Source: Chthoniobacterales bacterium
GTDB taxonomy: Bacteria; Verrucomicrobiota; Verrucomicrobiia; Chthoniobacterales; UBA10450
Assembly: GCA_035274845.1 (NCBI GenBank)
Contig: DATENU010000024.1
Span: 248,001 to 312,000 of the forward strand
Length of the DNA: 64,000 nucleotides
Reading direction: 5' to 3'
Positions within the stretch are counted from its first letter, which is position 1. The number at the start of each line of letters is the position of its first letter. Below are positions 1 to 64,000 of the stretch, in pieces. Made by a program: the position numbers and the translations under genes. The notes beneath the pieces were generated by a model. That model saw nothing but the letters and a program-made list of their open reading frames with translations. It did not search any database and was not told the DNA's origin.

Positions 1-209
1 ACGTGCTCGACGATCGTGAACGGAAAATCATTTTCTCGCGCTTCGGGCTCGATGGCGGCAAGCCGAAGACGCTCGAGGAAGTCGGCAAGAAGTTTGGGGT
101 CACCCGCGAACGGATTCGCCAGCTCCAGAACATCGCGCTCTCAAAGCTTCGCCGCGCGCTCAGCAAGAAAGAGCGCCCGGTCGACGTGGAGCTGCCGGTC
201 GAAGCGTAA
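1..209 (+). CDS. RNA polymerase sigma-70 family factor, C-terminal end (5' truncated by window)
   Basis: Only the last 68 or so codons are inside the window; the reading frame is open at base 1, so the GTG at position 3 is an internal valine and not a start. The visible part is sigma region 4: 'SRFGLDG', then 'TLEEVG', then the helix-turn-helix recognition segment 'VTRERIRQL' that contacts the -35 element. A primary (RpoD) or closely related RpoS-type factor fits best, because this version of region 4 is typical of group 1/2 sigma factors and not of ECF factors. The tail after region 4 is short and charged. Which sigma factor it is cannot be decided without the upstream part. Confidence 0.9.
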
Positions 210-230
210 CAACAGTTTAGAAGGAGTCTC

Positions 231-268
231 AAAAACGCGCGGGAGCAATCTTCCGCGCGTTTTTGTTT
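231..268 (+). terminator. Rho-independent terminator of the sigma factor gene
   Basis: A perfect 12-bp stem (AAAAACGCGCGG at 231-242 with its complement at 253-264) with a 10-nt loop, followed by a T-rich tract ending in TTTTGTTTT. It lies 22 bases after the sigma stop codon, in the right orientation. Confidence 0.9.
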
Positions 269-269
269 T

Positions 270-297
270 GGTAGGGACACCGCGCTGCGGTGTCCGC
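270..297. repeat. REP-like palindrome, family 1 (GTAGGGAC...)
   Basis: Palindromic unit reading GTAGGGACACCGCG..., stem GGACACCGC/GCGGTGTCC. It is one of four family-1 copies in the window (270-297, 321-347, 26631-26658, 49718-49744) sharing a GGTAGGGACG start and a complementary end. All four lie between genes. Confidence 0.75.
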
Positions 298-320
298 GGC
301 GTGTGGTTGCAGAATCATTT

Positions 321-347
321 CGGACGGCGCAGCGCGCCGTCCCTACC
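321..347. repeat. REP-like palindrome, family 1, opposite orientation
   Basis: CGGACGGCGC... to ...GTCCCTACC, in inverted orientation to the copy at 270-297 and 23 bases away, so the two form a BIME-like pair between the convergent sigma and pyk genes. It ends two bases before the pyk stop codon. The copy at 49718-49744 has the same sequence. Confidence 0.75.
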
Positions 348-349
348 AA

Positions 350-1753
350 TTATTCGACCGTCCGCAGCTGCACTGAATCCACTTTGTCGCGCCCGCCGAG
401 CATGTCGCTCAGGACAATGAGATGGTCGCCGGGCTCGGTGAGCTTCTGTTTTCGCAGGTAGGCGATCGCCGCCTCAATCGTGTCGTTCGGGTTTTCGGCA
501 AAGTCGAGCATGACGGGGTGTGTTCCCCAAAGAATCACGATCTGGCGAAAAACGGTTTCGCTGCAGGTGAAGGCAAAGATCGGCGCCGTGGCCGGCCGCA
601 AATTCGAAGCGTAACGCGCCATGGTTCCGTGGTGGGTGAACACGACAATTTTGGATCGGCTCAGCGAATTGGCCAGCACGACGGCGGACGCCACCGTTTT
701 CTGCCGGTTGTCCTCCAACATCGCGTCCTGGCCGTAGCCCGCTCCGCCGCTGCGCTCGATCCGGCGCGCCACGCGGTCGAACACCTTCACACACTCGATC
801 GGGTAACGGCCCGTGGAAGTTTCTCCGCTCAACATGATGGCGTCGGCCTGTTCGAAGACGGCGTTGGCCACATCCGTAATCTCGGCCCGCGTCGGCATTG
901 GATTCTCGATCATCGACTCCAGCATGTGCGTCGCCACGATCACCGGCTTGCCGATCCGCAGGCAGCGCTTCACGATTTTACGCTGGATGATCGGGAGCTC
1001 TTCCATCGGACATTCGATCCCCAGATCGCCCCGCGCGATCATGACGACGTCGGCCGCTTCGATCATTTGGGTTATGTGGCGAACGGCGGACTGGTCTTCG
1101 ATTTTCGCCACAATTTGGGCGGAACTCTTCGCCTTCTTCAGCACCCGGCGCAGCTCCTGGAGATCACTTTTCTTCCGGGCAAAGCTGAGCGCGACGAAAT
1201 CGACCTTCAGCTCCACACCCAGCGCGATGTCGGCGCGGTCCTTATCAGTCAAGGGCGGCAGGTTCACGTGGACTCCAGGCAGATTGATATGCCGGCGTGA
1301 GCCGAGCACGCCCTGCGTTAGCACCTTGCAGCGAATCCGGTTCCGCTTTTTTCCCAGAACCAGGAGCCGCATGACGCCGTTGTCGACCAAAACGATGTCG
1401 CCGACGGAGATGTCGTTGACGAGCCCTTCGTAGTTCACGTCGACCGAATATTTTTCCTCGCTCCGCGCGCCGCGGACGGTGAATTCGAGAATATCGCCCG
1501 GTTTCAAATTGAGCTCTGTCTTCAGGTCGCCCGTCCGAATCGCCGGTCCCTGGGTATCGAGAAGGATTGCCACCGGCCGCGAAATTTCCGCCGCGATTTT
1601 CCGGATCCGCGGAACGATCTCGCGCACCCAGGGATGCTTCGCATGGCTCATGTTCAGGCGAAAAACATCCGCGCCCTCCTGGAGCAATTGCCGCAGCGTC
1701 TCGGTCTTCTCCGTGGCCGGACCGATCGTGCAGATGATTTTCGTCTTCCGCAT
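350..1753 (-). CDS. pyk: Pyruvate kinase
   Basis: Converts phosphoenolpyruvate and ADP to pyruvate and ATP, the last step of glycolysis. The 467-residue product has the usual family length and begins 'MRKTKIICTIGPAT'. Visible motifs are 'RLNMSHAKH' near residue 33, the lysine segment 'IVAKIEDQSAV' near 215, 'IARGDLGIE' near 240 that binds the metal, and 'SGETSTGRYP' near 310. The C-terminal allosteric-type domain is present. The start lies 18 bases after the stop of a large glycosyltransferase gene on the same strand, so it may be co-transcribed with it. The stop is close to a palindromic repeat and no T-tract terminator is evident. Confidence 0.97.
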   Translation of the reverse strand: MRKTKIICTIGPATEKTETLRQLLQEGADVFRLNMSHAKHPWVREIVPRIRKIAAEISRPVAILLDTQGPAIRTGDLKTELNLKPGDILEFTVRGARSEEKYSVDVNYEGLVNDISVGDIVLVDNGVMRLLVLGKKRNRIRCKVLTQGVLGSRRHINLPGVHVNLPPLTDKDRADIALGVELKVDFVALSFARKKSDLQELRRVLKKAKSSAQIVAKIEDQSAVRHITQMIEAADVVMIARGDLGIECPMEELPIIQRKIVKRCLRIGKPVIVATHMLESMIENPMPTRAEITDVANAVFEQADAIMLSGETSTGRYPIECVKVFDRVARRIERSGGAGYGQDAMLEDNRQKTVASAVVLANSLSRSKIVVFTHHGTMARYASNLRPATAPIFAFTCSETVFRQIVILWGTHPVMLDFAENPNDTIEAAIAYLRKQKLTEPGDHLIVLSDMLGGRDKVDSVQLRTVE

Positions 1754-1771
1754 CAGGTTCAGGTTTGAAGT

Positions 1772-4663
1772 TTAATCCGAGAAAGCAAGGGTCTCCTCCT
1801 TCACGCCCGGCGGAGGCGGCATCGCAGGAACCGCGAGTCGCTCCTCGGACGAGAAATCCGGCACCCGCGGAGGAAACGCGATTTCGAACCCGGGGAGATT
1901 CAGCGAGAGATTCGGATTATAAAACGGATCGCGGATCAACCGCTTGGGCCAGACGCGCTGGACGTAGCCTGCTTCCTTGAGAAAGAGCGCCTGTTCTTCC
2001 AGCGTGCGCTGGTGCCCGCGCGAGGCCGATTCGTGATGAATGAGGTTCGTGTACGGCGTCCACACAACCCAATAGCCCCGTTCGGTCAGGCGCAGGCAAA
2101 AATCGATGTCATTGAACGTGACGCTAAGATTTTGCTCATCGAACCCGCCCAGTTCTTCGAAAACTGCTTTGCGGACCGCCATGCAGGCGCCGGTCACGGC
2201 CGAGCAATTTTGCCGGAGCCAGGCGCGATTGAAATATCCCGGATGTCCGCGGGGAATACGAGGGAACGCGTGCCCGGCCACTCCGCCGAGACCAAGAATA
2301 ACTCCGCCGTGTTGCAGGGTCCCGTCCGGATACCAGAGCCGCGCGCCGACTGCGCCGACTTCTTTCCGGGCGGCATGACTGACCATTTCCGTGAGCCATC
2401 CCGGCTCGTCGATTTCGGTGTCGTTGTTCAGCAAGACCAGGATGTCTCCCCGCGCCTCAGCCGCTGCGTGATTGTTGAGGCGGCTGTAGTTAAATGGACC
2501 GGCGTCGACTACGACTCGGACAAGGCCCTCGCTCTGAGCACGGCGGAAAAAGGCGAAAGTCCGTTCCTCGACCGATCCGTTATCGACGATGATAATTTCG
2601 TAGGGCTGGTAATCGGTCCGCGCCCGGATGCTTTCCACACAGCGCTCCAATAATTCCAGCCGGTCGCGCGTCGGGATGATGATGGAAGCGAGCGGCGCGG
2701 GCGTGGGCACCGCGTGAATGAAACGGTGGGACTCCGTGTTTTCAGGGCATGGCACCACGGTGCCGGGCATCTGGCGGCGTTTGCAGTAGTCCGCGATCGC
2801 GCGGCGCGCGGCTTCTTTCGCGTACGGTTTCGCGTCGGGAACGGCCGCCAGGCTGCCGGTGACCATTCGCCAGTGATAAAGAATGCGCGGAATATGCCGC
2901 ACCTGTTCGGGGCGCAGTCTCGCCACACAACGAAGCGCGAGATCGTAATCCTGCGAGCCTTCGAATCCCTCCCGGAACCCGCCGATCTCGCGCAAGAGAT
3001 CGGCGCGATACACCCCCAGGTGGTTAATGTAATTCTGGCCCAGAAAAAGTTCGGGATTCCAGTCCGGCTTGAAGAATGGATTCGAGCGGACGCCGTTCTC
3101 ATCGATTTTGTCTTCATCGGAGAAAACCAATCCGGCGTCCGGATGGCGATCGATCTCCAGCGCCACCGTGGCCAGGGCGTGCTCCGCCATTTCGTCGTCC
3201 TGATCGAGCAGGGCGCACCAGTCGCCCGTAGCGAGCCCGATAGCTGAATTCGAGCAGGCCGAGATATGACCATTGCGCTCGCGGAACGTGATCCTGATCC
3301 GGCTCTCTTCGCGGGCAACGGCCTCCAGGAAGGGGCGCACTCCGGTATCCGTCGAAGCGTCGTCCGCAATGCACAGCTCCCAATTCTCATAGATCTGCCG
3401 GCGGACGGAGTCGATGGCTGCTTTCAGAAACTGCATGGGCGGATTGTAGACCGGGAGGATCACGGAAATCCGAGGCTTCCGCGGGAGACGCCGCAAAGCG
3501 CGCCGGAGACGCACCCTGTCGATGTCGCCAAATTGGCGGAGCCATTCTTCGTAACCGGTTGCGATGCTGGGATCGTCCAAAGGCCTCGACCGACAAACGT
3601 CTCTGAACAGCTCGCCGAACCGGATCGCCAGCCGTTCCAGCCTAAAGTGGCGTCGAAAAGTCCGCAGGCCCGCGGCGCCGATCCGATTCAACAATTCGCC
3701 ATCCGTCACCAACCGTTCAATGGCGTGAGCGAGAGCCGTTGGATCGTTCGGGGGAACAAGAAGCCCATTGCTTCCGTCGCGCAGCCACTCGCTGATACCG
3801 CCGACGTCTGTGCTGACCACGCCTTTACCCAAGCCCATCGCTTCCAGGATCGTGATCGGCATGGTCTCGTCGCGCGATGGGCAGACCAGGACGTCGGCTT
3901 TCGCCAGGGCGGCGAGCGACGTCTCATGATCGCATTCGCCAGTAAACTCAATGTTATTCGTCCCGGCGGCAGCCTCTTTCACTTCGTCCGCAAACGGCTG
4001 TTCGAGAAAACGCCCGATTAGTTTGAAATTCGCTTGCGCCGCGACATCACCCGGAAGTTTACGGATCGCCTCGACGAGCACGTCCTGCCCTTTGCGCGGC
4101 TCGATGCTCGCGAGGGTGACGAACCTCGTCCCTTCCCCCTGCGGTTTCGGGGGAATCACGCCCAGGGGATCCGGAATTCCATAAGGCACCACCTCCACCG
4201 GGGTGTTCGTCAGGCCTTGGAAGACACGGGCGGTCCGTTCTGTTGGCGTCACCAGCAACGTCGCCAGATGCAGCATGGGCGCGATTTCGGGAATCTCTCG
4301 AATCAGGCGCACGGCCACGAGAGTCTCGTGCAGATACCAGATTACGGGCTTGTTCTCCGCCCGCGCGGCCCGGACCGCGTTCCAGCTGACAATCGTGTTG
4401 GCCACCACGACGTCGAATTCCGCGACCAACTCGCGGAGGCTTCCTTGTCCGGAATCATCCAGCATGCCAGGCTGAATCACGACCGGGACGTCGCCCAGGA
4501 GATCGGAAATCGGCCCTTTCTCTGGCGCGACAACCGTCAGTCTCCATCCGTCGGCATGGAGCGAACGAGCCAGGTGCAGCAGTTGGATCGGAGCGCCGGT
4601 CAGGGTCGTTTCATGGCTCACCAACAAAACCGACGGGCGCGAGCCTGACGTGTTACGGTTCAC
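1772..4663 (-). CDS. Multi-domain glycosyltransferase (GT4-GT2-GT2)
   Basis: A 963-residue protein with three fused sugar transferase modules. Residues 1 to about 370 are a GT-B fold GT4 domain ('LLVSHETTLTGAPIQLL' near the start, 'EPRKGQDVLVEAI', then 'SRDETMPITILEAMGLG'). Residues about 395-600 are a first GT-A/GT2 domain ('ISVILPVYNPP', 'DDASTD', 'LLDQDDE'). Residues about 655-870 are a second GT2 domain ('ASIIIPTRDR', 'LLNNDTEI'). No signal peptide or membrane segment is seen, so it probably acts at the cytoplasmic face on surface polysaccharide or a glycolipid. It starts at a GTG whose last bases form the TGA stop of the upstream gene (GTGA overlap), indicating coupled translation. Acceptor and sugar cannot be read from sequence. 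Confidence 0.9.
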   Translation of the reverse strand: MNRNTSGSRPSVLLVSHETTLTGAPIQLLHLARSLHADGWRLTVVAPEKGPISDLLGDVPVVIQPGMLDDSGQGSLRELVAEFDVVVANTIVSWNAVRAARAENKPVIWYLHETLVAVRLIREIPEIAPMLHLATLLVTPTERTARVFQGLTNTPVEVVPYGIPDPLGVIPPKPQGEGTRFVTLASIEPRKGQDVLVEAIRKLPGDVAAQANFKLIGRFLEQPFADEVKEAAAGTNNIEFTGECDHETSLAALAKADVLVCPSRDETMPITILEAMGLGKGVVSTDVGGISEWLRDGSNGLLVPPNDPTALAHAIERLVTDGELLNRIGAAGLRTFRRHFRLERLAIRFGELFRDVCRSRPLDDPSIATGYEEWLRQFGDIDRVRLRRALRRLPRKPRISVILPVYNPPMQFLKAAIDSVRRQIYENWELCIADDASTDTGVRPFLEAVAREESRIRITFRERNGHISACSNSAIGLATGDWCALLDQDDEMAEHALATVALEIDRHPDAGLVFSDEDKIDENGVRSNPFFKPDWNPELFLGQNYINHLGVYRADLLREIGGFREGFEGSQDYDLALRCVARLRPEQVRHIPRILYHWRMVTGSLAAVPDAKPYAKEAARRAIADYCKRRQMPGTVVPCPENTESHRFIHAVPTPAPLASIIIPTRDRLELLERCVESIRARTDYQPYEIIIVDNGSVEERTFAFFRRAQSEGLVRVVVDAGPFNYSRLNNHAAAEARGDILVLLNNDTEIDEPGWLTEMVSHAARKEVGAVGARLWYPDGTLQHGGVILGLGGVAGHAFPRIPRGHPGYFNRAWLRQNCSAVTGACMAVRKAVFEELGGFDEQNLSVTFNDIDFCLRLTERGYWVVWTPYTNLIHHESASRGHQRTLEEQALFLKEAGYVQRVWPKRLIRDPFYNPNLSLNLPGFEIAFPPRVPDFSSEERLAVPAMPPPPGVKEETLAFSD

Positions 4664-7600
4664 GTCTTGGTACGGATGACTTCGGCGACCAGCTCGCGGA
4701 AATCGGCGCCAAACCGTTCCTCCGAAAGTTTTTCTTCGAAGGTAGCGCGACCAGCCTCCCCGAGCTGGCGGGCCAATTCCGGCTTGCCGACGATTCGCTG
4801 GATCGCGTTCGCCAGGGCTTTGGGATCTTCGGGTTTAACGAGAATCGCGTCCTTCGCCTCGGTCAGCACTTCGCCAATTCCGCCGACCCTCGCTGAGATC
4901 ACCGCTTTGCCGAAGGACAACGCCTCGAGAATCGTCACCGGCAGGGCCTCGTCCCGCGATGAACAAACCAGGACGTGGCAACGTTGAATCGCCTCCAATG
5001 CGGCGGCGTGATCGCTTTCCGCCTCGATCACCACATTTGGCAGTCGAGCCGCTGACTTCTCGATGCGAGAGCCGAATTCCGAATCCATTACCCGACCGAT
5101 CAGGCGAAATTCCGTCACCTTTTGCACCCACTCGGGCAGGAGCGAAATGGCTTCCAGAAAGATATCCTGACCCTTCCGCGGTTCGATGCTGCCCAGGAGC
5201 AGAAAGCGGAGAATGTCCGGCGGTGATTCGTTCCATCCCCCATCACTCTCACCACGAACATCGGGAATTCCGTACGGCGAACAGACCACCGGTGATTCAG
5301 TACACGGCCGGTACACGCTGGCGGTCCGTTCCGTCGGCGCGAGGATAGCGTCGGCCATTGGCAAGGCCGAGCGCAGTTTCGCTTCTTCGCGCAGGTAATG
5401 TTCGCCCACCCGGGTTTCGTGCACCCACCAAATGACCGGCACGTTCGCCTTATGCGCGGCCCGGACCGCGCCCTCGGTCCGGACCGTATTCGTCAGGACA
5501 CAATCGAAATCGCGCGCGAATTTGCCGAACGATTCGTGTCCGGTTTCGCAGAGCGGATCAATGATCAGCGGAATACCCGCGTTCTCGTATTTTTCGCGCA
5601 ACGGCCCATCCGTCGGGGCCATCACCGTGACAAACATCCCGTTACGCGAGCACCACCGAGCGAGGTGCAGGAGCAACAGGGGCGCGCCGCTCAAGGTCAG
5701 GTCGTGCGAGACAAAAAGGAGATCGGGCGAAGCATCAATTGGTGCGGCGGGCTGGACGGCATGCATTCGGATCGGCGTCGGGGAATCGAGATGCAGCCAG
5801 TCCCGCATATTGTCCGTGAAATAGGGATCATGAGTGACGTAGCTGCCCCAGCGTTTCAGCAAAAATGTCGTCGCCTTGTCGGCCTTGCGGGGGCGACTTT
5901 TTGTTTCCGTCGCACCGATCGAGACGTGGCCGAGATGGCGCAAGGTGGCGTATGGCGTGTAAACACAGCGCAACCCGGCCTCGCGCACCTTGAAACACAG
6001 GTCAACGTCGGAATGCGCGATGGGCGTGTTGGCCGCATCGAAGCCGCCGACCTGGAAAAAATCGCTCCGCCGCATCGCCAGGCAGGCCGCCGAGAGCGCG
6101 GAGACGTCGCGCAGCGATTGCGCGAAATTGACATGCTCGGTCGAATCCGCCGCGCGCTGGTGAAAAGCCGTTCCGATCAATCCGCGGACGCCGGTGACCA
6201 GGCCGGCGTGTTGAATTTGGCCGGTCTCATAAACCAGCTTGGGCGCAACGGCTCCCACCTCAGGATTCTCGAGCGGCTCGATCAGGTTTTGAATCCAGTC
6301 GGGCTGGATGCTCTCGACATCGTCGTTGAAAAAAATCAACCGCGTCCCAGTGGCCGCTTCCGCGCCCAGATTGCATTTGTCGGAGAAGTTAAAGGGGGTG
6401 TCATAGGGCACAAAGCGAAAGATAACGTTCTCCCCTTCCAGGAACCGGAGCGGCTCGGCCAGCTTGGAGTTGGTCACCAGGATGATCTCGAGGTCGGGAT
6501 ATTTCGTTGCCTGCGGCAGATCGCGCAAACACGCCTGCGCGCGCATCGGCGAATCCGTCGGCACAATGATCGACACGCGCGGCCAGTTTGCGACCTTCAA
6601 GCGCGCTCGATTCGCGGTCGGGTATTCGATGATCTCAGCGGGAAGATTACGCCGGCGCATCGCTTCCCCTAAAGCGGCCAGATTGGTCTGGCGCGCTCCG
6701 GGTTTGCCCCCCGTCGACCCGGAAGCCGCGTGCTCGCGCCAGTGGTAAAGAACATGTGGAATGTGCCGAATCGATTTCGCGCGCTCCGTTGCCCGCAAGG
6801 CAAAGTCGTAGTCCTGCGACATATCGAATTCCTTCCGGAATCCGCCCAGCTCCAGGGCCAGGGAACGGCGGTAAGCGGTCAGATGCCCGATATACATCGA
6901 GGCCAGGAGAAGTTCAGGGCTCCACTCCGGCTTGAAAAAGGGCGCGTGCCGTTTTCCTTTCGCGCTCAGGCGGTCTTCGTCGCTGTAAAAAATATCGGCC
7001 TGTTCGAATTCCAGGGCAGCCCGCGCCAACTCAAACAAGGCAAAAGGGGCCAGGAGATCGTCATGGTCGACGCATGCCACCAGATCGCCGCTCGCCATTT
7101 GCAAAGCGCGGTTGGTGTTCTCCGCGATGCCGAGATTCTCCGTCAATCGCTCGATCCGAATCCGTGCCTCGCTTGCTTCCCAGCGCCGCAACGTCTCGAT
7201 TGTTTCCGGGCGATCCGAGCCGCCGTCGATCACGCATATCTCCCAATTGCCATAGGTTTGAGCTGCGACGGACTGGAACATCTCCTCCAGATAATTTGCC
7301 GGAGTGTTATGGACCGGGGTCAGCAGACTGATCTTGAGGCGCGTTGAAAATTCTCCCGAACTCTGGCGCTGCCGCTCGAGGGCCGTTTCGTCCGGCTCGT
7401 GTTCGCTGATCCAGGCCGCATATCGGTCGACCGGCTGGCGGGACGCGGCCGGCGCCGCAGCTTCTTTGGAATCCGGGACTGCCTTTGGCGGGCGAGAAAT
7501 CCGGAAACTGCGCGGAAGACGCTTGAGTTCGCGGACGACCCTTTCCCCAAAAGATTTGCGGACCTTCGGTCCACCCTGCACCTGAAAACATTTCCCTCCC

Positions 7601-8619
7601 CTCCGACAGGCAATCTTCGCGGCGTTGAGGATCTGCTTCTGGTCCTTGACCTGGGTTTTGAGTTTTTCGATTTGGCTTTTCAGCTTCTCCGCTTCCGCAA
7701 CCCAGTTCCGGAGCTGCTCCTGCTGGCCGTCCATGACAAGCTGAGCCTTCGCGCGATCACGGCGCAGATTTTCGAAATGATCCTGGAGTTCCGCCTGGGC
7801 CTGTTCGAGCGCCGCAATCGAGCGGCCCTGATGGTCCATGATCGTCTGGACTTTCCCGCGGTCCGCGAGGAGCGAATCGAGCCAGATTTGCCGAACCTGG
7901 AGGGTGGCAGTGGTTTTTTCCGCCTGCTCGGCGCGCCCCAGCGCGTCAATGCGAGCCGCGGCCAGCGCGTAAATGGCGCCCAGATCCCTTGCCTCTTCGG
8001 AAGATCCAAAAAGCTGTTTCAATAGAAACGGGGCGGAAGAATCGGGCGGTGATTGTCGGGCCAAGCCGAGCCCGAGACCGGCTGGAAACTCCGTGCTCAC
8101 TCGCTGGGCGGTCCATTCCGTCCAAGCCGTTTTCGGGCTATCAACCCGCTCGAGGCCGGCGCCGTGCAGCAACACGATTGCCTCTGGAGCCAGCTTGGAA
8201 GCCCAGGCGGCCAAATCGGCTCGGATTTCCGCCCCCGAGTCGCAATCATCCAGCAGCAGAAGATTGACGCTCCCCTCCGCCAGCTCCGCGAGGGCCGCGC
8301 TCGCGGAACCGAAGTAGCGAGCGCACTCGCCGTAAACTTCCTGCCCATCATCCTTCCCTTTTTCCCAGGCAGTATCGTCAGTCTCCGCCTCGCCGTCCCG
8401 CTCGCGCCGGACGGCCACGCATTCGCCATCCAGTCCCAGTTCCGTGACAGCCTGGCAAAAGGTGAAAAAGGCCTGGCCGTCGCCAAATCCTAAGGTCACC
8501 ACCCTTCCCGGTTTCAAGGTCGCGATGAGGTCGTAGAGCAACGGGAGATGAAAACGAACCGGCCCGCCGGAATAAAATTTCGGCTGGAACGCGAGCAGGC
8601 TCGGCAACGTCTCGAACAT
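4660..8619 (-). CDS. Giant glycosyltransferase with N-terminal methyltransferase-like and coiled-coil parts (GT2-GT2-GT4)
   Basis: A 1319-residue protein. Residues 1 to about 200 look like a class I methyltransferase-type Rossmann domain ('VVTLGFGDGQAFFTF' near 40, 'LLLLDDCDSG' near 125). About 225-345 is a Gln/Lys/Glu-rich coiled coil. Two GT2 domains follow near 430 ('KISLLTPVHNTP', 'CVDHDDLLAPFA') and near 680 ('VSIIVPTDSP', 'FFNDDVES'). About 965-1319 is a GT4 domain ('LLFVSHDLTLSGAPLLLL', 'IEPRKGQDIF', 'SRDEALPVTILEAL'). The GT4 and GT2 modules are clearly paralogous to those of the next gene but in the opposite order. It is probably a polymerase-like enzyme for O-antigen or capsule. The Rossmann part may be non-catalytic; no clear GxGxG is seen. 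Confidence 0.88.
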   Translation of the reverse strand: MFETLPSLLAFQPKFYSGGPVRFHLPLLYDLIATLKPGRVVTLGFGDGQAFFTFCQAVTELGLDGECVAVRRERDGEAETDDTAWEKGKDDGQEVYGECARYFGSASAALAELAEGSVNLLLLDDCDSGAEIRADLAAWASKLAPEAIVLLHGAGLERVDSPKTAWTEWTAQRVSTEFPAGLGLGLARQSPPDSSAPFLLKQLFGSSEEARDLGAIYALAAARIDALGRAEQAEKTTATLQVRQIWLDSLLADRGKVQTIMDHQGRSIAALEQAQAELQDHFENLRRDRAKAQLVMDGQQEQLRNWVAEAEKLKSQIEKLKTQVKDQKQILNAAKIACRRGGKCFQVQGGPKVRKSFGERVVRELKRLPRSFRISRPPKAVPDSKEAAAPAASRQPVDRYAAWISEHEPDETALERQRQSSGEFSTRLKISLLTPVHNTPANYLEEMFQSVAAQTYGNWEICVIDGGSDRPETIETLRRWEASEARIRIERLTENLGIAENTNRALQMASGDLVACVDHDDLLAPFALFELARAALEFEQADIFYSDEDRLSAKGKRHAPFFKPEWSPELLLASMYIGHLTAYRRSLALELGGFRKEFDMSQDYDFALRATERAKSIRHIPHVLYHWREHAASGSTGGKPGARQTNLAALGEAMRRRNLPAEIIEYPTANRARLKVANWPRVSIIVPTDSPMRAQACLRDLPQATKYPDLEIILVTNSKLAEPLRFLEGENVIFRFVPYDTPFNFSDKCNLGAEAATGTRLIFFNDDVESIQPDWIQNLIEPLENPEVGAVAPKLVYETGQIQHAGLVTGVRGLIGTAFHQRAADSTEHVNFAQSLRDVSALSAACLAMRRSDFFQVGGFDAANTPIAHSDVDLCFKVREAGLRCVYTPYATLRHLGHVSIGATETKSRPRKADKATTFLLKRWGSYVTHDPYFTDNMRDWLHLDSPTPIRMHAVQPAAPIDASPDLLFVSHDLTLSGAPLLLLHLARWCSRNGMFVTVMAPTDGPLREKYENAGIPLIIDPLCETGHESFGKFARDFDCVLTNTVRTEGAVRAAHKANVPVIWWVHETRVGEHYLREEAKLRSALPMADAILAPTERTASVYRPCTESPVVCSPYGIPDVRGESDGGWNESPPDILRFLLLGSIEPRKGQDIFLEAISLLPEWVQKVTEFRLIGRVMDSEFGSRIEKSAARLPNVVIEAESDHAAALEAIQRCHVLVCSSRDEALPVTILEALSFGKAVISARVGGIGEVLTEAKDAILVKPEDPKALANAIQRIVGKPELARQLGEAGRATFEEKLSEERFGADFRELVAEVIRTKT

Positions 8620-8748
8620 CAGGAAAAGCGCGTGGTTGAACCGCTCAATAGAGGACTAAACAGGCCTGCCTGTCTAACGATTCGCAAAAATCCCTTGCTG
8701 GGCGCGGACCCTCCTTCAGAATCATCGGGAGCCGCCCGCGATTGTTAA

Positions 8749-9810
8749 ATGGCGTGGACGAGTTTATTGGGCAGCACGATGCATCGGCATTCCTTCGATA
8801 GCATGGCAGAATTTCGGAGCCGGTACCTGGAGCCCCGCCGCCACGAGCCGCTCACGGTTATCGACCTCGGCAGTGCCGACCTGAATGGCTCCTATCGCCA
8901 GCTCTTCGCCGCTCCGCCCTGGCGTTACCTCGGGGTCGATCTCGTTCCGGGAGAGAATGTCGATATCGTTCTGCGCGATCCCTACCACTGGCGCGAGCTC
9001 GGTTCCGACTCGATCGACGTCGTCGTTTCCGGGCAAACGTTCGAGCACACGGAATTCTTTTGGGAAACGATGCTCGAAATCGCGCGCGTCCTGAAACCCA
9101 ACGGGATGTGTTGCATCATCGCCCCCTCCTGCGGTCCCGAACATCGTTTCTCCCGAGATTGCTGGCGGATCTTTGCCGACGGTTTTTCGGCTGTGGCGCG
9201 CTATGCCGGCCTTGAAGTCGTGGATGTCCAAACCCAATGGGGAGACTTGCCCGACTACGATTCGGAGAGCAACAAGTGGCACGACTCGGTCCTGATCGCG
9301 CGGAAGCCGGAACGGCCTTTCGGGACCAGGCTGCGTTGGCAAATCCACTCCTTTCTGAAGCGCCTCGTCCCGCCTCCTGCTCGGGCGCCGGAGACGATTA
9401 TCCAAATTTTTCATTCCCACGATGGCAGCCACAGCGAGGCCAATTCCGTCACCGCCAGAATCGGGCATGAAGCCTGGAAGGAAGTTTCAATCCTCCTGCC
9501 GCCGGGCGCGGGAGCGGCGCCGCTCCGGATCGATTTCATGAGCGACCTGACGGTGATAGACGTGGCTTCCATTGAAGTGGCCACCAAAACCGCGTCCCTG
9601 TTTCGCGCAGCCGATCCGGAGAGTTTCAAAACGATCGCCCTTGCCGGTGATGCGCAACCGATCGCTCACCCGGAGTATTTGCGACTCAAGGTCACCGGCA
9701 TCGATCCCCAGTTGATTCTGCCCGCTTTGCCAGCGGTCCCCGCCGACGAAGCGATCGAAGTGAAACTCCGCCTGCTGGTCTCCGCTCCGGACCAGCCAAA
9801 AGAGGCCTGA
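8749..9810 (+). CDS. SAM-dependent methyltransferase (type 11) with C-terminal extension
   Basis: A 353-residue protein divergent from the glycosyltransferase operon. Motif I of class I methyltransferases is 'VIDLGSADLNGSY' near residue 38, motif II 'YLGVDL' near 60, and the post-motif 'LEIARVLKPNGMCCIIAPS' near 105. About residues 205-353 form an added domain with beta-rich character that I do not recognise. The context suggests methylation of a polysaccharide or its precursor. The start is uncertain: ATGs at 8749, 8779 and 8803 are all possible and none has a clear ribosome binding site. Confidence 0.8.
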   Translation: MAWTSLLGSTMHRHSFDSMAEFRSRYLEPRRHEPLTVIDLGSADLNGSYRQLFAAPPWRYLGVDLVPGENVDIVLRDPYHWRELGSDSIDVVVSGQTFEHTEFFWETMLEIARVLKPNGMCCIIAPSCGPEHRFSRDCWRIFADGFSAVARYAGLEVVDVQTQWGDLPDYDSESNKWHDSVLIARKPERPFGTRLRWQIHSFLKRLVPPPARAPETIIQIFHSHDGSHSEANSVTARIGHEAWKEVSILLPPGAGAAPLRIDFMSDLTVIDVASIEVATKTASLFRAADPESFKTIALAGDAQPIAHPEYLRLKVTGIDPQLILPALPAVPADEAIEVKLRLLVSAPDQPKEA

Positions 9811-9818
9811 TAAAAGAA

Positions 9819-9843
9819 ACGCGGCGCCAGGTAGGCGCCGCGT
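9819..9843 (-). terminator. Terminator between convergent genes
   Basis: A perfect 10-bp stem ACGCGGCGCC/GGCGCCGCGT with a 5-nt loop. Read on the minus strand it is followed by TTCTTTTA, so it fits best as terminator of the DUF4142 gene; it may also slow plus-strand transcription from the methyltransferase gene. Confidence 0.75.
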
Positions 9844-9864
9844 CGCTTGCAGAGTTCCTCCGAA

Positions 9865-10422
9865 TTATTTCATTTTCGCCTGCGCAGCCTTGACCATGTC
9901 GAGGTGCTTCTTGATCACCGACGACGTTTTCGAAGCGAATGCTTTCACGTCCGCGTCGGTCCCGTCCTTGGCTTCGGCCTGAAACGCGGCCAGGTCTTTC
10001 TCGTGGTCCTTCACCATCATGTCGATGTATTCCTTGTCGAAGTTCGCGTCGTTCATCGAATGCGATTTCGATTTTTCTTTCGAAAGATCGACGCCCTTCT
10101 TCTTGGCGATCGCCATCAATTCGTTGTTCGCCTTGGTGTGATCGGTCACCATGGTGGTGCCGATTTTCTTTACTTCGGGGCTTTTGCCCTTTTGCTGGGC
10201 CATCTTGCCCATGTCGACTTCCATCATGCCGCCCTTCGCAGCCTCTTTCATGAAGGACTTGTCCTTGGCGCTGGGGCCGGCTGCCGCAGAGGGGCTGGCA
10301 GTCGGTTTTGACTGGTCCGTTTTAGGCGGCTCCTTCGCGGCCTGCGCCGCCGGGCCGAGGCAAAGCGCGCAACCGGCTGCGATGAGCACCAGGCTTGAGA
10401 GTGATTTTGTTGGTTTTTTCAT
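9865..10422 (-). CDS. DUF4142 family exported protein
   Basis: 185 residues with an N-terminal signal peptide ('LSSLVLIAAGCALCLGPAAQA'), a short Pro/Ser/Lys linker, then a helical DUF4142 domain from about residue 50. Features of that family are visible: 'KSFMKEAAKGGMMEV', 'VKKIGTTMVTDHTKAN' and 'YIDMMVKDHEKDLAAF', with His residues in the ferritin-like helix pattern. The family is widespread in soil bacteria and is often stress-induced; its biochemical role is unknown. It is probably periplasmic. A lipoprotein is possible because cysteines lie in the signal region, but no clean lipobox is seen. Confidence 0.85.
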   Translation of the reverse strand: MKKPTKSLSSLVLIAAGCALCLGPAAQAAKEPPKTDQSKPTASPSAAAGPSAKDKSFMKEAAKGGMMEVDMGKMAQQKGKSPEVKKIGTTMVTDHTKANNELMAIAKKKGVDLSKEKSKSHSMNDANFDKEYIDMMVKDHEKDLAAFQAEAKDGTDADVKAFASKTSSVIKKHLDMVKAAQAKMK

Positions 10423-10459
10423 AAGTGTGATCTGGTAGTTAGCGCCGGTTATCCGGCAC

Positions 10460-11110
10460 CTACACTTCGCGTCTTTGACCGCTTTTGGACGTGGGTGTTG
10501 CGCCCCATCCGCCCGTTTTCATCGAACCCTGGGCGGCGGCGTCTCTTCCCAGCCGTGCCGCCTCCCCATCGGCGGGATCGATCTCCGCGATCCGATTATA
10601 GATCTTCGCTTCGGTATCGCTCTCTCCCAGCTCGTGATAAAGTCGGCCCAGCTCGTGCAGGAGCTTGGTATCGCGCGGTTCGTCCTCCAGCAGCGTCTGC
10701 AAGGCGAAAACCCCCAGCCGCGGCCAGCCGGCGGCCATCGCCGCTTCCTTTAAAGCCAGATTGGCCTGGCGATGATACGGTTCGTTCTCCAGGAGATCTT
10801 CGATCATTTCAATGGCCCGCTTCGGATCTTTCCGCAGCTCCCGCCGCGCTTTCATCACGGAAAGAAAAGAGGTGTTGAAGAAGGACTTCTTCCCCGCTTT
10901 CTGCCGGGTGATCGCCGTGCGACGCAAAAGCTGGCGGCCCTGGAGAAATTCCGGCTCTTCTTTCAGAATTTCCCGCAACAGGGAAATCGCGTAACCCGAA
11001 TTGCGCAGCTCGATCGCCGCCAACGCTTTTCGCCAGTGACTGCGCAATGGTTCGGTCAGTTCGTTCTCGCTTCTGGGGGGCATGTCATCTGAGGGGAGGA
11101 GTGCGGTCAA
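10460..11110 (-). CDS. TPR-like protein, possibly C-terminally truncated
   Basis: 216 residues starting 8 bases after the mutS stop, so probably in one transcript with mutS. Residues about 20-60 ('WRKALAAIELRNSGYAISLL'), 85-120 and 125-190 ('LLHELGRLYHELGESDTEAKIYNRIAEIDP') are tetratricopeptide-type helix pairs. The end is odd: after 'SMKTGGWG' the helical pattern breaks into a short polar tail and stops. I remember longer verrucomicrobial proteins continuing past a similar 'SM..GGW' segment, so this copy may have lost its C-terminal half. No signal peptide; cytoplasmic. Confidence 0.7.
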   Translation of the reverse strand: MTALLPSDDMPPRSENELTEPLRSHWRKALAAIELRNSGYAISLLREILKEEPEFLQGRQLLRRTAITRQKAGKKSFFNTSFLSVMKARRELRKDPKRAIEMIEDLLENEPYHRQANLALKEAAMAAGWPRLGVFALQTLLEDEPRDTKLLHELGRLYHELGESDTEAKIYNRIAEIDPADGEAARLGRDAAAQGSMKTGGWGATPTSKSGQRREV

Positions 11111-11118
11111 TCCATGTC

Positions 11119-13617
11119 CTAAAACAAATCCATCTGCGGTTTAACCGGCGCAACAACTACCTTCTTGCTGCGTTTTCCTTTTCTCGGCTTGGGTTCTTCC
11201 GCGGCGCCGTTCGGTTTTTCGAGGTGCGAGAGAATGTCCTTGGCGCGATCGAGAATCTCCTTCGGCACCCCGGCCAAACGCGCGACATGGATGCCGTAAC
11301 TCTTGTCCGCGCCACCCGGAATGATCTTGCGCAGGAAAATGATCTGCTCGTTCCATTCCCGCACGGCCACGTTGAAGTTCGCCACTCCCTTGCGTTCTCC
11401 GGCCAGCTTCGTCAGCTCATGGTAATGGGTTGCGAAGAGCGTGCGCGCCTTGATTCTGTCGTGGAGGAATTCGGCCACGCTCCAGGCGATCGAGAGTCCG
11501 TCGAAGGTTGAGGTGCCCCGGCCAATCTCATCCAGGATCACCAGGCTGCGTTCCGTCGCGTTGTTGACGATGTTCGCCGTCTCGTTCATTTCCACCATGA
11601 AGGTCGATTGGCCCCGGGAAAGATCGTCGCTCGCGCCGACGCGCGTGAAAACCCGATCGACCAGGCCGATCTCCGCGCTCGAGGCCGGGACGAAGCTGCC
11701 GATCTGCGCCATTAACACAATCAAGGCTACCTGCCGAATGTAGGTCGATTTGCCGGCCATGTTCGGTCCCGTGATGATGGCGAGGCGCATCCGTTCGCCA
11801 TCGAGATCAGTGTCGTTAGGCACGAATTTTTCCTCCGCCAGGTTCTGGTCGAGCACCGGATGGCGCCCGTCTCGGATAACCAGCCGGAGCGAATCGTTCA
11901 GCACCGGTCGGGAATAACCGTAGAGGCGCGCCGTTTCTGCCAGCGAGCAAATGACATCGAGCGTGCCAATCGCCGCCGCCGTGCTCTGGATCGGCTCCAG
12001 TTCGCGGAGCGTCTCTTCGCGGACCGTCTGGAAGAGCTGATACTCGAGTTGCCGCGCTTTTTCATCGGCACCGAGAATCTTCGACTCCATTTCCTTCAGC
12101 TCCGGGGTGATGAAGCGCTCGCCGCCCACGGTGGTTTGCTTGCGGACATAACGACCCGGCACGTTTGCGAGGTTCGATTTCGTGATCTCGATGAAATAAC
12201 CAAAAACCGAGTTGAACCGGACCTTGAGCGATTTGATCCCGGTCTCGGCAATCTCGCGCTCCTGCAATTGCGCGATCCAATTCTTCCCTTCCCGGGAGCC
12301 TTGCCGGAGTTCGTCGAGGTCGGCGTTGAATCCGTCCCGAAATATTCCCCCCTCCTTCAAAACCATGGGCGGGTCCTCCACCAGCGCTCCCGCCAGCTTT
12401 TCCGTCAGCGCCGGCATCTCCTGGAGCGAGTCAAACACCCGGCGGCAGAGAGTGCCGGGCTGGGGTTCCTTGCCAAATTCCGTCCGATCGATCAGCTTCC
12501 GCAACTCCCCCTTCAATTCCGGGATTTGCTGAAGCGAAACTTTGAGCGCCACCAGGTCGCGCGCGTTGCCCGACGCCTGGCTCAACCGGCCGGCGGCGCG
12601 CTCCAGGTCCCGGATCGATTTCAAGCAGGCGCGCAGACCTGCCAGAAGATCGGCTTCGTGCAACAAATCGGCGATCAATTGCTGCCGGCACTCCAGTTCG
12701 TGGAGATCGCGCAACGGCTGCAAAATCCAGCTTCGCAATTTCCGGCCGCCCATCGGCGTGACCGTGCGGTCCAGCGCGGCGAGCAGGCTCATGTTTCGCG
12801 CCCCGCGCGATTCCACCAGCTCGAGATTCGCCTGGGTGGCGGCGTCGAGCAGGACATAATCGTCCCGCGCGTCACAACGCAGCGACGCCAGGTGATCGAC
12901 TTTCCGGCGCAGCTGCTGCTTTAGGTAATGCACGATTGCGCCCGCCGCACCGATCGCCGCCGGCATCTCGCTGCAACCAAAACCATCGAGTGATTTGACC
13001 CGAAAATGTTCGCAGAGCGTGAACCGGGCGTGATCGGTCAGGAACGCGAAGTCATCGTAGGCCAGAGAGCGCGCGATCTCGCCGAACTCACCCATTTGCC
13101 GCTCGCTCACCAGCACTTCCGCGGGCGAAATCCGAGCCAGATCGTCCAGCAAAGCGCTGATGTTATTCGCTTCGGTCACGCGAAACTCGCCGGTGCTCAG
13201 CTCGGCATAGGCGAAACCAAACCGGCCCTCGTGGAAATAAACCGCGCCGAGATAATTCGGCCGGTTCGCCTTCAACAAATCCAGCTCGCTCACTGTTCCG
13301 GCGGTGATGATCTGGGTGATCTCGCGCGTGACGATTTTCCCCGGCCGCGGCTCGCTGGTTTGATCGCAGATCGCGACTCGGCGCCCCGCCTGAATCAATT
13401 TCGCGATGTAGCCCTGGGCGGCATGATAAGGCATGCCGCACATCGGCACGCTGTTCCGGTGGGTGAGCGCAAGATTCAAAAGCCCCGACGCTTCCTTGGC
13501 GTCCTCGAAAAAGAGCTCGTAAAAATCCCCGAGCCGAAAGAGCAAGAGCGTGTCCGGCGGCACCGAGGCGCGCAGCCGCTGGTATTGCTGCATCATCGGT
13601 GTAAGCGCGTCCGGCAT
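11119..13617 (-). CDS. mutS: DNA mismatch repair protein MutS
   Basis: Recognises base mismatches and small loops and starts methyl- or nick-directed repair with MutL. From the chosen start (ATG at 13617, giving 'MPDALTPMMQQY') the protein has 832 residues, normal for MutS; an in-frame ATG at 13698 would add 27 residues without family similarity. The mismatch-wedge Phe-X-Glu is in 'GDFYELFFEDA' near residue 30. Walker A 'GPNMAGKST' is near 617 and Walker B 'LVILDEIGRGTSTFDG' near 690. The C-terminus ends 'KPQMDLF'. The gene is divergent from the antiporter gene, with about 95 bases between the starts. Confidence 0.97.
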   Translation of the reverse strand: MPDALTPMMQQYQRLRASVPPDTLLLFRLGDFYELFFEDAKEASGLLNLALTHRNSVPMCGMPYHAAQGYIAKLIQAGRRVAICDQTSEPRPGKIVTREITQIITAGTVSELDLLKANRPNYLGAVYFHEGRFGFAYAELSTGEFRVTEANNISALLDDLARISPAEVLVSERQMGEFGEIARSLAYDDFAFLTDHARFTLCEHFRVKSLDGFGCSEMPAAIGAAGAIVHYLKQQLRRKVDHLASLRCDARDDYVLLDAATQANLELVESRGARNMSLLAALDRTVTPMGGRKLRSWILQPLRDLHELECRQQLIADLLHEADLLAGLRACLKSIRDLERAAGRLSQASGNARDLVALKVSLQQIPELKGELRKLIDRTEFGKEPQPGTLCRRVFDSLQEMPALTEKLAGALVEDPPMVLKEGGIFRDGFNADLDELRQGSREGKNWIAQLQEREIAETGIKSLKVRFNSVFGYFIEITKSNLANVPGRYVRKQTTVGGERFITPELKEMESKILGADEKARQLEYQLFQTVREETLRELEPIQSTAAAIGTLDVICSLAETARLYGYSRPVLNDSLRLVIRDGRHPVLDQNLAEEKFVPNDTDLDGERMRLAIITGPNMAGKSTYIRQVALIVLMAQIGSFVPASSAEIGLVDRVFTRVGASDDLSRGQSTFMVEMNETANIVNNATERSLVILDEIGRGTSTFDGLSIAWSVAEFLHDRIKARTLFATHYHELTKLAGERKGVANFNVAVREWNEQIIFLRKIIPGGADKSYGIHVARLAGVPKEILDRAKDILSHLEKPNGAAEEPKPRKGKRSKKVVVAPVKPQMDLF

Positions 13618-13710
13618 GGTTTTCAGCTTGGAATCAAGGGGGCTGTTTTGCGAGTTTGTAATTCGACCGCCGCGTGCGGGCGCGTCGCTTACTTCCATCT
13701 ACAATACAAA

Positions 13711-15534
13711 ATGAGCGGCGGCCTCTATCAAGCATTCATCTATCTCCTGGCGGCAATCGTTTCGGTGCCGCTGGCGAAACGTCTCGGGCTCGGCTCGGTG
13801 ATCGGGTACCTCCTGGCGGGCGCGGTCATCGGGCCCTACGCGTTGCGTTTCGTGGAGGGCGGCGGCGACGTCATGCACTTCGCCGAGTTCGGCGTCGTGA
13901 TGATGCTGTTCGTGATCGGGCTCGAACTGCGGCCGGCGTTGCTCTGGCAAATGCGAAGGCCGATTCTCGGGTTGGGCGGGCTTCAGGTGGTGGGAAGCGC
14001 CCTCGTGCTTGGGCTGGTTGCGATTTTGTGCGGGCTCGGCTGGAAAGCGTCGCTCGCCGTCGGCCTGACGCTCGCGATGTCTTCCACCGCGATCGTGTTG
14101 CAGTCGCTCGGCGAACGCGGGCTGATGAAAACGCCGGCGGGTGAAAGTTCGTTCGCCGTTCTCCTTTTCCAGGACATCGCCGTGATCCCGATCCTGGCGC
14201 TGATGCCGCTACTCTCTCTCAATCCAGGAGAAACGACAAAGCACGAGGGATTGATCAGCAGCCTTCCCGGCTGGCAACAGGCGCTGGTGGTCGTAGCCGC
14301 GGTCATTGCGATCGTTTTTGCCGGGCGCTTTTTGCTCCGGCCGTTCTTTCGTTACATAGCCGGAACGCGGTTGCGCGAAATGTTCACCGCGACCGCGCTC
14401 TTCATCGTGCTCGGGATTGCGTTGCTCATGCAAAAGCTCGGGCTGTCCCCCGCGCTCGGGACTTTCGTCGCGGGAGTAGTGCTCGCCGAAAGCGAGTATC
14501 GGGTTCAGCTCGAAGCGGACATCGAGCCGTTCAAGGGCCTGCTCCTGGGCCTCTTCTTCATCTCGGTCGGCGCGAGCATCGATTTCTCGCTCATAGGCCA
14601 ACGGCCCGGAGTGATCGCGTTAATTGTGATTGGCTTGCTCGCATTGAAGTTCGTCGTTCTGCTCGCGCTGGGCCGTGCCTTCAAATTGAGGGCGGGCGAA
14701 GGGCTGCTCTTCGCGTTCGCGCTCGCGCAGGGCGGGGAGTTCGCGTTCGTGCTCTTTTCGTTCGCGACCCAGAATTCTGTTCTGCCGGCAGACGTGGCGA
14801 ATCTTCTCGTCGCTTCCGTCGCCCTGAGCATGGCCGCCGCGCCGCTCCTCCTCACTCTTGAGGAAAAATTGGTGAGGCCGATCTTTCAAAAATGTCCGTC
14901 ACCGGAACGCGACGCAGACGAAATCGACGAGCACGATAATCCCGTCATCCTCGCCGGCTTCGGCCGCTTCGGTCACATCGTCGGCCGTCTTCTCCGCGCG
15001 AACGGCTTTCCGACCACGGTTCTCGATCACGACGCCGATCAAGTAGAGACGCTCGCGAAGTACGGAATGAAATCGTTTTACGGCGACGCGTCGCGGCTCG
15101 ACCTGCTTCATGCAGCGGGCGCGGCCCGGGCCAAACTATTCGTCCTCGCGATCGACGACGAAACCAAGGCGCTCGAAATCATCCGCACCGTGCGGCAGGA
15201 ATTCCCGCGCTTGAAGATCCTGGCGCGGGCCGCCAGCCGCCAGCACGCTTACGAAATTCTCCGGCTCGGGGTAAGTCAGGTTTATCGGGAAACGCTCGGG
15301 AGCGCGCTGGACCTGAGCATTGACGCCCTCCGCGAGTTGGGAATGGACGAGCGCCGTGCCCGACGGGCCGCCGAAATTTTCCGCAAACACGACGAAGCCT
15401 CGGTTCGCGAATTGGCCAAGGTGCCGGATGACGATGAAGACTACGTCTCGATCGCCCGCAAACACATCGAGAACCTCGAGCGCGCGCTCGCCTCGGACCT
15501 CGAGATGCGCGACGCGCCGGAAACGTCCAGCTAA
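13711..15534 (+). CDS. Kef-type monovalent cation:proton antiporter with RCK (TrkA-N) domain
   Basis: 607 residues. About residues 1-385 form 11-12 membrane helices of the CPA2 family ('GSVIGYLLAGAVIGP' near 30, 'LLFQDIAVIP' near 155, 'TFVAGVVLAESEYR' near 255). From about residue 410 a nucleotide-binding RCK domain follows ('VILAGFGRFGHIVGRLL', then 'VLDHDADQVE'), as in KefB/KefC, which expel potassium in exchange for protons when electrophiles or glutathione adducts accumulate. The open frame extends upstream through the mutS region, but that part is antisense mutS; ATG 13711 begins the first membrane helix. The stop overlaps the convergent gene by four bases. Confidence 0.92.
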   Translation: MSGGLYQAFIYLLAAIVSVPLAKRLGLGSVIGYLLAGAVIGPYALRFVEGGGDVMHFAEFGVVMMLFVIGLELRPALLWQMRRPILGLGGLQVVGSALVLGLVAILCGLGWKASLAVGLTLAMSSTAIVLQSLGERGLMKTPAGESSFAVLLFQDIAVIPILALMPLLSLNPGETTKHEGLISSLPGWQQALVVVAAVIAIVFAGRFLLRPFFRYIAGTRLREMFTATALFIVLGIALLMQKLGLSPALGTFVAGVVLAESEYRVQLEADIEPFKGLLLGLFFISVGASIDFSLIGQRPGVIALIVIGLLALKFVVLLALGRAFKLRAGEGLLFAFALAQGGEFAFVLFSFATQNSVLPADVANLLVASVALSMAAAPLLLTLEEKLVRPIFQKCPSPERDADEIDEHDNPVILAGFGRFGHIVGRLLRANGFPTTVLDHDADQVETLAKYGMKSFYGDASRLDLLHAAGAARAKLFVLAIDDETKALEIIRTVRQEFPRLKILARAASRQHAYEILRLGVSQVYRETLGSALDLSIDALRELGMDERRARRAAEIFRKHDEASVRELAKVPDDDEDYVSIARKHIENLERALASDLEMRDAPETSS

Positions 15535-16448
15535 ACGATCGCGGTGCCTTCAGTCGTTGTTCGCTCCGCGAAAAGCGCGCTCAGCCGTTGCGTCACCGGG
15601 CCGATCTGGCCGCGGCCAATTGCCCGGCCATCCAGCGTGAGCACACCGGCTAGTTCGCCCATGGTTCCAGTGCAAAACATTTCGTCAGCGGCAAAAATAT
15701 CGTCGAGCGTCAGGTCCGCTTCGCAACATAGGATCTCGTTGGCGTGGCAAATTTCCAGCACGGTCGCCCGCGTGATCCCTTCTGGACAAGCCACCACCTG
15801 CGGCGTCGCCACTTCACCCTTGCGCACGATGAAAACATGAGTCGCGTTTGTCTCCGCCACGAAGCCGCGCAGGTCGAGCATGAGCGCGTCATCGGCTCCG
15901 GCCTTGTTCGCTTCGATCTTGGCCAGGATCGAATTCAGCAAATTCGCGTGGTGAATTTGCGGATCGAGGATTTCCGGCGACGGCCGGCGCATCTTGCTTG
16001 TGATCAAAGTCAGGCCAGACTTTGCGTAAACTGGCGGCTTAAACTCCGCGAGGACGATCAACGTCGGCCCAGCCTGGTTGAGCCGGGGGTCCATTCCGGA
16101 GGTGACTTTTAACCCGCGAGTAAGCGTGAGACGGATATGGACGCCGTCCCGCATTTTGTTGCCCGCGAGCGTTTTCTTAATCTCGGCGATGATTTCTTCG
16201 TCGGCCGGAATTTCATCGAACGCCAGCGCTTCGGCGGAACGTCGCAACCGAGCGAGATGCTCGGATAGTTTGAAAATGCGCCCGTTGTAGAGTCGCAATC
16301 CCTCCCAAACCGCGTCCCCACCCTGCACTCCCGAATCGAACGGGCTGATCCCGCCTTCATCCCGATGGGCGAGCCGCCCGTTGATATTCACCAACAGGTC
16401 GCGGTTTCTCTCGTCGTATCGCTGGAGCATGATTTCATTTCTTGTCAC
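15531..16448 (-). CDS. Class IV aminotransferase-like protein lacking the PLP lysine
   Basis: 305 residues with the fold-type IV pattern shared by branched-chain and D-amino acid aminotransferases: 'SPFDSGVQGGDAVWEG' near residue 35, 'ETNATHVFIVRKGEV' near 195, and 'GTMGELAGVLTLDGRAIG' near 265. Where D-amino acid aminotransferase has its Schiff-base lysine ('DIKSLN'), this protein reads 'PQIHHANLLN', placing His166 at the lysine position. A normal transaminase is therefore doubtful. The upstream neighbour, 42 bases away on the same strand, is a sulfotransferase-like protein, and I remember plant proteins annotated 'branched-chain aminotransferase-like' that fuse these two domains. It is likely to be called ilvE by automatic annotation; I would not use that name. 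Confidence 0.8.
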   Translation of the reverse strand: MTRNEIMLQRYDERNRDLLVNINGRLAHRDEGGISPFDSGVQGGDAVWEGLRLYNGRIFKLSEHLARLRRSAEALAFDEIPADEEIIAEIKKTLAGNKMRDGVHIRLTLTRGLKVTSGMDPRLNQAGPTLIVLAEFKPPVYAKSGLTLITSKMRRPSPEILDPQIHHANLLNSILAKIEANKAGADDALMLDLRGFVAETNATHVFIVRKGEVATPQVVACPEGITRATVLEICHANEILCCEADLTLDDIFAADEMFCTGTMGELAGVLTLDGRAIGRGQIGPVTQRLSALFAERTTTEGTAIV

Positions 16449-16463
16449 GAGCGCCGCCGAAAT

Positions 16464-16486
16464 CTTGACGGCTTTAAGCCGTCAAG
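16464..16486. repeat. Perfect palindrome between the aminotransferase-like and sulfotransferase-like genes
   Basis: CTTGACGGCTT, one central T, AAGCCGTCAAG: an 11-bp perfect stem. A T6 run follows on the plus strand, but the flanking genes are on the minus strand, so it is in the wrong direction for a classical terminator of these genes. It could be a processing hairpin or another extragenic repeat. Confidence 0.6.
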
Positions 16487-16490
16487 TTTT

Positions 16491-17231
16491 TTAGTGCAGG
16501 CGATGTTCATACAGGCGGTCGTAATATTCGCGAGAGCGATCATACACATCGGACAAATGCGGTGGAACCGGAGGGTGGGTTTGGTCCGATCGTTTTCGGA
16601 AACCGGTCGATTGCGCCACCTCTCCATACCAATGCTTTGCCCAGATACCATCGGTCTCGCGCAAACCGGGCGGCCAGGAAAGCATCGCCTCCGTAAACTC
16701 GACGCCGACTGCTTCGCATAACAATCGCAGGATTCTCTCGGGATTCTCAAGAACGTCGTGCGCATCAATCACCGGCGGCACCAAACCGCTGCGGGCGGCG
16801 ACCCAGTCGAAAATCTCCGCCTGCTGGACAAACCCGATGTCTTCCAGCGTCGGATCGTTGTTCTTCTTGAGGTAGGAAATGATCACTTCCGCCGGATCGC
16901 GGATCAGAAAGCAATTCGTGACGCTTCCCAGCCAGCTGCGATCCATTTCCGGGAGAAGATGATGCGTCATCTGTTTCTGATAATAGATGCGCTTGCCACC
17001 GGGGACCGGCCCAATCAATTGTGCGGCCACTTTGCGCCAGTCGGTTTCGCCGTGTGCAATCACTTCCTCGGCGCCAGGATGGTCGAGTCCAGTCTCGCGC
17101 AAATACCAGGCGTAAAACGGCTCGTCGCAGACAACGGTGTCCGGCCGGTTCCCCCACGCCCGCATCATTGCGGTGGAAATGTTGCGCGGCCCCGACCACA
17201 TGGCGATCCGGACCGGCTGATTGTTCAGCAT
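16491..17231 (-). CDS. Sulfotransferase-like P-loop protein
   Basis: 246 residues. The 5'-phosphosulfate loop analogue is 'WSGPRNISTAMMRAW' near residue 12 and the 3'-phosphate-binding analogue is 'FLIRDPAEVIISYLKK' near 108, as in PAPS-dependent sulfotransferases. 'CDEPFYAWYL' near 35 and the C-terminal 'HPPVPPHLSDVYDRSREYY' are also characteristic of this subgroup. No signal peptide, so cytoplasmic. It stands upstream of the lysine-less class IV aminotransferase-like gene with a 42-base gap holding only a palindrome, and the two are probably co-transcribed. True sulfotransfer has not been shown for this subgroup as far as I know; the substrate is unknown. Confidence 0.8.
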   Translation of the reverse strand: MLNNQPVRIAMWSGPRNISTAMMRAWGNRPDTVVCDEPFYAWYLRETGLDHPGAEEVIAHGETDWRKVAAQLIGPVPGGKRIYYQKQMTHHLLPEMDRSWLGSVTNCFLIRDPAEVIISYLKKNNDPTLEDIGFVQQAEIFDWVAARSGLVPPVIDAHDVLENPERILRLLCEAVGVEFTEAMLSWPPGLRETDGIWAKHWYGEVAQSTGFRKRSDQTHPPVPPHLSDVYDRSREYYDRLYEHRLH

Positions 17232-17417
17232 CGCCGGACATTCGGACGCGAAAGCGATTCTGACGAGATCAATTGGATGACTCCGCGCAAATGCACTGGG
17301 ATTGCCCGGCGCTCAATCCTTGCGGCTAGATTCGCGCGGACGCTAGGGTCGAAATTCGAGACGACAGAAAGTGCTACAACCAAAGAAATAGGAAAGGAAC
17401 GGCCATCTGCTTGTCAC

Positions 17418-18653
17418 TCACGGCACACAAAGATCGGGATGAGCGAAAATACTCGTGGGGCCGGCTTTGCGAACTCTCCACGAGACTTGGGTTCCTTTTG
17501 CGCCTTCAAGTTCGACGCTCTTAGCGGCAGGCACGTTGACTTCAATGGTTTGGCCTTTTGCGTATTCGAGGAGATTGGGGAATCCCGGTACTCCGTTGAC
17601 GGTGAAAACCGCCAGTGTAGCAATGACATAGCCACTCAATTCGGGATGCGAGCGAAAGGCTACGAGACGCCCCGTGATATCGGCCCAGTTTTCGATCACC
17701 TTCACATTGAACATGGATGTTTCCTGCTTTCCAGCCAGGTAATCCACCACCGCGCGAGCGATTGGCTGGCCGGTTTCTTGTTCGTAGTAGCTGTAAGCGG
17801 GAGACGGATTCACCTCGAAGCAATAGTATTCGTCGTCCGGGGTCCGCATAAGGTCAATGCCGCAGAATGGCAAACACAACGCCTGGGAAAGGCGGACGCA
17901 GCGCACCGCGATCTCAGTGGGCAATTCGATTTCGCGCATCTCCACTTGTTCGCCATCCCGGTGGGCGTAGCGGTAGTCCACCGCGGTCGTCGCAATCTCG
18001 GTGGGAAAGAGCCTATTGCCGACCACGTGGACGCGTATGTTCGTGCCCGTGATTCGCGCTTGAAATTGTGTCGGTAGCGCGCGCAATTTGGATAACTTTT
18101 CTGGATGGGAGGAATCAAATTCGCGGACGATCGATCGAATGGAACTTGTCGATTTATAAACCACGGGCCCATGCCGGCGGGCAAAGTCGACGGCCTCATC
18201 CGGCTCGTTCGTCACCAATGTCGGCGGGACGAGAAATCCAGCCCGTTGAATCCACTGAGCCTGATAGGGCTTGGATCCGTTCGATGCCATCGCTTCCGCC
18301 TTGTTCAGGACCCGGCACTCAGCCATCTCGATCCAATCGGCTAACACCGAATGGAGAAAAGCGGAGTGTTTCACTGCCTGCGGATCGGCCTGCCTCCGCC
18401 CGCGGGCGCGACTTTCGGGCAGGCCGCCGTAGTCGATCATACGGCTATAGACCCCGGTGAAATCCTTCAACGGCCACGCCGTCTCCTGCGTCCAAAGCGT
18501 CCCGCTCCACCGACCGCCTTGCTGTTCCAAGAGCAGATCGGAAAAGGCAGCCTCGCGTTGGTTAAAGACGACATGGCGAACTTCCGCCTCCGCCGCCGCG
18601 GCGAGCGCCATCGCCATCGGCGGCTCCGATGGGATGCCACAGAAAAGAATCAT
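17418..18653 (-). CDS. RimK/MvdD-type ATP-grasp ligase with extra C-terminal domain
   Basis: 411 residues. After a pre-ATP-grasp domain (1 to about 115), the nucleotide-binding part shows 'VVYKSTSSIRS' near residue 165 (the Lys that binds ATP), 'NIRVHVVGNRLFP' near 207, 'CGIDLMRTPDDEYY' near 265 and the metal-binding 'FEVNPSPAYSYYE' near 280, so all catalytic residues seem present. Such enzymes join a carboxylate to an amine or hydroxyl through an acyl phosphate and include the graspetide (microviridin) ligases. From about residue 312 a roughly 100-residue beta-rich domain of unknown type follows ('FNVKVIENWADITGRL...'). The start codon overlaps the stop of the degenerate ATP-grasp gene (ATGA). 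Third gene of a three-gene operon. Confidence 0.85.
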   Translation of the reverse strand: MILFCGIPSEPPMAMALAAAAEAEVRHVVFNQREAAFSDLLLEQQGGRWSGTLWTQETAWPLKDFTGVYSRMIDYGGLPESRARGRRQADPQAVKHSAFLHSVLADWIEMAECRVLNKAEAMASNGSKPYQAQWIQRAGFLVPPTLVTNEPDEAVDFARRHGPVVYKSTSSIRSIVREFDSSHPEKLSKLRALPTQFQARITGTNIRVHVVGNRLFPTEIATTAVDYRYAHRDGEQVEMREIELPTEIAVRCVRLSQALCLPFCGIDLMRTPDDEYYCFEVNPSPAYSYYEQETGQPIARAVVDYLAGKQETSMFNVKVIENWADITGRLVAFRSHPELSGYVIATLAVFTVNGVPGFPNLLEYAKGQTIEVNVPAAKSVELEGAKGTQVSWRVRKAGPTSIFAHPDLCVP

Positions 18654-19474
18654 GCGACTTCGGCCTGCACTGGGATTTCGTTCTCTGCGGCGCGCTCCAG
18701 AAGGTGGACGACGGCCGCGAGCTCAAGGGCATCCAGCATAGGCAAAATCTCAGCGTGGCGAAAAAGCCAGCGTGCGCCGTGAGGTTGGCCCGAGGTAAAG
18801 TGAAGACGGAGAAGCAGCGCGCGAGCCAGCCGCGCGAAGGTCCGACAGGCGGGGAGCAGCCCTGGCGGCAAGTTTCCACAGACTTCCTCTCCGGCGAGCA
18901 GCACCGAATGGGCGTTGGGCCCAGGTGGCTCGGCGACAACGGCAAACCCACGCGTTGCGAAGGAGCGCCCAACCGGCCCACTGGAACCGTCCGCTAAAGG
19001 CAGGCCATCTGCCGGAAAGCGACGGAGGTTGCTCGTCAGGCGCAACCGCGGGACCGGCAGCCCGGCCTCGGTAGCTAGTCTGAGCCAGCCCGTTGGAGTA
19101 CGATTCGGGGCGAAACCACGGGTTGTGACCGGATTGATGACAGGACAGGGAAATCCTTCTAACCAACTCTGGAGCAGCGCCGACATCTCCGCCCCTGCAT
19201 AATCCCGGTCAGCGTTTCCAAATTGCGTGAGGTTGAGGAAAGATAACCGATGCAAGACGACACCTACCTCTGTGTTGTCGATCAGTGTGCCGTCATGCAA
19301 CTGTACTCGGGAGCGGACGCCGTCCGTATCCAGACGGTGCACCCACCGCGGAGCGAGGACCAGTTCCTCCGCGGCGACGAGCCGGCATGCGCCACTTCCG
19401 TGACGGCGGGAGAGGACCGCTGCCACCGCCGCCGCCGACATGTCCGTGCGATGGGCCAGGATGAGAAACTTCAT
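18650..19474 (-). CDS. Degenerate ATP-grasp-like partner protein
   Basis: 274 residues. The N-terminal half resembles the pre-ATP-grasp domain of MvdD-like ligases: 'MKFLILAHRTDMSAAAV', 'NTEVGVVLHRLS' near 70, 'FPCPVINPVTTRGFAPN' near 110, 'AGLPVPRLRLTSN' near 138. The C-terminal part still aligns by pattern ('SVLLAGEEVCGNLPP' near 193, 'CRTFARLARALLLRLHF'), but where the active enzyme has Phe-Glu-Val-Asn-Pro this protein reads 'LFRHAEILP', so the metal-binding Glu and Asn are missing, and much of the ATP-binding sheet is shortened. I read it as a catalytically dead subunit that may bind substrate or pair with the intact ligase. It lies 21 bases after the protease gene and overlaps the ligase start. 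Confidence 0.65.
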   Translation of the reverse strand: MKFLILAHRTDMSAAAVAAVLSRRHGSGACRLVAAEELVLAPRWVHRLDTDGVRSRVQLHDGTLIDNTEVGVVLHRLSFLNLTQFGNADRDYAGAEMSALLQSWLEGFPCPVINPVTTRGFAPNRTPTGWLRLATEAGLPVPRLRLTSNLRRFPADGLPLADGSSGPVGRSFATRGFAVVAEPPGPNAHSVLLAGEEVCGNLPPGLLPACRTFARLARALLLRLHFTSGQPHGARWLFRHAEILPMLDALELAAVVHLLERAAENEIPVQAEVA

Positions 19475-19495
19475 CTTGAGCGCCTCGCCAGCAAC

Positions 19496-21472
19496 TTAGC
19501 GCTCCAAGACCTTTGTATCGTAAGAACGTTTGGCCTGCGCGGATCCCGCTTCCATCTCTTGCTGGGCCCGCGCAAGATCCTGCTCGTTGAGCAGAGCGCC
19601 TTGGGTAAGGTCTGGCCGCAACTCGCGCCCAATGAATGGCTGAGCCGTCGCGGCTTGTCCCCCTGTTCCCAGGGCAGCCTCGATCGCTTGGATACGCGTG
19701 AGCAGATTCGTCAGAACGGCCTCGTTGCCTCCGCTCAGGCTGCCAAGTTCGCCCAACTTTCCACCTTCCCCTTGCTTATCGAATCCTTTATCGAACGCCG
19801 CCGATTTGTCGGTTATTGGCTTTTCAAACTCCTTCACCGGCTTTTCGACGATGTCTTTCTCCTTGATTTCCTTGTGGTCCTTCTTCTCGAACTCTTTCCC
19901 CTCCTTATCCTTTATGATATCTTTGTGGGTATCTTTCTGATCCTTGATGATCTCCTTAATGTCTTTTTTCTCGAGCTCTTTCCCTTCCTTATCCTTGATG
20001 ATATCTTTGTGGGTGTCTTTCTGATCCTTGGTGATCTCCTTGATGACCTTGCACTTGACCCGGAGAGTTGCGGTGATGATAGGACCCGGCGCACCAATCG
20101 CACTGACGGCTACACAGGTATCCTGCCCGGAATACGATTTTGAGTTAGGGGTGGATGTGTTGCTGAAGTTGGTATTGTTCGCCGTCCCCGGGTAAGGATC
20201 GCCGGCGTCACCGCGGTTGACGTTGTGTTCAAGATCTTTTTTCGCGTCGGCCTGGATGAGCGCCACCTTGTAATGATTTTCATCGGTATTGCCGCCCTGG
20301 GAATCGTCGATGTGCCATATGAGGAGACCCCCGCCAGGCAGTGAGGCATCGAATCCGGTCCTCTCGCGATTCTCCACGAGGAAGTATTCGCTGCCGGAAG
20401 CTCCGTCCTTCCAGAGCCGGAAGACTTGATGGGAGGTCTTCACATCCTCGATGTTTTTTGCACCATTAGCCATCACGTTCATGACCGATGCCCAGCCTTG
20501 GTTGGCTTTGCACCACGCCGAGGGATGCACGGGCGTGTCTCCACCCCCGCCCCAGCTTCCGCCCGCCATAAGGCAGAAGTTGCCGATGCCTTCGGAAGTG
20601 TTGTCGGTATCGTAGAGATCAGGAAAGCCGAAGAGAAGGTGCCCTAGCTCATGGCAGCACACCCCTATCTTGCAATCTTCGGGCACTGTAAGATAAGCGA
20701 ATATCTTCGTTCCATCGGCTGTCCTCGCTCCCCCGTCTAACACCCACTTATGGGACCATATGTCCCCCGGATTACCGGTGACCTCTCCGCCGGGGCCGGC
20801 GTGAACGACAATGAAGGCATCGACGAACCCATTCCCGTCGTTGTCGAAGGGCGCAAAATTTACCGTTGGATCAGCGGCGGCGACGGCGTCACGCGCCATC
20901 GTACGCGCATTGGGCAGCACACCGCCCAGCCCCGCGGCGCCGTGCGCGTAAGCCGCGATGGTTTGTGGCATCGTAAAAGGCCCGACGACCTGCCCTTGGA
21001 TATCGATTATGCCATGGGTCACATCCTTGTAGTACTCCCGAACGCTCTTGGTCGGCATGACTCCCTGAGAGAAAAAGAGATCGTTGAAGTGCGCTGCGGA
21101 GTGGCTCATTTGCTTGTCTGGAAAGTTGACCAAAACTACAATCACGCGCACGACGCCGGCGAGGGGGGCGCGCTCTGCCGCTCCGCTCCGGATCGCCCGC
21201 AGCGGCGTGCCGAGCGGATACTCGTCGGGAGGAACGATCATACCATCATTCAACCCCGGTGCCTGGGGCTCTGCCGCGCGCACCAATCCGCGAATGACGC
21301 TTCGTTCAGTCGCTCGGAGCGTTTTCAGCTCTGCCTTGATCTTGTCTTGAAGGTCCGGATGGGCCGCTACCATGCAGCGTCGCCCGTCATCCGTCTGGCG
21401 TGCCGCTGCGTAAGTCCTCGCGACCTGCGCCGCGAGGATCTTTGCTGCTATATGGATGTCCTCGTTTTTCAT
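19496..21472 (-). CDS. M6-type metalloprotease with tandem charged repeats and conserved-looking C-terminal tail
   Basis: 658 residues. The catalytic domain (about 90-470) carries the zincin motif 'CCHELGHLLFGFPDLYD' with His274, Glu275 and His278, plus 'VRVIVVLVNFPDKQM' and 'SVREYYKDVTHG', as in immune-inhibitor-A-like M6 peptidases. No signal peptide is visible, unusual for this mostly secreted family. From about residue 475 the chain becomes Lys/Asp/Glu/Thr-rich, with two 28-residue direct repeats at 479-506 and 507-534, then a linker and a tail with 'QPFIGRELRPDLTQGAL' near 617. As the first gene of an operon with an intact and a degenerate ATP-grasp protein, its tail is a plausible substrate or recognition element for them. 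Confidence 0.85.
   Translation of the reverse strand: MKNEDIHIAAKILAAQVARTYAAARQTDDGRRCMVAAHPDLQDKIKAELKTLRATERSVIRGLVRAAEPQAPGLNDGMIVPPDEYPLGTPLRAIRSGAAERAPLAGVVRVIVVLVNFPDKQMSHSAAHFNDLFFSQGVMPTKSVREYYKDVTHGIIDIQGQVVGPFTMPQTIAAYAHGAAGLGGVLPNARTMARDAVAAADPTVNFAPFDNDGNGFVDAFIVVHAGPGGEVTGNPGDIWSHKWVLDGGARTADGTKIFAYLTVPEDCKIGVCCHELGHLLFGFPDLYDTDNTSEGIGNFCLMAGGSWGGGGDTPVHPSAWCKANQGWASVMNVMANGAKNIEDVKTSHQVFRLWKDGASGSEYFLVENRERTGFDASLPGGGLLIWHIDDSQGGNTDENHYKVALIQADAKKDLEHNVNRGDAGDPYPGTANNTNFSNTSTPNSKSYSGQDTCVAVSAIGAPGPIITATLRVKCKVIKEITKDQKDTHKDIIKDKEGKELEKKDIKEIIKDQKDTHKDIIKDKEGKEFEKKDHKEIKEKDIVEKPVKEFEKPITDKSAAFDKGFDKQGEGGKLGELGSLSGGNEAVLTNLLTRIQAIEAALGTGGQAATAQPFIGRELRPDLTQGALLNEQDLARAQQEMEAGSAQAKRSYDTKVLER
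19871..20038 (-). repeat. Two 84-bp in-frame tandem repeats in the protease gene
   Basis: Units 19955-20038 and 19871-19954 each encode 28 residues beginning 'EI(T/I)KDQKDTHKDIIKDK' and ending 'KKD(I/H)K'. The two protein copies differ at three positions (T/I, L/F, I/H) and the DNA copies mostly by silent changes, so the repeat seems under selection at the protein level. Confidence 0.9.
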
Positions 21473-21724
21473 TTGATTTGTTTTGGGGAATGTCTTGGAG
21501 TTCGTTTTCCTGGGTTCGGAGGTTATCTGCCTGAATCAAAGAGGTTCATTCACTTCTACGGATGCGGCGGTTCGAAGTTCTTGCCGAAGCGCGAAATTCC
21601 GCGAAGACCAAATGAATTCCTCTTACGGAACCACTTACGATTCACTTTCCGATTCAAAAGAAACGCCAGGCCGGGCACGAGTCCGGCTGCAAATAGTTCG
21701 AGTCCCAAATTGCCCGAACTAACC

Positions 21725-22270
21725 ATGAAAAGAATCCTAATCGCATTCCTCTTTCTGTTGCCCCTGGTTCCGACGACGCAAGCCACCGAACAATCGGTCC
21801 TGGCGCGCGTGACAGTTTACTGGGCCAGCGGCGGAAAAGGATCCGATCGCTGGACGCGTCAGCATATTTGCTCGACCGGCACGCGGCTGCGCGCCGGGCA
21901 CTGCGCGGTCGATCCGCGCCGGATTCCGTACGGAAGCAAAGTCACGCTGCCGGATGGAACGTTGCTCGCGGTCGATACCGGCTCTGCTGTCCGCAGCCGC
22001 AAAGCGGCCCGGCTTTCCGGCCGCACGGCAATGGAACGCAACGCGATCGTGATCGATCGCTTTTTCGAGACCAAACAACAGGCGTTGAGCTGGGCGCATC
22101 GGAATCCGTATTTCATGTTTGTGCGGATCTCGCCGCCGAACATGCGAAGTGGCTCGTCGTTTGCCCAACCGCAAAAGACCACCCTGGCGGTGGAGCCGGT
22201 GGCCCAGGCGCCCGCACCCCGGCGCAGCCCGGAAGAGCGACCGAGGCGCCGGTCGAGTTGGATGCCTTAG
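21725..22270 (+). CDS. Secreted 3D-domain protein (MltA/RlpA-like fold)
   Basis: 181 residues from the ATG at 21725. A signal peptide ('ILIAFLFLLPLVPTTQA') is followed by a double-psi beta-barrel of the 3D type: 'VTVYWASGG' near 28, 'HCAVDPRRIPYGSKVTL' near 58, 'LAVDTGSAV' near 80 and 'NAIVIDRFFE' near 105, with the Asp residues that name the domain. Such domains occur in lytic transglycosylases and Rpf-like proteins that cut peptidoglycan. The C-terminal 45 residues are Pro/Arg-rich and disordered. The open frame continues upstream to 20750, but that part is antisense to the protease gene. Confidence 0.8.
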   Translation: MKRILIAFLFLLPLVPTTQATEQSVLARVTVYWASGGKGSDRWTRQHICSTGTRLRAGHCAVDPRRIPYGSKVTLPDGTLLAVDTGSAVRSRKAARLSGRTAMERNAIVIDRFFETKQQALSWAHRNPYFMFVRISPPNMRSGSSFAQPQKTTLAVEPVAQAPAPRRSPEERPRRRSSWMP

Positions 22271-22350
22271 CGAAGCACTCCAGCGCCGAGGCGCCTTCCC
22301 ATATTTTTGCTTCGCCGCGCGGAGCGGATGTGTGAACATTCGCGACTCGT

Positions 22351-24348
22351 ATGAAACGAATGTCGCTCGCTGCCGCCTTGGTCTTCCCTCCGCTCGCCGC
22401 TTTCGCCGCCGATCCGCCGGCCAAACCGCCGCTTACGCCGGCCGAGAATCTCGTTGTCGACGGGGTGCCGCCGATTCCCGGAGAACTGCCGGAACAAGTC
22501 GGGCGCTACACAGAATCGCGCGCGGCTTCGTTCCAGGACTGGCATCCGGCGCGCGCGGAAATGCTAATCTCGACCCGTTTCGCCGATACCAACCAGATCC
22601 ATCAGGTCACCCAACCGGGCGGCGCGCGGACGCAGCTGACATTTTTCCCCGATCGGGTCGAGAGCGCTTCCTTCGAGCCGGCCAAGGGCGACTATCTCAT
22701 TTTCCACAAGGGGACCGGCGGCGCCGAGTTCTTCCAAAATTACCGATACGATTTCGCGACGGGTAACGTCACGTTGCTGACCGACGGCAAATCGCGCAAC
22801 AGCAGTCCGACCTGGAGCAACAAAGGCGATCGAGTCGCCTACTCATCAACGCGCCGCAACGGCACGGATACCGACATTTATGTCCAGGCGCCGACCGATC
22901 CTAAGACCGACCACCTGGTCGCTGAAGTAAAAGGCGGGTGGGATGTTGCCGATTGGTCGCCGGACGACAAACAGCTGCTCGCGGTGGAATTTATTTCCGT
23001 CAACGAAAGCTACCTTTGGCTGGTCGATGCCCAAAGCGGCACGAAAAAGGAAGTCACCCCGCGGCCGCCGGAAGGCGCCGAGAAAGTTTCCTATTCTGCC
23101 GCGCGTTTTGCCAAGGATGGCAAAGGAATTTTTGTGACGACCGATCGAGAATCGGAATTCCAGCGCCTCGCTTACATCGATCTCGCGAGCGGCAAACACA
23201 GTTACCTGATCCCCGAGGCGAAGTTTGACGTCGACAACTGGGACTTGAGCCAGGATGGGAAACAGATCGCGTTCGCGTTCAATGAGAATGGGTTGAGCAC
23301 GCTTCACCTGATCGACGTGTCGATCGCCAACGGAACGGCCAAAGCCGGCGCGAAAAAGGAGCCAGCTTTCAATCCACCGCTGCCCGCCGCCGTCATCTCC
23401 GGCGTCCAGTTTCATCGCGATCCGAAACAGGCAATGCTCGCCTTTAGTGTCGCCGGGGCGCGGTCGCCTTCGGACGTTTACACGTGGTCGTTTGGCGGCG
23501 GGAAAAACACGACCGCCCGGTGGACGGCGAGCGAAACCGGCGGCATTCCCGCAAAGCAATTCGTAGAGCCGGAGCTGGTGAAGTGGAAAACGTTCGATGG
23601 AAAGGAGATCACGGGGTTTCTCTACAAGCCGGACGCGGCAAAGTTTCCGGGCAAACGCCCTGTCATCGTCAACATCCATGGCGGCCCGGAAGGACAATCG
23701 CGCCCGACCTACCTCGGGCGAAACAACTACCTCGTTAATGAGCTCGGCTGCGCCATCGTCTTCCCAAACGTGCGCGGCTCGGAGGGTTACGGGAAAACAT
23801 TTCTAAAACTCGACAACGGCCTTCTGCGCGAAGGTTCCTACAAGGACATTTCCGCGTTGCTCGACTGGCTGCCGTCGCGGTCCGAGCTGGACTCGGGCAA
23901 GGTGATGGTGACGGGCGGTTCCTACGGCGGGTTCATGACCCTGGCAGTGGCATCAAATTACGCCGATCGAATCCGCTGCGCCCTCGATGTGGTGGGGCCG
24001 TCGAACTTCGTGACCTTTCTCAAGAACACCGAAAGCTATCGCCGCGATCTTCGCCGGGCCGAATATGGCGACGAGCGTGACCCGAAAATGGCGGAATTCC
24101 TCGAGCGCATTGCGCCGTTGAACAATGCGCAGAAAATCACCAAGCCCCTGTTCGTCGTGCAGGGCGCGAACGATCCTCGAGTGCCGAAGACGGAAGCCGA
24201 ACAAATCGTGGCGACCTTGAAGAAGCAGAGCACGCCAGTCTGGTTTCTCATGGCCAAGGATGAGGGGCATGGCTTCGCCAAGAAGAAAAACGCCGACTTC
24301 CAGTTCTACAGCACAGTGCAATTCATCCGGGAATTTTTGCTGAAGTGA
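22351..24348 (+). CDS. S9 family prolyl oligopeptidase/dipeptidyl peptidase
   Basis: 665 residues with a signal peptide ('LAAALVFPPLAAFA'). About 50-380 is a WD40/TolB-like propeller ('SRNSSPTWSNKGDRVAY', 'VADWSPDDKQLL'). The alpha/beta hydrolase domain follows, with the oxyanion-forming 'VNIHGGPEGQSRP' near 435, nucleophile Ser524 in 'GGSYGGFM', Asp608 in 'GANDPRVP' and His640 in 'DEGHGFAKK'. All three triad residues are in place. It probably degrades short peptides in the periplasm. Downstream spacing and different products give no operon evidence. Confidence 0.93.
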   Translation: MKRMSLAAALVFPPLAAFAADPPAKPPLTPAENLVVDGVPPIPGELPEQVGRYTESRAASFQDWHPARAEMLISTRFADTNQIHQVTQPGGARTQLTFFPDRVESASFEPAKGDYLIFHKGTGGAEFFQNYRYDFATGNVTLLTDGKSRNSSPTWSNKGDRVAYSSTRRNGTDTDIYVQAPTDPKTDHLVAEVKGGWDVADWSPDDKQLLAVEFISVNESYLWLVDAQSGTKKEVTPRPPEGAEKVSYSAARFAKDGKGIFVTTDRESEFQRLAYIDLASGKHSYLIPEAKFDVDNWDLSQDGKQIAFAFNENGLSTLHLIDVSIANGTAKAGAKKEPAFNPPLPAAVISGVQFHRDPKQAMLAFSVAGARSPSDVYTWSFGGGKNTTARWTASETGGIPAKQFVEPELVKWKTFDGKEITGFLYKPDAAKFPGKRPVIVNIHGGPEGQSRPTYLGRNNYLVNELGCAIVFPNVRGSEGYGKTFLKLDNGLLREGSYKDISALLDWLPSRSELDSGKVMVTGGSYGGFMTLAVASNYADRIRCALDVVGPSNFVTFLKNTESYRRDLRRAEYGDERDPKMAEFLERIAPLNNAQKITKPLFVVQGANDPRVPKTEAEQIVATLKKQSTPVWFLMAKDEGHGFAKKKNADFQFYSTVQFIREFLLK

Positions 24349-24469
24349 CAAACGCGTTTTGAAAGCGCCGGTCAAACTGGGCAAGGCGGTTCTGGTAATT
24401 CAACGGCGGGAAGACACCGCCGCTCCTTGACGCGGCATCTGATTCGGTAACGACTTACGATTCAAGGTC

Positions 24470-24928
24470 GTGAAGCTGTTCCTCGCTATGGTTGCGGTCG
24501 TTTTCGCTGTCGCGACTAACGGACGCGCCCAGGATTTAATCCTCCCGAATCCCAAGCTAACGCCTGGCAGAGTCGCCCGCGCGGACAAGGAGCGAACCGG
24601 GGTGACCCCCGAGATGGAGCGCAAAGTCTTCGCGCGCTACCGCCTTCCCTGGTCCCGCCGGGCAGAATTCAAGATCGACCATCTCGTTCCGCTGGAACTG
24701 GGCGGAGCGGACACCATCGACAATCTTTGGCCGCAAAGTGTGCGCGCCAGACCGTATGGCGCGGATCGAAAAGAACTGCTGACAGAGGTTCTTCTCGCGC
24801 AGATCGCGAAACGGCAAATCACGCTCGCTCAGGCCCAGGAGGAAATTCGGCGGGATTGGATCGATGCCTTCATCGACCACGTCGGAATGGTTTACCTGAA
24901 GTCGGGTTTGATTCCCGCTACAGATTAG
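24470..24928 (+). CDS. Secreted HNH endonuclease-like protein
   Basis: 152 residues, GTG start with AAGG five bases before it, and a signal peptide ('FLAMVAVVFAVATNGRAQ'). The core 'KIDHLVPLELGGADTIDNLWPQ' near residue 65 has the Asp-His...Gly-Gly...Asn-Leu-Trp-Pro pattern of HNH nucleases, here in an extracytoplasmic protein. Short exported HNH-like proteins are common in soil bacteria; nutrient scavenging from DNA or an effector role are both possible. The stop codon overlaps the stop of the convergent gene. Confidence 0.7.
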   Translation: MKLFLAMVAVVFAVATNGRAQDLILPNPKLTPGRVARADKERTGVTPEMERKVFARYRLPWSRRAEFKIDHLVPLELGGADTIDNLWPQSVRARPYGADRKELLTEVLLAQIAKRQITLAQAQEEIRRDWIDAFIDHVGMVYLKSGLIPATD

Positions 24929-25482
24929 GAAGAGAATTTTCCGTAGACCGCGACGAGCGGGTACTTGCAACGATTGCTCGTCCAGTAATCGCTCACGAAA
25001 CCGGTCTTGGTGCGAATAACCACATGGCCGGCCGCACCGTGGCCAAAAACAAGGACAGCCCCGATTGGCGCCGCGTACTGATCGTGAATCGGCAGTTTCT
25101 TGAATCCGTAGTTTTGCACCAACTCGTCGCCAGCCTGCGTGGCGTAATTCGTCTTCGGATAGGAATTGATCACACCAGCGTCAAAGAGCGCCTGTTTGAC
25201 GTATTGCCAGCAACGCGATTTGGAGCGGGCGTTGGCTCTTTCCTGGGCGATCGTTGCGGCGCGGCGCAGCCGGGGATCAAGGCGTGAATCGACGGCCGCG
25301 TCGGGATGAACTACGGGCACATTCCAGTAGTGCCGCATGATCCGCGCGGAGGTTGGGGTGCCGTCGAAATTCCGATAATAGAAGTGAGATCTCGAGGGCG
25401 CCAGGCCCGCGGATTGCACTTCCATTGTGGTACTTATCAACGCGCAGCCAGTCAGACAAACAAACAAGAGAAAACGTTGCAC
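24925..25482 (-). CDS. Exported NlpC/P60-like (cysteine peptidase-type) protein, paralogue 1
   Basis: 185 residues from the GTG at 25482, chosen because it starts the signal peptide ('VQRFLLFVCLTGCALIS') and has GAGG just upstream. The longer open frame begins at 25593. The core has 'KSRCWQYVKQALFDAG' near residue 100 with the candidate nucleophile Cys, 'GDELVQNYGFKKLPI' near 128, and 'GHGAAGHVVIRT' near 158 with the candidate His, the usual Cys/His order of NlpC/P60 and CHAP hydrolases. A paralogue of nearly the same length lies at 26679-27233, and the two bracket the GST-like gene. Cell wall hydrolysis is likely but inferred. Confidence 0.7.
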   Translation of the reverse strand: MQRFLLFVCLTGCALISTTMEVQSAGLAPSRSHFYYRNFDGTPTSARIMRHYWNVPVVHPDAAVDSRLDPRLRRAATIAQERANARSKSRCWQYVKQALFDAGVINSYPKTNYATQAGDELVQNYGFKKLPIHDQYAAPIGAVLVFGHGAAGHVVIRTKTGFVSDYWTSNRCKYPLVAVYGKFSS

Positions 25483-25490
25483 GCGTCCTC

Positions 25491-25519
25491 TGTATGCAAA
25501 CGGCGTACCACTCTGACAA
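25491..25519 (-). promoter_or_regulatory. Candidate sigma-70 promoter of NlpC/P60-like paralogue 1
   Basis: On the minus strand TTGTCA, 17 bases, CATACA, ending eight bases before the GTG start. The predicted transcript would begin about at the start codon, i.e. nearly leaderless. The paralogue at 27233 has a similar TTGCGA-17-CATAGG arrangement at the same distance. Confidence 0.4.
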
Positions 25520-25646
25520 GCCTTTTTTCGACCGATTAATAAACTTTTTTCGGGGCTACGGTTTTTCGACGTTTTCTGTCTGAATTGCCACAAAAATGAT
25601 CAAAAACTGTAGCTTTGGCGCGCAGCTCTCCGCTTCCCGCGCTTGC

Positions 25647-25666
25647 ACCGGTTCTTCAAAACCGGT
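25647..25666. repeat. Small hairpin just upstream of the hydroquinone reductase gene
   Basis: ACCGGTT (25647-25653) and AACCGGT (25660-25666), a 7-bp stem with a 6-nt loop, ending ten bases before the ATG. It could affect translation or bind a regulator; it has no T tract. Confidence 0.4.
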
Positions 25667-25676
25667 TCGATAAATC

Positions 25677-26603
25677 ATGGTCCAATTTCCTGACGAACAA
25701 ACCAAAAGCGGTTCCTTCAAACGCCAGGAAGACGCATTCCGCGATTGGGTGAAACGCGATGGCTCGACCGCGTGGAAACCGGAACGCGACCGTTACCACC
25801 TTTACGTCTCGTTCGCCTGCCCCTGGGCTCATCGGACGATCATCCTGCGCAAACTCAAAGGACTGGAAGAGACAATCGGAATGACCGTTGTCGATCCGGT
25901 CAGGGACGAGCGCGGCTGGGCCTTTCGAGAAGGGCCCGGGCATTCGGAGGATTCGGTGAACGGTTTCAAATTCCTGAGCGAGGCTTACCAGGCGACCGAT
26001 CCGGGCTACGGAGGACGCGTCACGGTTCCAGTTTTGTGGGACAAACAAACGAAACGAATTGTCAGCAATTCGGACGATGATCTGCTGCGGATGCTGAACA
26101 GCGAATTCAGCGATTTCGCGACGAACGCTTACGACTTCTACCCGCCCGATCTTCGGGCTGAAATTGAGGCGCTCAACAAGACGATTTACGAGCGGGTGAA
26201 CAACGGCGTTTACCTGGCCGGGTTCGCGACCCGCCAGAAACCTTACGAACGCGCCGCGCAAAGATTATTCGAGACGCTCGACCAGCTCGAGGCGCGGCTC
26301 GGCACGGGCCGCTACTTGTTAGGCCAGCGCATGACCGAAGCGGACTGGCGATTGTTTCCGACACTCATTCGCTTTGATGCGGTTTATCATGGGCATTTCA
26401 AGTGCAACCTCCGCCGGATTGTCGATTACCCAAATCTCTGGCCGTACCTGCGCGACCTCTACCAGCACGACGGCGTCGCCCAGACGGTCAACTTCGACCA
26501 TATCAAGCGCCATTATTACATGACCCACGAGCAGATTAATCCAACGCGCATTGTGCCGATCGGGCCCGCGCTGGACCTCACGGCGCCGCACGGGCGGGGG
26601 TGA
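25677..26603 (+). CDS. yqjG: Glutathionyl-hydroquinone reductase (Xi-class GST)
   Basis: 308 residues. Reduces glutathionyl-hydroquinones to hydroquinones using glutathione. The catalytic cysteine is in 'SFACPWAHRT' near residue 47, the hallmark of YqjG/PcpF/ECM4 proteins. 'VPVLWDKQTKRIVSNSD' near 118 fits the glutathione-binding loop, and the C-terminal helical domain has 'YLLGQRMTEADWRLFPTLIRFD' near 215 and 'VDYPNLWPYLRDLYQ'. Length is typical. Cytoplasmic. It is flanked by paralogous exported hydrolases on the other strand, with no operon partner. Confidence 0.93.
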   Translation: MVQFPDEQTKSGSFKRQEDAFRDWVKRDGSTAWKPERDRYHLYVSFACPWAHRTIILRKLKGLEETIGMTVVDPVRDERGWAFREGPGHSEDSVNGFKFLSEAYQATDPGYGGRVTVPVLWDKQTKRIVSNSDDDLLRMLNSEFSDFATNAYDFYPPDLRAEIEALNKTIYERVNNGVYLAGFATRQKPYERAAQRLFETLDQLEARLGTGRYLLGQRMTEADWRLFPTLIRFDAVYHGHFKCNLRRIVDYPNLWPYLRDLYQHDGVAQTVNFDHIKRHYYMTHEQINPTRIVPIGPALDLTAPHGRG

Positions 26604-26630
26604 GCGCAGCCGCACCGTCCCCGTACACAA

Positions 26631-26658
26631 GAAGGGACGGCACAGCGGCCGTCCCTCC
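26631..26658. repeat. REP-like palindrome, family 1, diverged copy
   Basis: GAAGGGACGGCACAGCGGCC..., with ends GGGACGGC/GCCGTCCC that match the copies at 321-347 and 49718-49744. It sits in the convergent gap between the hydroquinone reductase and NlpC/P60-like genes. Confidence 0.65.
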
Positions 26659-26678
26659 AAATTTGATGTCCGTTCCGC

Positions 26679-27233
26679 TTAGCCCTTGGCGTAAACGCCA
26701 AGTAACGGGCGCTTCGACGGGGTCTTCGAAGTGAAGTCGCTCACGAAACCGTTCTTGGTCCGAATTTCGACATGGCCGGCAGCGCCGCGGGCCGTGTAAA
26801 CGAGGACCGAGCCGATCGGAGCCGCGAACGGGTCGCGGATCGGGAGTTTCTTGAAACCGTAATCGCGCACCAGCTCGTCGCCGGCTTGCTTCGCCAGGGC
26901 GGTCTTGGGGCGGGCGTCGACGGCGCCGGAGGCCAGGAGCGCTTCCTTGACGTAGTGCCAGCAGCGGGACTTGGAATGGGCATGGGCCCGTTCCTGGGCG
27001 ATCGTCGCGGCCCGCATCAATTTTGGGTTCACCCGCGGGTCGACCTTGGCGGTAGGATAGACGAGCTTCTTTTGCTGGTATTTATCGACAATAGGAGCCG
27101 AAACTGTCTTGCCGTTGCGATCTTTAAAGACGAACTGCGGTTCAAAATTGAGGTTGTCGGTCTTCGCCGCCGAGGCCGAAAAGACCAGGGCAAAAGCCGA
27201 AAAAACAGTGAGTAGGAGAGTAATTTTGCGCAC
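26679..27233 (-). CDS. Exported NlpC/P60-like protein, paralogue 2
   Basis: 184 residues from the GTG at 27233, which begins the signal peptide ('VRKITLLLTVFSAFALVF...') and follows GGGGGCG by eight bases; the open frame extends to 27395 but the extra part has no exported-protein character. 'HSKSRCWHYVKEALLASG' near residue 98 and 'ARGAAGHVEIRTKNGFVSDF' near 155 supply the candidate Cys and His. The second half is about 60 percent identical by eye to the protein at 24925-25482 ('RAATIAQERA', 'GDELV.(N/D)YGFKKLPI'), while the N-terminal parts differ, as expected for duplicated secreted hydrolases that have diverged in their targeting part. Confidence 0.7.
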   Translation of the reverse strand: MRKITLLLTVFSAFALVFSASAAKTDNLNFEPQFVFKDRNGKTVSAPIVDKYQQKKLVYPTAKVDPRVNPKLMRAATIAQERAHAHSKSRCWHYVKEALLASGAVDARPKTALAKQAGDELVRDYGFKKLPIRDPFAAPIGSVLVYTARGAAGHVEIRTKNGFVSDFTSKTPSKRPLLGVYAKG

Positions 27234-27365
27234 GGAAGCGCCCCCTATGCACTCGATTGGGCCTCCTCGCAAACGATTTTTTACATTTGTTTTCATAAAA
27301 AGGCCGACAGCGTTGCCGGATCCCCCGCTATCCAGCAGGTTGTGGTCCGGTAGTCGTTGCAATCT

Positions 27366-28031
27366 ATGCGTGGGAGTAGAAATTTCGTGGGACAAATCGG
27401 CCTGGCTTCCGTGGCTTTGGCTGCGGCCATTGTCCTAAGTGGCTGCGCCGCAACGCCCGAGCCGTGCGCGACCCCGGAAGCGGCCCAAAAGACCGTCTTT
27501 GTCGTCCACCACGGATCTCTGCACACCGGCCTGACTGTGAAACGGTCTGATATTCCCCGGGGCCATTGGCCGGCCAGCGCTGATTATGGTGACTCTAGAT
27601 ATATAGAGGTCGGGTGGGGCGACGAAGGCGGCTACCGCAAACCGCTCACCTCCGGCATCGCCATGAAAGCCCTGCTGGGCGATCGGCAGACGGTCCTGTT
27701 CGCCGAAGGGTTTAGCCAGCCGATCCGGCGGAAATACAGCGACCCAAAGTTCACCGTCCTGGCGGTGGGGCTGTCCGGACCAGGCCTGGCCAGCCTTTGC
27801 GACCACATCCAACAGACCTACGCCCTGAACGAAAAGGGCCAGCCAATCCGGTTGGGTGGAGGCTGGTATCGGGCCCGGGGAACCTATTCAGCTTTCAACA
27901 CCTGCAACACCTGGGTCGCGCGGGGCCTGCGCGAGGCTGGTTGTCCGATCGACGACACGCTCTGCCTGACCGCGGGCCAACTGCTCGGCCGGGTCCGGCC
28001 CTTTGCGCGCGAGATTTCAACCAGGCGGTAA
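27366..28031 (+). CDS. DUF2459 lipoprotein
   Basis: 221 residues from ATG 27366. The N-terminus has a lipoprotein signal ending in the lipobox 'LSGCAAT'. The rest matches the DUF2459 pattern: 'VFVVHHGSLHTGLTV' near 45, 'YIEVGWGDEGGYR' near 78, 'ALLGDRQTVLFAEG' near 102 and 'FNTCNTWVARGLREAGCPI' near 180. The family is conserved in Gram-negative bacteria and sometimes near urease genes; its function is unknown, although the conserved His and Cys suggest an NlpC-like papain fold. Monocistronic by spacing. Confidence 0.8.
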   Translation: MRGSRNFVGQIGLASVALAAAIVLSGCAATPEPCATPEAAQKTVFVVHHGSLHTGLTVKRSDIPRGHWPASADYGDSRYIEVGWGDEGGYRKPLTSGIAMKALLGDRQTVLFAEGFSQPIRRKYSDPKFTVLAVGLSGPGLASLCDHIQQTYALNEKGQPIRLGGGWYRARGTYSAFNTCNTWVARGLREAGCPIDDTLCLTAGQLLGRVRPFAREISTRR

Positions 28032-28044
28032 AGCGCGGCATCTT

Positions 28045-28067
28045 CTCCTATTGACAGTCTATAGGAG
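28045..28067 (+). promoter_or_regulatory. Candidate PadR operator with a TTGACA box
   Basis: Inverted repeat CTCCTAT-9 nt-ATAGGAG, 34 bases before the padR start, with TTGACA (28051-28056) in its centre as a possible -35. No good -10 is seen at 16-18 bases. Confidence 0.4.
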
Positions 28068-28100
28068 AGCGGTCATCCTCCCTTCCTACAGATCATCTAT

Positions 28101-28445
28101 ATGAGCAATCGCGAAGATGAATTCACGGCCGACCTTCTCCAGGGCACGCTCGATCTGCTCGTCCTCAAAGCGCTTTCGGCGCAACCGCTCCACGGGCTCG
28201 GGGTTTCGACCCGAATCAATCAGATCACGAAGGGGACGTTCGACGTGAAGCCCGGCTCGCTCTTCCCCGCCCTCCACCGGATGGAGGAAGCCGGCTGGCT
28301 CAAAGCCGAGTGGGGCGAGTCCGAAAACAAACGGCGCGCAAAGTTCTACAGCCTCACCCGGGCAGGCCGCCGCCAACTCGAAACAGAAACGCAAGACTGG
28401 CAGCGCATTTCCCTCGCGATCGGCAGCGCCTTGCGCGCGACCTGA
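28101..28445 (+). CDS. PadR family transcriptional regulator
   Basis: 114 residues with a PadR winged helix: 'LLQGTLDLLVLKALSAQPLHG' near 10, 'VKPGSLFPALHRMEEAGWL' near 50 as recognition helix, and 'KFYSLTRAGRRQLETE' near 85. It is followed after 10 bases by a large orphan ABC permease gene, the standard arrangement of acidobacterial and verrucomicrobial 'duplicated orphan permeases'. It most likely represses its own operon and responds to an unknown small ligand. An inverted repeat upstream is the likely operator. Confidence 0.92.
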   Translation: MSNREDEFTADLLQGTLDLLVLKALSAQPLHGLGVSTRINQITKGTFDVKPGSLFPALHRMEEAGWLKAEWGESENKRRAKFYSLTRAGRRQLETETQDWQRISLAIGSALRAT

Positions 28446-28455
28446 GAAACCCAAC

Positions 28456-31080
28456 ATGCTTTCGCGTCTGCAAAGTCTTTTCCGGAACCTGACCCGGCGT
28501 GGAAAGGTCGAGCGCGATCTCGCGGCGGAAGTGGAGTCTTACGTTGAGCTGTCAGCCCAGCGAAAAATCAGGGACGGCCTGAGCGAACGCGAGGCGAGGC
28601 GCGAAGCGCTCGTGGAGTTGGGCGGCGCCGAGCAGGTGAAGGAGCTCGTCCGCGACGTTCGCGTCGGCCATCTTATCGAAACGCGACTGCAGGATGTGCG
28701 CTACGCGTATCGTAGTTTGCGCAAAGCGCCGATCTTCTCGCTCACCGTCGCGCTCGTTCTCGCACTCGGGATTGGCAGCACCGCGCTCATGTTCACGATC
28801 GTGAATGCGGTTCTGCTCAAAGGCCCGCCATTCCCGGAAGCCGACCGCCTCGTGATGCTGTGGCAGGATCTGCTGCAGGAAAAACGCGTCTCGTTCTCGC
28901 CTCGCGAATTCACGGTCTGGCGCGATCAATCGCAGCTCTTCGAAAACTTCGCCGGGATGACTGCCACAGGATTTACGATTACCGGCCGTGGCGATCCCGA
29001 GCTGGTCATTGGCCAGCAGGTCACCCCTTCCTTCTTCCCCACTCTGCGCGCCACGCCGGCACTCGGCCGCGTCTTTCTCGACGCGGAAGGCAAATCGGGC
29101 CAGGAGCACGTCGTGATTCTGAGCCACGCCTTGTGGCGGGACAAATTCGGCATGCGCCGGGATGTCCTCGGCGAAAGCGTCGTCCTGAACGGCCAGCCTT
29201 ACAGCATCGTCGGGGTGATGCCGGAGAACTTCTATTTTCTTCGACGCGAAATGAAGCTCTGGGTGCCGGCGGCGTTGGACGGGCCCGTCTTCCAGGAAAA
29301 CCCCGACGCGCATTTTCTGCGGGTGATTGGACGGCTCAAACCAAGCGTGACCTCGGAGCGTTTGAAAACCGAAACCGATCTGCTCGCCACCCGAGTCAAC
29401 GCGCCGAATGACGATACGCTCCGGAAGTTTTACTCTCTCAGTCTCCGGGAAATGATGTCGGGCGATTTGCAGCGGCCGCTTCTCGTGCTGTTGAGCGCAG
29501 TCGCTTTTCTCCTCCTCATCGCCTGTGCGAACGTCGCGAACCTGATGCTCGCGCGGGGCAGCTCGCGGCAATCGGAAATGGCGATCCGCAGTGCGATGGG
29601 CGCGAGCCGCCGGCGTTTGATCGCGCAACTGCTCACGGAATCCGCGCTCCTGGCCGCGATCGGTGGCGCAGCCGGGATTGGCATTGCCGCTTGGGGCCTT
29701 GATGCGATCAGGGCATTCGCCACCGATAAAATGCCGGAGCTTCTCCGCAGCCAGATCGACGGCTGGGCGCTCGTTTTCGTTATCATTGTTTCAGCCGCCT
29801 CCGGAGTTGTCACCGGACTCGGCCCCGCCTTCGCCGCGTCCCGCACGAATTTGCAGGACGCTCTCAAAGGCGCGACGCGCGCGAGCACCAGTGCCAGCGC
29901 GGAACGCACCCGTCGCGTCCTCGTCTTTGCCGAGGTCGCACTCGCTTGTGTATTGCTGGTCGGCTGCGCGCTCATGCTCCGCAGCTTCGCGGCGCTCATG
30001 CACGCCGATCCCGGGTTTCGCCCGCAGAATCTCGTCGTTACTGAAACGGTCGTCATGAAGGACCGTTATCCTGACGCCGAGCACATGATTCGATTTTACC
30101 GCGAGGCGCTTGCTGCGGTCAGCACACTTCCCGGGGTTGAATCCGTCGGCGCCGTCACCCATTTGCCCTTTGGCGGGAACAGTTGGGGCAACAGCTATGA
30201 AGTTGAAGGCCAGCCCGAGCCGCCCGGCGTGCAAACGAGCGCCCAAATCCGGCCAGTCAGCCCCGGCTATTTCGCCACTCTCCAGATTCCGCTCCGGCAA
30301 GGCCGTGCCTTCACCGAGCACGACAACGAAACCGCGCCCGGCGTCGCGATCGTGAACGAAGTCTTCGCGCAACGCTTCTGGCCTAACGAAAGCCCGCTCG
30401 GAAAACGAATCCGTTACGGCCGCGATTGGCTCTCGATCGTCGGCGTGTGCGGAAGCATCAAGCACAACAGCCTCGAGGCCGCGTCCGACGCCGAAATCTA
30501 TGTTCCCTACCCGCAAACCGCAGCCGGCGCCCTGACCTTCGTCGGTCGCTCGCTCAACTTCGTCCTTCGCTCGAGCGCGCCCGCCAGTGTCGCCACCTCT
30601 GCGCGGATAGCGATTCATTCCCTCGACTCCGGCCTCGTCGTGAAAGTCAATACCATGGAATCGCTCATCGACGATTCGATTGCGCAACCACGTTTCCGCA
30701 CCTGGCTGATCGGCGTGTTCTCGGTTTTCGCGCTGACGCTTGCCTGCCTCGGCATCTACGGCGTCATCGCGTATCTCGTGACCCAGCGTTACAAAGAGAT
30801 CGGCATCCGGATGGCGCTCGGCGCGACGCGCGCGAATATTCTTCAGCTGATTCTCGGCCGGACCCTGAAGCTCACCGTCCTCGGAATTATTGCCGGCCTC
30901 ATCGCCGCCTTTTTCCTGTCCCGCTTTCTCAGCTCGATCCTGTTCGGCATCACCGTGCACGACACCGTCACCTTCGTGGCCGTGCCGCTCTGCCTGATCG
31001 CCATCGCACTCCTCGCCGGCTACCTGCCCGCTCGACGCGCCACCCGCGTCGATCCGGTCAGTTCGTTGCGTTACGAATAG
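28456..31080 (+). CDS. Duplicated orphan ABC permease (MacB/FtsX type, ADOP)
   Basis: 874 residues. Residues 1-75 are the cytoplasmic prefix ('RRGKVERDLAAEVESYVEL', 'REARREALVELGG') typical of ADOP proteins. Two MacB-core/FtsX units follow: a membrane helix near 90 ('FSLTVALVLALGIGSTALMFT'), a periplasmic domain, then FtsX helices near 340-470 ('LLIACANVANLMLARGSSRQSEMAIRSAMGA'), a second periplasmic domain, and FtsX helices near 755-860 ('RYKEIGIRMALGATRANILQLILG'). There is no ABC ATPase gene beside it, which is usual for the family. Role unknown; export or envelope stress sensing is inferred from MacB. Confidence 0.92.
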   Translation: MLSRLQSLFRNLTRRGKVERDLAAEVESYVELSAQRKIRDGLSEREARREALVELGGAEQVKELVRDVRVGHLIETRLQDVRYAYRSLRKAPIFSLTVALVLALGIGSTALMFTIVNAVLLKGPPFPEADRLVMLWQDLLQEKRVSFSPREFTVWRDQSQLFENFAGMTATGFTITGRGDPELVIGQQVTPSFFPTLRATPALGRVFLDAEGKSGQEHVVILSHALWRDKFGMRRDVLGESVVLNGQPYSIVGVMPENFYFLRREMKLWVPAALDGPVFQENPDAHFLRVIGRLKPSVTSERLKTETDLLATRVNAPNDDTLRKFYSLSLREMMSGDLQRPLLVLLSAVAFLLLIACANVANLMLARGSSRQSEMAIRSAMGASRRRLIAQLLTESALLAAIGGAAGIGIAAWGLDAIRAFATDKMPELLRSQIDGWALVFVIIVSAASGVVTGLGPAFAASRTNLQDALKGATRASTSASAERTRRVLVFAEVALACVLLVGCALMLRSFAALMHADPGFRPQNLVVTETVVMKDRYPDAEHMIRFYREALAAVSTLPGVESVGAVTHLPFGGNSWGNSYEVEGQPEPPGVQTSAQIRPVSPGYFATLQIPLRQGRAFTEHDNETAPGVAIVNEVFAQRFWPNESPLGKRIRYGRDWLSIVGVCGSIKHNSLEAASDAEIYVPYPQTAAGALTFVGRSLNFVLRSSAPASVATSARIAIHSLDSGLVVKVNTMESLIDDSIAQPRFRTWLIGVFSVFALTLACLGIYGVIAYLVTQRYKEIGIRMALGATRANILQLILGRTLKLTVLGIIAGLIAAFFLSRFLSSILFGITVHDTVTFVAVPLCLIAIALLAGYLPARRATRVDPVSSLRYE

Positions 31081-31089
31081 CGAACAGGG

Positions 31090-32934
31090 TTACTTCAGCT
31101 GGACCGCGCGACTCGCTGAGCCGCCGAGGTTGCTGCGCACGGTGATGTTTTGCGGGTTCGTCGACAGCGCGAAGGCGCCGCTGTACTTACCCCCGCCGTT
31201 GTTCGTTAGCGTCCCGATGAGCTGATTTGTCGAGGTCACGAAAACTTGCAGCGTCGCAGTTGACTTCGAGCTGCTCGCCTCGACCCGGAGAGTGCTTTTG
31301 GCGCTCTCGTATTCCGCGCGGGTGATGGACACCGCGTCCGGTGCTGTGGTTGGCGGCGTCGGTGTCGGTGTCGCTGCTGGTGGCGGCGGCGTTGCTGCTG
31401 GTGGCGGCGCTGGCGTCGGCGTTGCTGTTGGCGGGGTGGTGCCGGCCGGGTAGACCGTGAGACTCGCCGCGCGCGAAATATTTCCTGCGGTCGCGGTGAT
31501 CTGCACCGGCGTCACGGAACTTACTTGCCTCGGAATGATGTTGAAGCTCACAGACCTCGTGCCAGTCGAGACGGTTACGCTCGTCGGTATGCTGACGTTC
31601 GAGTTGTTGCTCCGGATTTGGACGGTCGTCGGGCTTTGCGCGGTGCCGCTGAGCGTGACAATGCCAGTGCCCCAGTTGGGGGCCACGATCGAAGTCGGGT
31701 TCATGACCAAGCTCTGTAACGTCGGAGCGGGCTGCGCTGTCGTTGACCCGGTCGTATTCAGGAAAATATCGGTGGCGCCATTTCCTCTAACCTCTAGCGC
31801 GAGGTCGGGTTTGGTGTCGCCGTTGAAATCGGCCGCGATGAGCCAGCCGCCGCCTTGATTGGTCAGCGTGCTCGGAACCGCATAGCGGACGAGGGGCCGG
31901 AACGTCCCGTCCCCGTTGCCATGGAATATGTGGATCAGCCCGCGGAGGCCGTCCGCCATTCCGCGCGCGATATCGAGGAAGCCGTCGCCATTGAAATCAG
32001 CGACCGCCTGGCCTTGTGGCGCCGAGACCGCCTCCTCGAGGATGCGGGTGAAGACGCGGAACGTGCCGTCGCCGTTGCCGAGGACGATCGCGGTGCCGTT
32101 CCCGTTGCCGAGTGGGACTGTGAGGTCTTCGATGCCGTCGCGGTTAAAGTCCGCGATGTCCACATCGTTGCTCGCGGAGAAGAGGTCGCCGCCTGGCACA
32201 AGCTGCATCACTGCCGGCGGCCCGAAAGTTCCATCACCCACTCCGAGCAGAATGGAAAGCTCCGTGTTCGACCCGCCGACGGCGAGATCTTTGATGCCGT
32301 CACGGTTGAAATCGCCGAGCGCGAATGAATAGGGGAACGTGTTGACGTCGATGTCGCGTGCCGGCTGGAAGGTCCCGTCGCCGTTCCCGATCATGAGCGT
32401 GACGATGCGAGCGCCGTGGCATGGCTCGGGTCCAAAACAATCAATGCTGTGCATGATCAGAACATCGAGTTTGCCGTCATTGTTGATGTCGCTCGCCAGG
32501 GCGTAGGGCGAGTCGAAGCCGCTCGTATTCGGGTAATACGTCGCAGGGCCGAAGGTACCGATGCCGGTGCCAGGCAGGATTGCCATGCTGAATTGCGCGT
32601 TTTGCAAGACCACCGCGAGGTCCATCTTGCCGTCGCCGTTGAAATCGCCGGCTGCGATGCCTTGCGGATAATTGACCAGCGGAAACTCGGTCTTCTGGCT
32701 GAAGGTGCCGTTGCCGTTGTTCAGCATGACCGCGGCTCCGGTCACGCCGGGGCCGGCGAGGTCGGGTTTGCCATCGCCGTTGAAATCTGCAGCAACGTGG
32801 GTGTTGCCGAGAATGGGATAGGTCTGGATGGAGAAGGTGGCGTTTTGCGCGAAGGCCTGAGCGCCCGCGCCGATCAAGGCGCAGATCGTCATTGCCAGAA
32901 ATTTTTGGATGAACCGGACGGATGCTTTTTTCAT
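31090..32934 (-). CDS. Secreted FG-GAP/VCBS repeat protein
   Basis: 614 residues with a signal peptide ('FLAMTICALIGAGAQAFA'). About residues 40-370 hold seven or so FG-GAP repeats, recognised by the calcium-binding Asp pattern in 'VAADFNGDGKPDLAGPG', 'AAGDFNGDGKMDLAVV', 'ASDINNDGKLDVLIM' and others, which build an integrin-like beta-propeller. A beta-sandwich region (about 385-485) and a Pro/Thr/Ala linker (about 490-530) follow, then a C-terminal Ig-like domain. The protein is probably cell-surface or extracellular, binding a glycan or protein. It lies between the two PadR units but on the other strand. Confidence 0.88.
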   Translation of the reverse strand: MKKASVRFIQKFLAMTICALIGAGAQAFAQNATFSIQTYPILGNTHVAADFNGDGKPDLAGPGVTGAAVMLNNGNGTFSQKTEFPLVNYPQGIAAGDFNGDGKMDLAVVLQNAQFSMAILPGTGIGTFGPATYYPNTSGFDSPYALASDINNDGKLDVLIMHSIDCFGPEPCHGARIVTLMIGNGDGTFQPARDIDVNTFPYSFALGDFNRDGIKDLAVGGSNTELSILLGVGDGTFGPPAVMQLVPGGDLFSASNDVDIADFNRDGIEDLTVPLGNGNGTAIVLGNGDGTFRVFTRILEEAVSAPQGQAVADFNGDGFLDIARGMADGLRGLIHIFHGNGDGTFRPLVRYAVPSTLTNQGGGWLIAADFNGDTKPDLALEVRGNGATDIFLNTTGSTTAQPAPTLQSLVMNPTSIVAPNWGTGIVTLSGTAQSPTTVQIRSNNSNVSIPTSVTVSTGTRSVSFNIIPRQVSSVTPVQITATAGNISRAASLTVYPAGTTPPTATPTPAPPPAATPPPPAATPTPTPPTTAPDAVSITRAEYESAKSTLRVEASSSKSTATLQVFVTSTNQLIGTLTNNGGGKYSGAFALSTNPQNITVRSNLGGSASRAVQLK

Positions 32935-33053
32935 AACGGGTGGCAGTTCATCTCAAAAGAATTTTCCGGCCAAGTCGTGAAATGTAACGCGATTGTTACC
33001 TTTACGAAATGGAGCCTCCCGGGCCCGACCCCAAAGAAATCCAAAATAATTCG

Positions 33054-33090
33054 TTGACCCGTTCTACTGTGCCATACATACTGTGTCTCA
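33054..33090 (+). promoter_or_regulatory. Promoter with overlapping candidate PadR operator
   Basis: TTGACC (33054-33059), 17 bases, CATACT (33077-33082). The -10 box overlaps a short dyad TGTG-TCT-CACA and a direct repeat of ACTGTG (33065 and 33080), so the PadR product encoded 30 bases downstream could block it. Confidence 0.45.
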
Positions 33091-33112
33091 CATAGTGTTT
33101 GACACCTGGTAA

Positions 33113-33448
33113 ATGGTAACTGAACCGAATTCCGATCTCTTCGATAATCTCCGGCTGGAACTGCGCCGGGGCCTCCTCATCGTCGCGGTCCTCGCCCAAC
33201 TGCGGCGGGAACATTACGGCTATACCCTCCGCAAGGATCTTGCCTCTCTCGGGATCGAGATCGACGAAGGCACCCTCTATCCGCTTCTCCGCCGTCTCGA
33301 AACCCAGGGCCTCCTCGAAAGCGAATGGCGCGAGGAAAACAACCGGCGGAAACGCTTCTACAAGCTTTCCAAGGAGGGCCGCCAAATCCTCAAACTCCTC
33401 CTGACCGAGCTCGACCAGATCAACGCTTCTCTCACCCGCATCATCTGA
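33113..33448 (+). CDS. PadR family transcriptional regulator
   Basis: 111 residues. The winged helix is clear: 'ELRRGLLIVAVLAQLRREHYG' near 16, 'EIDEGTLYPLLRRLETQGLLES' near 45 and 'RRKRFYKLSKEGRQILKLLL' near 75. It belongs to a PadR subgroup distinct from the regulator at 28101. Its partner 15 bases downstream is a HAAS-type membrane protein, a pairing seen in other PadR systems. Likely an autoregulated ligand-sensing repressor. Confidence 0.92.
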   Translation: MVTEPNSDLFDNLRLELRRGLLIVAVLAQLRREHYGYTLRKDLASLGIEIDEGTLYPLLRRLETQGLLESEWREENNRRKRFYKLSKEGRQILKLLLTELDQINASLTRII

Positions 33449-33463
33449 ACCAACCACACCGTT

Positions 33464-34501
33464 ATGTCCCTACTCGATCGCTACCTCACCGCCGTTAGAT
33501 TCTGGCTCCCGAAATCTCAGCGCGACGATATCGCCGCCGAGCTCGCCGCCAATCTCCAATCCGAAATCGACGACCGCGCCGCCACCCTCGGCCGCCCGCT
33601 CAACGACACCGAGCTCGCCGCGCTCCTGAAACAACACGGCCCACCCATAGTCGTCGCCTCCCGCTACCGGGGCGAGCATCGCACCGTGAATTTCGGTCGC
33701 CAGCTCATCGGTCCGCTTGTGTTCCCGTTTTATTGGACTGCGCTAAAAGTCACCCTGGTTCTGTTGCTCATTCCTCGTCTCATTTCGACCGTCTCCCTGA
33801 TTAGCGGCGGCGTTAGGATTACGGAGCTGGGCCGGACGGTGGGTCACGTCGCGTGGAATGCGTTGCCGGCCCTCCTCTTCGTTACCGCGGTCTTCGCCTT
33901 GATCGACTGGAACCTGCGGAGGTTCCATCTCCTCGAGAACTGGAGCGCCCGCTGGAAGCCGGAGAGCCTGCCTCCCGCGGAACGCCAGCAGAAACAGATT
34001 CCGCGCTCCAGTTCCATCGCCGGAATCATCTTCCATTCGCTCTTCATCCTGTGGTGGATGAGATACGCGAGCATTCCCCTGCTCGTCATAACCAAAGCCG
34101 GCGCCCAGGTTCATTTCGCTCCAGTGCTAGCCAGTCTTTATCTTCCAATCCTGGTCTCTGCGTTCCTCTGCCTCGCCCAAAATTGGATTAACCTGGTCGA
34201 ACCCGGCTGGCGCTGGCTTCGGCCCTTGGTCGGAATCATTACCTCCCTGATCGGAGTTTTCATTTTTTACTCGTTGTTCAAGACTCCCGAGCTCATCACG
34301 ATCACCGATCAAAACGGCATCGCGATTAGCCCGGGCGCAGCCGCGAAGCTTCACCGGCTCCTCCCCGTTATTCTGGGAAGCATCTGGCTCGCGATGCTGA
34401 TCGCTGCCATCAGCTACGCATGGCAACTGATCTGGATTATCTGGAAGTCGATTCCGCGTCCGCCGGTCGCGCCCAGTGGTAAGGGCATTTCACTGGTCTA
34501 A
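33464..34501 (+). CDS. HAAS-type membrane protein in a PadR operon
   Basis: 345 residues. Residues 1-75 are a helical cytoplasmic domain ('VRFWLPKSQRDDIAAEL...LQSEIDD', 'LKQHGPPIVVASRY') of the HAAS type, which commonly accompanies PadR regulators and is thought to bind them. After it come about seven hydrophobic segments ('LIGPLVFPFYWTALKVTLVLLLI' near 85, 'ALPALLFVTAVFALIDW' near 130, and others to residue 325). No enzymatic motif is seen. It may hold the regulator at the membrane or sense envelope state; this is inference from gene pairing. Confidence 0.75.
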   Translation: MSLLDRYLTAVRFWLPKSQRDDIAAELAANLQSEIDDRAATLGRPLNDTELAALLKQHGPPIVVASRYRGEHRTVNFGRQLIGPLVFPFYWTALKVTLVLLLIPRLISTVSLISGGVRITELGRTVGHVAWNALPALLFVTAVFALIDWNLRRFHLLENWSARWKPESLPPAERQQKQIPRSSSIAGIIFHSLFILWWMRYASIPLLVITKAGAQVHFAPVLASLYLPILVSAFLCLAQNWINLVEPGWRWLRPLVGIITSLIGVFIFYSLFKTPELITITDQNGIAISPGAAAKLHRLLPVILGSIWLAMLIAAISYAWQLIWIIWKSIPRPPVAPSGKGISLV

Positions 34502-34585
34502 ACACAGGTTTGATCCGGGCGTTCGCCGCGCTACGAACAAGGCAGGGCTTGTCTCGTCACCGCGTCGGTTGCTAAACTCGGCCGC

Positions 34586-36232
34586 ATGAAGACCATACGC
34601 TTGAGCTTTTTCCTGGCGCTGGCGATCTGCCTCGCCGCGCCGATCATCCGCTGTGAGACCGAGCCGCTTCGCAACGATCTCGGCACCTACACGCGCAAAA
34701 TCACGACGAAAAACCCGAAGGCGCAAAAGTACTTCAATCAAGGCCTCGCCTTCCTGCACGGTTTCAATCACGCCTCTTCGATTCGTTCCTTCCAGGAGGC
34801 GGCGAACGCGGATCCGGATTGCGCGATGGCCCATTGGGGTATTGCGCTCGCGGCTGGTCCGCACATTAATTATCCGCTCGTCCCGCCGCCGATGGCCGAG
34901 CTGGCCTGGAAGGAGCTCACCCTCGCCCAGCAGCACGCCGACAAAGCTTCACCGGTCGAGCGGGATCTGATCGAAGCGCTCGGCAAACGTTACGCGAATC
35001 CGCAGCCGGAAGATCGCAAGCCGCTCGATGAAGCCTATGCGGCCGCGATGCGCGAAGTCTGGAAAAAATACCCGAAAGACCAGGATGTCGGCGTTTTCTT
35101 CGCCGAGTCAATGATGGACCTAAGTCCGTGGAACCAGTGGACGAACGACGGCAAACCGAATCCAGGCACGGAAGAAATCGTCGCGACGCTTGAGACGGTG
35201 ATGAAAATGAACCCCAACCATCCGTTTGCGAATCACCTCTACATCCATGCGGTGGAAGCTTCGCAGCATCCTGAGAAGGCGGTCCCCGCGGCCAATCGTC
35301 TCCGCACCTTGCAGCCCGGTCTCGCGCACAACGTGCACATGCCTTCGCACATCGATATCCGTACGGGCAATTGGCAGAAAGCGATCGCGACGAATGCCAA
35401 GGCGATCACCGACGACCACAAATATTTTCAAACCCTGGGCAAAAACTCCTCCGGCCTCATTCCCTTCTACGCCGCGCACGATCATCACATGCTCGCGTAT
35501 GCCGCGCTGATGACCGGCCAGCGCAAGCTCGCGATGGATAAAATCCGCGAGTTGGTTCGCGAAATGCCGCCGGAGTTTATGAAGGCCGCCGCCGTGAAAG
35601 CCGAGGCGTTTCTGGCTTTGCCGATGGAAGCGATGGTGCGTTTCGGCCGCTGGGACGAAGTTCTCGCCGAGCCCGACAATTATCCCGAATACGCGCCGTT
35701 CTCGCGTGCCTTCCATCACGCCGCCCGCGCGATTGCGTTCGCGGCCAAGAAGCAGCCCGAAGAGGCGCGGAAAGAACAGGCGAAATTCAACGAACTCGTG
35801 CCCGCCATTCCGAAAGAAACGGAAGTCGGCAACAACACATCCGCCGACATCGTCGCCCTCATTCAAAAGATGCTCGAGGCCGAGATCCTGGTTGCCGAAG
35901 GCAAGAACGACGAGGGCATTGCCGGACTCCAGGAAGCGCTGAAGATGGAAGACGCGCTCAAGTACGACGAGCCGCCCGCCTGGATGATCCCAATCCGTCA
36001 CTCCTTAGGCGCCAATCTCATGAGGGCCGGGCGTTTCGACGAAGCCGAAGCAGTTTATCGTGAAGACCTGCGACGGCTGCCGGGTAACGGCTGGTCGCTT
36101 TACGGCCTCGCGGAAACCTTGAAGGCGGCTAAGAAACCGGAAGCCGTCGCGGTGGAAGCCAGTTTCAAAAAGGCATGGGCGAAAGCCGACACCCAGATTA
36201 ACAGCTCCTGCCTTTGCCGTGCCATGAGGTGA
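34586..36232 (+). CDS. Exported TPR protein with 'HMPSHIDIRTG' motif
   Basis: 548 residues with a signal peptide ('FFLALAICLAAPIIRC'). Tetratricopeptide-type helices begin at residue 40 ('YFNQGLAFLHGFNHASSIRSFQEAANADPDCAMAHWG' pattern) and return near 470-530 ('GANLMRAGRFDEAEAVYREDL'). The middle carries 'NHLYIHAVEAS' near 215 and 'HNVHMPSHIDIRTGNW' near 250, with His clusters ('AHDHHMLAY') that hint at metal binding. The end 'SSCLCRAM' has two Cys. This combination recurs in bacterial 'tetratricopeptide repeat' proteins of unknown function; periplasmic location is inferred. Confidence 0.78.
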   Translation: MKTIRLSFFLALAICLAAPIIRCETEPLRNDLGTYTRKITTKNPKAQKYFNQGLAFLHGFNHASSIRSFQEAANADPDCAMAHWGIALAAGPHINYPLVPPPMAELAWKELTLAQQHADKASPVERDLIEALGKRYANPQPEDRKPLDEAYAAAMREVWKKYPKDQDVGVFFAESMMDLSPWNQWTNDGKPNPGTEEIVATLETVMKMNPNHPFANHLYIHAVEASQHPEKAVPAANRLRTLQPGLAHNVHMPSHIDIRTGNWQKAIATNAKAITDDHKYFQTLGKNSSGLIPFYAAHDHHMLAYAALMTGQRKLAMDKIRELVREMPPEFMKAAAVKAEAFLALPMEAMVRFGRWDEVLAEPDNYPEYAPFSRAFHHAARAIAFAAKKQPEEARKEQAKFNELVPAIPKETEVGNNTSADIVALIQKMLEAEILVAEGKNDEGIAGLQEALKMEDALKYDEPPAWMIPIRHSLGANLMRAGRFDEAEAVYREDLRRLPGNGWSLYGLAETLKAAKKPEAVAVEASFKKAWAKADTQINSSCLCRAMR

Positions 36233-36310
36233 GGTAAGGGAGCGGCGGCGACCGGGCCGCCGAGCTAAAACACGGCGGTGCCTCTTCGAGCGCTAATGCT
36301 CGCTTCCGAA

Positions 36311-36346
36311 TTGACGCCGTGACGCGCTGGACAGTATACTGTCCAG
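36311..36346 (+). promoter_or_regulatory. Toxin-antitoxin promoter inside a perfect palindromic operator
   Basis: TTGACG (36311-36316), 18 bases, TATACT (36335-36340). The -10 box sits in the middle of the perfect 20-bp palindrome CTGGACAGTATACTGTCCAG (36327-36346), which ends two bases before the antitoxin ATG at 36349. A bound YefM dimer would cover the -10 and the start codon. The transcript would begin at or next to the ATG and be leaderless. Confidence 0.8.
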
Positions 36347-36348
36347 CC

Positions 36349-36606
36349 ATGAAGTCGATCACCTACACCGCCGCGCGGGAGAACCTTGCTTCGACCATCA
36401 ACCGCGTTTGTGAAGACAATGCGCCGGTGGTGATCACGCGGAACCGCGATCAGGCGGTGGTGATGCTGTCACTTTCCGAATACGAATCCTTGGAGGAAAC
36501 GGCGCATTTGCTGCGCTCGCCGGCGAACGCCAAGCGACTCCTTCGGTCCATCGACCAACTGGAGAGTGGCAAGGGAAAGCGCAAGAAGGTGAAGCTGGGC
36601 GAGTGA
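36349..36606 (+). CDS. yefM: Antitoxin of YefM/Phd family
   Basis: 85 residues, start ATG 36349. The Phd/YefM DNA-binding fold is visible in 'SITYTAARENLASTINRVCED' and 'PVVITRNRDQAVVMLSLSEYESLEE'; the C-terminal part from about 60 ('LLRSIDQLESGKGKRKKVKLGE') is the flexible segment that wraps the toxin. It represses its own promoter by binding the palindrome just upstream and neutralises the YoeB toxin encoded by the next gene, whose start overlaps its stop (GTGA). Confidence 0.95.
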   Translation: MKSITYTAARENLASTINRVCEDNAPVVITRNRDQAVVMLSLSEYESLEETAHLLRSPANAKRLLRSIDQLESGKGKRKKVKLGE

Positions 36607-36863
36607 ACCTGGTCTTCTCGGACGACGCGTGGGAGGACTATCTCTACTGGCAGGAGACGACGCCGGAGACGCTTAAGCGCATTCACCAGCTCATCAAAGA
36701 CGTCAAACGCGATCCGTATCGGGGAATTGGAAAGCCGGAGCCGTTAAGGCACGCGCTGCAGGGATATTGGTCGCGTCGGATTACGGCCGAACATCGAATT
36801 GTATATCGGGTTATCGGCGGCGAGATCCGGATCGCACAGTTGCGCCACCACTACCGCCAATAA
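36603..36863 (+). CDS. yoeB: Toxin of YoeB/Txe family (ribosome-dependent mRNA interferase)
   Basis: 86 residues from a GTG that overlaps the antitoxin stop by four bases. The RelE-fold toxin cuts mRNA at the ribosomal A site. Family motifs are present: 'FSDDAWEDYLYWQ' near 5, 'IKDVKRDPYRGIGKPEPLRH' near 32, 'GYWSRRITAEHRIVYRV' near 52, and the C-terminal 'LRHHY', so the catalytic Glu/Arg/His set seems intact and the toxin should be active. Confidence 0.95.
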   Translation: MNLVFSDDAWEDYLYWQETTPETLKRIHQLIKDVKRDPYRGIGKPEPLRHALQGYWSRRITAEHRIVYRVIGGEIRIAQLRHHYRQ

Positions 36864-36874
36864 GGCGAGCGACG

Positions 36875-36928
36875 CCCGCCAAGCGGCGGCTACAGAAGAA
36901 GTCCGCTGGCGACAGCGGACGCTACAAG
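36875..36928. repeat. Two REP-like hairpins of the '...GGCTACA' family
   Basis: Unit 1 about 36875-36895 (CCGCC-AAG-CGGCGG then CTACAG) and unit 2 36901-36926 (GTCCGCTG-GCGA-CAGCGGAC then GCTACA). They share with 43678-43756 and 49475-49501 a 6-8 bp stem followed by G(G)CTACA. They fill the gap between yoeB and the permease gene. Confidence 0.7.
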
Positions 36929-36943
36929 GCGCATAATCCCGCG

Positions 36944-38056
36944 ATGGATCGCCCTTCCTTTTCTTCGACCGGTTTCCGGACCGCGTTCGTCCTCATTCTG
37001 GTGCTCGCGGTTTCGGCGTTGTTCATCGCCGTGATCTGGCCGTTTGTGAAGCCGCTGCTGCTGGCCGGGTTGCTCGCCAGTTTGTGCCGGCCGCTTTACA
37101 CCTGGATCCTGGGGCTGGTTCGGGGCCGGCGCTCGCTGGCGGCGATCCTTACCCTTTTCCTTCTCTTCCTGCTCGTCGCGGGACCCCTCAGCGCCTTCGT
37201 GGGAGTGGTGGTCTCTCAGGCCGTGACCGTGAGCGAGCACGCGATCCCCTGGATACAGGGGCACTTCGGCGCGGCCAGCACGTTCAACCTGCATGATTGG
37301 CTGGTGCAACGGTTCCCCTCTCTCGCGCCCCACGTGCCCGACCAGGCCCAGCTCCTCGAAGCCATTGGCCGCGCGGTGAAGGCGATCGGCGCGTTCCTCG
37401 TCGCGGGCGCCACCCAATTCACCGCGGGCACCGCCGGCGTCCTGCTCGATTTGTTCGTGATGACTTACGCGATGTTCTTCTTCTTTCGAGACGGCTCGAA
37501 GATCGTCGACAAGATTTTTTATTACATGCCGCTCGAGCATGACGACGAAGTGCTTCTTCTCGAACGGCTGAGGTCCGTGACGCGGGCGACGATCAAGGGC
37601 ACGCTGGTGATCGGCGTGATCCAGGGCACGCTGGCGGGGTTCGCCTTCTGGGTCGCGGGCATCGATGGCGCGGCCTTCTGGGGGACCGTCATGACGGTGC
37701 TTTCGATCGTTCCGGGAATCGGCGCCGCTCTCGTTTGGGTGCCGGCGGTAATCTATCTCTACATCGCCGGCCAACCGCTCGCCGCCACCCTGCTCCTGAT
37801 CTGGTGCGCGGTCGTCGTGGGAACGATCGACAATCTTCTCCGCCCCATCCTGGTCGGGAAAGATGCGAAGATGCCGGACCTGCTGATTCTCGTCGGCACG
37901 CTGGGCGGATTGTTTTTCTTCGGCGCGATCGGGTTCATCGTCGGCCCGATCGTATGCGGCCTGTTCCTGACCATTTGGGAAATTTACGGCGTCACGTTCA
38001 AGTCGATCCTGCCACCGGTGGGACAGGGCGAGCGGATTAACGCCGGCCCTGAATGA
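36944..38056 (+). CDS. AI-2E family transporter (PerM/YdiK-like)
   Basis: 370 residues from ATG 36944; the open frame starts upstream in the repeat region. Eight hydrophobic segments in the AI-2E pattern: two at 10-45 ('FVLILVLAVSALFIAVIWPFVKPLLLAGLL'), one near 65-85, a gap loop, then near 165, 210-245 ('IKGTLVIGVIQGTLAGFAFWVAG'), 265-290, and 'LRPILVGKDAKMPDLLILVGTLGGL' near 305, the family signature. Some members export quorum signals, others act as Na+/H+ antiporters; substrate here is unknown. Confidence 0.9.
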   Translation: MDRPSFSSTGFRTAFVLILVLAVSALFIAVIWPFVKPLLLAGLLASLCRPLYTWILGLVRGRRSLAAILTLFLLFLLVAGPLSAFVGVVVSQAVTVSEHAIPWIQGHFGAASTFNLHDWLVQRFPSLAPHVPDQAQLLEAIGRAVKAIGAFLVAGATQFTAGTAGVLLDLFVMTYAMFFFFRDGSKIVDKIFYYMPLEHDDEVLLLERLRSVTRATIKGTLVIGVIQGTLAGFAFWVAGIDGAAFWGTVMTVLSIVPGIGAALVWVPAVIYLYIAGQPLAATLLLIWCAVVVGTIDNLLRPILVGKDAKMPDLLILVGTLGGLFFFGAIGFIVGPIVCGLFLTIWEIYGVTFKSILPPVGQGERINAGPE

Positions 38057-38074
38057 GCGACGGGTTTGCTTGTC

Positions 38075-38166
38075 CAAGGAGCGGCGGTTTGAAACCGCCG
38101 AATCGTGCCGCTAGCCGACCTCGCTTTTTCTTAAAGACAACGGCGGTTTCAAACCGCCGCTCCTTG
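38075..38166. repeat. Inverted pair of REP-like palindromes (family 2, AAGGAGCGGCGGTTT...)
   Basis: Copies at 38075-38100 (CAAGGAGCGGCGGTTTGAAA then CCGCCG) and 38141-38166 in opposite orientation, each an internal 9-bp palindrome, separated by 40 bases. A third copy lies at 49574-49600 downstream of ftsZ. They form a BIME-like structure between convergent genes. Confidence 0.8.
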
Positions 38167-38192
38167 AGCAAGCAATTGCGCGCGCGAGAACA

Positions 38193-38214
38193 ACGGCTCG
38201 CCGCGGCGAGCCGT
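38193..38214. repeat. Perfect 22-bp GC-rich palindrome after the multicopper oxidase gene
   Basis: ACGGCTCGCCG followed directly by its complement, 13 bases beyond the multicopper oxidase stop on the minus strand. There is no T tract, so it is likely another extragenic palindrome and possibly a transcript-end stabiliser. Confidence 0.55.
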
Positions 38215-38226
38215 CTTCAAGGGCCG

Positions 38227-40932
38227 CTACGGAATGTTATAGATCTCGACGAGACCCGTGCCGGTCCCGCCGGCAACGCCGCGGACGATCACCGTGTAAT
38301 TGCTTGGGGCCACGTGGAGACAGGTGGCTGACTCCTTCGTCTTCGTCGGCCCCAGGTTGTAGGTTTGAACCGTAGAGGCCTGCGCATCGTCCTGCCAATT
38401 GTCATTTGTGGCAATCACGCTGCCATTCCTGTCATAGACGGTAAGATTGGGATCGGCCAGGGCCGCGTTGATCCCAAAGTCCGCCAACGAAGGCCCGATC
38501 GCGCGCGCCACGATCGTGGCACTGCCGCTCCCACCAACGATGAAACCACCGATCAACACGTCGTCGTTGACGCCGACCGGCCCGCGCGTGCTGATGTTCG
38601 CCAGGCTGGAATTCGAGGTTTGCGCGACGTCGTAAACCTCAGCCAATCCAACTCCGGTAGCGTTGTTCTGGCCGCTGACCGTCATGGTATAACTTCCGGG
38701 CGCCAGGGTTTGCACCGTCGCCGATTCGGTGGAAACGGTCGGCGCGAGGCCCGCCATCTGGATCTCACTCGCCCCCGGATCGGACTGCCAGTTGTCGTTG
38801 CTCGCGATCTCCTGGTTCGAAGCATTAAACAAATGGAGCACTGGGTCGCTCAGGGCTGAGAAAACACCCAACGATGCGAGGGAGGGGCCAATGGCGCGTA
38901 ACACCACTCGCTTGGGCTCGGCTCCGGTAATGATGAACCCGGCGATTAGAATATTGTCACCCTGCAGGATATCGCCACGCGTCGCAATATTCCTGGTTGG
39001 CGCGGCCGGTGTCGTCGCGGGCGGCACCACCTCGAACAGCGTCATCATGCCATCGTCTTCGTGTTCCAGGATGTGGCAATGCAACATGTAGATGCCGGTG
39101 TGATCGGTGAACCTCATCTTCAATTCCAAAGTCTCACCGGAACCGACGCTCCAAGTTTCCTTCATCGTCTCGTAGGGATAACAGGGTCCGCCATCGCGGC
39201 TGATGCACTGCTGATCGACGTCGTGAATGTGGACCATGTGAGTGCTGCCGGTTGGGTTGGTGAAGACCCACTTCTCGGTCGTGCCCAGGACGGGCCGCAC
39301 GTCGACGCGCTTTGGATCAAAGCCAAGGCCGTTGATTGTCCAATGGCCCGAGGTGTAATCGAAACTGAAGTTCCGCGTCACCGTGGGCTCGCCGATGTCC
39401 GGCAGGGCGCGGAGGTTGGCGGGAACCGCGCTGGAATCGGGGACGTGATCGGTCACCCGGAATTTCAGGAGGCGTAACGGCTTGTTCGCGTCCAGCAGGT
39501 AGACGTCCTGCCCGAGTTTGTCCGTGAAATCGACGACCACGTCGAGCCGTTCTCCCGGGCCCATCTCCATCGCCGTCCGTGAGACCGGCGTGGGCAACAG
39601 GCCGCTCTCGGTCCCGATCTGGGTGAACGCTTCGCCCGTGCTGAGGGTCAGCATGTAAATGCGGGCGTTCGCTCCGTTGAGGAAACGCAGCCGGTATTTG
39701 CGATCGGCGACGTTGAGATACGGCTGGTACGTCCCGTTCACCAGAACCTTGTCTCCCACCACTCCAAACGGGTCGTAGAAATATTCGAGCTGGTTGTCCT
39801 CGTCGAATTGACGATCGACAATCACCAGCGGCAGCTCGTAAGCGCCCGAGGGGAGCGTCGCCGGGTCTGCCGGGTCGTCGATGATGTAAAGACCGTGGAG
39901 CCCCTGCCAGACGTTGAAGCCGGTCTCACCCATCCGGTGGTCGTGATAGAACTGCATCGCGCCGCGCTCGTTCTCGCCATTCTCAACTCCATCGTAGGTG
40001 TAGGTTCGCGATGTCCCCGGACCAAAAAGAAAACCAACGCCGGTCGCCTGGCCGTCATCGACTGACGCAGTATGATTTCCGTGGTGGTGCACGGTCATCC
40101 CTCCGGCCATTGCCGGGAGGTTATTCGTGAACGTGACATGGGTGGTCTGCCCCGCAGGTCGGCGAATCTCGAGGCCAGGATACGTTCCTCCGTAGGTCCA
40201 CATATAAGTACACGGCCCGTTCAAGATCGACACGCACGCTTCGCTGATACTGACTGGGATATCCGGAGCAGTCGCGACGGGTGGGAAGCGCAAGGGAGAT
40301 GAGAACGGAATTGGCGTGGGCGACGGCGTCGCGGTGGCAGTCGGAGCCGGCGTTGCAGTTGGGACTGGAGTCGCGGTCGTGGTGGGAGTCGGGGTCGGCG
40401 TCGGAGCAGGGGTTGCGGTCGGAACTGGAGTTGCCGTCGGAGCCGGGGTGGACGTGGGAACCGGGGTCGCCGTTGGCACTGGCGTCGCGGTGGGCGCCGG
40501 AGTTGGAGTCGGAGTCGGGGTTGGGGTTGGAGGGACCGGAGTCGCGGTCGGAGCGGGAGTCGGAGTTGGGGTTGCCGTTGGGACCGGAGTCGGCGTCGCT
40601 GTGGCCGCCGTGACCGTGATCGTCCCCGTCATCATCGCCCCATGGACCCGGCAGTAGAAGGGATAGCTGCCTGGAGTCGTGGGAACGTACGAAAAAGTGG
40701 CCCCGTTGTTCCGAATGCCCGAGTCGAAGATTCCGTTAGGCGTATTCGGAAGCCCTGATGTTGCGCTGTGATTATTACCGCCCCACGTCCAAAGGATGGT
40801 GTCTCCGACCTGGGCGGTAATCGTACTCGGATTATAATTGGCCCCGCCTTGCCCTACGGTGATGTTTCTCGTCGCCGCGGGAGCCAGGACGGGCATGAAG
40901 AGAGCAAAAAAGGCGAGCAGCCGGAGATGCAT
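38227..40932 (-). CDS. Multicopper oxidase with N-terminal cupredoxin, Pro/Thr linker and two C-terminal tail repeats
   Basis: 901 residues, secreted (signal '[15 protein letters not shown]'). Residues 20-105 are a plastocyanin-like domain with its own type 1 copper set ('NNHSATS', '[10 protein letters not shown]'). About 110-210 is a Pro/Thr linker. The oxidase, about 215-635, has all four copper motifs: 'VHHHGNH', '[11 protein letters not shown]', 'VHIHDVD' and '[13 protein letters not shown]', and looks like the CotA/bilirubin oxidase branch. Two tandem domains of roughly 120 residues follow ('[14 protein letters not shown]...SNDNW' and '[14 protein letters not shown]...TNDNW'), perhaps for surface attachment. 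It probably oxidises phenols, bilirubin-like compounds or metal ions outside the cytoplasm. Confidence 0.92.
40300..40615 (-). repeat. Degenerate 6-12 bp tandem repeat encoding the Pro/Thr linker
   Basis: Runs of GGAGTCGG/GGGGTTGG-type units on the plus strand encode '[17 protein letters not shown]'-like sequence on the minus strand. Such DNA expands and contracts easily, so linker length probably varies between strains. Confidence 0.85.
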
Positions 40933-41145
40933 TCGGGAATTCGAAAGCGCCCTTTATCTCACTGAAAGGCCAAATGTCAATCCGCCTTGGGACGAAAACG
41001 GGGTCATTTGGGACGAACCGCCCATCTCCTGATCGCGTTCTCGTGGGCTGCGACTTTTTCGCGGAGCCGGTGATGCAGGAGCCCGCGTGCTGGCCGGGTT
41101 GCCGAGGGGAATACGATGTGCTTCCCGGTGTGCAAACCGAAAGTC

Positions 41146-43023
41146 ATGCTCCCTCGACTTCTGCCCTATCTTTGCTGCGCTTTACTCGGTCACCACGCGA
41201 TTGCACAGCCGGCGACGGCTGAAATGACAGTTGCCCAAATCCGGCAATCCGCTGGCTTTGACTCGATCGAGCCTGGCGACCCAGCGGAGACGCGCCCGGA
41301 CCTCTTTCCTTTGCGGGACGAGACCGAGCAACGCCTCCGGCAAAACCTGCCCAAGCTCATCGGCAAGCTTACGAGGTTTGAACCTGGGGCACGCGGCATC
41401 CCTCGCGATTTGTCGCTTCGATACGAGAAGGAGCGAAACCTGATGCTCGCCTGCTGGCAGATCGACGGCGTGGATGGCCGCGCGTTGGCGTTGCTCGACG
41501 TGATCGGCAAATTACGAATTCATATCGTCGCGAATTCGAACACGTCATTTGGGATCGCAAGCGAAGCAAAACTAACCGACGCCCGAAACGTGCTTGCGCT
41601 TCTTTGGGGTGGGACGCCGGCGAACGAACCCAGGCAACTGCTTCGGCGGTCGTGGGAATGGCACGGACCGGACGGTTCCGTCGATAGCGACCTCACCACC
41701 ACGAGTGTTGCGTTCGAGGCCGAACCAAAATCCGGCCAGTGGTTGCCGAGAGAAATCTTTGTCAAAACGGGCGTGCCGTTCGAAAAATGGCAGAAGCTCA
41801 CGTCGGACAAACCAGCGGTCGCTTCAGGCTGGTTGACGAGACGAGAGGCAATGGCGGCCGCGCTTCAGCAAATCGATACGGGCGAAATTCGTGACTGCCC
41901 CGCAGACATATCAGGAGCGTCGTTTCGGCGCGTCTCACGCAATCAACTCGGATGGCATCTCGAGCTCGAGACGATGGCTGAGCCCGCAAAACGGTTCGTG
42001 TCAGTCGGTATTGCGGATCGAACCAGGCGAACCACGTCTTCCTGGGTCTCGCCGCAGCCTTGCGCTCTGCCTGCGACCGGCGACTGCGAGATGGCTGAAG
42101 CGGTCAGGTCCTGGCCAGAGTATAAGGCCGCGGTGGCTCGTGCTCGCGCGGATGAAAAAACGTTTCAGGCTGCCTGTGCAAACATTCGCGGAAAAATCGC
42201 GGCGGCGATTGCCGCGATTCGCCCCGATCTCAAGGATTGCGCCCGCCACCTTGTCTTCGGGCAAGACGGCTGGCGAACTGGCGCCGGCTTCGCGAACTAT
42301 GTCGACTCGGCGCACGATCGCGTGCCGGCATTTACTTTCACATTTGAATACGGCGACTCGCCATCACGGCTCACCACCGCGCTAATGATCCTGCGACCTG
42401 CCGGAGATGAACCCGGCATGCGGGATGAGGAGGCGTGGAAGCGCTTCGGGATCAGCACCCTCGATAAGGTTCTCGGCGTGGAACCGAGAGCTTACGGCCA
42501 GAAATTTAGCAGCTCTCACAACCCTCCTCCTCCTCCGGACCCCGCAAACGCTCAGATGACTGTCGACTCCATGGAAATGTGGTGGATAGCGAACCTCGAA
42601 GGGCGGGAGATTTCGCTGCCGCGGTTTTGGCGGGTGCAAAGATACGCGAACGGAAATTACAACTTCTATTGGAGCAGCTATGCGCCGTCCGCCGAAATTG
42701 ACGCAGCTTTGCAGGCTGTGCGTGACGGCTTGCCGGTTTCCGATAACCAAGCGGCGAAGATAGCGGTTAAAACAGCCCTGTTGCGCTACCCGGATTTGTC
42801 CCTCGACGACTGGTCTGCCTCAACAAACCAGCTTCAATTTGCGCCTTTCGGGGGTGTGACACTCCGGCCAACCTTCACCCAGAAGCGCACGTCTGTCTTA
42901 ACTCCATCCTGGAGAATCGTTCTGCGCCAATTTTCGAATTCTCTCCGCTACATCGAGGCTTCCGTGGATGCGACAACAGGTGATGTTCTCGATCTGAAGG
43001 CAAAGACGGTTCCGGTCGAATAG
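41146..43023 (+). CDS. Secreted protein of unknown function
   Basis: 625 residues from ATG 41146, which starts a signal peptide ('MLPRLLPYLCCALLGHHAIAQ'); an ATG at 41116 is also possible. I recognise no family. Visible features are 'LMLACWQIDGVDGRALALLDVIG' near 105, a run 'NPPPPPDPANAQM' near 465, and a C-terminal segment 'LRYIEASVDATTGDVLDLKAKTV' resembling the end of PepSY-type domains. Two earlier stretches ('FVSVGIADRTRRTTSSW' near 290 and 'WWIANLEGREISLPRFWRV' near 480) have beta-rich character. It is convergent with the DNA polymerase gene, without operon partners. Confidence 0.65.
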   Translation: MLPRLLPYLCCALLGHHAIAQPATAEMTVAQIRQSAGFDSIEPGDPAETRPDLFPLRDETEQRLRQNLPKLIGKLTRFEPGARGIPRDLSLRYEKERNLMLACWQIDGVDGRALALLDVIGKLRIHIVANSNTSFGIASEAKLTDARNVLALLWGGTPANEPRQLLRRSWEWHGPDGSVDSDLTTTSVAFEAEPKSGQWLPREIFVKTGVPFEKWQKLTSDKPAVASGWLTRREAMAAALQQIDTGEIRDCPADISGASFRRVSRNQLGWHLELETMAEPAKRFVSVGIADRTRRTTSSWVSPQPCALPATGDCEMAEAVRSWPEYKAAVARARADEKTFQAACANIRGKIAAAIAAIRPDLKDCARHLVFGQDGWRTGAGFANYVDSAHDRVPAFTFTFEYGDSPSRLTTALMILRPAGDEPGMRDEEAWKRFGISTLDKVLGVEPRAYGQKFSSSHNPPPPPDPANAQMTVDSMEMWWIANLEGREISLPRFWRVQRYANGNYNFYWSSYAPSAEIDAALQAVRDGLPVSDNQAAKIAVKTALLRYPDLSLDDWSASTNQLQFAPFGGVTLRPTFTQKRTSVLTPSWRIVLRQFSNSLRYIEASVDATTGDVLDLKAKTVPVE

Positions 43024-43059
43024 GTCCTCATCGCGAGGCCCCTGCTACCTCCTGCCGGC

Positions 43060-45303
43060 TTACAACCCGAGACTTTCCTGTTGCGGCGCCTTCCTTTCTG
43101 TCGCGATTCCTCCGAATTTCTTCACCAGCTCGTCCAGCTTCGCGACGTAATAATCCACGTTTTCATCGCGGTTCTTCGGATCGAAATCGGTCGCGAGCTT
43201 TGCGGCTTCGTAGGCGGCAACTTTCTTGGGCGTGGCCTTAATGTAATAGCTGATCTGTTCGCCCGGCTTGTAAACTCGATCGCTGGCCAGCGCCAACTCA
43301 TAGGCGGCAGCGCGGTTGCGCCCGCCGGCGCCGATCTTGGCGCGGTATTTATCGAGCGAATCCTGAAGGGTGTCGGTTTTCATCAGCATGTCGATGTTCC
43401 ATGCCCCACCCCGAATCTTCTGCTCGAACTCTTCTCGTAACTGCGGGATCCCTTCCGGCTTGCCTTCCATCAGCAGCTTGATCATTTCCTCGAGAAATAC
43501 GCGCTGAAATTTCTCGAGCCCGCGCGACTTGAGCGCGCCGCCCTTGATGACGACCTCGCCCTCACGGGTCAACAGCGCGTAGTTCTTCGCCTTGTAACTG
43601 AACATCGCCTCGAATTGCTCATCGAATTCGACTTCGATCCCGGGCGGCAATTCTTTGGCGAGGGCACTTCGGAGCGCTTCTGTAGCCGCCGCCCTGTGGG
43701 CGGCATCGGCTTCGGAGCTGATCCCCGGCGCGTCCCGCAGGGACGCGGCTACAGAATCCGGCGGGACGAAATAGATGCCGTCCGTGTCGACTTCGATCAC
43801 CTGCGCGCCGCGGGCAGTCAGCCAATCGATCATTTTCTGTAAAAGCTCGCGGCCGATCTGGGTGACGCGCGCCGCCGCGTCGAAATCCGCGAAGTGGCCC
43901 TGGGCGAAACCGAGGTAGCCGTAGAAACTGTTGATCAGGATTTTGAAGGTGTTCTGCAGGGCGTGGAAATACTGCTGTTGCGGCCGCTCTTTCGCCGCGC
44001 GCATGCTGGCTTTTGCTTCCAAGCGGAAGGTGCGCAGGTCGGTGAGCAAATGGCGAAAGATCTGGAGCTGGTCGGTCGCCGGCCAGCAATCGAACTGGAG
44101 CATGATCGACGGGTAAAGCGACGCGATGTCGCAATGCCAGACGTTGCGCGCCACGCCCGTAAAAAAGATCGCCGTGTAGCCGCCTTCGAAGCCGCGCACC
44201 ATCGGCATCTCCGGAATGGAATGGCGCTGCCGGTAATATTCCCGGAGGAAGAGCGCGTTGATCCGGGTGGCGTTCCCGCGCACGATCACGTCCTGGTAAT
44301 TGTAGGGAAAAATTTGCGCTTGGATGAAATAGCTGGGGCTGAGCAAATCGGCGACGGCCCGTGTTTCGCGCACGGCGCACACAGCCCGTTTCCGGAATCG
44401 TTCGCTGCCGGCGAGATATTCACGCTCGAGCTCTTTCCCCGTCAGCGACGAAACGTCCGCCGAATCGCAAAGCCCGAAATGCTGCGCGACATCGATCCGC
44501 TCGAAGCCGGAGAGGCTCCGCATGCCGACATCATAGAATTGCGCGAGCAGAAACGTGTCGACGAAATGCCGGCCATCGACGGCGAACTTCGGGTAATCAA
44601 TCGTCTTCTCCGCGATCTGGAGGCGCGACGGACGTGAGCGGAGAAAACCGCCGCTGCGGCCCCAATCCAGTTTCACCTTCGCCTTGCGCGCGCGAGCGAC
44701 CAGCAGCGGCAGGTCGGAGCGAAAGAGATTATGGCCTTCTATCACGTCGGGATCGCGCTCCTTGATCAACGCCGTCAGGCGTTTGAGCGCGGCCCGTTCC
44801 GATTCCTCCTCCGCCGGATCGACGACGATCAGCTCTTCCCAGCCGGTGTTGTCCGAAAGCGCAATGCTCATCAGACGGGAATCGTCGCCGGCTTCGAGCG
44901 CCAGGACTTCGAGCTGGAGCCGGCGAAGTTCCTCAAACGCCAGGCCCTTGAAAAGCGTCCGGCCGGTATGCGTGAGGTAATGCTGCACAGGGTCGCTCAA
45001 CGCGAAAAAGCTGCGTCCGGCGCTCTTCAGTCCATTGCGCAGCGCAATCAATTCCTTCCAGCTGTTGACGCTGATCCGCCAACCGTAGCGCAAGTCGCCC
45101 GCCAGTTTCTCCGCCTCGATATTCAGGTCGGCGACGTCGGAATCGCACCAGACGAAGGGATGAAACGGCTCGAGATCGCTCGCGATCGACCCATCCTTCT
45201 CGCGTCGGTAAACCTTCACCGTGCCCGTCTCGCCCAGCTCGATGGCCACGATCCGTTGGGTCGGGTCGGAACCGAAAAGGAGCGTGTTTTCTTCGAACGC
45301 CAT
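43060..45303 (-). CDS. polB: Family B DNA polymerase (Pol II-like) with degenerate exonuclease motifs
   Basis: 747 residues. The polymerase palm motifs are intact: motif A 'DIASLYPSIMLQF' near 390, motif B 'ILINSFYGYLGF' near 455, motif C 'EVDTDGIYFVPP' near 503. The N-terminal exonuclease domain is present but altered: ExoI DxE appears as 'LQLEVLALEAG' (Gln for Asp near 130), ExoII 'EGHNLFRSDLPLL' keeps its Asp, and ExoIII has 'AVCAVRETRAVADLL' without the expected Tyr and Asp. Proofreading is probably lost. Residues 516-542, just after motif C, are encoded by an inserted extragenic repeat. Likely a translesion or repair polymerase. Monocistronic. Confidence 0.88.
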   Translation of the reverse strand: MAFEENTLLFGSDPTQRIVAIELGETGTVKVYRREKDGSIASDLEPFHPFVWCDSDVADLNIEAEKLAGDLRYGWRISVNSWKELIALRNGLKSAGRSFFALSDPVQHYLTHTGRTLFKGLAFEELRRLQLEVLALEAGDDSRLMSIALSDNTGWEELIVVDPAEEESERAALKRLTALIKERDPDVIEGHNLFRSDLPLLVARARKAKVKLDWGRSGGFLRSRPSRLQIAEKTIDYPKFAVDGRHFVDTFLLAQFYDVGMRSLSGFERIDVAQHFGLCDSADVSSLTGKELEREYLAGSERFRKRAVCAVRETRAVADLLSPSYFIQAQIFPYNYQDVIVRGNATRINALFLREYYRQRHSIPEMPMVRGFEGGYTAIFFTGVARNVWHCDIASLYPSIMLQFDCWPATDQLQIFRHLLTDLRTFRLEAKASMRAAKERPQQQYFHALQNTFKILINSFYGYLGFAQGHFADFDAAARVTQIGRELLQKMIDWLTARGAQVIEVDTDGIYFVPPDSVAASLRDAPGISSEADAAHRAAATEALRSALAKELPPGIEVEFDEQFEAMFSYKAKNYALLTREGEVVIKGGALKSRGLEKFQRVFLEEMIKLLMEGKPEGIPQLREEFEQKIRGGAWNIDMLMKTDTLQDSLDKYRAKIGAGGRNRAAAYELALASDRVYKPGEQISYYIKATPKKVAAYEAAKLATDFDPKNRDENVDYYVAKLDELVKKFGGIATERKAPQQESLGL
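43678..43756. repeat. REP/BIME-like element inserted in frame in the DNA polymerase gene
   Basis: Outer 12-bp perfect inverted repeat TTCTGTAGCCGC (43678-43689) and GCGGCTACAGAA (43745-43756) encloses two hairpins, GCCGCCC-TGT-GGGCGGC (43688-43704) and GCGTCCC-GCA-GGGACGC (43730-43746). Both carry the GGCTACA end seen in intergenic copies at 36875-36928 and 49475-49501. The reading frame of the polymerase passes through without a stop. Confidence 0.85.
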
Positions 45304-45367
45304 GAACTCAAAGGTTCCGCGAGATCCGCGCGTTTGTCATCCAAAGCGAAGCTGCATTGTCTTTCGT

Positions 45368-45433
45368 AATCGTGCTCATGCTCGTGCTCGGCTGCCACGA
45401 TTTCGATCACTACCAGGAGCACGAGCACGATTT
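45368..45433. repeat. Inverted repeat of GTGCTC units upstream of polB and the M20 peptidase gene
   Basis: Left arm AATCGTGCTCATGCTCGTGCTC (45368-45389 in two pieces) and right arm GAGCACGAGCACGATTT (45417-45433) in opposite orientation. It lies in the divergent gap, so it may mark or influence both promoters, or be another dispersed repeat. Confidence 0.6.
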
Positions 45434-45489
45434 CGAAGGGAAGAGATTCAACCTATGCTTTTTCAGCGCAGCTCTGTTATACGTGGCGG

Positions 45490-46827
45490 ATGAAGATTCG
45501 TTTTCTTTCCATCGTCTTGTCGCTGGCCGCCGCTCCGATTTTCGCGCAACAGACTCCCCAGGCCATCGCCGACGCCGAGTTGCCGTCTTTGCTCACGATC
45601 TACAAGGACTTGCATACGCACCCGGAGCTTTCGACGCATGAGGAACGCTCGGCCGCGATCGTGGCGAAGGAACTCAAAGCGGCCGGCTACGAGGTCACCG
45701 AGCGCGTCGGCAAATACGACAAGCCGGGCCTGACCTGTTTCGGCGTGGTTGGGATAATGAAAAACGGAGACGGCCCGACGGTCGCGATCCGGACCGACCT
45801 GGATGCGCTGCCCGTCAAGGAAGAAACGGGCGTTCCCTACGCGAGCACCGTCACGACGAAGAACGACGCCGGACAGGAAGTCGGTGTGATGCACGCGTGC
45901 GGCCACGACATTCACATGTCGACCTTCATCGGGACGGCGCGCGCCCTGGCAAAACTGAAGGACAAATGGAAAGGCACGCTGGTTATGATCGGCCAACCGG
46001 CGGAGGAAACGGTCGGCGGCGCCCGGGCCTTATTGAAGGACGGGCTTTACACACGGTGGCCGAAACCGGCTTACGTCCTCGGCCTGCACGATGACGCGGA
46101 GATCGCGACGGGACAGATCGGCGTCACGGAAGGTTACTGCTACGCGAATGTCGATTCCGTTGACGTAACCGTGCGCGGCGTGGGCGGTCACGGCGCTTAC
46201 CCGCACAAAACGAAGGACCCGGTGGTGCTCGCCGCGGAAATGATCACGGCGTGGCAAACGATCGCCAGCCGCGAGAACAATCCGATTGACCCCATCGTGA
46301 TCACCGTCGGCTCGATTCATGGCGGCACGAAGCACAATATAATTTCCAACGAGGTGAAGATGCAATTGACCGTCCGCACCTATAAACAGGAAGTGCGGGA
46401 CCGGGTTCTGGCCGCGATCGAGCGGATCGCGAAAGGAGTCGCCGCCACCGCCGGTATCCCGGCCGACCTCGCGCCGATCGTAAGTGTGGAAAAAGATCAA
46501 TACACGCCCGCTACCTACAACAATCCTGAACTGACCAAACGCGTGTCCGCCGTCATGAAGGCGGCGCTCGGCCCCGACAGCATCGTCGCGAAAGACCCCA
46601 CCATGGGGGGCGAAGATTTTTCCGAATACAGCCTGCCTGACCACTCCATCCCGGCTTTCATGTTCAACGTCGGCGCAGTCGATCCCGCGAAAGCGGCCGA
46701 GAGCAAGAAGAGCGGCACCCCCTTGCCGAGCCTCCACTCCAGCAAATTCGCGCCCGTGCCCGAGCCCACGATCAAAACAGGGTTGATTGGAATGGTCTCC
46801 GCCGTGCTGGACCTGATGAAGAAATAG
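45490..46827 (+). CDS. M20 family amidohydrolase/peptidase (hippurate hydrolase-like), exported
   Basis: 445 residues with a signal peptide ('FLSIVLSLAAAPIFAQ'). Removes acyl or aminoacyl groups from N-acyl amino acids or peptides with two metal ions. Metal and catalytic motifs: 'MHACGHDIHMS' near 136, 'GQPAEETVGGA' near 173, the dimerisation-domain 'GVGGHGAYPHKTKDP' near 235, 'TMGGEDFSEY' near 372, and 'LPSLHSSKFAPVPEP' near 415 with the last metal His. All ligands are in place. Most family members are cytoplasmic; export suggests use of environmental peptides. Substrate not deducible. Confidence 0.93.
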   Translation: MKIRFLSIVLSLAAAPIFAQQTPQAIADAELPSLLTIYKDLHTHPELSTHEERSAAIVAKELKAAGYEVTERVGKYDKPGLTCFGVVGIMKNGDGPTVAIRTDLDALPVKEETGVPYASTVTTKNDAGQEVGVMHACGHDIHMSTFIGTARALAKLKDKWKGTLVMIGQPAEETVGGARALLKDGLYTRWPKPAYVLGLHDDAEIATGQIGVTEGYCYANVDSVDVTVRGVGGHGAYPHKTKDPVVLAAEMITAWQTIASRENNPIDPIVITVGSIHGGTKHNIISNEVKMQLTVRTYKQEVRDRVLAAIERIAKGVAATAGIPADLAPIVSVEKDQYTPATYNNPELTKRVSAVMKAALGPDSIVAKDPTMGGEDFSEYSLPDHSIPAFMFNVGAVDPAKAAESKKSGTPLPSLHSSKFAPVPEPTIKTGLIGMVSAVLDLMKK

Positions 46828-46905
46828 TGAGGAGTGCCGGCGCGTCTACGGCGGTGGCAGAAGGTGGGTGAAGTGTGCAACGTCCGTCGTTCGCTCCATC
46901 CATGG

Positions 46906-47613
46906 TTAAACCTTTCGTTGGGAGTGTGTAATGAGGTCATCTAACGTCCAGCCCGTAATCAGAGACATGTTCGGAAGTAGAAGCTTCCCGCGCCGAGTGA
47001 ATCCGCCACGCGAAATGAAGTATCCGAACGACATCGTTTCGGCGTAGAGCGCGCCGCAAAACTCGCGAAGCTCCTTGACCCCTGAAGGCGCCAACCATGC
47101 TTTGCACTGCGCGGCGCCTCGTCTGCCGTCCTTTTCTAGGATCACGTCAAGACCCCCATCGTTTGTGCGTGGCGTAGTGCGCGCGGCGAAGCCAAGCGCA
47201 CGAAAAGCTTCTGCGCAGTGATACTCAAACTCTAGTTCCGATAGACTCATCCAGAATGCGCGTAACGTGCGATTGTGCTGCTCCTTAGCGGCTAAGTCGC
47301 GCGCCGCCGCCTCGCGGCGGGCAAGCGATTCAGCCTCTTCCTGGGCTCGCTTTCGTTGCGCGCATTCGGAGCAGTAGGCGTGCACCGTGGAATTGAGAAC
47401 GTCATCTCCACCGCAGCAAACAACTGTCGCGTCGCAGCCACCGAGGCTCATAACGGGCGGATACCCCCACTCGTTAGTATCCGCGGCTATGAGATACCGA
47501 CAGGTCCCTCTGCACGGGTTGTCCGGATCAGACGCGTTGTAGCAGTTGGTTGCTTCTTCGTAAATACGATCATAGCGCGAGCGGAAAACCTCTTCGGCGT
47601 CAATGTCGTGCAT
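46906..47613 (-). CDS. Mrr-like restriction endonuclease with N-terminal cysteine-rich part
   Basis: 235 residues. The C-terminal half is a PD-(D/E)XK nuclease of the Mrr type: 'FEYHCAEAFRALGFAARTTPR' near 130, 'NDGGLDVILEKDGRRGAAQCKAW' near 152 with Asp, Gln and Lys of the active site, and 'VKELREFCGALYAE' near 182. The N-terminal half has many Cys ('CRGTCRYLI', 'CDATVVCCGGDD', 'AYCSECAQRKRA') that could bind zinc, and a charged helical linker. Mrr-type nucleases cut modified or foreign DNA. It lies in a cassette-like array beside a TIR gene. The stop codon is part of a GTTTAAC core site. Confidence 0.8.
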   Translation of the reverse strand: MHDIDAEEVFRSRYDRIYEEATNCYNASDPDNPCRGTCRYLIAADTNEWGYPPVMSLGGCDATVVCCGGDDVLNSTVHAYCSECAQRKRAQEEAESLARREAAARDLAAKEQHNRTLRAFWMSLSELEFEYHCAEAFRALGFAARTTPRTNDGGLDVILEKDGRRGAAQCKAWLAPSGVKELREFCGALYAETMSFGYFISRGGFTRRGKLLLPNMSLITGWTLDDLITHSQRKV

Positions 47614-47627
47614 GCGTGGGACGAAAG

Positions 47628-47747
47628 GCCTAACGAGAATAAGATAAGCCGCCGCGAGCGAGGGTACCCGTCGCTGCGGGACAGGGTAAGGAAGTCATCA
47701 CAATACTAAACATAATGCCGGCTCGCGGTCGGCTCCATCGATTAGAT
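47628..47747 (-). other. attC-like recombination site upstream of the Mrr-like gene
   Basis: Minus strand: ATCTAAT (R'' at 47747-47741), spacer, GCCGACCGCGAG (47733-47722), variable centre, CTCGCGGCGGC (47658-47648), TTATCTTATTCTC, GTTAGGC (R' at 47634-47628). The two inner arms pair over 11 bp with one unpaired A, which resembles the extrahelical base of real attC sites, and the 3' part GCGGCTTATCT...CGTTAGGC matches the right-hand attC consensus. Length 120 bases is within the known range. Confidence 0.6.
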
Positions 47748-48321
47748 GACATGTTGGGAGTTCTCGGGTGCGGGTCTGGGACCTACACCCGACAATATGA
47801 ATAAGTGTTGGCACACTGAGTTGTCCTCACACGAGGGAATCCGCTCGGAGTCTAATTCGCGCAAAACGCTGATCAAGCCTGGAATCGACAGTCCACCAGG
47901 AGTTTTAGGTGGTGGTTTGCCAGGTGGGCGGGAGCAACCCGAGGCCGGCGCAGCGGCTTAAGAAGGAAGCGTTTCTTTGCTGGGCGGCGAAGCTTCAGCA
48001 GAAGAGCCGATACTCTAAGCCCAAATCGACATCCCACTTTGGGAACGTGAGGCGAGCCTGTGGCCTAACCTGAAAAGGCTAAACGCCCTTCTTTGACGCC
48101 TTAGATTGGGCCGCCTCCAGTTCCTCTTCAACCGATCGCATTGATCAAATGGTGCTCTCACTGCGGTGAGAAGCAACGGATCGGAGAGCCGTTGGAACAC
48201 CAATCCCATCGAGCCGACCGAAGAGGAAGAGCGCCAAAGAATCAACCGCCACCCTTCTCACCCAAACCTTAATGAATTAAAACTACCTATCCCGCATCCA
48301 CGCTTGACTCCCTACATAGGG
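47748..48321. other. Gap of about 570 bases without a supported gene
   Basis: Open frames here are short and lack recognisable domains or ribosome binding sites; the longest (47746-47961 plus, 48015-48245 minus) look accidental. A GCCTAAC/GTTAGGC core-type site lies at 48063-48069 and an ATCTAAG at 48100-48106, so the stretch may be one or two non-coding or decayed cassettes. No tRNA or terminator is seen. Confidence 0.5.
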
Positions 48322-48322
48322 G

Positions 48323-49213
48323 TTAGGCGACGGTTGATTGCTGTTGAATCTCATCGGAGGAGGTCATTTTCCCGATTATTTCAAGTAGCTTGACAAAGTC
48401 GGGGTTTGATTCCCCGACTGCAAGAGGTTTGAGTAATCGCTCATCATACCATCTCGTGTATGAGCCCAAAAGTCGGGCGGCAAGCGAGTGGTCGAGTAGG
48501 TTGTCGGCATAAATTAGAGCCCATCGCTCGAAATAATGGACTACACGGAAGAAGTGATCCGCATACGGTGATAAAGTGCTGGGTTCGCGTTGAAAGCGCT
48601 CGAAGTCGGTGAGGGTTGGCAGGGTAGCAATCTTGCCTTCTTGAACGAGTTCTAAAAAGTTGCTCACCTGAATGCGACTCTCATGGACAAGCGGAGTATG
48701 CCACTCGTCATAAACGCGAAGCGCCCGATCAATACGACGCTCTTCGGTAATCCAGTATTTTGCTTTCGCATTGAACTCGTCCGGCGCAAATGGGGTTAAC
48801 GTGGCCAAAATCCGGCGCATCCCGTCCGCCCAGTCCCGGAATAGGTCAACGCGTTGAAGGTCGGTCAGCGTCTCTCCGGCGCCGATACTGTGTTCAGGAA
48901 TTTCGCAGTCATCAAGGCGAACGGGAATAAACCATGATTGATCGTGCCGTCTCTTACTCAGTTCTCCGATGGCGAAGCCAAGCTCGGTGTTCATGAACGT
49001 TACTGGACGATCCCAATACTGCTTGGAGAAACACGCCATGAAAATTGCTCCTTGTCGGATAGCTTGGCGGATGGCGTCCTGCCAATGTAGCCCGGGAGCA
49101 ATAGAATCTCTATCAAGCCACACATCAACGCCCGCCGCCCTAAGTGTTTCAGTAATGCGATCCACGTGTTCGGAATCTCCGCGCACATAGGAAATAAAGA
49201 CGTGAGTTGCCAT
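48323..49213 (-). CDS. TIR-domain protein, probable defence NADase
   Basis: 296 residues. Residues 1 to about 130 are a TIR domain: 'THVFISYVRGDSEHVDRITETLR' at the start, 'VDVWLDRDSIAPGLHWQDAI' near 29, 'FMACFSKQYWDR' near 57, and 'MNTELGFAIGELSKR' near 74, with the Glu that is catalytic in NAD-cleaving TIR proteins. The C-terminal half (about 150-290) is helical ('HFFRVVHYFERWALIYADNLLDHSLAARLLGSY' pattern) and reminds me of DUF4760; it may sense infection or mediate oligomers. Abortive-infection defence by NAD depletion is a reasonable inference. The stop lies inside a GCCTAAC core site. Confidence 0.85.
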   Translation of the reverse strand: MATHVFISYVRGDSEHVDRITETLRAAGVDVWLDRDSIAPGLHWQDAIRQAIRQGAIFMACFSKQYWDRPVTFMNTELGFAIGELSKRRHDQSWFIPVRLDDCEIPEHSIGAGETLTDLQRVDLFRDWADGMRRILATLTPFAPDEFNAKAKYWITEERRIDRALRVYDEWHTPLVHESRIQVSNFLELVQEGKIATLPTLTDFERFQREPSTLSPYADHFFRVVHYFERWALIYADNLLDHSLAARLLGSYTRWYDERLLKPLAVGESNPDFVKLLEIIGKMTSSDEIQQQSTVA

Positions 49214-49252
49214 ATGGACTTAACTGCTGGCTACTTGAGGGTGCGGCTAGTC

Positions 49253-49324
49253 GGCTAACGAGAATTATGCTGCAAAATGTCGTATAACAAGGCGACGTTT
49301 TGCAGCCTGTTTCTGAAGTTTGCT
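49253..49324 (-). other. attC-like recombination site upstream of the TIR gene
   Basis: Minus strand: AGCAAAC (R'' at 49324-49318), 11 bases, a stem arm GCTGC-AAAACGTCG, a 10-nt loop, the matching arm CGACATTTT-GCAGC (one mismatch in 14 bp), ATAATTCTC, then GTTAGCC (R' at 49259-49253). Layout, 72-base size and the AAC...GTT ends fit attC; R'' deviates from RYYYAAC at two positions. It shares CTAACGAGAAT (plus strand) with the site at 47630-47640. Confidence 0.5.
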
Positions 49325-49792
49325 GGGGAGAACGCAGTGATGGACTGCACACGGCGATGATCCCGCCTGCCCCCCAAACCAGGCAAGCCGAAACTCCTCG
49401 ATCAGGCATGTCCATCCCGGGGGCACGTCTGCGGCCCAGCGGCGGGTAAACTGTGTCCAATATCGAACGGGGGACGCCTCGACTGAGCGAGGCGGCTACA
49501 GCACTGCTCGCGGAGCTCTCAATTCTCAACTCTCAACTTCCGCCAGCGTGGTTTTCACGCGGCCGGGTCCAGACGGCGGTTTCAAACCGCCGCTCCTTGG
49601 GGCGTTTCAAAGAAACGCTCTGCAAAGCTTATCCAGGATGGCGCTGTAGCGGCCTTTAAGGGAGAACGGCCCGCGAATCACGCGAATGGACGCGAAAGAA
49701 GAGGGAATGATTCCGAGCGGACGGCGCAGCGCGCCGTCCCTACCATTAATTCGCGCCCATTCGCGTCAATTCGCGGGCAACTTTCCTCCGGC
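49325..49792. repeat. Repeat-rich gap between the defence island and ftsZ
   Basis: No gene. Contents: a '...GGCTACA' hairpin at 49475-49501 (CGCCTCG/CGAGGCG), heptad-like CTCAATT/CTCAACT runs near 49517-49540, a family-2 palindrome at 49574-49600, a small hairpin GCGTTTC/GAAACGC at 49602-49618, a long imperfect inverted repeat (49669-49696 with 49750-49778, motif CGCGAAT) enclosing a family-1 palindrome at 49718-49744. Transcription of the dcw cluster from the minus strand ends somewhere here; no classical terminator is seen. Confidence 0.75.
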
Positions 49793-51301
49793 TCATTTTA
49801 CCCGCACGTTCTTGCGGAGAAACGTCGGCACATCCAAATCCTGGCCTTCGACGATGGTCGGCTCGCTTTTCTCGAACCGGCCCCGGGTGACCGGCTCGAA
49901 CTGCATGACTTCCTGGCGAGCTTGCGGCCGTTTCTCGGCAGCCGGTTGGGGTTCCTTGAAGATGGCCGGCTTCTTGCGCGGTAGAATTACCCGGGGCGGC
50001 GGCAGGGGCGCTTCGACTCCCGGTGGTTCGGGCAGCTCCGCCACGAGCTCAGGTTCCGGCTCGGGCTCGCGTTGGATTGGCTCAACCGAAGTTGGAGTCG
50101 TAAGATCCGCTTCGATCAATTCAGGCGTAAAGACCGTATGCTCCGCGACCGGCTCGGGCTCGGGCTCGGTCTCGGTCTCGACCACCGGCGGCGCTTCCTG
50201 TTGTTGTTCCCAGATCGGTGGCTGAGACTCGACGAATGGTTCAGGTTCCGCCGGCAACGCTTTCAGTTTCGCAATTTTCGCCGGCTTTTTGGCAACGGGC
50301 GGCGCGATCTCCGTTTCTTCTTCTTCGCCCGCGAGGGAACTGATCAACGTCACACTGAGCCGATTCCCCATTCGCAAATCGACCGTCGTTCCGAAAATGA
50401 TGTGGGTGTCGTCGCTAATATGTTTGCCCAGCTCCTGCATCAGGATTTCCACTTCCGTCAGGGTCATGGCGGGACCGCCCGAAACCTGGACCAGGACATG
50501 CGACGCATCCGCGAGCATCCGGCCCCGATCCATGAGGGGGTTCTTCAACGCCTGGGTGAGCGCGTCGTGGGCGCGATTGCCGGACTCCGATTCGCCGAAC
50601 CCAAACAGGCAGCGGCCGCTTGGGCTCCTGAGCGCCGTAATCAAATCGTCGAACCCGATCCGGATAAGTCCAGGCCGCTGAATCAGGTTCACGATCGAGC
50701 GCACGCTTTGACTGATCATCTGGTCCGCCGCAGCGAACGCCTGATGAATCCCCGCTTTCGGCGCGACCATGTCGCCGAGCCGATCGTTCTCGAAACAAAT
50801 GACTGCGTCGCAGTGCTCACGCAATCTCGCCAGCGCTTCCTTCCCCTGGGCCAGCCGCCGCTTTCCTTCAAAGGCGAAGGGCAAGGTCGCGAATCCAAGC
50901 ACGAGCGCTCCGTTCTCGCGCGCGACCTGCGCCACCGCCGGCGCCGCCCCGGACCCGGTCCCGCCGCCGAGGCCGGCACAAACGAAAATCATCCGCGCAT
51001 CGGTGAGCGCCGCGCGAAGTTCGTCCGCTGATTCGAAGGCAGCGTTGTAACCAACCTCCGGGTCGCCGCCGGCGCCGAGTCCGCGCGTCACCGTTCGGCC
51101 AAGCTGCACCTTTGTTGCCGCCACCGAGCTGGCGAGCGATTGCACATCGGTGTTGATGGCGATCAGGTCGGCCTTCTCGAGACCATCCAGCACGACGCGG
51201 TCGAGGACATTCGTGCCCGCGCCGCCGACGCCGACCACCTTGATCGGAATGTCTTCCTCGGCCCGTTCCGGCAGGTTGTAATTGCGATTGAGTTGAATCA
51301 T
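49793..51301 (-). CDS. ftsZ: Cell division protein FtsZ, with long C-terminal linker and altered T7 loop
   Basis: 502 residues; tubulin-like GTPase that forms the division ring. Nucleotide-binding motifs are normal: 'VVGVGGAGTNVLDR' near 23, 'AGLGGGTGSGAAPAVAQ' near 112. The T7 loop, which activates GTP hydrolysis in the neighbouring subunit, reads 'LIRIGFDDL' near 213, where E. coli has 'LINVDFADV': the Asn and first Asp are replaced, the second Asp kept. A Glu/Pro-rich linker of about 140 residues follows, and the C-terminal peptide 'VPTFLRKN' should bind FtsA. Last gene of the dcw run, 13 bases after ftsA. Confidence 0.96.
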   Translation of the reverse strand: MIQLNRNYNLPERAEEDIPIKVVGVGGAGTNVLDRVVLDGLEKADLIAINTDVQSLASSVAATKVQLGRTVTRGLGAGGDPEVGYNAAFESADELRAALTDARMIFVCAGLGGGTGSGAAPAVAQVARENGALVLGFATLPFAFEGKRRLAQGKEALARLREHCDAVICFENDRLGDMVAPKAGIHQAFAAADQMISQSVRSIVNLIQRPGLIRIGFDDLITALRSPSGRCLFGFGESESGNRAHDALTQALKNPLMDRGRMLADASHVLVQVSGGPAMTLTEVEILMQELGKHISDDTHIIFGTTVDLRMGNRLSVTLISSLAGEEEETEIAPPVAKKPAKIAKLKALPAEPEPFVESQPPIWEQQQEAPPVVETETEPEPEPVAEHTVFTPELIEADLTTPTSVEPIQREPEPEPELVAELPEPPGVEAPLPPPRVILPRKKPAIFKEPQPAAEKRPQARQEVMQFEPVTRGRFEKSEPTIVEGQDLDVPTFLRKNVRVK

Positions 51302-51314
51302 AGGCGTGTTGATT

Positions 51315-52529
51315 TCACGATCTCATCCCGTGGAAAAATTTCCCAAAAATGCGGCCCAGGCCACGGGTGGGACGCTCGTCGGCCTGCATGGCTTGCGCGT
51401 ATTTGATCAAACCGATCGCGGCCGAGAACTGCGGGTTCTCGAACGCACTCGTCAGCCCGGACATCGTCTGGGCGTGGGCGACGCGGGCCGGGAGCTCGAA
51501 GATCTCCTCCGCGAGATGATCGATCCCATTCAAGTGGCTGCATCCGCCGGTGATGAAGATTCCCTCCCCGATGTAATTGATAAACGGCTCCTCCTCGAGC
51601 TTGCGCTTCAGCAGCTCGAAGGTCTCCCGCAGGCGCAGGTGAATAATAGTGTTGAGCGTCTCCCGCTCGATTTCCTTTCCGGCAAATCCGGAATCGTCCT
51701 TCAAGAGAATGGTTTCGCCCGGCAGACAATTGCCCAGCGTCACGCTGCCTTCCCCGATTTTTAGTTTCTCGGCCCGCGTCATCGGGATGCGCAGGCCCAT
51801 GGAAATATCGTTGGTGATGTGATCGCCACCCACGGCGAGGACCCCGCTTTGCTTCACGGCGCCGTCCACGTACAAAATGTAATCGCTCGTTCCGCCGCCG
51901 ATATCGATGACGAGAGCTCCGAGATTCTTCTGGTGCTGGGTCAGAACCACCTGCGCGGAGGCCAGGGCCGTAAAGACAACATCCTCGACTTCGAGCGGCA
52001 GCTCTTTGACGCACCGGATCGTGTTCTGAATCCGGGTCCGCACTCCGTGGATGATATGGAAATCGGCTTCCAGTTTTTGCCCGAGCATGCCGACCGGATT
52101 GAGGACGCCATCCTGCCCGTCGACGTGGTAGTGCTGGATGATGGAATGAAGAAATGCATTCTGCGCGGGGATGCTTACCTCCCGGGCGTTGATCTTTACG
52201 TCCTCGATGTCCTGCTCGTCGATTTCGTCCCGTTCCTCCGGAAGCGAAACGGAGCCGCGATTATTGAAGCTCTGGATATGTGAACCGGCGATGCCGACGT
52301 AAACACTCCGGATCATCACGTCGCTCTTGGTCTCCGCATCGACGACCGCCTCATGCACGCACTTCATTGCGGTCTCGAAATCGACGATCTCGCCCTTGCG
52401 CACCCCACGCGAAGGCGCCTGGCCAACCCCAAGGATCTTGATTGTCCCGTCCGGGCGGCCTTCGCCCACGACGACGCAAATCTTGGAAGTGCCAATTTCG
52501 AGACCAACCATCAAGTCGCTGCTTGCCAT
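51315..52529 (-). CDS. ftsA: Cell division protein FtsA
   Basis: 404 residues; actin-like protein tethering FtsZ to the membrane. Phosphate 1 'LEIGTSKICVVVGEG' near 10, the 1C domain region near 85-165 ('NNRGSVSLPEERDEI'), phosphate 2 'VIDIGGGTSDYILYVDG' near 208, and adenosine motif 'FITGGCSHLNGIDHLAEEIF' near 330 are all recognisable. The C-terminus ends in a basic amphipathic stretch ('RGLGRIFGKFFHGM') as membrane anchor. Five bases separate it from ftsQ and thirteen from ftsZ, consistent with one transcript. Confidence 0.96.
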   Translation of the reverse strand: MASSDLMVGLEIGTSKICVVVGEGRPDGTIKILGVGQAPSRGVRKGEIVDFETAMKCVHEAVVDAETKSDVMIRSVYVGIAGSHIQSFNNRGSVSLPEERDEIDEQDIEDVKINAREVSIPAQNAFLHSIIQHYHVDGQDGVLNPVGMLGQKLEADFHIIHGVRTRIQNTIRCVKELPLEVEDVVFTALASAQVVLTQHQKNLGALVIDIGGGTSDYILYVDGAVKQSGVLAVGGDHITNDISMGLRIPMTRAEKLKIGEGSVTLGNCLPGETILLKDDSGFAGKEIERETLNTIIHLRLRETFELLKRKLEEEPFINYIGEGIFITGGCSHLNGIDHLAEEIFELPARVAHAQTMSGLTSAFENPQFSAAIGLIKYAQAMQADERPTRGLGRIFGKFFHGMRS

Positions 52530-52534
52530 TTCGT

Positions 52535-53617
52535 CTAATCCTTTCTGCTCTTTCGAAGAGGAATTGCTTTCCGTACCGTTGGTGGAGATTTCTTTGTTTC
52601 TGCCTTGGAAGAAGCCGGCGCCGGCTCCGTTTTTGCCAGAGGGTGGACCGGAATCGCCTTCAAAATTCGGGGCTCCGCGCCTTCCGGATCGATCGTATCA
52701 TTGATTACCTCGATCGAATTCCTGCCAAAAGTCACCGGAATATTTCGCTGCACGAGAAGATTCACGGTGGCGAGCTCGCGCTTCGAATCGTCCGCGTAAA
52801 CGAGAAACTGTTCCAGGCGCTGCAACTGCGTGTCGAGATTATCGAAGCCAAACGTGACCCGGGTGTGGTTCTTGTCCGAAACGAGAAGGCAATAACCTTT
52901 CGAGATATCGATCTCGCGAATCTGGAAACGGGTCTGCATGAAGCTGCCCATGCTCAGCCGCAAAAGCTCGAGCGCGGCCTTCGCTTCGAAAGAGTCGACG
53001 GTTTTTCCCGGCTCGAGCGATTCGCTCGTGCATCCCGTGATCAGCGGCAGGCCGAGATATTCAGGCAACAACTTCTTTTCTTTCATCAGAACTCCGCGCG
53101 CGTCCACCAGAAAAGCGACCTCGGAAGCAAATGGATCGGAAATTTGTTTCTCCGACGTAATCCAGGCAATCGGTTTGCGCTCGACGATTCGGAGATCGAT
53201 TTCGCCGGGCAACTTCCGGACGACCTCCACTTCATCCACCTGCGCCAGCAATTGAAGCCGGTCGTGGACCTGACTGAGATCGATCCCGAAAATATTTTCG
53301 CCCTCCTGCAAGCCGGCTGCTTTCAGAATTTGATCGCGTTGCAAAGTCCCGTCCGTTTGCACTTCGATCTGGCTGAGCCGGTAGTCCGGATTCTCGAAAA
53401 AGAGCCGCTTCGCTCCAAACCGGACTCCGAAGACCGCTCCGATACAAAGCGCGAGTCCGAGCAGAACCTTCGACACGACCACCAGGACCCGCCGATTGCG
53501 ATGCTGGGTGGCCTTGTGCGAACGAACCCGGACGTCGAGAAGATGCTGTTGCCGCCTCTGGCGCATGTTCGAGACGCGCTGATTTCGCGGGCGAAGACGT
53601 TGGTTCTTTGCTTTCAT
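52535..53617 (-). CDS. ftsQ: Cell division protein FtsQ/DivIB
   Basis: 360 residues from the ATG at 53617, whose last bases overlap the ddl stop (ATGA); the open frame reaches further up only inside ddl. A basic cytoplasmic N-terminus of about 45 residues ('RNQRVSNMRQRRQQHLL') is followed by one membrane helix ('VLVVVSKVLLGLALCIGAVFG' region) and a POTRA domain near 75-145 ('LSQIEVQTDGTLQRDQILKAAGL', 'DEVEVVRKLPGEIDLRIVERKPI'). The C-terminal tail is Lys/Pro-rich. It links the early ring to FtsW/FtsI in the periplasm. Confidence 0.92.
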   Translation of the reverse strand: MKAKNQRLRPRNQRVSNMRQRRQQHLLDVRVRSHKATQHRNRRVLVVVSKVLLGLALCIGAVFGVRFGAKRLFFENPDYRLSQIEVQTDGTLQRDQILKAAGLQEGENIFGIDLSQVHDRLQLLAQVDEVEVVRKLPGEIDLRIVERKPIAWITSEKQISDPFASEVAFLVDARGVLMKEKKLLPEYLGLPLITGCTSESLEPGKTVDSFEAKAALELLRLSMGSFMQTRFQIREIDISKGYCLLVSDKNHTRVTFGFDNLDTQLQRLEQFLVYADDSKRELATVNLLVQRNIPVTFGRNSIEVINDTIDPEGAEPRILKAIPVHPLAKTEPAPASSKAETKKSPPTVRKAIPLRKSRKD

Positions 53618-54537
53618 CGCCGGGTCCCGCGTTTGGCAGAAAGTTCGATAATCCGCCGGCACAATTCCACGTAGCTGATTCCAGTGGCCGCCGCCGCTTC
53701 CGGCAGCAAACTCGCTTCGGTCATTCCGGGAATGGTGTTCACCTCGAGGACGCTCGGCTCGCCCTCGTCGGGCAGCATGATGTCCACCCGGGAATAAACC
53801 TCCAGGCCCAGGGCGCGATGGGCCCGCAGAGCGAGGTCCTGGACCGTGCGGGTTTGCTCCTCCGGGATTTGGGCCGGGCAAACATGCTCGGCGCCGCCCC
53901 CCGCGCTCGGATTGAGAAAGGGATATTTGTTCGTGAAATCGTAAAAGCCGCCTTTGGGAATAATTTCGAGAATCGGCAGCGCCCGGTCGCCGAGAATGCC
54001 GATCGTCAGCTCGCGCCCGGGAACAAATTTCTCCACGAGAAGTTCGTCATCGTATTTCGAAGCATCAACAATCGCCGACTCGACATCCCGGTCGTTTCTA
54101 ATGATATGCACTCCCACGGTAGAGCCCTGCCGCGGCGCTTTGATGACGAAAGGAATGGGAATCGTCGGCCGCTGTCCCGCGGTGATGATCTGCCAGTAGG
54201 GCGTCGCCACCCCCGCGCGCTGAAACGCTTCCTTGGAGCGGATCTTGTTAAAGGCGATCTCGCTCTCGGAAGCCCCCTCCCCGGTGTAAGGAATCTTTCG
54301 GCCTTCCAGGATTCGCTGGACCTGACCGTCTTCGCCAAATGTTCCGTGCAGGGCGATGAAAGCCAGCTCGGTTCCCGCGGGCAATTCGAAATCGGCGCCT
54401 TTTACATCGATCTCGCTGACCTCCGCGCCTAACGAGCGCAACGCTTTCGCGACTCCTTTTCCCGTAGCCATGGAAACGGCGCGCTCCGAGCCCGGGCCAC
54501 CCATCAGGACCGCGATTTTTTTGGGAAGCGTGCTCAT
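53614..54537 (-). CDS. ddl: D-alanine--D-alanine ligase
   Basis: 307 residues, the length of the short DdlB type. Makes the D-Ala-D-Ala dipeptide used by MurF. ATP-grasp motifs: 'KIAVLMGGPGSERAVSM' at the start, 'LHGTFGEDGQVQ' near 65, 'PFVIKAPRQGSTVGV' near 135, 'FVPGRELTIGILG' near 170, and 'EVNTIPGMTEASLLPEAA' near 265 with metal-binding Glu/Asn. It stands four bases after the murC-murB stop and overlaps ftsQ, as is common in dcw clusters. Confidence 0.97.
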   Translation of the reverse strand: MSTLPKKIAVLMGGPGSERAVSMATGKGVAKALRSLGAEVSEIDVKGADFELPAGTELAFIALHGTFGEDGQVQRILEGRKIPYTGEGASESEIAFNKIRSKEAFQRAGVATPYWQIITAGQRPTIPIPFVIKAPRQGSTVGVHIIRNDRDVESAIVDASKYDDELLVEKFVPGRELTIGILGDRALPILEIIPKGGFYDFTNKYPFLNPSAGGGAEHVCPAQIPEEQTRTVQDLALRAHRALGLEVYSRVDIMLPDEGEPSVLEVNTIPGMTEASLLPEAAAATGISYVELCRRIIELSAKRGTRR

Positions 54538-54541
54538 GGAT

Positions 54542-56839
54542 TCACGCGTCTTCCCCCACGATTTGCACTTCGGTCTCCAGCTCGACGCCCCGCTTCTGCC
54601 GAGCCACTGCCTGGATTTTCGAAATTAACTCGAGAACCTCGTCCGCCGTCGCACCGCCATCGTTGACGATGAAGTTGCCGTGAACTTCAGAAACGCGAGC
54701 CTTCCCTACGCTTGTGTTCTTCAAGCCAAGCTCGTCGACCAGTTTGCCGGCCGGGATCGTGGCCGGATTTTTGAAAATGCACCCGGCGCTTTTCGCGGCC
54801 GGCTGTGATGTCCGGCGTTTCTCCTGCGATTCGTCCAGTTTGCGCTCGATTTCTTCTGCTGGGGCCGGCGTCCCTTTGAAGACGGCCGCGACCGCGTAAT
54901 TCCTTTCCAGCGATCGAACATGCCGATAATGCACATCCATTTCCGCCGGCGTTTTCTCATGGGCATTGCCTTCTTCGTCGAGATAGCGCACTCGCACCAC
55001 CCTCTCGAACGTTTGGGAACCCATTGCGCCGGCGTTCATCCGCAGCGCGCCGCCGATCGCTCCCGGAATTCCTTCCATCCATTCCAGGCCGCCGAGTCCG
55101 GCCGCTTTCCCGGCATAAGCGATTTGTTTCAGCTTCGCTCCGACTCCCGCGCTGATTTCGTTGCCGGCCACTTCGATCCTGTCGAATTCGCCGCCGCACG
55201 GGTGAACGACCACGCCGCGGATCCCTCCGTCGCGCACCAACAGGTTTGATCCGCGACCAATGACAAACAGCGGCAGATTTTCCCGGCGGCAATGGCGAAT
55301 CAGATCGGCCAACGCCGCTTCCGTTCGCGGCTCGACCCAAAATTGCGCGGGACCGCCGACCCGCAGCGTGGTGTGTTTCGCGAGCGGCTCGTAAAGACGG
55401 ACGTCGCCTTCCTCCCCGACAATTGCCTTGAGCCGTTCCGCGATCACAAGGTCCGCCGCGAGAAGGGAAAGCTGCTCGTGAATATTCCCCGCGCCCATGC
55501 TCAGGACCAGGTCGCCCGCCGCGATCATGTTTCCGACGACCCAATGGAGCCGGTCCAGCCGAGGCTGATAAATTACGCCGCGATGTCCGTGGGCGCTGAT
55601 TTCGTCCGCGATGGTTTGGCCGCTGATTCCCGGGAGCGGGGTTTCGCTCGCCGCGTAGACGTCGGCCACGACCACCTGGTCCGCCTGATCGAAAGCCCCG
55701 CCAAATTCCCGGCGCAAGGCCTTGGTCCGGGAGAAACGGTGGGGTTGAAACATGGTCAGGACGCGATTGCGACCGGCCGATTTCGCCGTGGCCAGGGTCG
55801 CGGAAATTTCCGTGGGATGATGCGCGTAATCGTCCACGAGCAAAAAGCGATCGCTCTGGTATTTGATCTCGAAGCGCCGGCGAGCGTGCTGAAAATGGCC
55901 CAGCGACGTGGCCACTTTCGGGAACGGAATTCCAACCTCGGTCGCCAGGGCGATGACGCCGAGCGCATTGCTCACATTGTGACGCCCCGGAACGTTCAGG
56001 ACCGCTTCGCCCAGTTTTTCGCCGCGACGCACGACAGAAAATACCGACGCGAAATTCTTCAGGTCGACGTCCGTCGCCCGGTAATCCGCCTGCGCGGAAA
56101 ATCCGAAGGAGATGGATCGCGGCCGCGCGCCACAAATTCGGGCCGCGTGGGGATCGTCCGCACAATAAAAGACCGAGCCGCTGGTTTGATCGAGCAATTG
56201 CCCGAAGACGGCTTCGATCGCCGCGAGGTCTTGATAGAAATCGAGATGCTCTTCTTCGATGTTCAGGACGAGGGTGTGCTCCGGTTTGAAGTAACGAATG
56301 GTGCCGTCGCTCTCGTCCCCTTCCGCGACGAAGTATTCGCCGCGCGAATCCCAGTGCGCGTTCGAACCGAGAAGCGGAATCTCCGCGCCCACATAATGCG
56401 ACGGATGCAGGCCGCCTTCCCGCAGAACGTGCGCCGCCATCGCAGAAGTCGTCGTCTTGCCGTGCATGCCAACGACGACGATGCCGCGCTTTCCGGCCAT
56501 GATCGCAGCCAGCGCCTCGGCCCGGCGCACGAGCGGCTGTCCCACGGCCGCAGCCGCCGCGCGGATCGGGTTCGATTCCCGGATGGCGGACGAATAAATC
56601 ACCAGATCGGCTTCCTTCGCGTCTTCCGCCCGGTGTTCCGCCCGGAAATGCAGACCCAGCCGCTGCAAGCGATCAACTTCCCACGACTTCACCTTATCCG
56701 AGCCGCTCACCTCGTGACCCAGCTCGAGCAACAGCGCCGCAATCCCGCTCATGCCGCTCCCCGCGACACCAATCAGGTGGATGCGGTGGCGCTCACGCGT
56801 CAGCACTTGCGGAAGATCGATGTCAGAGGCGAGCATCAT
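54542..56839 (-). CDS. murC-murB: MurC-MurB fusion: UDP-MurNAc--L-alanine ligase / UDP-MurNAc dehydrogenase (enolpyruvyl reductase)
   Basis: 765 residues joining two consecutive enzymes of peptidoglycan precursor synthesis. MurC, about 1-460: 'HLIGVAGSGMSGIAALLLE' near 22, ATP loop 'VVGMHGKTTTSAM' near 122, 'HHPTEI' near 340. MurB, about 470-765: FAD-binding 'FVIGRGSNLLVRDGGIRGVV' near 525, 'GGLEWMEGIPGAIGGALRMN' near 570, 'SAGCIFKNP' near 700. In the last motif a Cys stands where E. coli has the Ser that protonates the product. The reactions are MurB first, then MurC, so the fusion is in reverse of pathway order. The start overlaps murG by 17 bases. Confidence 0.95.
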   Translation of the reverse strand: MMLASDIDLPQVLTRERHRIHLIGVAGSGMSGIAALLLELGHEVSGSDKVKSWEVDRLQRLGLHFRAEHRAEDAKEADLVIYSSAIRESNPIRAAAAAVGQPLVRRAEALAAIMAGKRGIVVVGMHGKTTTSAMAAHVLREGGLHPSHYVGAEIPLLGSNAHWDSRGEYFVAEGDESDGTIRYFKPEHTLVLNIEEEHLDFYQDLAAIEAVFGQLLDQTSGSVFYCADDPHAARICGARPRSISFGFSAQADYRATDVDLKNFASVFSVVRRGEKLGEAVLNVPGRHNVSNALGVIALATEVGIPFPKVATSLGHFQHARRRFEIKYQSDRFLLVDDYAHHPTEISATLATAKSAGRNRVLTMFQPHRFSRTKALRREFGGAFDQADQVVVADVYAASETPLPGISGQTIADEISAHGHRGVIYQPRLDRLHWVVGNMIAAGDLVLSMGAGNIHEQLSLLAADLVIAERLKAIVGEEGDVRLYEPLAKHTTLRVGGPAQFWVEPRTEAALADLIRHCRRENLPLFVIGRGSNLLVRDGGIRGVVVHPCGGEFDRIEVAGNEISAGVGAKLKQIAYAGKAAGLGGLEWMEGIPGAIGGALRMNAGAMGSQTFERVVRVRYLDEEGNAHEKTPAEMDVHYRHVRSLERNYAVAAVFKGTPAPAEEIERKLDESQEKRRTSQPAAKSAGCIFKNPATIPAGKLVDELGLKNTSVGKARVSEVHGNFIVNDGGATADEVLELISKIQAVARQKRGVELETEVQIVGEDA

Positions 56840-57926
56840 GGTTCGGTTGCGTATACCTTTCCATCGTTTCGACCACGAGCGCGGCTGCGTTTTTCGGCGC
56901 GAGACGCGCGGAATTCTCCGCCATGCGCCGCAGCAGGTTTGGATGCTCGATGAATTCCCGGATCTTATGCGCCAGAGCTTCGGCGGTCAGTTCGGACTCC
57001 TTAAGGAGGATCGCCGCTCCGGCGTGCGTGAAAATTTCCGCGTTCTTTGTCTGGTGATCCTCGGCCGCGTAGGGAAATGGAATCAGGATCGATGGGAGCG
57101 AGAACGCGGCGAGCTCAGACAGACTGGCCGCGCCCGATCGGCCGAGGGCGAAATCCGCGGCACTGTAAACTTCCTCCATGGAATGATGGAACGGCGCCAC
57201 ATGCGCCGGGATCTTTTCCCGCAAATAATTGTCGGCCACGAGGCGCTCTTCGCGCAGGCCGGAAAGATGGATCATCTGGATCGGCACATCGTGGAGGGAA
57301 GGGAGCGTTTTGATGACAGCCTGGTTGATTCCGCTGGCGCCCTGGCTTCCTCCCATAACCAGGAGAGTGATCAGGTCCTCGCGCAACCCGAGGCGCTCCC
57401 GCGCAAGCTTTCGATCCATGGGCTGAAGTTCCTTGCGAATCGGAGTGCCGGTTACTTCGGTGCGGGCGCTGGGGAAGAATGGCGCGCATTCCTTGAACCC
57501 AAGGAGAACGGCACGCACCATTCGGGCCGTAAGACGGTTGGCTTTCCCCGGGATCGCGTTCGATTCGTGAATGAACGTCGGAATGCCGCGCATTTTTCCC
57601 GCGAGCACGGGCGCGGTGGAAGTAAATCCACCCATGCCGAGGATGGCGTGCGGTTTGAACTTCCGATAAATGCCGCGGCAGAGTCTAAGGCTTTCGGCAA
57701 AACGCCGGGCGAACCCCAGAATCGCGGGAGAAAAGGGCGACGGCAGACCTACTGTGGGCAGCTTGTGAACGCGGAACTCGGGCCGGCCGGAGAGCGCCAG
57801 GGAATCGATCTCTTTTTCCGAAACGAAAAGCATGACTTCGTGCCCGCGCGCGCGCAGCACTTCCGCGACAGCCAGGCCCGGGAACAAATGGCCGCCGGTG
57901 CCGCCACATGCGATGACCGTGTTCAT
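56823..57926 (-). CDS. murG: UDP-GlcNAc--lipid I GlcNAc transferase MurG
   Basis: 367 residues from ATG 57926, which gives the standard start 'MNTVIACGGTGGHLFPGLAVAEVL'; the longer frame runs into the repeat upstream. Transfers GlcNAc to lipid I to make lipid II at the inner face of the membrane. 'GMGGFTSTAPVLAG' near 95, 'FIHESNAIPGKANR' near 115, 'LLVMGGSQGASGINQA' near 190 and 'GRSGAASLSELAAFSLPSILIPFP' near 265 are the GT28 donor-binding motifs. Overlaps murC-murB; a 94-base gap with an inverted array separates it from ftsW. Confidence 0.97.
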   Translation of the reverse strand: MNTVIACGGTGGHLFPGLAVAEVLRARGHEVMLFVSEKEIDSLALSGRPEFRVHKLPTVGLPSPFSPAILGFARRFAESLRLCRGIYRKFKPHAILGMGGFTSTAPVLAGKMRGIPTFIHESNAIPGKANRLTARMVRAVLLGFKECAPFFPSARTEVTGTPIRKELQPMDRKLARERLGLREDLITLLVMGGSQGASGINQAVIKTLPSLHDVPIQMIHLSGLREERLVADNYLREKIPAHVAPFHHSMEEVYSAADFALGRSGAASLSELAAFSLPSILIPFPYAAEDHQTKNAEIFTHAGAAILLKESELTAEALAHKIREFIEHPNLLRRMAENSARLAPKNAAALVVETMERYTQPNHDARL

Positions 57927-57931
57927 GGCGT

Positions 57932-58018
57932 GATTGCAGATTGCAGATTGTAGATCGCAGATTGAAAACGGCAGCCGGTCGCAACCAATCTGCAATCTGC
58001 AATCTGCAATCTGAAATC
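57932..58018. repeat. Inverted array of a GATTGCA-type 7-mer between ftsW and murG
   Basis: The left arm (57932-57964) has four to five copies of GATTGCA/GATTGTA, and the right arm (57986-58018) carries the complementary CAATCTG units. The arms pair over 33 positions with 30 Watson-Crick pairs and one G-T pair, around a 21-base loop. It lies directly upstream of the murG start codon (57926), so any hairpin in the mRNA would cover the murG ribosome binding region. Confidence 0.85.
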
Positions 58019-58020
58019 TG

Positions 58021-59163
58021 TCATATCCGCGGCGTCGTTCGCGCGCGGATGACCGCGCTTTTTTTCTTCGCCGGCTCCAGCACGCCTTGCCGATAAATGT
58101 TTAACAACAGGCCCACGCCAAACAGACATGCCGCCAGGTTCGACCCGCCATAGCTCACAAATGGCAGCGGCAAGCCTTTGTTGGGCAGAAGCGACGTCGT
58201 CACCCCGATATTAACCGCGGCTTGCAGTCCGAGAAGCGAGACGACGCCGCAGCCCAGGAGCAAGCCAAACCGGTCCTTGGCGTGGAGCGCGATCATCATT
58301 CCACAGACGATGATCACGACGAACAGGAAGACGACGAGCAGGCTCATGCGCAGGCCCAGCTCTTCGCCAATCATCGGAAAGATAAAATCCGTGTGCGCGT
58401 AAGGCAGGTAGAGCATTTTTTGCCGGCCGTTCCCGAGGCCGAGCCCCTCCATTCCGCCGCTCCCCCAGGCAATGAGCGCCTGCATTTGCTGCAACCCCGC
58501 GTCATCCTTGAAGCGCTCGGGATCCATGAAGGCAGCCAGCCGGCCCATCCGTTCGGACATGTGGGTGGCGACAAAAAGAATTCCCCCAAGGCCACACAAT
58601 GAGAGCAAACCGAGCAACGCCGGATGGGTGCCCGCGACAAACATGATGACAAACATCGTGGCCCCGATCAGCGCCGTCGTGCCGAGGTCAACTTCCATCA
58701 CGATGAGAAGCAGCGCGCTCGAAACAATGGCGAAAGGGACCAGAAAACCCTGGACGACCCGTCCACTCTCTTTTTCCCGGTTCGCGAACCAGGCCGCGAG
58801 AAAAAAGACCACGGCGATCTTGGCAATCTCGGAAGGCTGAAAGGTGGCCGGCCCAAGCGCGACCCAGCGGCGCGAGCCGTTGATTCGCATGCCGAAATGC
58901 GGGACGAAACAGAACGCCAGCGTAACCAGCGCGAGCCCGAACCAAATCCACCAGGTCCGGAGCCAGAAATGATAATCGACCAGGGCGGCGGCAGCGCAGA
59001 CCACAAATCCCACGCCCAGCCAGACCGCCTGGCGTTTTACAAAAAAATACATGTCGCCGTGGCTATCCCGGGCAAAAGCGCTCGTGCTGAAAAGCATGAC
59101 GATGCCGATGACCAGCATTCCCAGCACGGCCAGGAATAAAAAATAAGCGCTTTTGCGATGCAT
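58021..59163 (-). CDS. ftsW: Cell division lipid II polymerase FtsW (SEDS family)
   Basis: 380 residues with about ten membrane helices. SEDS protein that polymerises septal glycan together with FtsI. 'VMLFSTSAFARDSHGDMYFFVKRQ' region near 22, 'GSRRWVALGPATFQPSEIAKIAVV' near 95, 'GNGRQKMLYLPYAHTDFIFPMIGEELG' near 240, and 'LPFVSYGGSNLAACLFGVGLLLNI' near 335 are classic SEDS signatures (each shown here only in part). The essential Asp after 'TDFIF' context is present. The C-terminal tail is basic. Confidence 0.96.
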   Translation of the reverse strand: MHRKSAYFLFLAVLGMLVIGIVMLFSTSAFARDSHGDMYFFVKRQAVWLGVGFVVCAAAALVDYHFWLRTWWIWFGLALVTLAFCFVPHFGMRINGSRRWVALGPATFQPSEIAKIAVVFFLAAWFANREKESGRVVQGFLVPFAIVSSALLLIVMEVDLGTTALIGATMFVIMFVAGTHPALLGLLSLCGLGGILFVATHMSERMGRLAAFMDPERFKDDAGLQQMQALIAWGSGGMEGLGLGNGRQKMLYLPYAHTDFIFPMIGEELGLRMSLLVVFLFVVIIVCGMMIALHAKDRFGLLLGCGVVSLLGLQAAVNIGVTTSLLPNKGLPLPFVSYGGSNLAACLFGVGLLLNIYRQGVLEPAKKKSAVIRARTTPRI

Positions 59164-59264
59164 CTAGTTGCGCGGCGGCGGCGGCACCCGTGGACAAAAG
59201 TCCTCCCTTTCCCTGCCAGAATCCTTCGACGCAACGAGCGCCTTCATTTTCGCTCGGAGTTTCA

Positions 59265-59822
59265 TTATTCGGCTTTCTTTGATTTCTTCGGCTTCTCTGG
59301 GATCACGAGTTTCTGGCCAATCTTCAATTTGTGGGCGTCCTCGATCTTGTTCGCCACGAGCAATTGGTTGGAGGTGATCTTAAATTTCTTCGCGATGGAG
59401 ACCGGCGTGTCTCCTTTCGCCACGACATAAGTCTTCTTCGCGCTCTCGGCCTTCGGCGTGTTTTCGGCGACTGGTTTTAACGGGATCGCTTTCCGCTCTT
59501 CCTTCACCACGGCCTTCGGCGATTCGTCTTTCGTCTTCGTAGTAGTCTCCGGAGCTGAAACCGCCGGCACGGCTGGTTTCTGTGCGACCACCTTTGCCGT
59601 CGCCACCGGAGGCACGTCGCTTTGCCGGCTTTTGATGGTGTTGAAAGCAATGATGCCGGCCACGGCCACCACATGAAGAACGAGCACGATCAGCAACGCG
59701 CGCGACAGCTTCATGTTCGGCTCGGACATCTCTTCGTAGTCCATTTCGTCCGGGCCGCCGAGCGATCGGCGCGCGGCCGTGGCACGCAAGGTTTTACGAG
59801 TAAGAAGACTGGGTAGTTTCAT
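59265..59822 (-). CDS. Membrane-anchored LysM protein in the dcw cluster
   Basis: 185 residues from ATG 59822, five bases after the murD stop. Residues 1-35 are cytoplasmic and basic, one membrane helix follows ('RALLIVLVLHVVAVAGIIAF' region near 42), then a Pro/Thr/Lys linker of about 75 residues, and a single LysM domain at about 130-175 ('YVVAKGDTPVSIAKKFKI', 'LLVANKI', 'LKIGQKLVIP') that binds peptidoglycan from the periplasm. The C-terminus is Lys-rich. The position between murD and ftsW suggests a role at the septum; I know of no named E. coli counterpart at this position. Confidence 0.85.
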   Translation of the reverse strand: MKLPSLLTRKTLRATAARRSLGGPDEMDYEEMSEPNMKLSRALLIVLVLHVVAVAGIIAFNTIKSRQSDVPPVATAKVVAQKPAVPAVSAPETTTKTKDESPKAVVKEERKAIPLKPVAENTPKAESAKKTYVVAKGDTPVSIAKKFKITSNQLLVANKIEDAHKLKIGQKLVIPEKPKKSKKAE

Positions 59823-59826
59823 GGTT

Positions 59827-61152
59827 TTACTTGGGCAACGCGTGCACGAGGGCACGAAATTGATCGCCGCGATCGGCGTAACTCTTGAACATGTCGAACG
59901 AGGAGGTGCCGGGAGAAAAGAGAACGACCTCGCCAGGTTTGGCCAGGGCGTGAGCGCGCTCGACCGCGTCCGCGAGCGAATTCGCGATCTCGCAGGGCAC
60001 CGTGTCCTTCCAGTCCTGGCAGATTCGCGTCGCCATCTCGCCGATCAGAATAACGGCGCGCGCTTTTTCCGAGACCAGCGGCCGGAGGGTTTCGAAGGTG
60101 AATCCCTTGTCTTTTCCACCCGCGATCATGATGACTTTGCGGCTTTGCGCGAGTAGCGCCTTTTCCACCGCGGCCAGGTTCGTCGCCTTGGAATCGTTTA
60201 TGTAGGCGACGCCGCTGATTTCACGGACGAACTCGCATCGGTGCGGGCGCGGCTCGTAGGCCCAGAGGGGCGGCAGCATTTGCTCGAACGACAAACCACG
60301 GGCTAAACCCGCGGCCAGGGTCGCCATCAGATTCTCGATGTTGTGCGAGCCACGCAGTTTTGTGTCGACCATGCGCAGGACCGGAGCGTTTCGGTAAAGG
60401 ATTGAACCGCCTTCGAGCCGGAAATCTGCGCCATCTGCATAGGCACTAAACGTCACCGTGCGGGCCGCGATCTTTGGCAACGTCTCGGCCCCATTGATCA
60501 CCGCGACGTCATCCGCGGTTTGGTTGTCGAAAATTCGCAGCTTGGCGGCTCGATATTCCGCGACCGATTTGTAACGGTCGAGATGATCGGGCGCGAAATT
60601 CAGCCAGATGCTGATGGAAGGCCGAAACGTGCTGATGGTTTCGAGCTGAAAGGAGCTTACCTCGACGGTGAGCACATCCAGGTCGCGATCTTCGAGCGCC
60701 ACTTCACAAAGCGGTTTGCCGATGTTGCCACAGGCGATCGTGCGCTGGCCGCACGCGTTCAACATCTGGGCGAGTAATTCCGTAGTGGTGGTCTTCCCGT
60801 TCGTCCCCGTGATGGCGATCACCGGGAGATCGACTGAGCGCCAGCCCAATTCGAGCTCGCCGATCATTTCGATTTGCCGGGACGAAAAATTTTTCGCGAG
60901 CGGCGAATCCGGATCGATCCCGGGACTCAGGACGACAAGATCGCAGGGTGACGAGTTTGTTTCGGCGGGCGGGCCGCACTGCACCGTCACTCCTTTGGCG
61001 CGCAGGTTTTCGATCGTCGATTTCAGCAGGGTTTCTTCGGCGGCGCTGTCCAGGACAGTAACGGACGCGCCTTCACTTCGCAGAAGCAGCGCGGCCGCCG
61101 TGCCGCTCAGGCCCGCTCCCAAAACCACCGCCTTTTTGCCCTGGTACTTCAC
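59827..61152 (-). CDS. murD: UDP-MurNAc-L-alanine--D-glutamate ligase MurD
   Basis: 441 residues. Adds D-glutamate to UDP-MurNAc-L-Ala. N-terminal UDP-binding 'AVVLGAGLSGTAAALLL' near 8, ATP loop 'AITGTNGKTTTTELLAQML' near 112, 'LNFAPDHLDRY' near 185, 'YINDSKATNLAAVEKAL' near 315 with the conserved Lys and Asp, and 'VLFSPGTSSFDMFKSYADRG' near 410 at the C-terminus are all there. Three bases separate it from mraY and four from the LysM gene. Confidence 0.97.
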   Translation of the reverse strand: MKYQGKKAVVLGAGLSGTAAALLLRSEGASVTVLDSAAEETLLKSTIENLRAKGVTVQCGPPAETNSSPCDLVVLSPGIDPDSPLAKNFSSRQIEMIGELELGWRSVDLPVIAITGTNGKTTTTELLAQMLNACGQRTIACGNIGKPLCEVALEDRDLDVLTVEVSSFQLETISTFRPSISIWLNFAPDHLDRYKSVAEYRAAKLRIFDNQTADDVAVINGAETLPKIAARTVTFSAYADGADFRLEGGSILYRNAPVLRMVDTKLRGSHNIENLMATLAAGLARGLSFEQMLPPLWAYEPRPHRCEFVREISGVAYINDSKATNLAAVEKALLAQSRKVIMIAGGKDKGFTFETLRPLVSEKARAVILIGEMATRICQDWKDTVPCEIANSLADAVERAHALAKPGEVVLFSPGTSSFDMFKSYADRGDQFRALVHALPK

Positions 61153-61155
61153 AAT

Positions 61156-62256
61156 TTATCTCAGCTTCAACGTGGCTAAACCAAGGAGCGCGAAAATGGC
61201 CGACAAGATCCAGAAACGGACGATGACGGTGTTCTCTTTCCAGCCTCGCAATTCGAAATGATGATGAATCGGCGACATCGCGAAGAGGCGTTTGCCGGTC
61301 AGCCGGAAGCTGAGCACCTGCAAAATCACCGAGGCCGCTTCGAGAACAAAGACTCCGCCCACGACGGCGAGAAGCAGCTCCTGCTTACAGCAAATGGCGA
61401 TGACCCCGATCACTCCGCCAATCGCGAGCGCGCCGGTGTCGCCCATAAACATTTTCGCGGGATGGCAATTAAACCAGAGGAAACCGAGACCCGCTCCGAC
61501 CAGCGCCGAGCAGACCACCGCGAGTTCGCCGGTGTAGGGATAGAATGGGACCTGGAGATATTCCGCGATGCGAAAATTTCCCGCGGCATAGGAAAGCAGG
61601 GCGTAGGCAAAAGCGACCGTGATCGTGCAGCCGATGGCAAGACCGTCCAAGCCATCGGTCAGGTTGACGGCATTGGACGAACCCGTGATGACAAACGCGA
61701 AGAAGAGCAGCGTCAACCAGCCCATGTCCGGCACGACCGGGATCTTGAAGAACGGGAGATAAAGCGACCGCGCCTGCACTTCGATCAGCGGATTGGTCAG
61801 GAAAACAGCCGTGACAATTCCGGCCAGGCCAAGCTGGAAAACCAATTTCAGGCGGCCGCTGATTCCGTCCGATTTCTTCTTGGTGACCTTCAAATAATCA
61901 TCCACGAAACCAAGCGCGCCGAGATAGACCATGCTGAAGAGGGCGAGCCAGACAAACGGGTTGTCCGGCCGCGCCCACATCACACTCGAGAGAAGAACCG
62001 CACCGATAACGAGAACGCCGCCCATCGTGGGCACCCCCTGTTTGGCGCTGTGCAATTCCGCCAGGCGATGCACTTCATCCGCGGTCCGAATTGGCTGGCC
62101 GACCTTGAGCGCAATCAGTTTTCGAATGACGAAATTGCCAAACGCCAGCGAAAGCACAAAGGCGGTGACCGCCGCCGCGACGGCGCGAAAGGTCACGTAG
62201 CTAAAGACGTTGAAGCCTTTGACCTGCTCGCTCAGGAGATGGAGGTAATACATCAT
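61156..62256 (-). CDS. mraY: Phospho-N-acetylmuramoyl-pentapeptide transferase MraY
   Basis: 366 residues with ten membrane helices. Transfers phospho-MurNAc-pentapeptide to undecaprenyl phosphate to make lipid I. 'KQGVPTMGGVLVI' near 72, the Asp-rich 'GFVDDYLKVTKKKSDG' near 116, 'NAVNLTDGLDGLAIG' near 193, 'FNCHPAKMFMGDTGALAIGG' near 260 and 'SPIHHHFELRGWKE' near 328 are the family signatures with all catalytic Asp and His residues. It overlaps murF by four bases (ATGA). Confidence 0.97.
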   Translation of the reverse strand: MMYYLHLLSEQVKGFNVFSYVTFRAVAAAVTAFVLSLAFGNFVIRKLIALKVGQPIRTADEVHRLAELHSAKQGVPTMGGVLVIGAVLLSSVMWARPDNPFVWLALFSMVYLGALGFVDDYLKVTKKKSDGISGRLKLVFQLGLAGIVTAVFLTNPLIEVQARSLYLPFFKIPVVPDMGWLTLLFFAFVITGSSNAVNLTDGLDGLAIGCTITVAFAYALLSYAAGNFRIAEYLQVPFYPYTGELAVVCSALVGAGLGFLWFNCHPAKMFMGDTGALAIGGVIGVIAICCKQELLLAVVGGVFVLEAASVILQVLSFRLTGKRLFAMSPIHHHFELRGWKENTVIVRFWILSAIFALLGLATLKLR

Positions 62257-63647
62257 GGCGTGACTCCCGCCGTTGACCTGCGTTTTCCGAACGCTTCCAG
62301 CACTCGCTCCATCCGGGCCGAACGACTTCCCTTCACCAGAATCAAATCGCCGGCGGCCGCGTTTTCTCCCAGGAGATCGGCCGCAGCCTGCGGTGAATCG
62401 ACCGCACTGCTTTCGCCCAGGCCCGCGCTTTGGGCAGCCTGGGCAATGATCGCCCCCGCGGCTCCGACTGCGATTAACCTGTCGACGCCGAGCGCGGCCG
62501 CGGCTTCGCCGACTTCGCGATGGCCCCGCTCCGATTCGTCGCCCAGCTCGCCCATCTCTCCGAGCACAGCGATCCGGCGCCCATCCGCCTCGAGTTCGAT
62601 GAGGGTCCGCAAGGCCGCTTTCATCGAATCGGGGTTGGCGTTGTAACTGTCGTCAATGAATTGGATCCCGCTGATCTCCCTGATCTGGAGCCGCGCTTTG
62701 GTGAGTGGAGTCGACGCGAGGCCAACCGCGCATTCTTCGAGCGAGAGTCCAAAGGCGCGCCCGGCAGCGATGGCGAGCATGGCATTTTGCACCATGTGCA
62801 TGCCGGGCACCGGCAATTGAGCGCGGCAGCGGTGCGCTTCTTCCAGAATCGTGAATTCGCTTCCGGTCGGGCTTTGGCTGATGTCAGTCGCTCGAACGGA
62901 CCCCTTCTCAATGCCGGCCAGAACAGTCCGAGCTCGAGTCCGCTGGGCGATCTGTTCGCTGAACGCATCGTCGGCGTTCAGAATTACCAGCCCATCCGCG
63001 CCAATTGCCTCGGCCAGCGATCCTTTCTCGGCAGCGATCGCTTCGCGGCTCCCCATGAATTCGATGTGGGCGAGACCGACATTGGTGATGATTGCCACGT
63101 CCGGCGCCGCCAGTTTCGCCAGGGCCGCAATCTCCCCGGGATGATTCATTCCGATTTCCCAGACGGCGATCGCGTCCTCGCGCATGGCCGCCAGCATGGT
63201 TTGCGGAAGACCAACGTGATTGTTGAAATTCCCTTCAGTTTTTGTGACGCGAAATCTTCTCGCCAGGGTGGCGGCTACAAAATCTTTCGTACTGGTTTTG
63301 CCGTTGCTGCCGGTGATCGCGATCACCTTCAAGGAGAGGGACTGCCGATAATTTGCGGCCAGGTTTTGATAGCCAACAAGAGTGTCCGGCACGCGAATGA
63401 GCGCGAATCCTGCCGGCACTTCGCCTTTCCAATTCTCTTCGACCATCGCACCCACCGCGCCTCGTTCCACGGCTTGCGAGACGAATCGGTGACCATCGAA
63501 GTTCTCTCCGCGCAACGGGACAAAAAGGTCGCCCGGCTGCAAGGTTCGCGAGTCGGTGCTGACCCTCGTGACGACGGCGTCGGCGTTCCCCGCGGCGAAG
63601 GAGCCACCGGCGAACTTGGCGATCTGGCCTAACGAAAGAGGATCCAT
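62253..63647 (-). CDS. murF: UDP-MurNAc-tripeptide--D-Ala-D-Ala ligase MurF
   Basis: 464 residues. Joins D-Ala-D-Ala to the UDP-MurNAc tripeptide. ATP loop 'AITGSNGKTSTKDFVAA' near 112, 'KTEGNFNNHVGLPQTML' near 136, 'WEIGMNHPGEIAALAKL' near 160, 'NVGLAHIEFMGS' near 188, and 'FIDDSYNANPDSMKAAL' near 330 match the family. Starts two bases after the murE stop and overlaps mraY. DNA at 63261-63280 encodes 'FVAATLAR' and happens to resemble the '...GGCTACA' repeats, but the protein length there is normal. Confidence 0.97.
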   Translation of the reverse strand: MDPLSLGQIAKFAGGSFAAGNADAVVTRVSTDSRTLQPGDLFVPLRGENFDGHRFVSQAVERGAVGAMVEENWKGEVPAGFALIRVPDTLVGYQNLAANYRQSLSLKVIAITGSNGKTSTKDFVAATLARRFRVTKTEGNFNNHVGLPQTMLAAMREDAIAVWEIGMNHPGEIAALAKLAAPDVAIITNVGLAHIEFMGSREAIAAEKGSLAEAIGADGLVILNADDAFSEQIAQRTRARTVLAGIEKGSVRATDISQSPTGSEFTILEEAHRCRAQLPVPGMHMVQNAMLAIAAGRAFGLSLEECAVGLASTPLTKARLQIREISGIQFIDDSYNANPDSMKAALRTLIELEADGRRIAVLGEMGELGDESERGHREVGEAAAALGVDRLIAVGAAGAIIAQAAQSAGLGESSAVDSPQAAADLLGENAAAGDLILVKGSRSARMERVLEAFGKRRSTAGVTP

Positions 63648-63649
63648 GA

Positions 63650-64000
63650 TCAGAAGGTGAGTGGATGGTTATCCAGGGCCTGGCGGGCCACCTGGATGTC
63701 GTCAAAAGGAATGGTGTGGTCCGAGAACTCCTGGTACGCCTCGTGCCCTTTGCCCGCGATCAGGACGATGTCGCGTGGTTGGGCGAGCTCGATCGCGCGC
63801 GCGATGGCCCTGGCGCGATCCGGAACCTTCTCGTAATTGCCCGAGCGGAATCCCTTTTCGGCGTCGGCGATGATCGCGTCCGGATCTTCTTTCCGGGGAT
63901 TATCCGAGGTGATGATGCTGAAATCGGCGTTTTGATCCGCCACCCGGCCCATCAGCGGGCGCTTCTGTTTGTCGCGATCGCCGCCGCATCCGAAAACCAG
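63650..64000 (-). CDS. murE: UDP-MurNAc-L-Ala-D-Glu--meso-diaminopimelate ligase MurE, C-terminal end (5' part beyond window)
   Basis: About 116 C-terminal residues are visible; the frame is open at base 64000. 'LVFGCGGDRDKQKRPLMG' (split across the start of the visible part) is the Mur ligase C-terminal domain entry, and 'IITSDNPRKEDPDAII' holds the Asp-Asn-Pro-Arg motif that selects meso-diaminopimelate over lysine. 'IAGKGHEAYQEF' near the end is also typical. So the third residue of the stem peptide is expected to be meso-DAP, as in most Gram-negatives. Two bases separate the stop from murF. Confidence 0.95.
   Translation of the reverse strand: MVFGCGGDRDKQKRPLMGRVADQNADFSIITSDNPRKEDPDAIIADAEKGFRSGNYEKVPDRARAIARAIELAQPRDIVLIAGKGHEAYQEFSDHTIPFDDIQVARQALDNHPLTF

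Follow-up and report, generated by a model that had tools for sequence, protein, structure and literature searches.

A class IV aminotransferase-like protein (AT) from a Chthoniobacterales bacterium carries histidine where the PLP lysine of such enzymes is expected, and its gene lies just downstream of that of a sulfotransferase (ST). Both genes are found within the window, by which we mean the whole 64,000-nucleotide stretch of DNA that was analysed. That ST and lysine-less AT travel together across many phyla points to an unknown two-step reaction. The features are as follows:

15531..16430, minus strand: AT, class IV aminotransferase-like, His-type; 299 amino acids plus stop, ATG at 16430
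15852..15854, minus strand: codon of Glu193, the pyridine-nitrogen contact
15951-15953, minus strand: codon of His160, at the Schiff-base lysine position
16107..16109, minus strand: codon of Lys108, on a loop matching the O-pocket loop of the neighbouring subunit
16431..16490, minus strand: intergenic gap between ST and AT, 60 nt
16491..17231, minus strand: ST, Sulfotransfer_5 family sulfotransferase, upstream of AT; 246 amino acids plus stop
16875..16901, minus strand: R111...S119 of ST; R111 invariant and S119 at 90% or more in the 64 rows of alignment A5
17172..17198, minus strand: WSGPRNIST, P-loop-like segment of ST; W12, P15, R16 and S19 invariant in the 64 rows of A5

Histidine in place of the PLP lysine

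AT was matched by the Pfam family PF01063 (Aminotran_4) with an E value of 4.6e-45 and 154.6 bits (cut-off 28.5), and a fold type IV domain is hence present. The AlphaFold model has a pLDDT of 89.5 and finds its best Foldseek match in 7z79 (E 1.4e-34, TM 0.89). Judged from sequence, ATG 16430 is a more likely start codon than GTG 16448, as an MLQ start is common to the relatives in alignment A1. Counted from this ATG, the histidine which the earlier note had numbered His166 is His160. It aligns with Lys159 of the E. coli BCAT (1a3g), Lys150 of the Archaeoglobus BCAT (5mqz) and Asn174 of Variovorax 7z79, bearing out the claim that histidine replaces the Schiff-base lysine. All 71 rows of alignment A4, consisting of the window AT and 70 of 77 non-redundant rows other than the window's own copy (L004), keep His160, which is therefore not a chance substitution. 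Column 160 was further inspected in 153 distinct family proteins and holds His in 132, Asn in 16 and Lys in four, one protein being cut off (gap). The Schiff-base lysine is absent in the 148 lysine-less relatives; the four Lys rows are ordinary controls. Two other class IV proteins found by query in the same genome both carry Lys.

The remainder of the vitamin B6 site is retained. As the earlier note had also held for the other fold-type IV motifs, the window AT keeps the remaining PLP contacts of E. coli BCAT given in the available text of PMC8320979, namely R61, I219-T220, T256 and E193. Across the 153 proteins the PLP phosphate cup is retained in all types, with R61, T220, T256 and E193 in the His-type, which retains all other PLP-site residues checked, lysine aside. 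Active-site residues are among the best-conserved columns of A4. Glu193 is found in 132/132 His-type proteins, and the 16 Asn-type proteins have Thr (12) or Ser (4) in its column. As far as the alignment can tell, the lysine loss is accompanied by the gain of Lys108 on the substrate loop, which is named O-pocket loop in the available text of PMC8320979. Column 108 holds Lys in 132/132 His-type and 16/16 Asn-type proteins and Gly in 4/4 Lys-type proteins, an invariance that is partly due to selection, as the 153 proteins were recruited by family profiles and the Lys-type rows number four.

Fold-type IV BCATs (archaeal 5mqz and 5cm0, E. coli 1a3g) resemble AT in fold, PLP phosphate cup and clear sequence similarity; however, they retain the Schiff-base lysine and are without Lys at position 108. 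A scan against NCBIfam matched 23 families (BCAT, D-AAT and ADC lyase equivalogs), each below its curated cut-off. Since this holds for 23/23 matched models, ilvE-type names are unsafe for AT, as the earlier note had warned. AT was also considered as a decayed pseudogene. Identity to the window AT is 54-79% across the other 70 rows of A4, so that AT is more conserved than its ST partner (38-73%); this high conservation argues against decay, and the candidate was ruled out.

The sulfotransferase partner and its distribution

The upstream gene had been taken for a sulfotransferase relative, and this was confirmed by a match to PF19798 (Sulfotransfer_5) at 4.3e-59 and 200.1 bits (gathering score 23.2). 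Alignment A5 comprises the window ST and 63 of 81 non-redundant rows (L004 excluded), which are 38-73% identical to it. The WSGPRNIST segment is presumably the 5'-phosphosulfate site, and we take R111...S119 to be the candidate 3'-phosphate binding motif of PAPS enzymes. E37 and H91 are likewise invariant in the 64 rows, and by conservation alone both are possible catalytic bases. An APS kinase is encoded in the window's genome and PAPS can therefore be made. The structure model of ST has a pLDDT of 96.2 and aligns (VIA-align) with 4gox at Z 14.7 and with 4gbm at Z 14.6. In the fold ranking the curacin and olefin-synthase enzymes come first, but they are tied with tyrosylprotein sulfotransferase, so that the fold alone does not establish sulfate as the leaving group. 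When the ST profile was run against all PDB sequences, the CurM ST (1e-8) and the olefin-synthase ST (8e-7) were the only matches at E ≤0.01. These domains (4gbm, 4gox) are thus the closest solved relatives by both sequence profile and fold. They belong to polyketide synthases, where they act on beta-hydroxyacyl chains bound to a carrier, whereas the window ST is a free protein of 246 residues. In the accessible portions of PMC3903477 and PMC10946740, a beta-hydroxyl is activated by sulfonation and subsequent desulfation gives an alkene.

Co-occurrence of the two genes elsewhere, on which the earlier note had made its idea depend, was found: in samples of four phyla, 52/52 genomes with a close ST also hold a lysine-less AT (p values for co-occurrence treat genomes irrespective of shared ancestry). 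Among 199 Planctomycetota genomes AT is present in 27, ST in 29 and both in 27; of the two ST-only genomes, one (G361) has an Asn-type AT just below the cut and the other (G426) an AT broken at a contig end. In 217 Actinomycetota genomes, AT occurs in 13 and strong ST in the identical 13, at a cut of 1e-70 that was chosen after the scores were seen; in 11 more genomes the ST paralogues are weaker (1e-40 to 1e-50) and AT is absent. ST genomes with AT number 5/5 in Gemmatimonadota and 5/5 in Verrucomicrobiota, the latter searched with the single window protein for ST and a profile for AT. Conversely, lysine-less AT stands without ST in 18/23 AT genomes of Gemmatimonadota and 2/7 of Verrucomicrobiota.

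The neighbourhood survey, for which the relatives examined were the best 80 of at least 538, found the pair across several phyla, in keeping with the proposed conserved adjacency. Among the 153 distinct family proteins, those of the His-type follow ST closely in 84 cases and with a gap above 400 nt in five, and 43 have no ST in the locus; for the Asn-type, AT precedes ST in ten cases and six have no ST. The pairing thus persists despite reversed gene order. The median gap between profile matches is 33 nt where ST comes before AT and 29 nt where AT comes before ST (some pairs counted twice). For 9/20 ST-less loci on genome contigs, ST lies elsewhere in the genome. Beyond the pair, no third gene common to loci across phyla was found in these neighbourhoods. 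Chthoniobacterales-like loci have local neighbours in common, which most simply reflects common ancestry. In three Actinobacteria (L063, L071, L080) a zinc alcohol dehydrogenase precedes ST, an arrangement that is not general. In ST-less Gemmatimonadota, AT is preceded by the genes of homoserine kinase and threonine synthase (thrB-thrC-AT) in 7/18 genomes and by a hexapeptide O-acyltransferase-like gene, assigned by position and length with one scanned, in 4/18.

According to the earlier note, land plants encode 'BCAT-like' proteins in which a sulfotransferase-like N-terminal part and a class IV domain with this His-His motif would be fused into one chain. 'Branched-chain-amino-acid aminotransferase-like protein' serves as a gene name for plants, in the available part of the source, and as the name of a sea-cucumber protein whose acetylated K746, in the portion of its source at hand, implies a length of at least 746 residues. 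A bacterial ST-AT fusion was not found, 0 of 223 AT and 182 ST frames matching both profiles. Long open frames that appeared to be fusions were rejected as overlapping-frame artefacts. The view that the pair stands for one two-domain function is too strong, given the AT genes without ST in Gemmatimonadota and Verrucomicrobiota and the Asn-type on six plasmids.

The Asn-type sister

The Asn-type is the sister of the His-type and includes the solved Variovorax paradoxus protein 7z79. In a tree with seven Lys-type rows, whose alignment retained the trait column, 7z79 and the window AT fall into one clade against the Lys-type rows, with the window AT in a clade sister to the Asn-type. The two proteins share the fold (Foldseek rank 1, 41% identity) and have no lysine at column 160, and K120 and K143 of 7z79 are the counterparts of K108 and K131. 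However, 7z79 has Asn174 for His160 and Ser for Glu193; the window AT carries His and Glu193 and does not fit the Asn-type. Asn-type genes adjoin the same ST as the His-type in the opposite gene order. On the six proteobacterial plasmids examined, there is no ST alongside, and close plasmid relatives of 7z79 have amino-acid ABC transporters or other genes as neighbours. An N174K form of 7z79 was made and, by its title, crystallised (9j32), which suggests that others regard Asn174 as a vacant lysine site. Because ST-linked Asn-type proteins are without both His160 and Glu193, these residues are dispensable for the ST partnership; the same chemistry for both types cannot simply be assumed. The open-access literature yielded neither a function for 7z79 nor papers on the ST-AT pair, lysine-less class IV proteins or 7z79.

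Possible reactions of the pair

Our preferred reading, possible rather than probable, is a two-gene module in which sulfate activation is followed by a PLP- or PMP-assisted elimination with His160 as acid/base. A PAPS-dependent ST would sulfate a small metabolite, probably an amino- or oxo-acid, at a hydroxyl group. AT would hold PLP or PMP non-covalently, its phosphate cup and Glu193 being retained to judge from the alignments, and the cofactor would form a Schiff base directly with the substrate. His160 would then take a proton and expel the sulfate group with no amino-group swap, and Lys108 of the neighbouring subunit may bind an anionic group of the substrate. Such a module would work like ColD, E1 and SpnQ on another fold, with a preceding sulfation step like that of the curacin and olefin-synthase pathways. 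According to the accessible part of PMC8987622, these 3-dehydratases have His for the PLP Lys, in an acid/base role that expels a hydroxyl. The shared histidine is a parallel and not homology: ColD, E1 and SpnQ are described there as aspartate aminotransferase relatives of another fold, whereas AT is of fold type IV; moreover, their substrates are nucleotide sugars and a sulfotransferase partner is absent.

More broadly, hydroxyl activation followed by elimination through a lysine-less fold-IV B6 enzyme could be a general chemistry hidden under names such as ilvE and D-AAT, although we regard this extension as doubtful. The usual activator would be Sulfotransfer_5, and ST-less Gemmatimonadota would use other hydroxyl-esterifying enzymes (homoserine kinase, O-acyltransferase-like). 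If true, the ColD reaction would have a parallel in fold type IV, and the substrate would be a hydroxy-amino acid, e.g. a homoserine or threonine derivative.

Instead of catalysing a step, AT could be a pseudoenzyme partner, binding substrate or cofactor and serving ST as a scaffold or regulator. Both sister types are without the lysine, the Asn-type also without Glu193, and ST adjacency persists in either order, all consistent with such a role; yet AT without ST in 18/23 Gemmatimonadota and on proteobacterial plasmids, together with the strong conservation of its active-site residues, makes it unlikely. It is less plausible that the lysine has moved and AT is a normal transaminase, Lys108 (or Lys131) serving as aldimine lysine or catalytic base. 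The strict contrast at column 108 (Lys in 148/148 lysine-less proteins, Gly in 4/4 Lys-type), biased by Lys108-bearing queries, would fit, but column 108 falls within the O-pocket loop that the other subunit contributes, where D-AAT has its carboxylate-binding Arg98*/His100* in the available parts of PMC8401098 and PMC8320979. Substrate binding is therefore the simpler role for Lys108, and the N174K form of the Asn-type also speaks against a moved lysine. We consider it improbable, too, that vitamin B6 is no longer used and the cup binds another phosphate-bearing ligand (e.g. PAP/PAPS or a phosphorylated substrate): cup residues do persist in every type when the lysine is gone from lysine-less rows and Glu193 from the Asn-type, but 132/132 His-type proteins keep Glu193, which the pyridine nitrogen requires. 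Adjacency by hitchhiking or shared ancestry with no shared function is strongly disfavoured. It would fit the AT genes that occur on their own and those with ST elsewhere in the genome (9/20 ST-less loci), but AT accompanies close ST in 52/52 genomes of four phyla and in two opposite gene orders, and the two genes co-occur even where they are not linked.

Annotations list such proteins as branched-chain or D-amino-acid aminotransferases despite the absence of the chemistry-defining residue. With a His-type B6 site that is otherwise intact, a solved sister and a partner in both gene orders, two purified proteins would allow their function to be tested. Should the elimination model be false, a frequent misannotation is still removed and the orphan structure 7z79 gains a partner gene; if it is true, the pair would represent a new way of C-O bond breaking and a new use of sulfation.

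The gene pair and the replaced lysine

Two neighboring genes encode the sulfotransferase (ST) and the lysine-less class IV aminotransferase-like protein (AT):

16491-17231, minus strand: Sulfotransfer_5 protein, 246 residues (Pfam match 4.3e-59)
15531-16430, minus strand: class IV protein, 299 residues (Pfam Aminotran_4 match 4.6e-45)

The ATG at 16430 is probably the start codon of the class IV gene and was preferred because relatives have an MLQ start in common. In an alignment to E. coli BCAT, His160 falls on Lys159, E193 on E193, R61 on R59, T220 on T221 and T256 on T257; PMC8320979 lists these BCAT counterparts as PLP residues. Among 153 distinct family proteins, the Schiff-base lysine column holds His in 132, Asn in 16 and Lys in four, while one sequence is cut off there. 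The earlier note was right that the class IV protein has lost its PLP lysine, and that the upstream gene is a sulfotransferase relative. R61, T220, E193, K108 and K131 are present in 132/132 His-type proteins and T256 in 131/132, with a gap in one. Asn-type proteins retain K108 (16/16) and mostly K131 (14/16), and carry Thr (12) or Ser (4) at the E193 position. Position 108 is Gly in all four Lys-type proteins.

The class IV protein matched 23 NCBIfam models, mostly BCAT, D-AAT and ADC lyase, all 23 below cut-off. Both other class IV proteins found by query in the same genome keep the lysine, and an APS kinase is present. In the Verrucomicrobiota sample, scores set the family, present in 7/288 genomes (1e-134 or better), well apart from other class IV matches, which range from 1e-64 to 1e-76.

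The gene immediately upstream of the pair, likewise on the minus strand, encodes an ATP-grasp protein (17418-18653) most similar to ribosomal-peptide maturases (TIGR04187, 1.4e-38; MvdD, 6e-25; all below cut-off). This gene shares four bases with that of a 274-aa protein without family match. An M6 metalloprotease (19496-21472, minus strand) has a tail that is rich in lysine, aspartate and glutamate and contains a repeat of 28 residues, its 84-bp unit being present in 2.1 copies at 19877-20050. The stretch 17418-21472 (minus strand) could be a graspetide-like peptide-modification locus.

Co-occurrence of AT and ST

In the named loci, the best 80 of at least 538 relatives, the His motif was found in 80/80 (79 distinct proteins, all His); ST lay within the locus in 60 of these 80 and elsewhere in the genome for nine of the other 20. 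Record titles of these 80 name Verrucomicrobia, Planctomycetes, Gemmatimonadetes, Acidobacteria, Actinobacteria, Proteobacteria and Chloroflexi, with the caveat that metagenome bins are sometimes mislabeled.

Four phyla were sampled. Among 199 Planctomycetota genomes, the class IV protein was found in 27, ST in 29 and both in 27, the two ST-only exceptions being one genome with a diverged Asn-type AT and one with a contig end. Of 217 Actinomycetota genomes, 13 contain the class IV protein and the same 13 a strong ST (1e-70 or better, a cut chosen after the scores were seen); a further 11 have only weaker ST paralogues. Class IV protein and ST occur in 23 and 5 of 150 Gemmatimonadota genomes and in 7 and 5 of 288 Verrucomicrobiota genomes, 5/5 ST genomes of either phylum also carrying the class IV protein. 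Fisher p values, which ignore shared ancestry, were 2e-31 (Planctomycetota), 4e-21 (Actinomycetota, strong ST), 6e-5 (Gemmatimonadota) and 1e-9 (Verrucomicrobiota). Therefore, a close ST implies the lysine-less protein (52/52 genomes), confirming that the two genes co-occur elsewhere. The reverse implication fails, since AT occurs without ST in 18 Gemmatimonadota and two Verrucomicrobiota genomes. The interpretation in the earlier note is partly right: the pairing is borne out, and one conserved two-domain function is too strong a claim given these 20 genomes. A putative plant fusion of sulfotransferase-like and class IV parts is a lead.

In His-type loci ST precedes AT (84 close, 5 far; 43 without ST in the examined locus). 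In Asn-type loci AT precedes ST (10; 6 without ST). One inherited linkage does not easily account for two opposite gene orders that involve the same partner.

Actinomycetota loci L223-L239 represent a second, weaker Sulfotransfer_5 clade (1e-38 to 1e-51): 11 genomes carry it and lack the lysine-less protein, and some genomes with that protein have it as an additional copy. On a Dolichospermum plasmid (L009), cysC, the gene of adenylyl-sulfate kinase, is close to the gene of a Sulfotransfer_5 relative (41% identity), and the annotations of 12.8 kb include no class IV gene.

ST-less loci and the Asn-type sister

In 7/18 ST-less Gemmatimonadota genomes AT directly follows threonine synthase, itself preceded by homoserine kinase wherever the stretch extends far enough. 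AT also follows threonine synthase at loci L045, L059 and L065, and in one planctomycete (L132) threonine synthase, ST and AT are consecutive. The thrB-thrC-AT row, AT last and ST absent, was seen at L187, L189, L191, L193, L194 and L195 (Gemmatimonadota). A 280-residue gene precedes AT in 4/18; the one scanned (L186) encodes a hexapeptide O-acyltransferase relative. In two Verrucomicrobiota genomes an M24 creatinase-family gene precedes AT; at these loci (L249 and L250, one genus code) the creatinase/prolidase-family gene ends just before AT, in ST's place.

The AlphaFold model of the class IV protein (mean pLDDT 89.5) best matched two Variovorax paradoxus structures, the 'aminotransferase-like protein' 7z79 and its N174K mutant 9j32; Asn174 of 7z79 aligns in the His160 column. 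An actinobacterial Asn-type protein adjoining ST scored 2.8e-111 to 7z79 versus 4e-61 to lysine-bearing BCATs. In a 44-row tree, His-type and Asn-type grouped against seven Lys-type rows (support 100/100), each forming one group (100/99). On six proteobacterial plasmids with Asn-type relatives of 7z79, ST adjoined in 0/6 and amino-acid ABC transporters in 4/6 (L240, L241, L244, L245), with other genes in the rest; the transporters are a lead to the 7z79 substrate. Genes for a proC-like reductase and for a chloride channel are also present at some of these four loci.

A possible sulfation-elimination module

P15, R16, S19, E37, H91 and R111 of ST are invariant in 64 rows. In structural alignments of its predicted fold (pLDDT 96.2), 4gox (Z 14.7; 216 residues at 3.6 A) and 4gbm (Z 14.6; 220 at 3.9 A) ranked first, tied with tyrosylprotein sulfotransferase (Z 14.3; 209 at 4.2 A). 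Searched against the whole PDB at E<=0.01, the ST profile found only 4gbm (1e-8) and 4gox (8e-7), enzymes that, according to PMC3903477 and PMC10946740, sulfate a beta-hydroxyl, which then departs as sulfate.

Retention of the phosphate cup and Glu193 argues that His-type proteins still bind B6; they cannot form the usual internal aldimine because the lysine is lost. PMC8987622 describes how, in ColD, E1 and SpnQ, His at the lysine place suits PMP-dependent C-O elimination. Given this precedent and the sulfate leaving groups made by ST's nearest solved relatives, we tentatively regard as most economical a model in which ST would first sulfate the substrate and the class IV protein would then perform the elimination. 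While sequence, adjacency, co-occurrence and predicted folds are data, the cofactor, substrate and reaction, like the role of Lys108, are inferred. Lys108 sits on the loop that in D-AAT is contributed by the other subunit and bears Arg98* and His100*, which bind the carboxylate (PMC8401098, PMC8320979), and may for this reason be a substrate anchor; that it is the catalytic lysine, moved, seems less likely. A search of open-access literature found no function for the AT-ST module. Two known families are now joined into one module.

Follow-up and report, generated by a model that had tools for sequence, protein, structure and literature searches.

Within a window of 64,000 nucleotides from a Chthoniobacterales bacterium, we characterized three adjacent genes, here designated A, B and C, which we are inclined to regard as a graspetide-like protein-modification operon whose substrate would be the C-terminal part of the carrier protein A. 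The same tail together with B and C recurs at more than 30 loci in many phyla, an arrangement that far exceeds chance. Since the tail is always encoded beside one active and one dead enzyme, it is probably the missing substrate of these enzymes, and its modification by the ligase pair is currently the best explanation.

All three genes are located on the minus strand, where the preliminary description had placed them (Table 1). A and B are separated by 21 bases, and B and C overlap by four bases (ATGA); the coordinates confirm the junctions originally reported. Gene A is present in a single copy in its own genome.

Table 1. Features of the A-B-C operon in the window
Feature	Position	Strand	Remarks
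Gene A: M6 metalloprotease passenger, Lys/Glu/Asp repeat stalk and putative C-terminal recognition tag	19496..21472	(-)	658 aa; TIGR03296 E 8.9e-70
M6 protease catalytic domain, A residues 112-387	20312..21139	(-)	zinc motif HELGHLLFGFPD at 20618-20653
Lys/Glu/Asp-rich repeat region of A, putative modified core	19760..20050	(-)	contains two 84-bp repeats, 19877-20050
Conserved C-terminal tag of A: short helix RIQAIEAAL, then QPFIGRELRPDLTQGALLNEQD	19568..19708	(-)	32-protein alignment; E 4e-15 (own genome)
Gene B: pseudo-ATP-grasp partner, predicted graspetide-synthetase fold, middle shortened, metal ligands lost	18650..19474	(-)	274 aa
Gene C: ATP-grasp ligase of graspetide-synthetase type with fused domain D	17418..18653	(-)	411 aa
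ATP-grasp portion of C, residues 1-306	17736..18653	(-)	catalytic K167/R207/D267/E280/N282 intact
Domain D, OB-fold module of ~95 aa (VIENWADITGRL...WRVRKAGPTSIFAHPD)	17418..17714	(-)	separate gene in other M6-type loci

The carrier protein A and its C-terminal tail

The M6 domain of the window protein scored 235.8 bits against TIGR03296 (cut-off 110.8), identifying an M6 metalloprotease, and its HExxH-type zinc site is intact. No obvious signal peptide was found in A. The preliminary view of a metalloprotease without signal peptide is consequently upheld, as are the 28-residue repeats of the tail (84 bp in 2.1 copies with 88% matches) and the presence of FIGRELRPDLTQGAL. The charged stretch of the repeat region contains 30 Lys compared to 29 Asp plus Glu.

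In all A proteins the C-terminal part consists of a Lys/Glu/Asp-rich repeat region followed by the tag, with the consensus ERLxxLExxVxxLxHFIxxELRPDLxxGALxxExD. The N-terminal passengers vary and comprise M6, trypsin-like, subtilase, astacin or M43 proteases, lectin-like domains, LysM or nothing. About ten of the 32 A proteins, i.e. about a third, carry no known passenger domain and consist of repeats and tag alone (an example is L027 of Acidicapsa dinghuensis), so that the repeats represent the constant part of A. For the same reason the control of the protease or release of a peptide, suggested originally, has lost weight and is unlikely as a general role, LysM or lectin-like passengers being found in further proteins. 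The variety of passengers also bears on the possibility that the tail merely docks A onto a B-C complex, the real substrate being a different protein or peptide that the protease provides or cleaves, an idea put forward by Makarova et al. for their branches 7 and 8 (PMC8939145). This would agree with passengers that are mostly proteases, belong to unrelated classes and retain their active-site motifs, but hardly with the proteins carrying no known domain or a LysM or lectin-like one; moreover, no conserved gene was found beyond A to D and a few subtype genes. We regard docking alone as quite unlikely.

Very improbable, in our judgement, is a tail acting as an export or surface-anchoring signal that B-C would attach to another molecule in the manner of a sorting tag. 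Passengers such as M6, astacin, LysM and lectin-like domains are usually extracellular, yet the proteins examined showed no obvious signal peptide, and the tag stands at the C-terminus whatever the passenger. Nevertheless, the flanks of the loci contain no conserved transporter or sortase-like gene, and intramolecular links are what is known for this ligase family.

The composition of the repeats supports a role as substrate. They contain 961 Lys versus 981 Asp plus Glu and just 140 Ser plus Thr, with strong periodicity. The repetition of donor (Ser/Thr/Lys) and acceptor (Asp/Glu) residues typical of graspetides is thus present, Lys being the donor type and Ser/Thr rare, which fits Lys donors and Asp/Glu acceptors. 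The parity of charges could, however, simply reflect a neutral polyampholyte linker. The spacing from Lys to Asp/Glu is not uniform between loci, some of which show KKxEPD or DKRxxx units. A fixed i,i+4 spacing as in corallotide was considered and rejected: position +4 was enriched 1.67-fold, but +1 and +7 were enriched as well. The +4 enrichment derives from K-E/D-x triplets with a periodicity of three residues, and the loci have no single linkage pattern in common.

A does not resemble the small graspetide precursors, in which an N-terminal leader precedes the core; the A proteins are mostly longer than 400 aa, and their conserved segment is C-terminal. One might instead assume the classical order, with the helix and FIxxELRPDL as leader, the residues behind them (GALxxExD and the final 10-50 residues, e.g. 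GSAQAKRSYDTK) as core and the Lys/Glu/Asp region as linker. A leader normally precedes the core in graspetides, and the extreme C-terminus is conserved as AKRxYDxK in M6-type loci, and QAADAKQAKDxKDxEK is present in several trypsin-type loci. On the other hand, the tag is found within 14-19 residues of the C-terminal end in L020, L023, L031, L034, L035, L038 and L041, no common donor/acceptor pattern follows it, and the Lys/Glu/Asp repeats are present in all loci. We therefore consider the classical order unlikely. When compared with the PDB, the sequence of the tag itself had no detectable resemblance to known precursors, only coiled-coil matches to its helix part standing out, and no paper on an LRPDL motif was found in the literature consulted.

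The ligase C and its dead paralogue B

K128, K167, R207, D267, E280 and N282 of C are invariant across 28 homologues, in agreement with the initial assignment of the third gene to an ATP-grasp enzyme with a full catalytic set. The best scores of C were obtained with graspetide synthetases (PsnB 139, CdnC 112 and MdnC 109 bits) compared to 47-48 bits for RimK; C thus combines the MvdD/MdnC/PsnB fold with the catalytic residues expected of a ligase in a graspetide cluster. Its scores lie below the cut-offs of the curated graspetide-maturase models TIGR04184 (88.1 versus 475), TIGR04185 (87 versus 425) and TIGR04187 (132.9 versus 350). A Pfam RimK match of 39.3 bits (cut-off 21) and a weak NCBIfam rimK_fam match might point to a RimK-like enzyme adding amino acids, e.g. 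Glu, to the tail without crosslinking. We judge this distinctly improbable, as C is not nearer to RimK, both B and C being far nearer to the MvdD/PsnB graspetide synthetases with the N-terminal domain included, and as the C-terminal residues of the A proteins have no common pattern.

In one respect the preliminary description has to be corrected: C is a fusion, with residues 1-306 forming the ATP-grasp enzyme and residues 314-411 a separate OB-fold domain, D, which stands as a gene of its own in other M6-type loci. Fold comparison gave the best Z scores of about 9 with CusF/SilF, PriB and RecO, and 7.9 with TIMP-1. OB folds are too common for a function to be deduced from the fold; D is a candidate partner of the M6 protease or a candidate for its inhibitor.

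A sequence family search with B gave no match. Its AlphaFold2 model (pLDDT 89), however, matched graspetide synthetases at Z 19-21, with the middle of the fold shortened and the C-terminal part retained, and neither Glu nor Asn remains at the positions aligned to E280 and N282 of C. On the basis of this model we confidently assign B to the graspetide-synthetase fold with loss of the metal ligands, as the preliminary description had supposed for the 274-residue protein. B and C co-evolve, with a matrix correlation of 0.85 compared to 0.53 for the tag and C.

Linkage of the tail with B and C across genomes

Searching 84,980 species genomes for relatives of C yielded 29 distinct ligases, all of which had the A and then the B gene directly upstream, with the tag on A. 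A search of 1,372 genomes using the tag only found strong matches in nine, each encoding B and C; four of these had been missed by the ligase search. When the tag profile was applied to the 30 carrier genomes, all 32 matches were located at the operon and none elsewhere. The preliminary description had in advance made its proposal dependent on homologues of the tail adjoining ATP-grasp genes, and this was observed at 29 of 29 loci found with the ligase and in four of four new carriers found with the tail. It had likewise made the proposal dependent on the 274-residue protein not having a fold unrelated to ATP-grasp, and the model of B shows the ATP-grasp fold. A weak tag-like match in G490 (E 7e-4) fell in a short reading frame with neither B nor C, and it was left out of the counts.

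The carriers are few and scattered among bacteria, including Acidobacteriota, Nitrospirota, Pseudomonadota, Chloroflexota and Verrucomicrobiota. At three loci a gene for a radical SAM C-methyltransferase of RiPP maturation (TIGR03975; 628-631 bits, cut-off 282) lies downstream of C in the same orientation, and no conserved transporter was found in the flanks. Plasmid-borne spread was considered and rejected, as a search at E 1e-30 detected no relative of C in 72,556 plasmid records; the same applies to a known anti-phage defence system, as PADLOC gave no match for A, B or C.

Proposed mechanism and relation to known systems

The claim that the ligase pair modifies the protease tail is strengthened by the linkage and by the fold of B, while its chemistry is something we infer. 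The tag (short helix and FIxxELRPDLxxGALxxE) would act as a recognition sequence, leader-like but C-terminal to the modified region and hence a "follower", recruiting C, probably in complex with B. Within the Lys/Glu/Asp repeats, C would then phosphorylate the side chains of Asp/Glu and join them to those of Lys, and the resulting series of isopeptide macrolactams would form a charged stalk held by staples. As exchangeable cargo, this stalk would carry the N-terminal passenger, here an active M6 protease with D as its OB-fold partner.

More tentatively, these loci may represent a natural system of wide but scattered occurrence. A graspetide-type ligase and its pseudo-enzyme partner, directed by a C-terminal follower tag, would staple Lys to Asp/Glu side chains and so equip whole proteins, with many unrelated passengers, with a charged stalk; the precursors not yet found for the published ATP-grasp branch with proteases would then be fused to the proteases themselves. 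If so, graspetide chemistry would act on whole enzymes through a ligase paired with a dedicated dead paralogue, and the tag would serve as a portable element for stapling Lys/Glu sequences onto proteins. The window protein shares its catalytic domain and zinc motif with the M6 (immune inhibitor A-like) metalloproteases (TIGR03296). To our knowledge, typical M6 proteases possess neither the charged stalk and tag nor B-C-D neighbours.

With the graspetide systems of microviridin (MdnB/MdnC), plesiocin (PsnB), chryseoviridin (CdnC) and corallotide (CorB), the operon has in common the ligase fold, the catalytic residues, a separate recognition segment and repeated Lys and Asp/Glu. It differs in that its recognition segment follows the charged repeats, its substrate often forms one polypeptide with a folded enzyme, it invariably includes a dead paralogue dedicated to the ATP-grasp ligase, and the curated cut-offs are missed. 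Corallotide contains Lys-Asp isopeptides in the KxxxD repeats of a long precursor, and partner-dependent graspetide synthetases are on record (PMC13097080); ThfB modifies whole proteins (PMC12291112). ThfB also accepts an engineered C-terminal leader (ThfA/ThfB; PMC13003496), so that in both cases a graspetide synthetase would be guided by a sequence C-terminal to the core. There, however, the natural leader is N-terminal and was moved by engineering, whereas here the C-terminal order would be natural; an arrangement reported in 2026 as an engineering advance (PMC13003496) would already exist in nature.

Diverse protease families also neighbour the RODEO graspetide group 32 of Carter et al. 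2026, who regarded them as possible maturation or resistance genes (PMC13097080). In branch 8 of Makarova et al. 2022, the ligase has peptidases from unrelated families as neighbours, together with an ATP-grasp protein that is truncated and inactive (PMC8939145). Both features are found here, and the A-B-C loci very probably belong to this branch, although in B it is the middle of the fold that is missing and the C-terminal part that is kept. For the peptidase-associated branches no precursor could be predicted, and it was supposed to be encoded elsewhere (PMC8939145). In contrast, in the loci described here the peptidase itself bears the candidate substrate, and its own C-terminal tail provides a concrete candidate precursor for these branches.

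Operon organization and distribution of the tagged proteins

The operon in the window consists of three genes, all on the minus strand, encoding the tagged carrier protein A, the pseudo-ATP-grasp protein B and the ATP-grasp ligase C (see the table). In A, two 28-residue Lys/Asp/Glu/Thr repeats (84 bp × 2.1) and a tail containing PFIGRELRPDLTQGALLNEQD come after the M6 part, whose HELGHLLFGFPD site is intact. Elsewhere in the window, two paralogous proteins encoded approximately 1 kb apart have common ARSKSRCWQYVKQALFDAG...GHVVIRTKTGFVSD-like C-terminal parts.

Few Verrucomicrobiota, the phylum of the window, have the system: it was found in two out of 388 genomes. Opitutaceae bacterium EW11 (G143) belongs to the same class as the genome of the window. 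In the analogous operon of the second verrucomicrobial genome, A is a trypsin-like protein with other K/E/D repeats and the tail PFISSELRPDLSAGAL. A ligase scan of 84,980 species genomes yielded 30 loci (29 distinct) from Verrucomicrobiota, Acidobacteriota, Nitrospirota, Pseudomonadota, Chloroflexota, Gemmatimonadota, Bacteroidota, Actinomycetota and WOR-3. One of the ligase frames (L022) is broken by an in-frame stop after 158 codons, reflecting either a sequencing error or decay.

The preliminary description had tied the tail to ATP-grasp genes, and this linkage was borne out in other genomes, as a tagged protein is encoded directly upstream of B and C in all loci of the ligase scan and both reverse tests agree. 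The tag profile gave 32 matches in 30 carrier genomes, every one at the operon, with two adjacent tagged genes in two of these genomes. Searching 1,372 genomes with the tag only resulted in strong matches in nine, namely five known carriers and four new ones (G559, G1202, G1305 and G1367), and B and C adjoin the tag gene in all four. Alignment of 32 proteins gave the consensus ExRLxxLExAVxxLxHFIxxxLRPDLSxGALxxExD, in which I, R, P and E never vary and F, D, L and L hardly do. No mention of the LRPDL motif was found in the literature searched.

Coordinates of the operon genes and associated features
Locus	Position	Strand	Feature
Window	19496-21472	minus	A, 658 aa, M6 metalloprotease (TIGR03296, 235.8 bits, cut-off 110.8)
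Window	18650-19474	minus	B, 274 aa
Window	17418-18653	minus	C, 411 aa, ATP-grasp ligase
Window	17418-17714	minus	D, C residues 314-411
Window	24925-25593, 26679-27395	minus	paralogous proteins
L022	6001-6945		interrupted ligase
L028	1637-5177		tandem tagged genes
L039	3509-4072 (minus), 4680-5162		divergent tagged genes
L019	3333-3626		NAL1_N-like
L020	2626-2934		NAL1_N-like
L023	3217-3462		NAL1_N-like
L030	3117-3470		NAL1_N-like
L032	3485-3817		NAL1_N-like
L034	3249-3500		NAL1_N-like
L023	7758-9656		radical SAM C-methyltransferase (TIGR03975)
L034	6906-8780		radical SAM C-methyltransferase (TIGR03975)
L065	2240-4546	minus	radical SAM C-methyltransferase (TIGR03975)
L023	6930-7715		Tyr/Gln/Pro-rich repeat protein, 261 aa

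The ligase pair and the charged repeats

The nearest solved structures to C are the graspetide synthetases PsnB, CdnC, PruB, AMdnB and MdnB. Residues K128, K167, R207, D226, R228, D267, E280 and N282 are conserved in all 28 homologues, and the profile scored 139 bits against PsnB compared to 47-48 against RimK; C stays under the curated cut-offs of the graspetide maturase models. B of the window gave no match in the family-model search. Its confident structural model (pLDDT 89) matches AMdnB, MdnC, MdnB, PruB and PsnB (Z 19-21, about 250 residues); the chain is shorter in its middle, and the counterparts of E280 and N282 in C are mostly Ala/Cys and Ala. As their distance matrices correlate (0.85, versus 0.53 for tag and C), B and C fit an obligate complex, and graspetide synthetases needing a partner have been described (PMC13097080).

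The charged stretches of A contain 28% K, 19.5% E and 9% D but only 4% S+T, and K nearly equals D+E in each protein (totals 961 versus 981, r = 0.99). The units vary by locus (K-E/D-x triplets, KKxEPD, YKxEQ, DKRxxx, K-D/E-T). This composition by itself proves nothing, since a neutral polyampholyte linker would look alike. RiPP precursors typically combine a variable core with a conserved recognition segment (PMC8939145), and the A proteins are similar in having variable repeats beside a conserved tag.

We propose that the C-terminal tag would recruit the B-C pair, whereupon C would join Lys to Asp/Glu side chains within the adjoining repeats, resulting in a stapled stalk beneath the N-terminal passenger. 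Such tag-directed crosslinking of the repeats is on balance slightly favoured, any particular linkage pattern being less likely. Each step has a precedent in other systems: corallotide carries repeated Lys-Asp isopeptides and a stable synthetase-partner complex is known (PMC13097080), and ThfB accepts an engineered C-terminal leader at about half rate (PMC13003496) and modifies whole proteins (PMC12291112).

Exchangeable passengers and subtype-specific neighbours

The A proteins have exchangeable N-terminal parts. Including carriers from the tag-only search, an M6 passenger is present in the window and nine others; ten A proteins have a trypsin-like passenger with NAL1-type domains and GDSG. 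Rarer are subtilase (two), astacin, M43, a lectin-like domain and LysM (one each), and about ten A proteins consist of K/E/D repeats and tag without a recognisable domain. Active-site motifs are intact wherever the protease was recognised and complete. A can do without a passenger but not without repeats and tag, which makes the repeats the likely business end of the protein. At L028, one of the two tagged proteins encoded before a single B-C pair is a subtilase; the other is lectin-like and matches the putidacin-type lectin-like bacteriocin model at E 3.8e-26, under the model cut-off. Of the two divergently encoded tagged proteins at L039, one is a LysM protein and the other is K/E/D/H-rich and passenger-free. 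In the ligase tree, M6-type loci from four phyla form one clade (100/100), and loci of the trypsin, astacin and passenger-free types are mixed with one another, which suggests horizontal spread and passenger exchange.

The module D (~95 aa; OB fold in the model, pLDDT 90) occurs in all M6-type and none of the non-M6 loci. It is its own gene except in the window, where it is joined to the C-terminus of C. In six trypsin-type loci, a separate small gene just upstream of A encodes a ~80-aa homologue of the N-terminal (NAL1_N-like) domain of the protease itself. From this association, both could be cognate protease inhibitors; the NAL1_N-like protein is a candidate inhibitor or chaperone.

Independent support for a RiPP-like setting is provided by a RiPP-maturation radical SAM C-methyltransferase (628-631 bits, cut-off 282, E about 1e-189), encoded after C and in the same orientation in three loci and only where repeat units contain Pro or Gln (KKxEPD, KKLEPEP, YKPEQ). 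At L023, a Tyr/Gln/Pro-rich repeat protein (QYTPSQYMQHETSQY...) encoded between C and this gene may be a second substrate.

Relation to known systems

Peptidases from several unrelated families accompany ATP-grasp branches 7 and 8, and branch 8 also has a truncated inactive ATP-grasp protein; Makarova et al. were unable to predict any precursors and assumed cleavage of other cellular proteins by the peptidases (PMC8939145). Judged by this published description, the present loci fit branch 8. Diverse neighbouring proteases are also reported for group 32 of Carter et al., where the reading of the protease tail as substrate is absent (PMC13097080). The A-B-C loci are not filed as a standard graspetide cluster because they lack its small precursor and N-terminal leader and stay under its model cut-offs. 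The system would work like a graspetide cluster, and would be new in that the substrate is fused to its own passenger.
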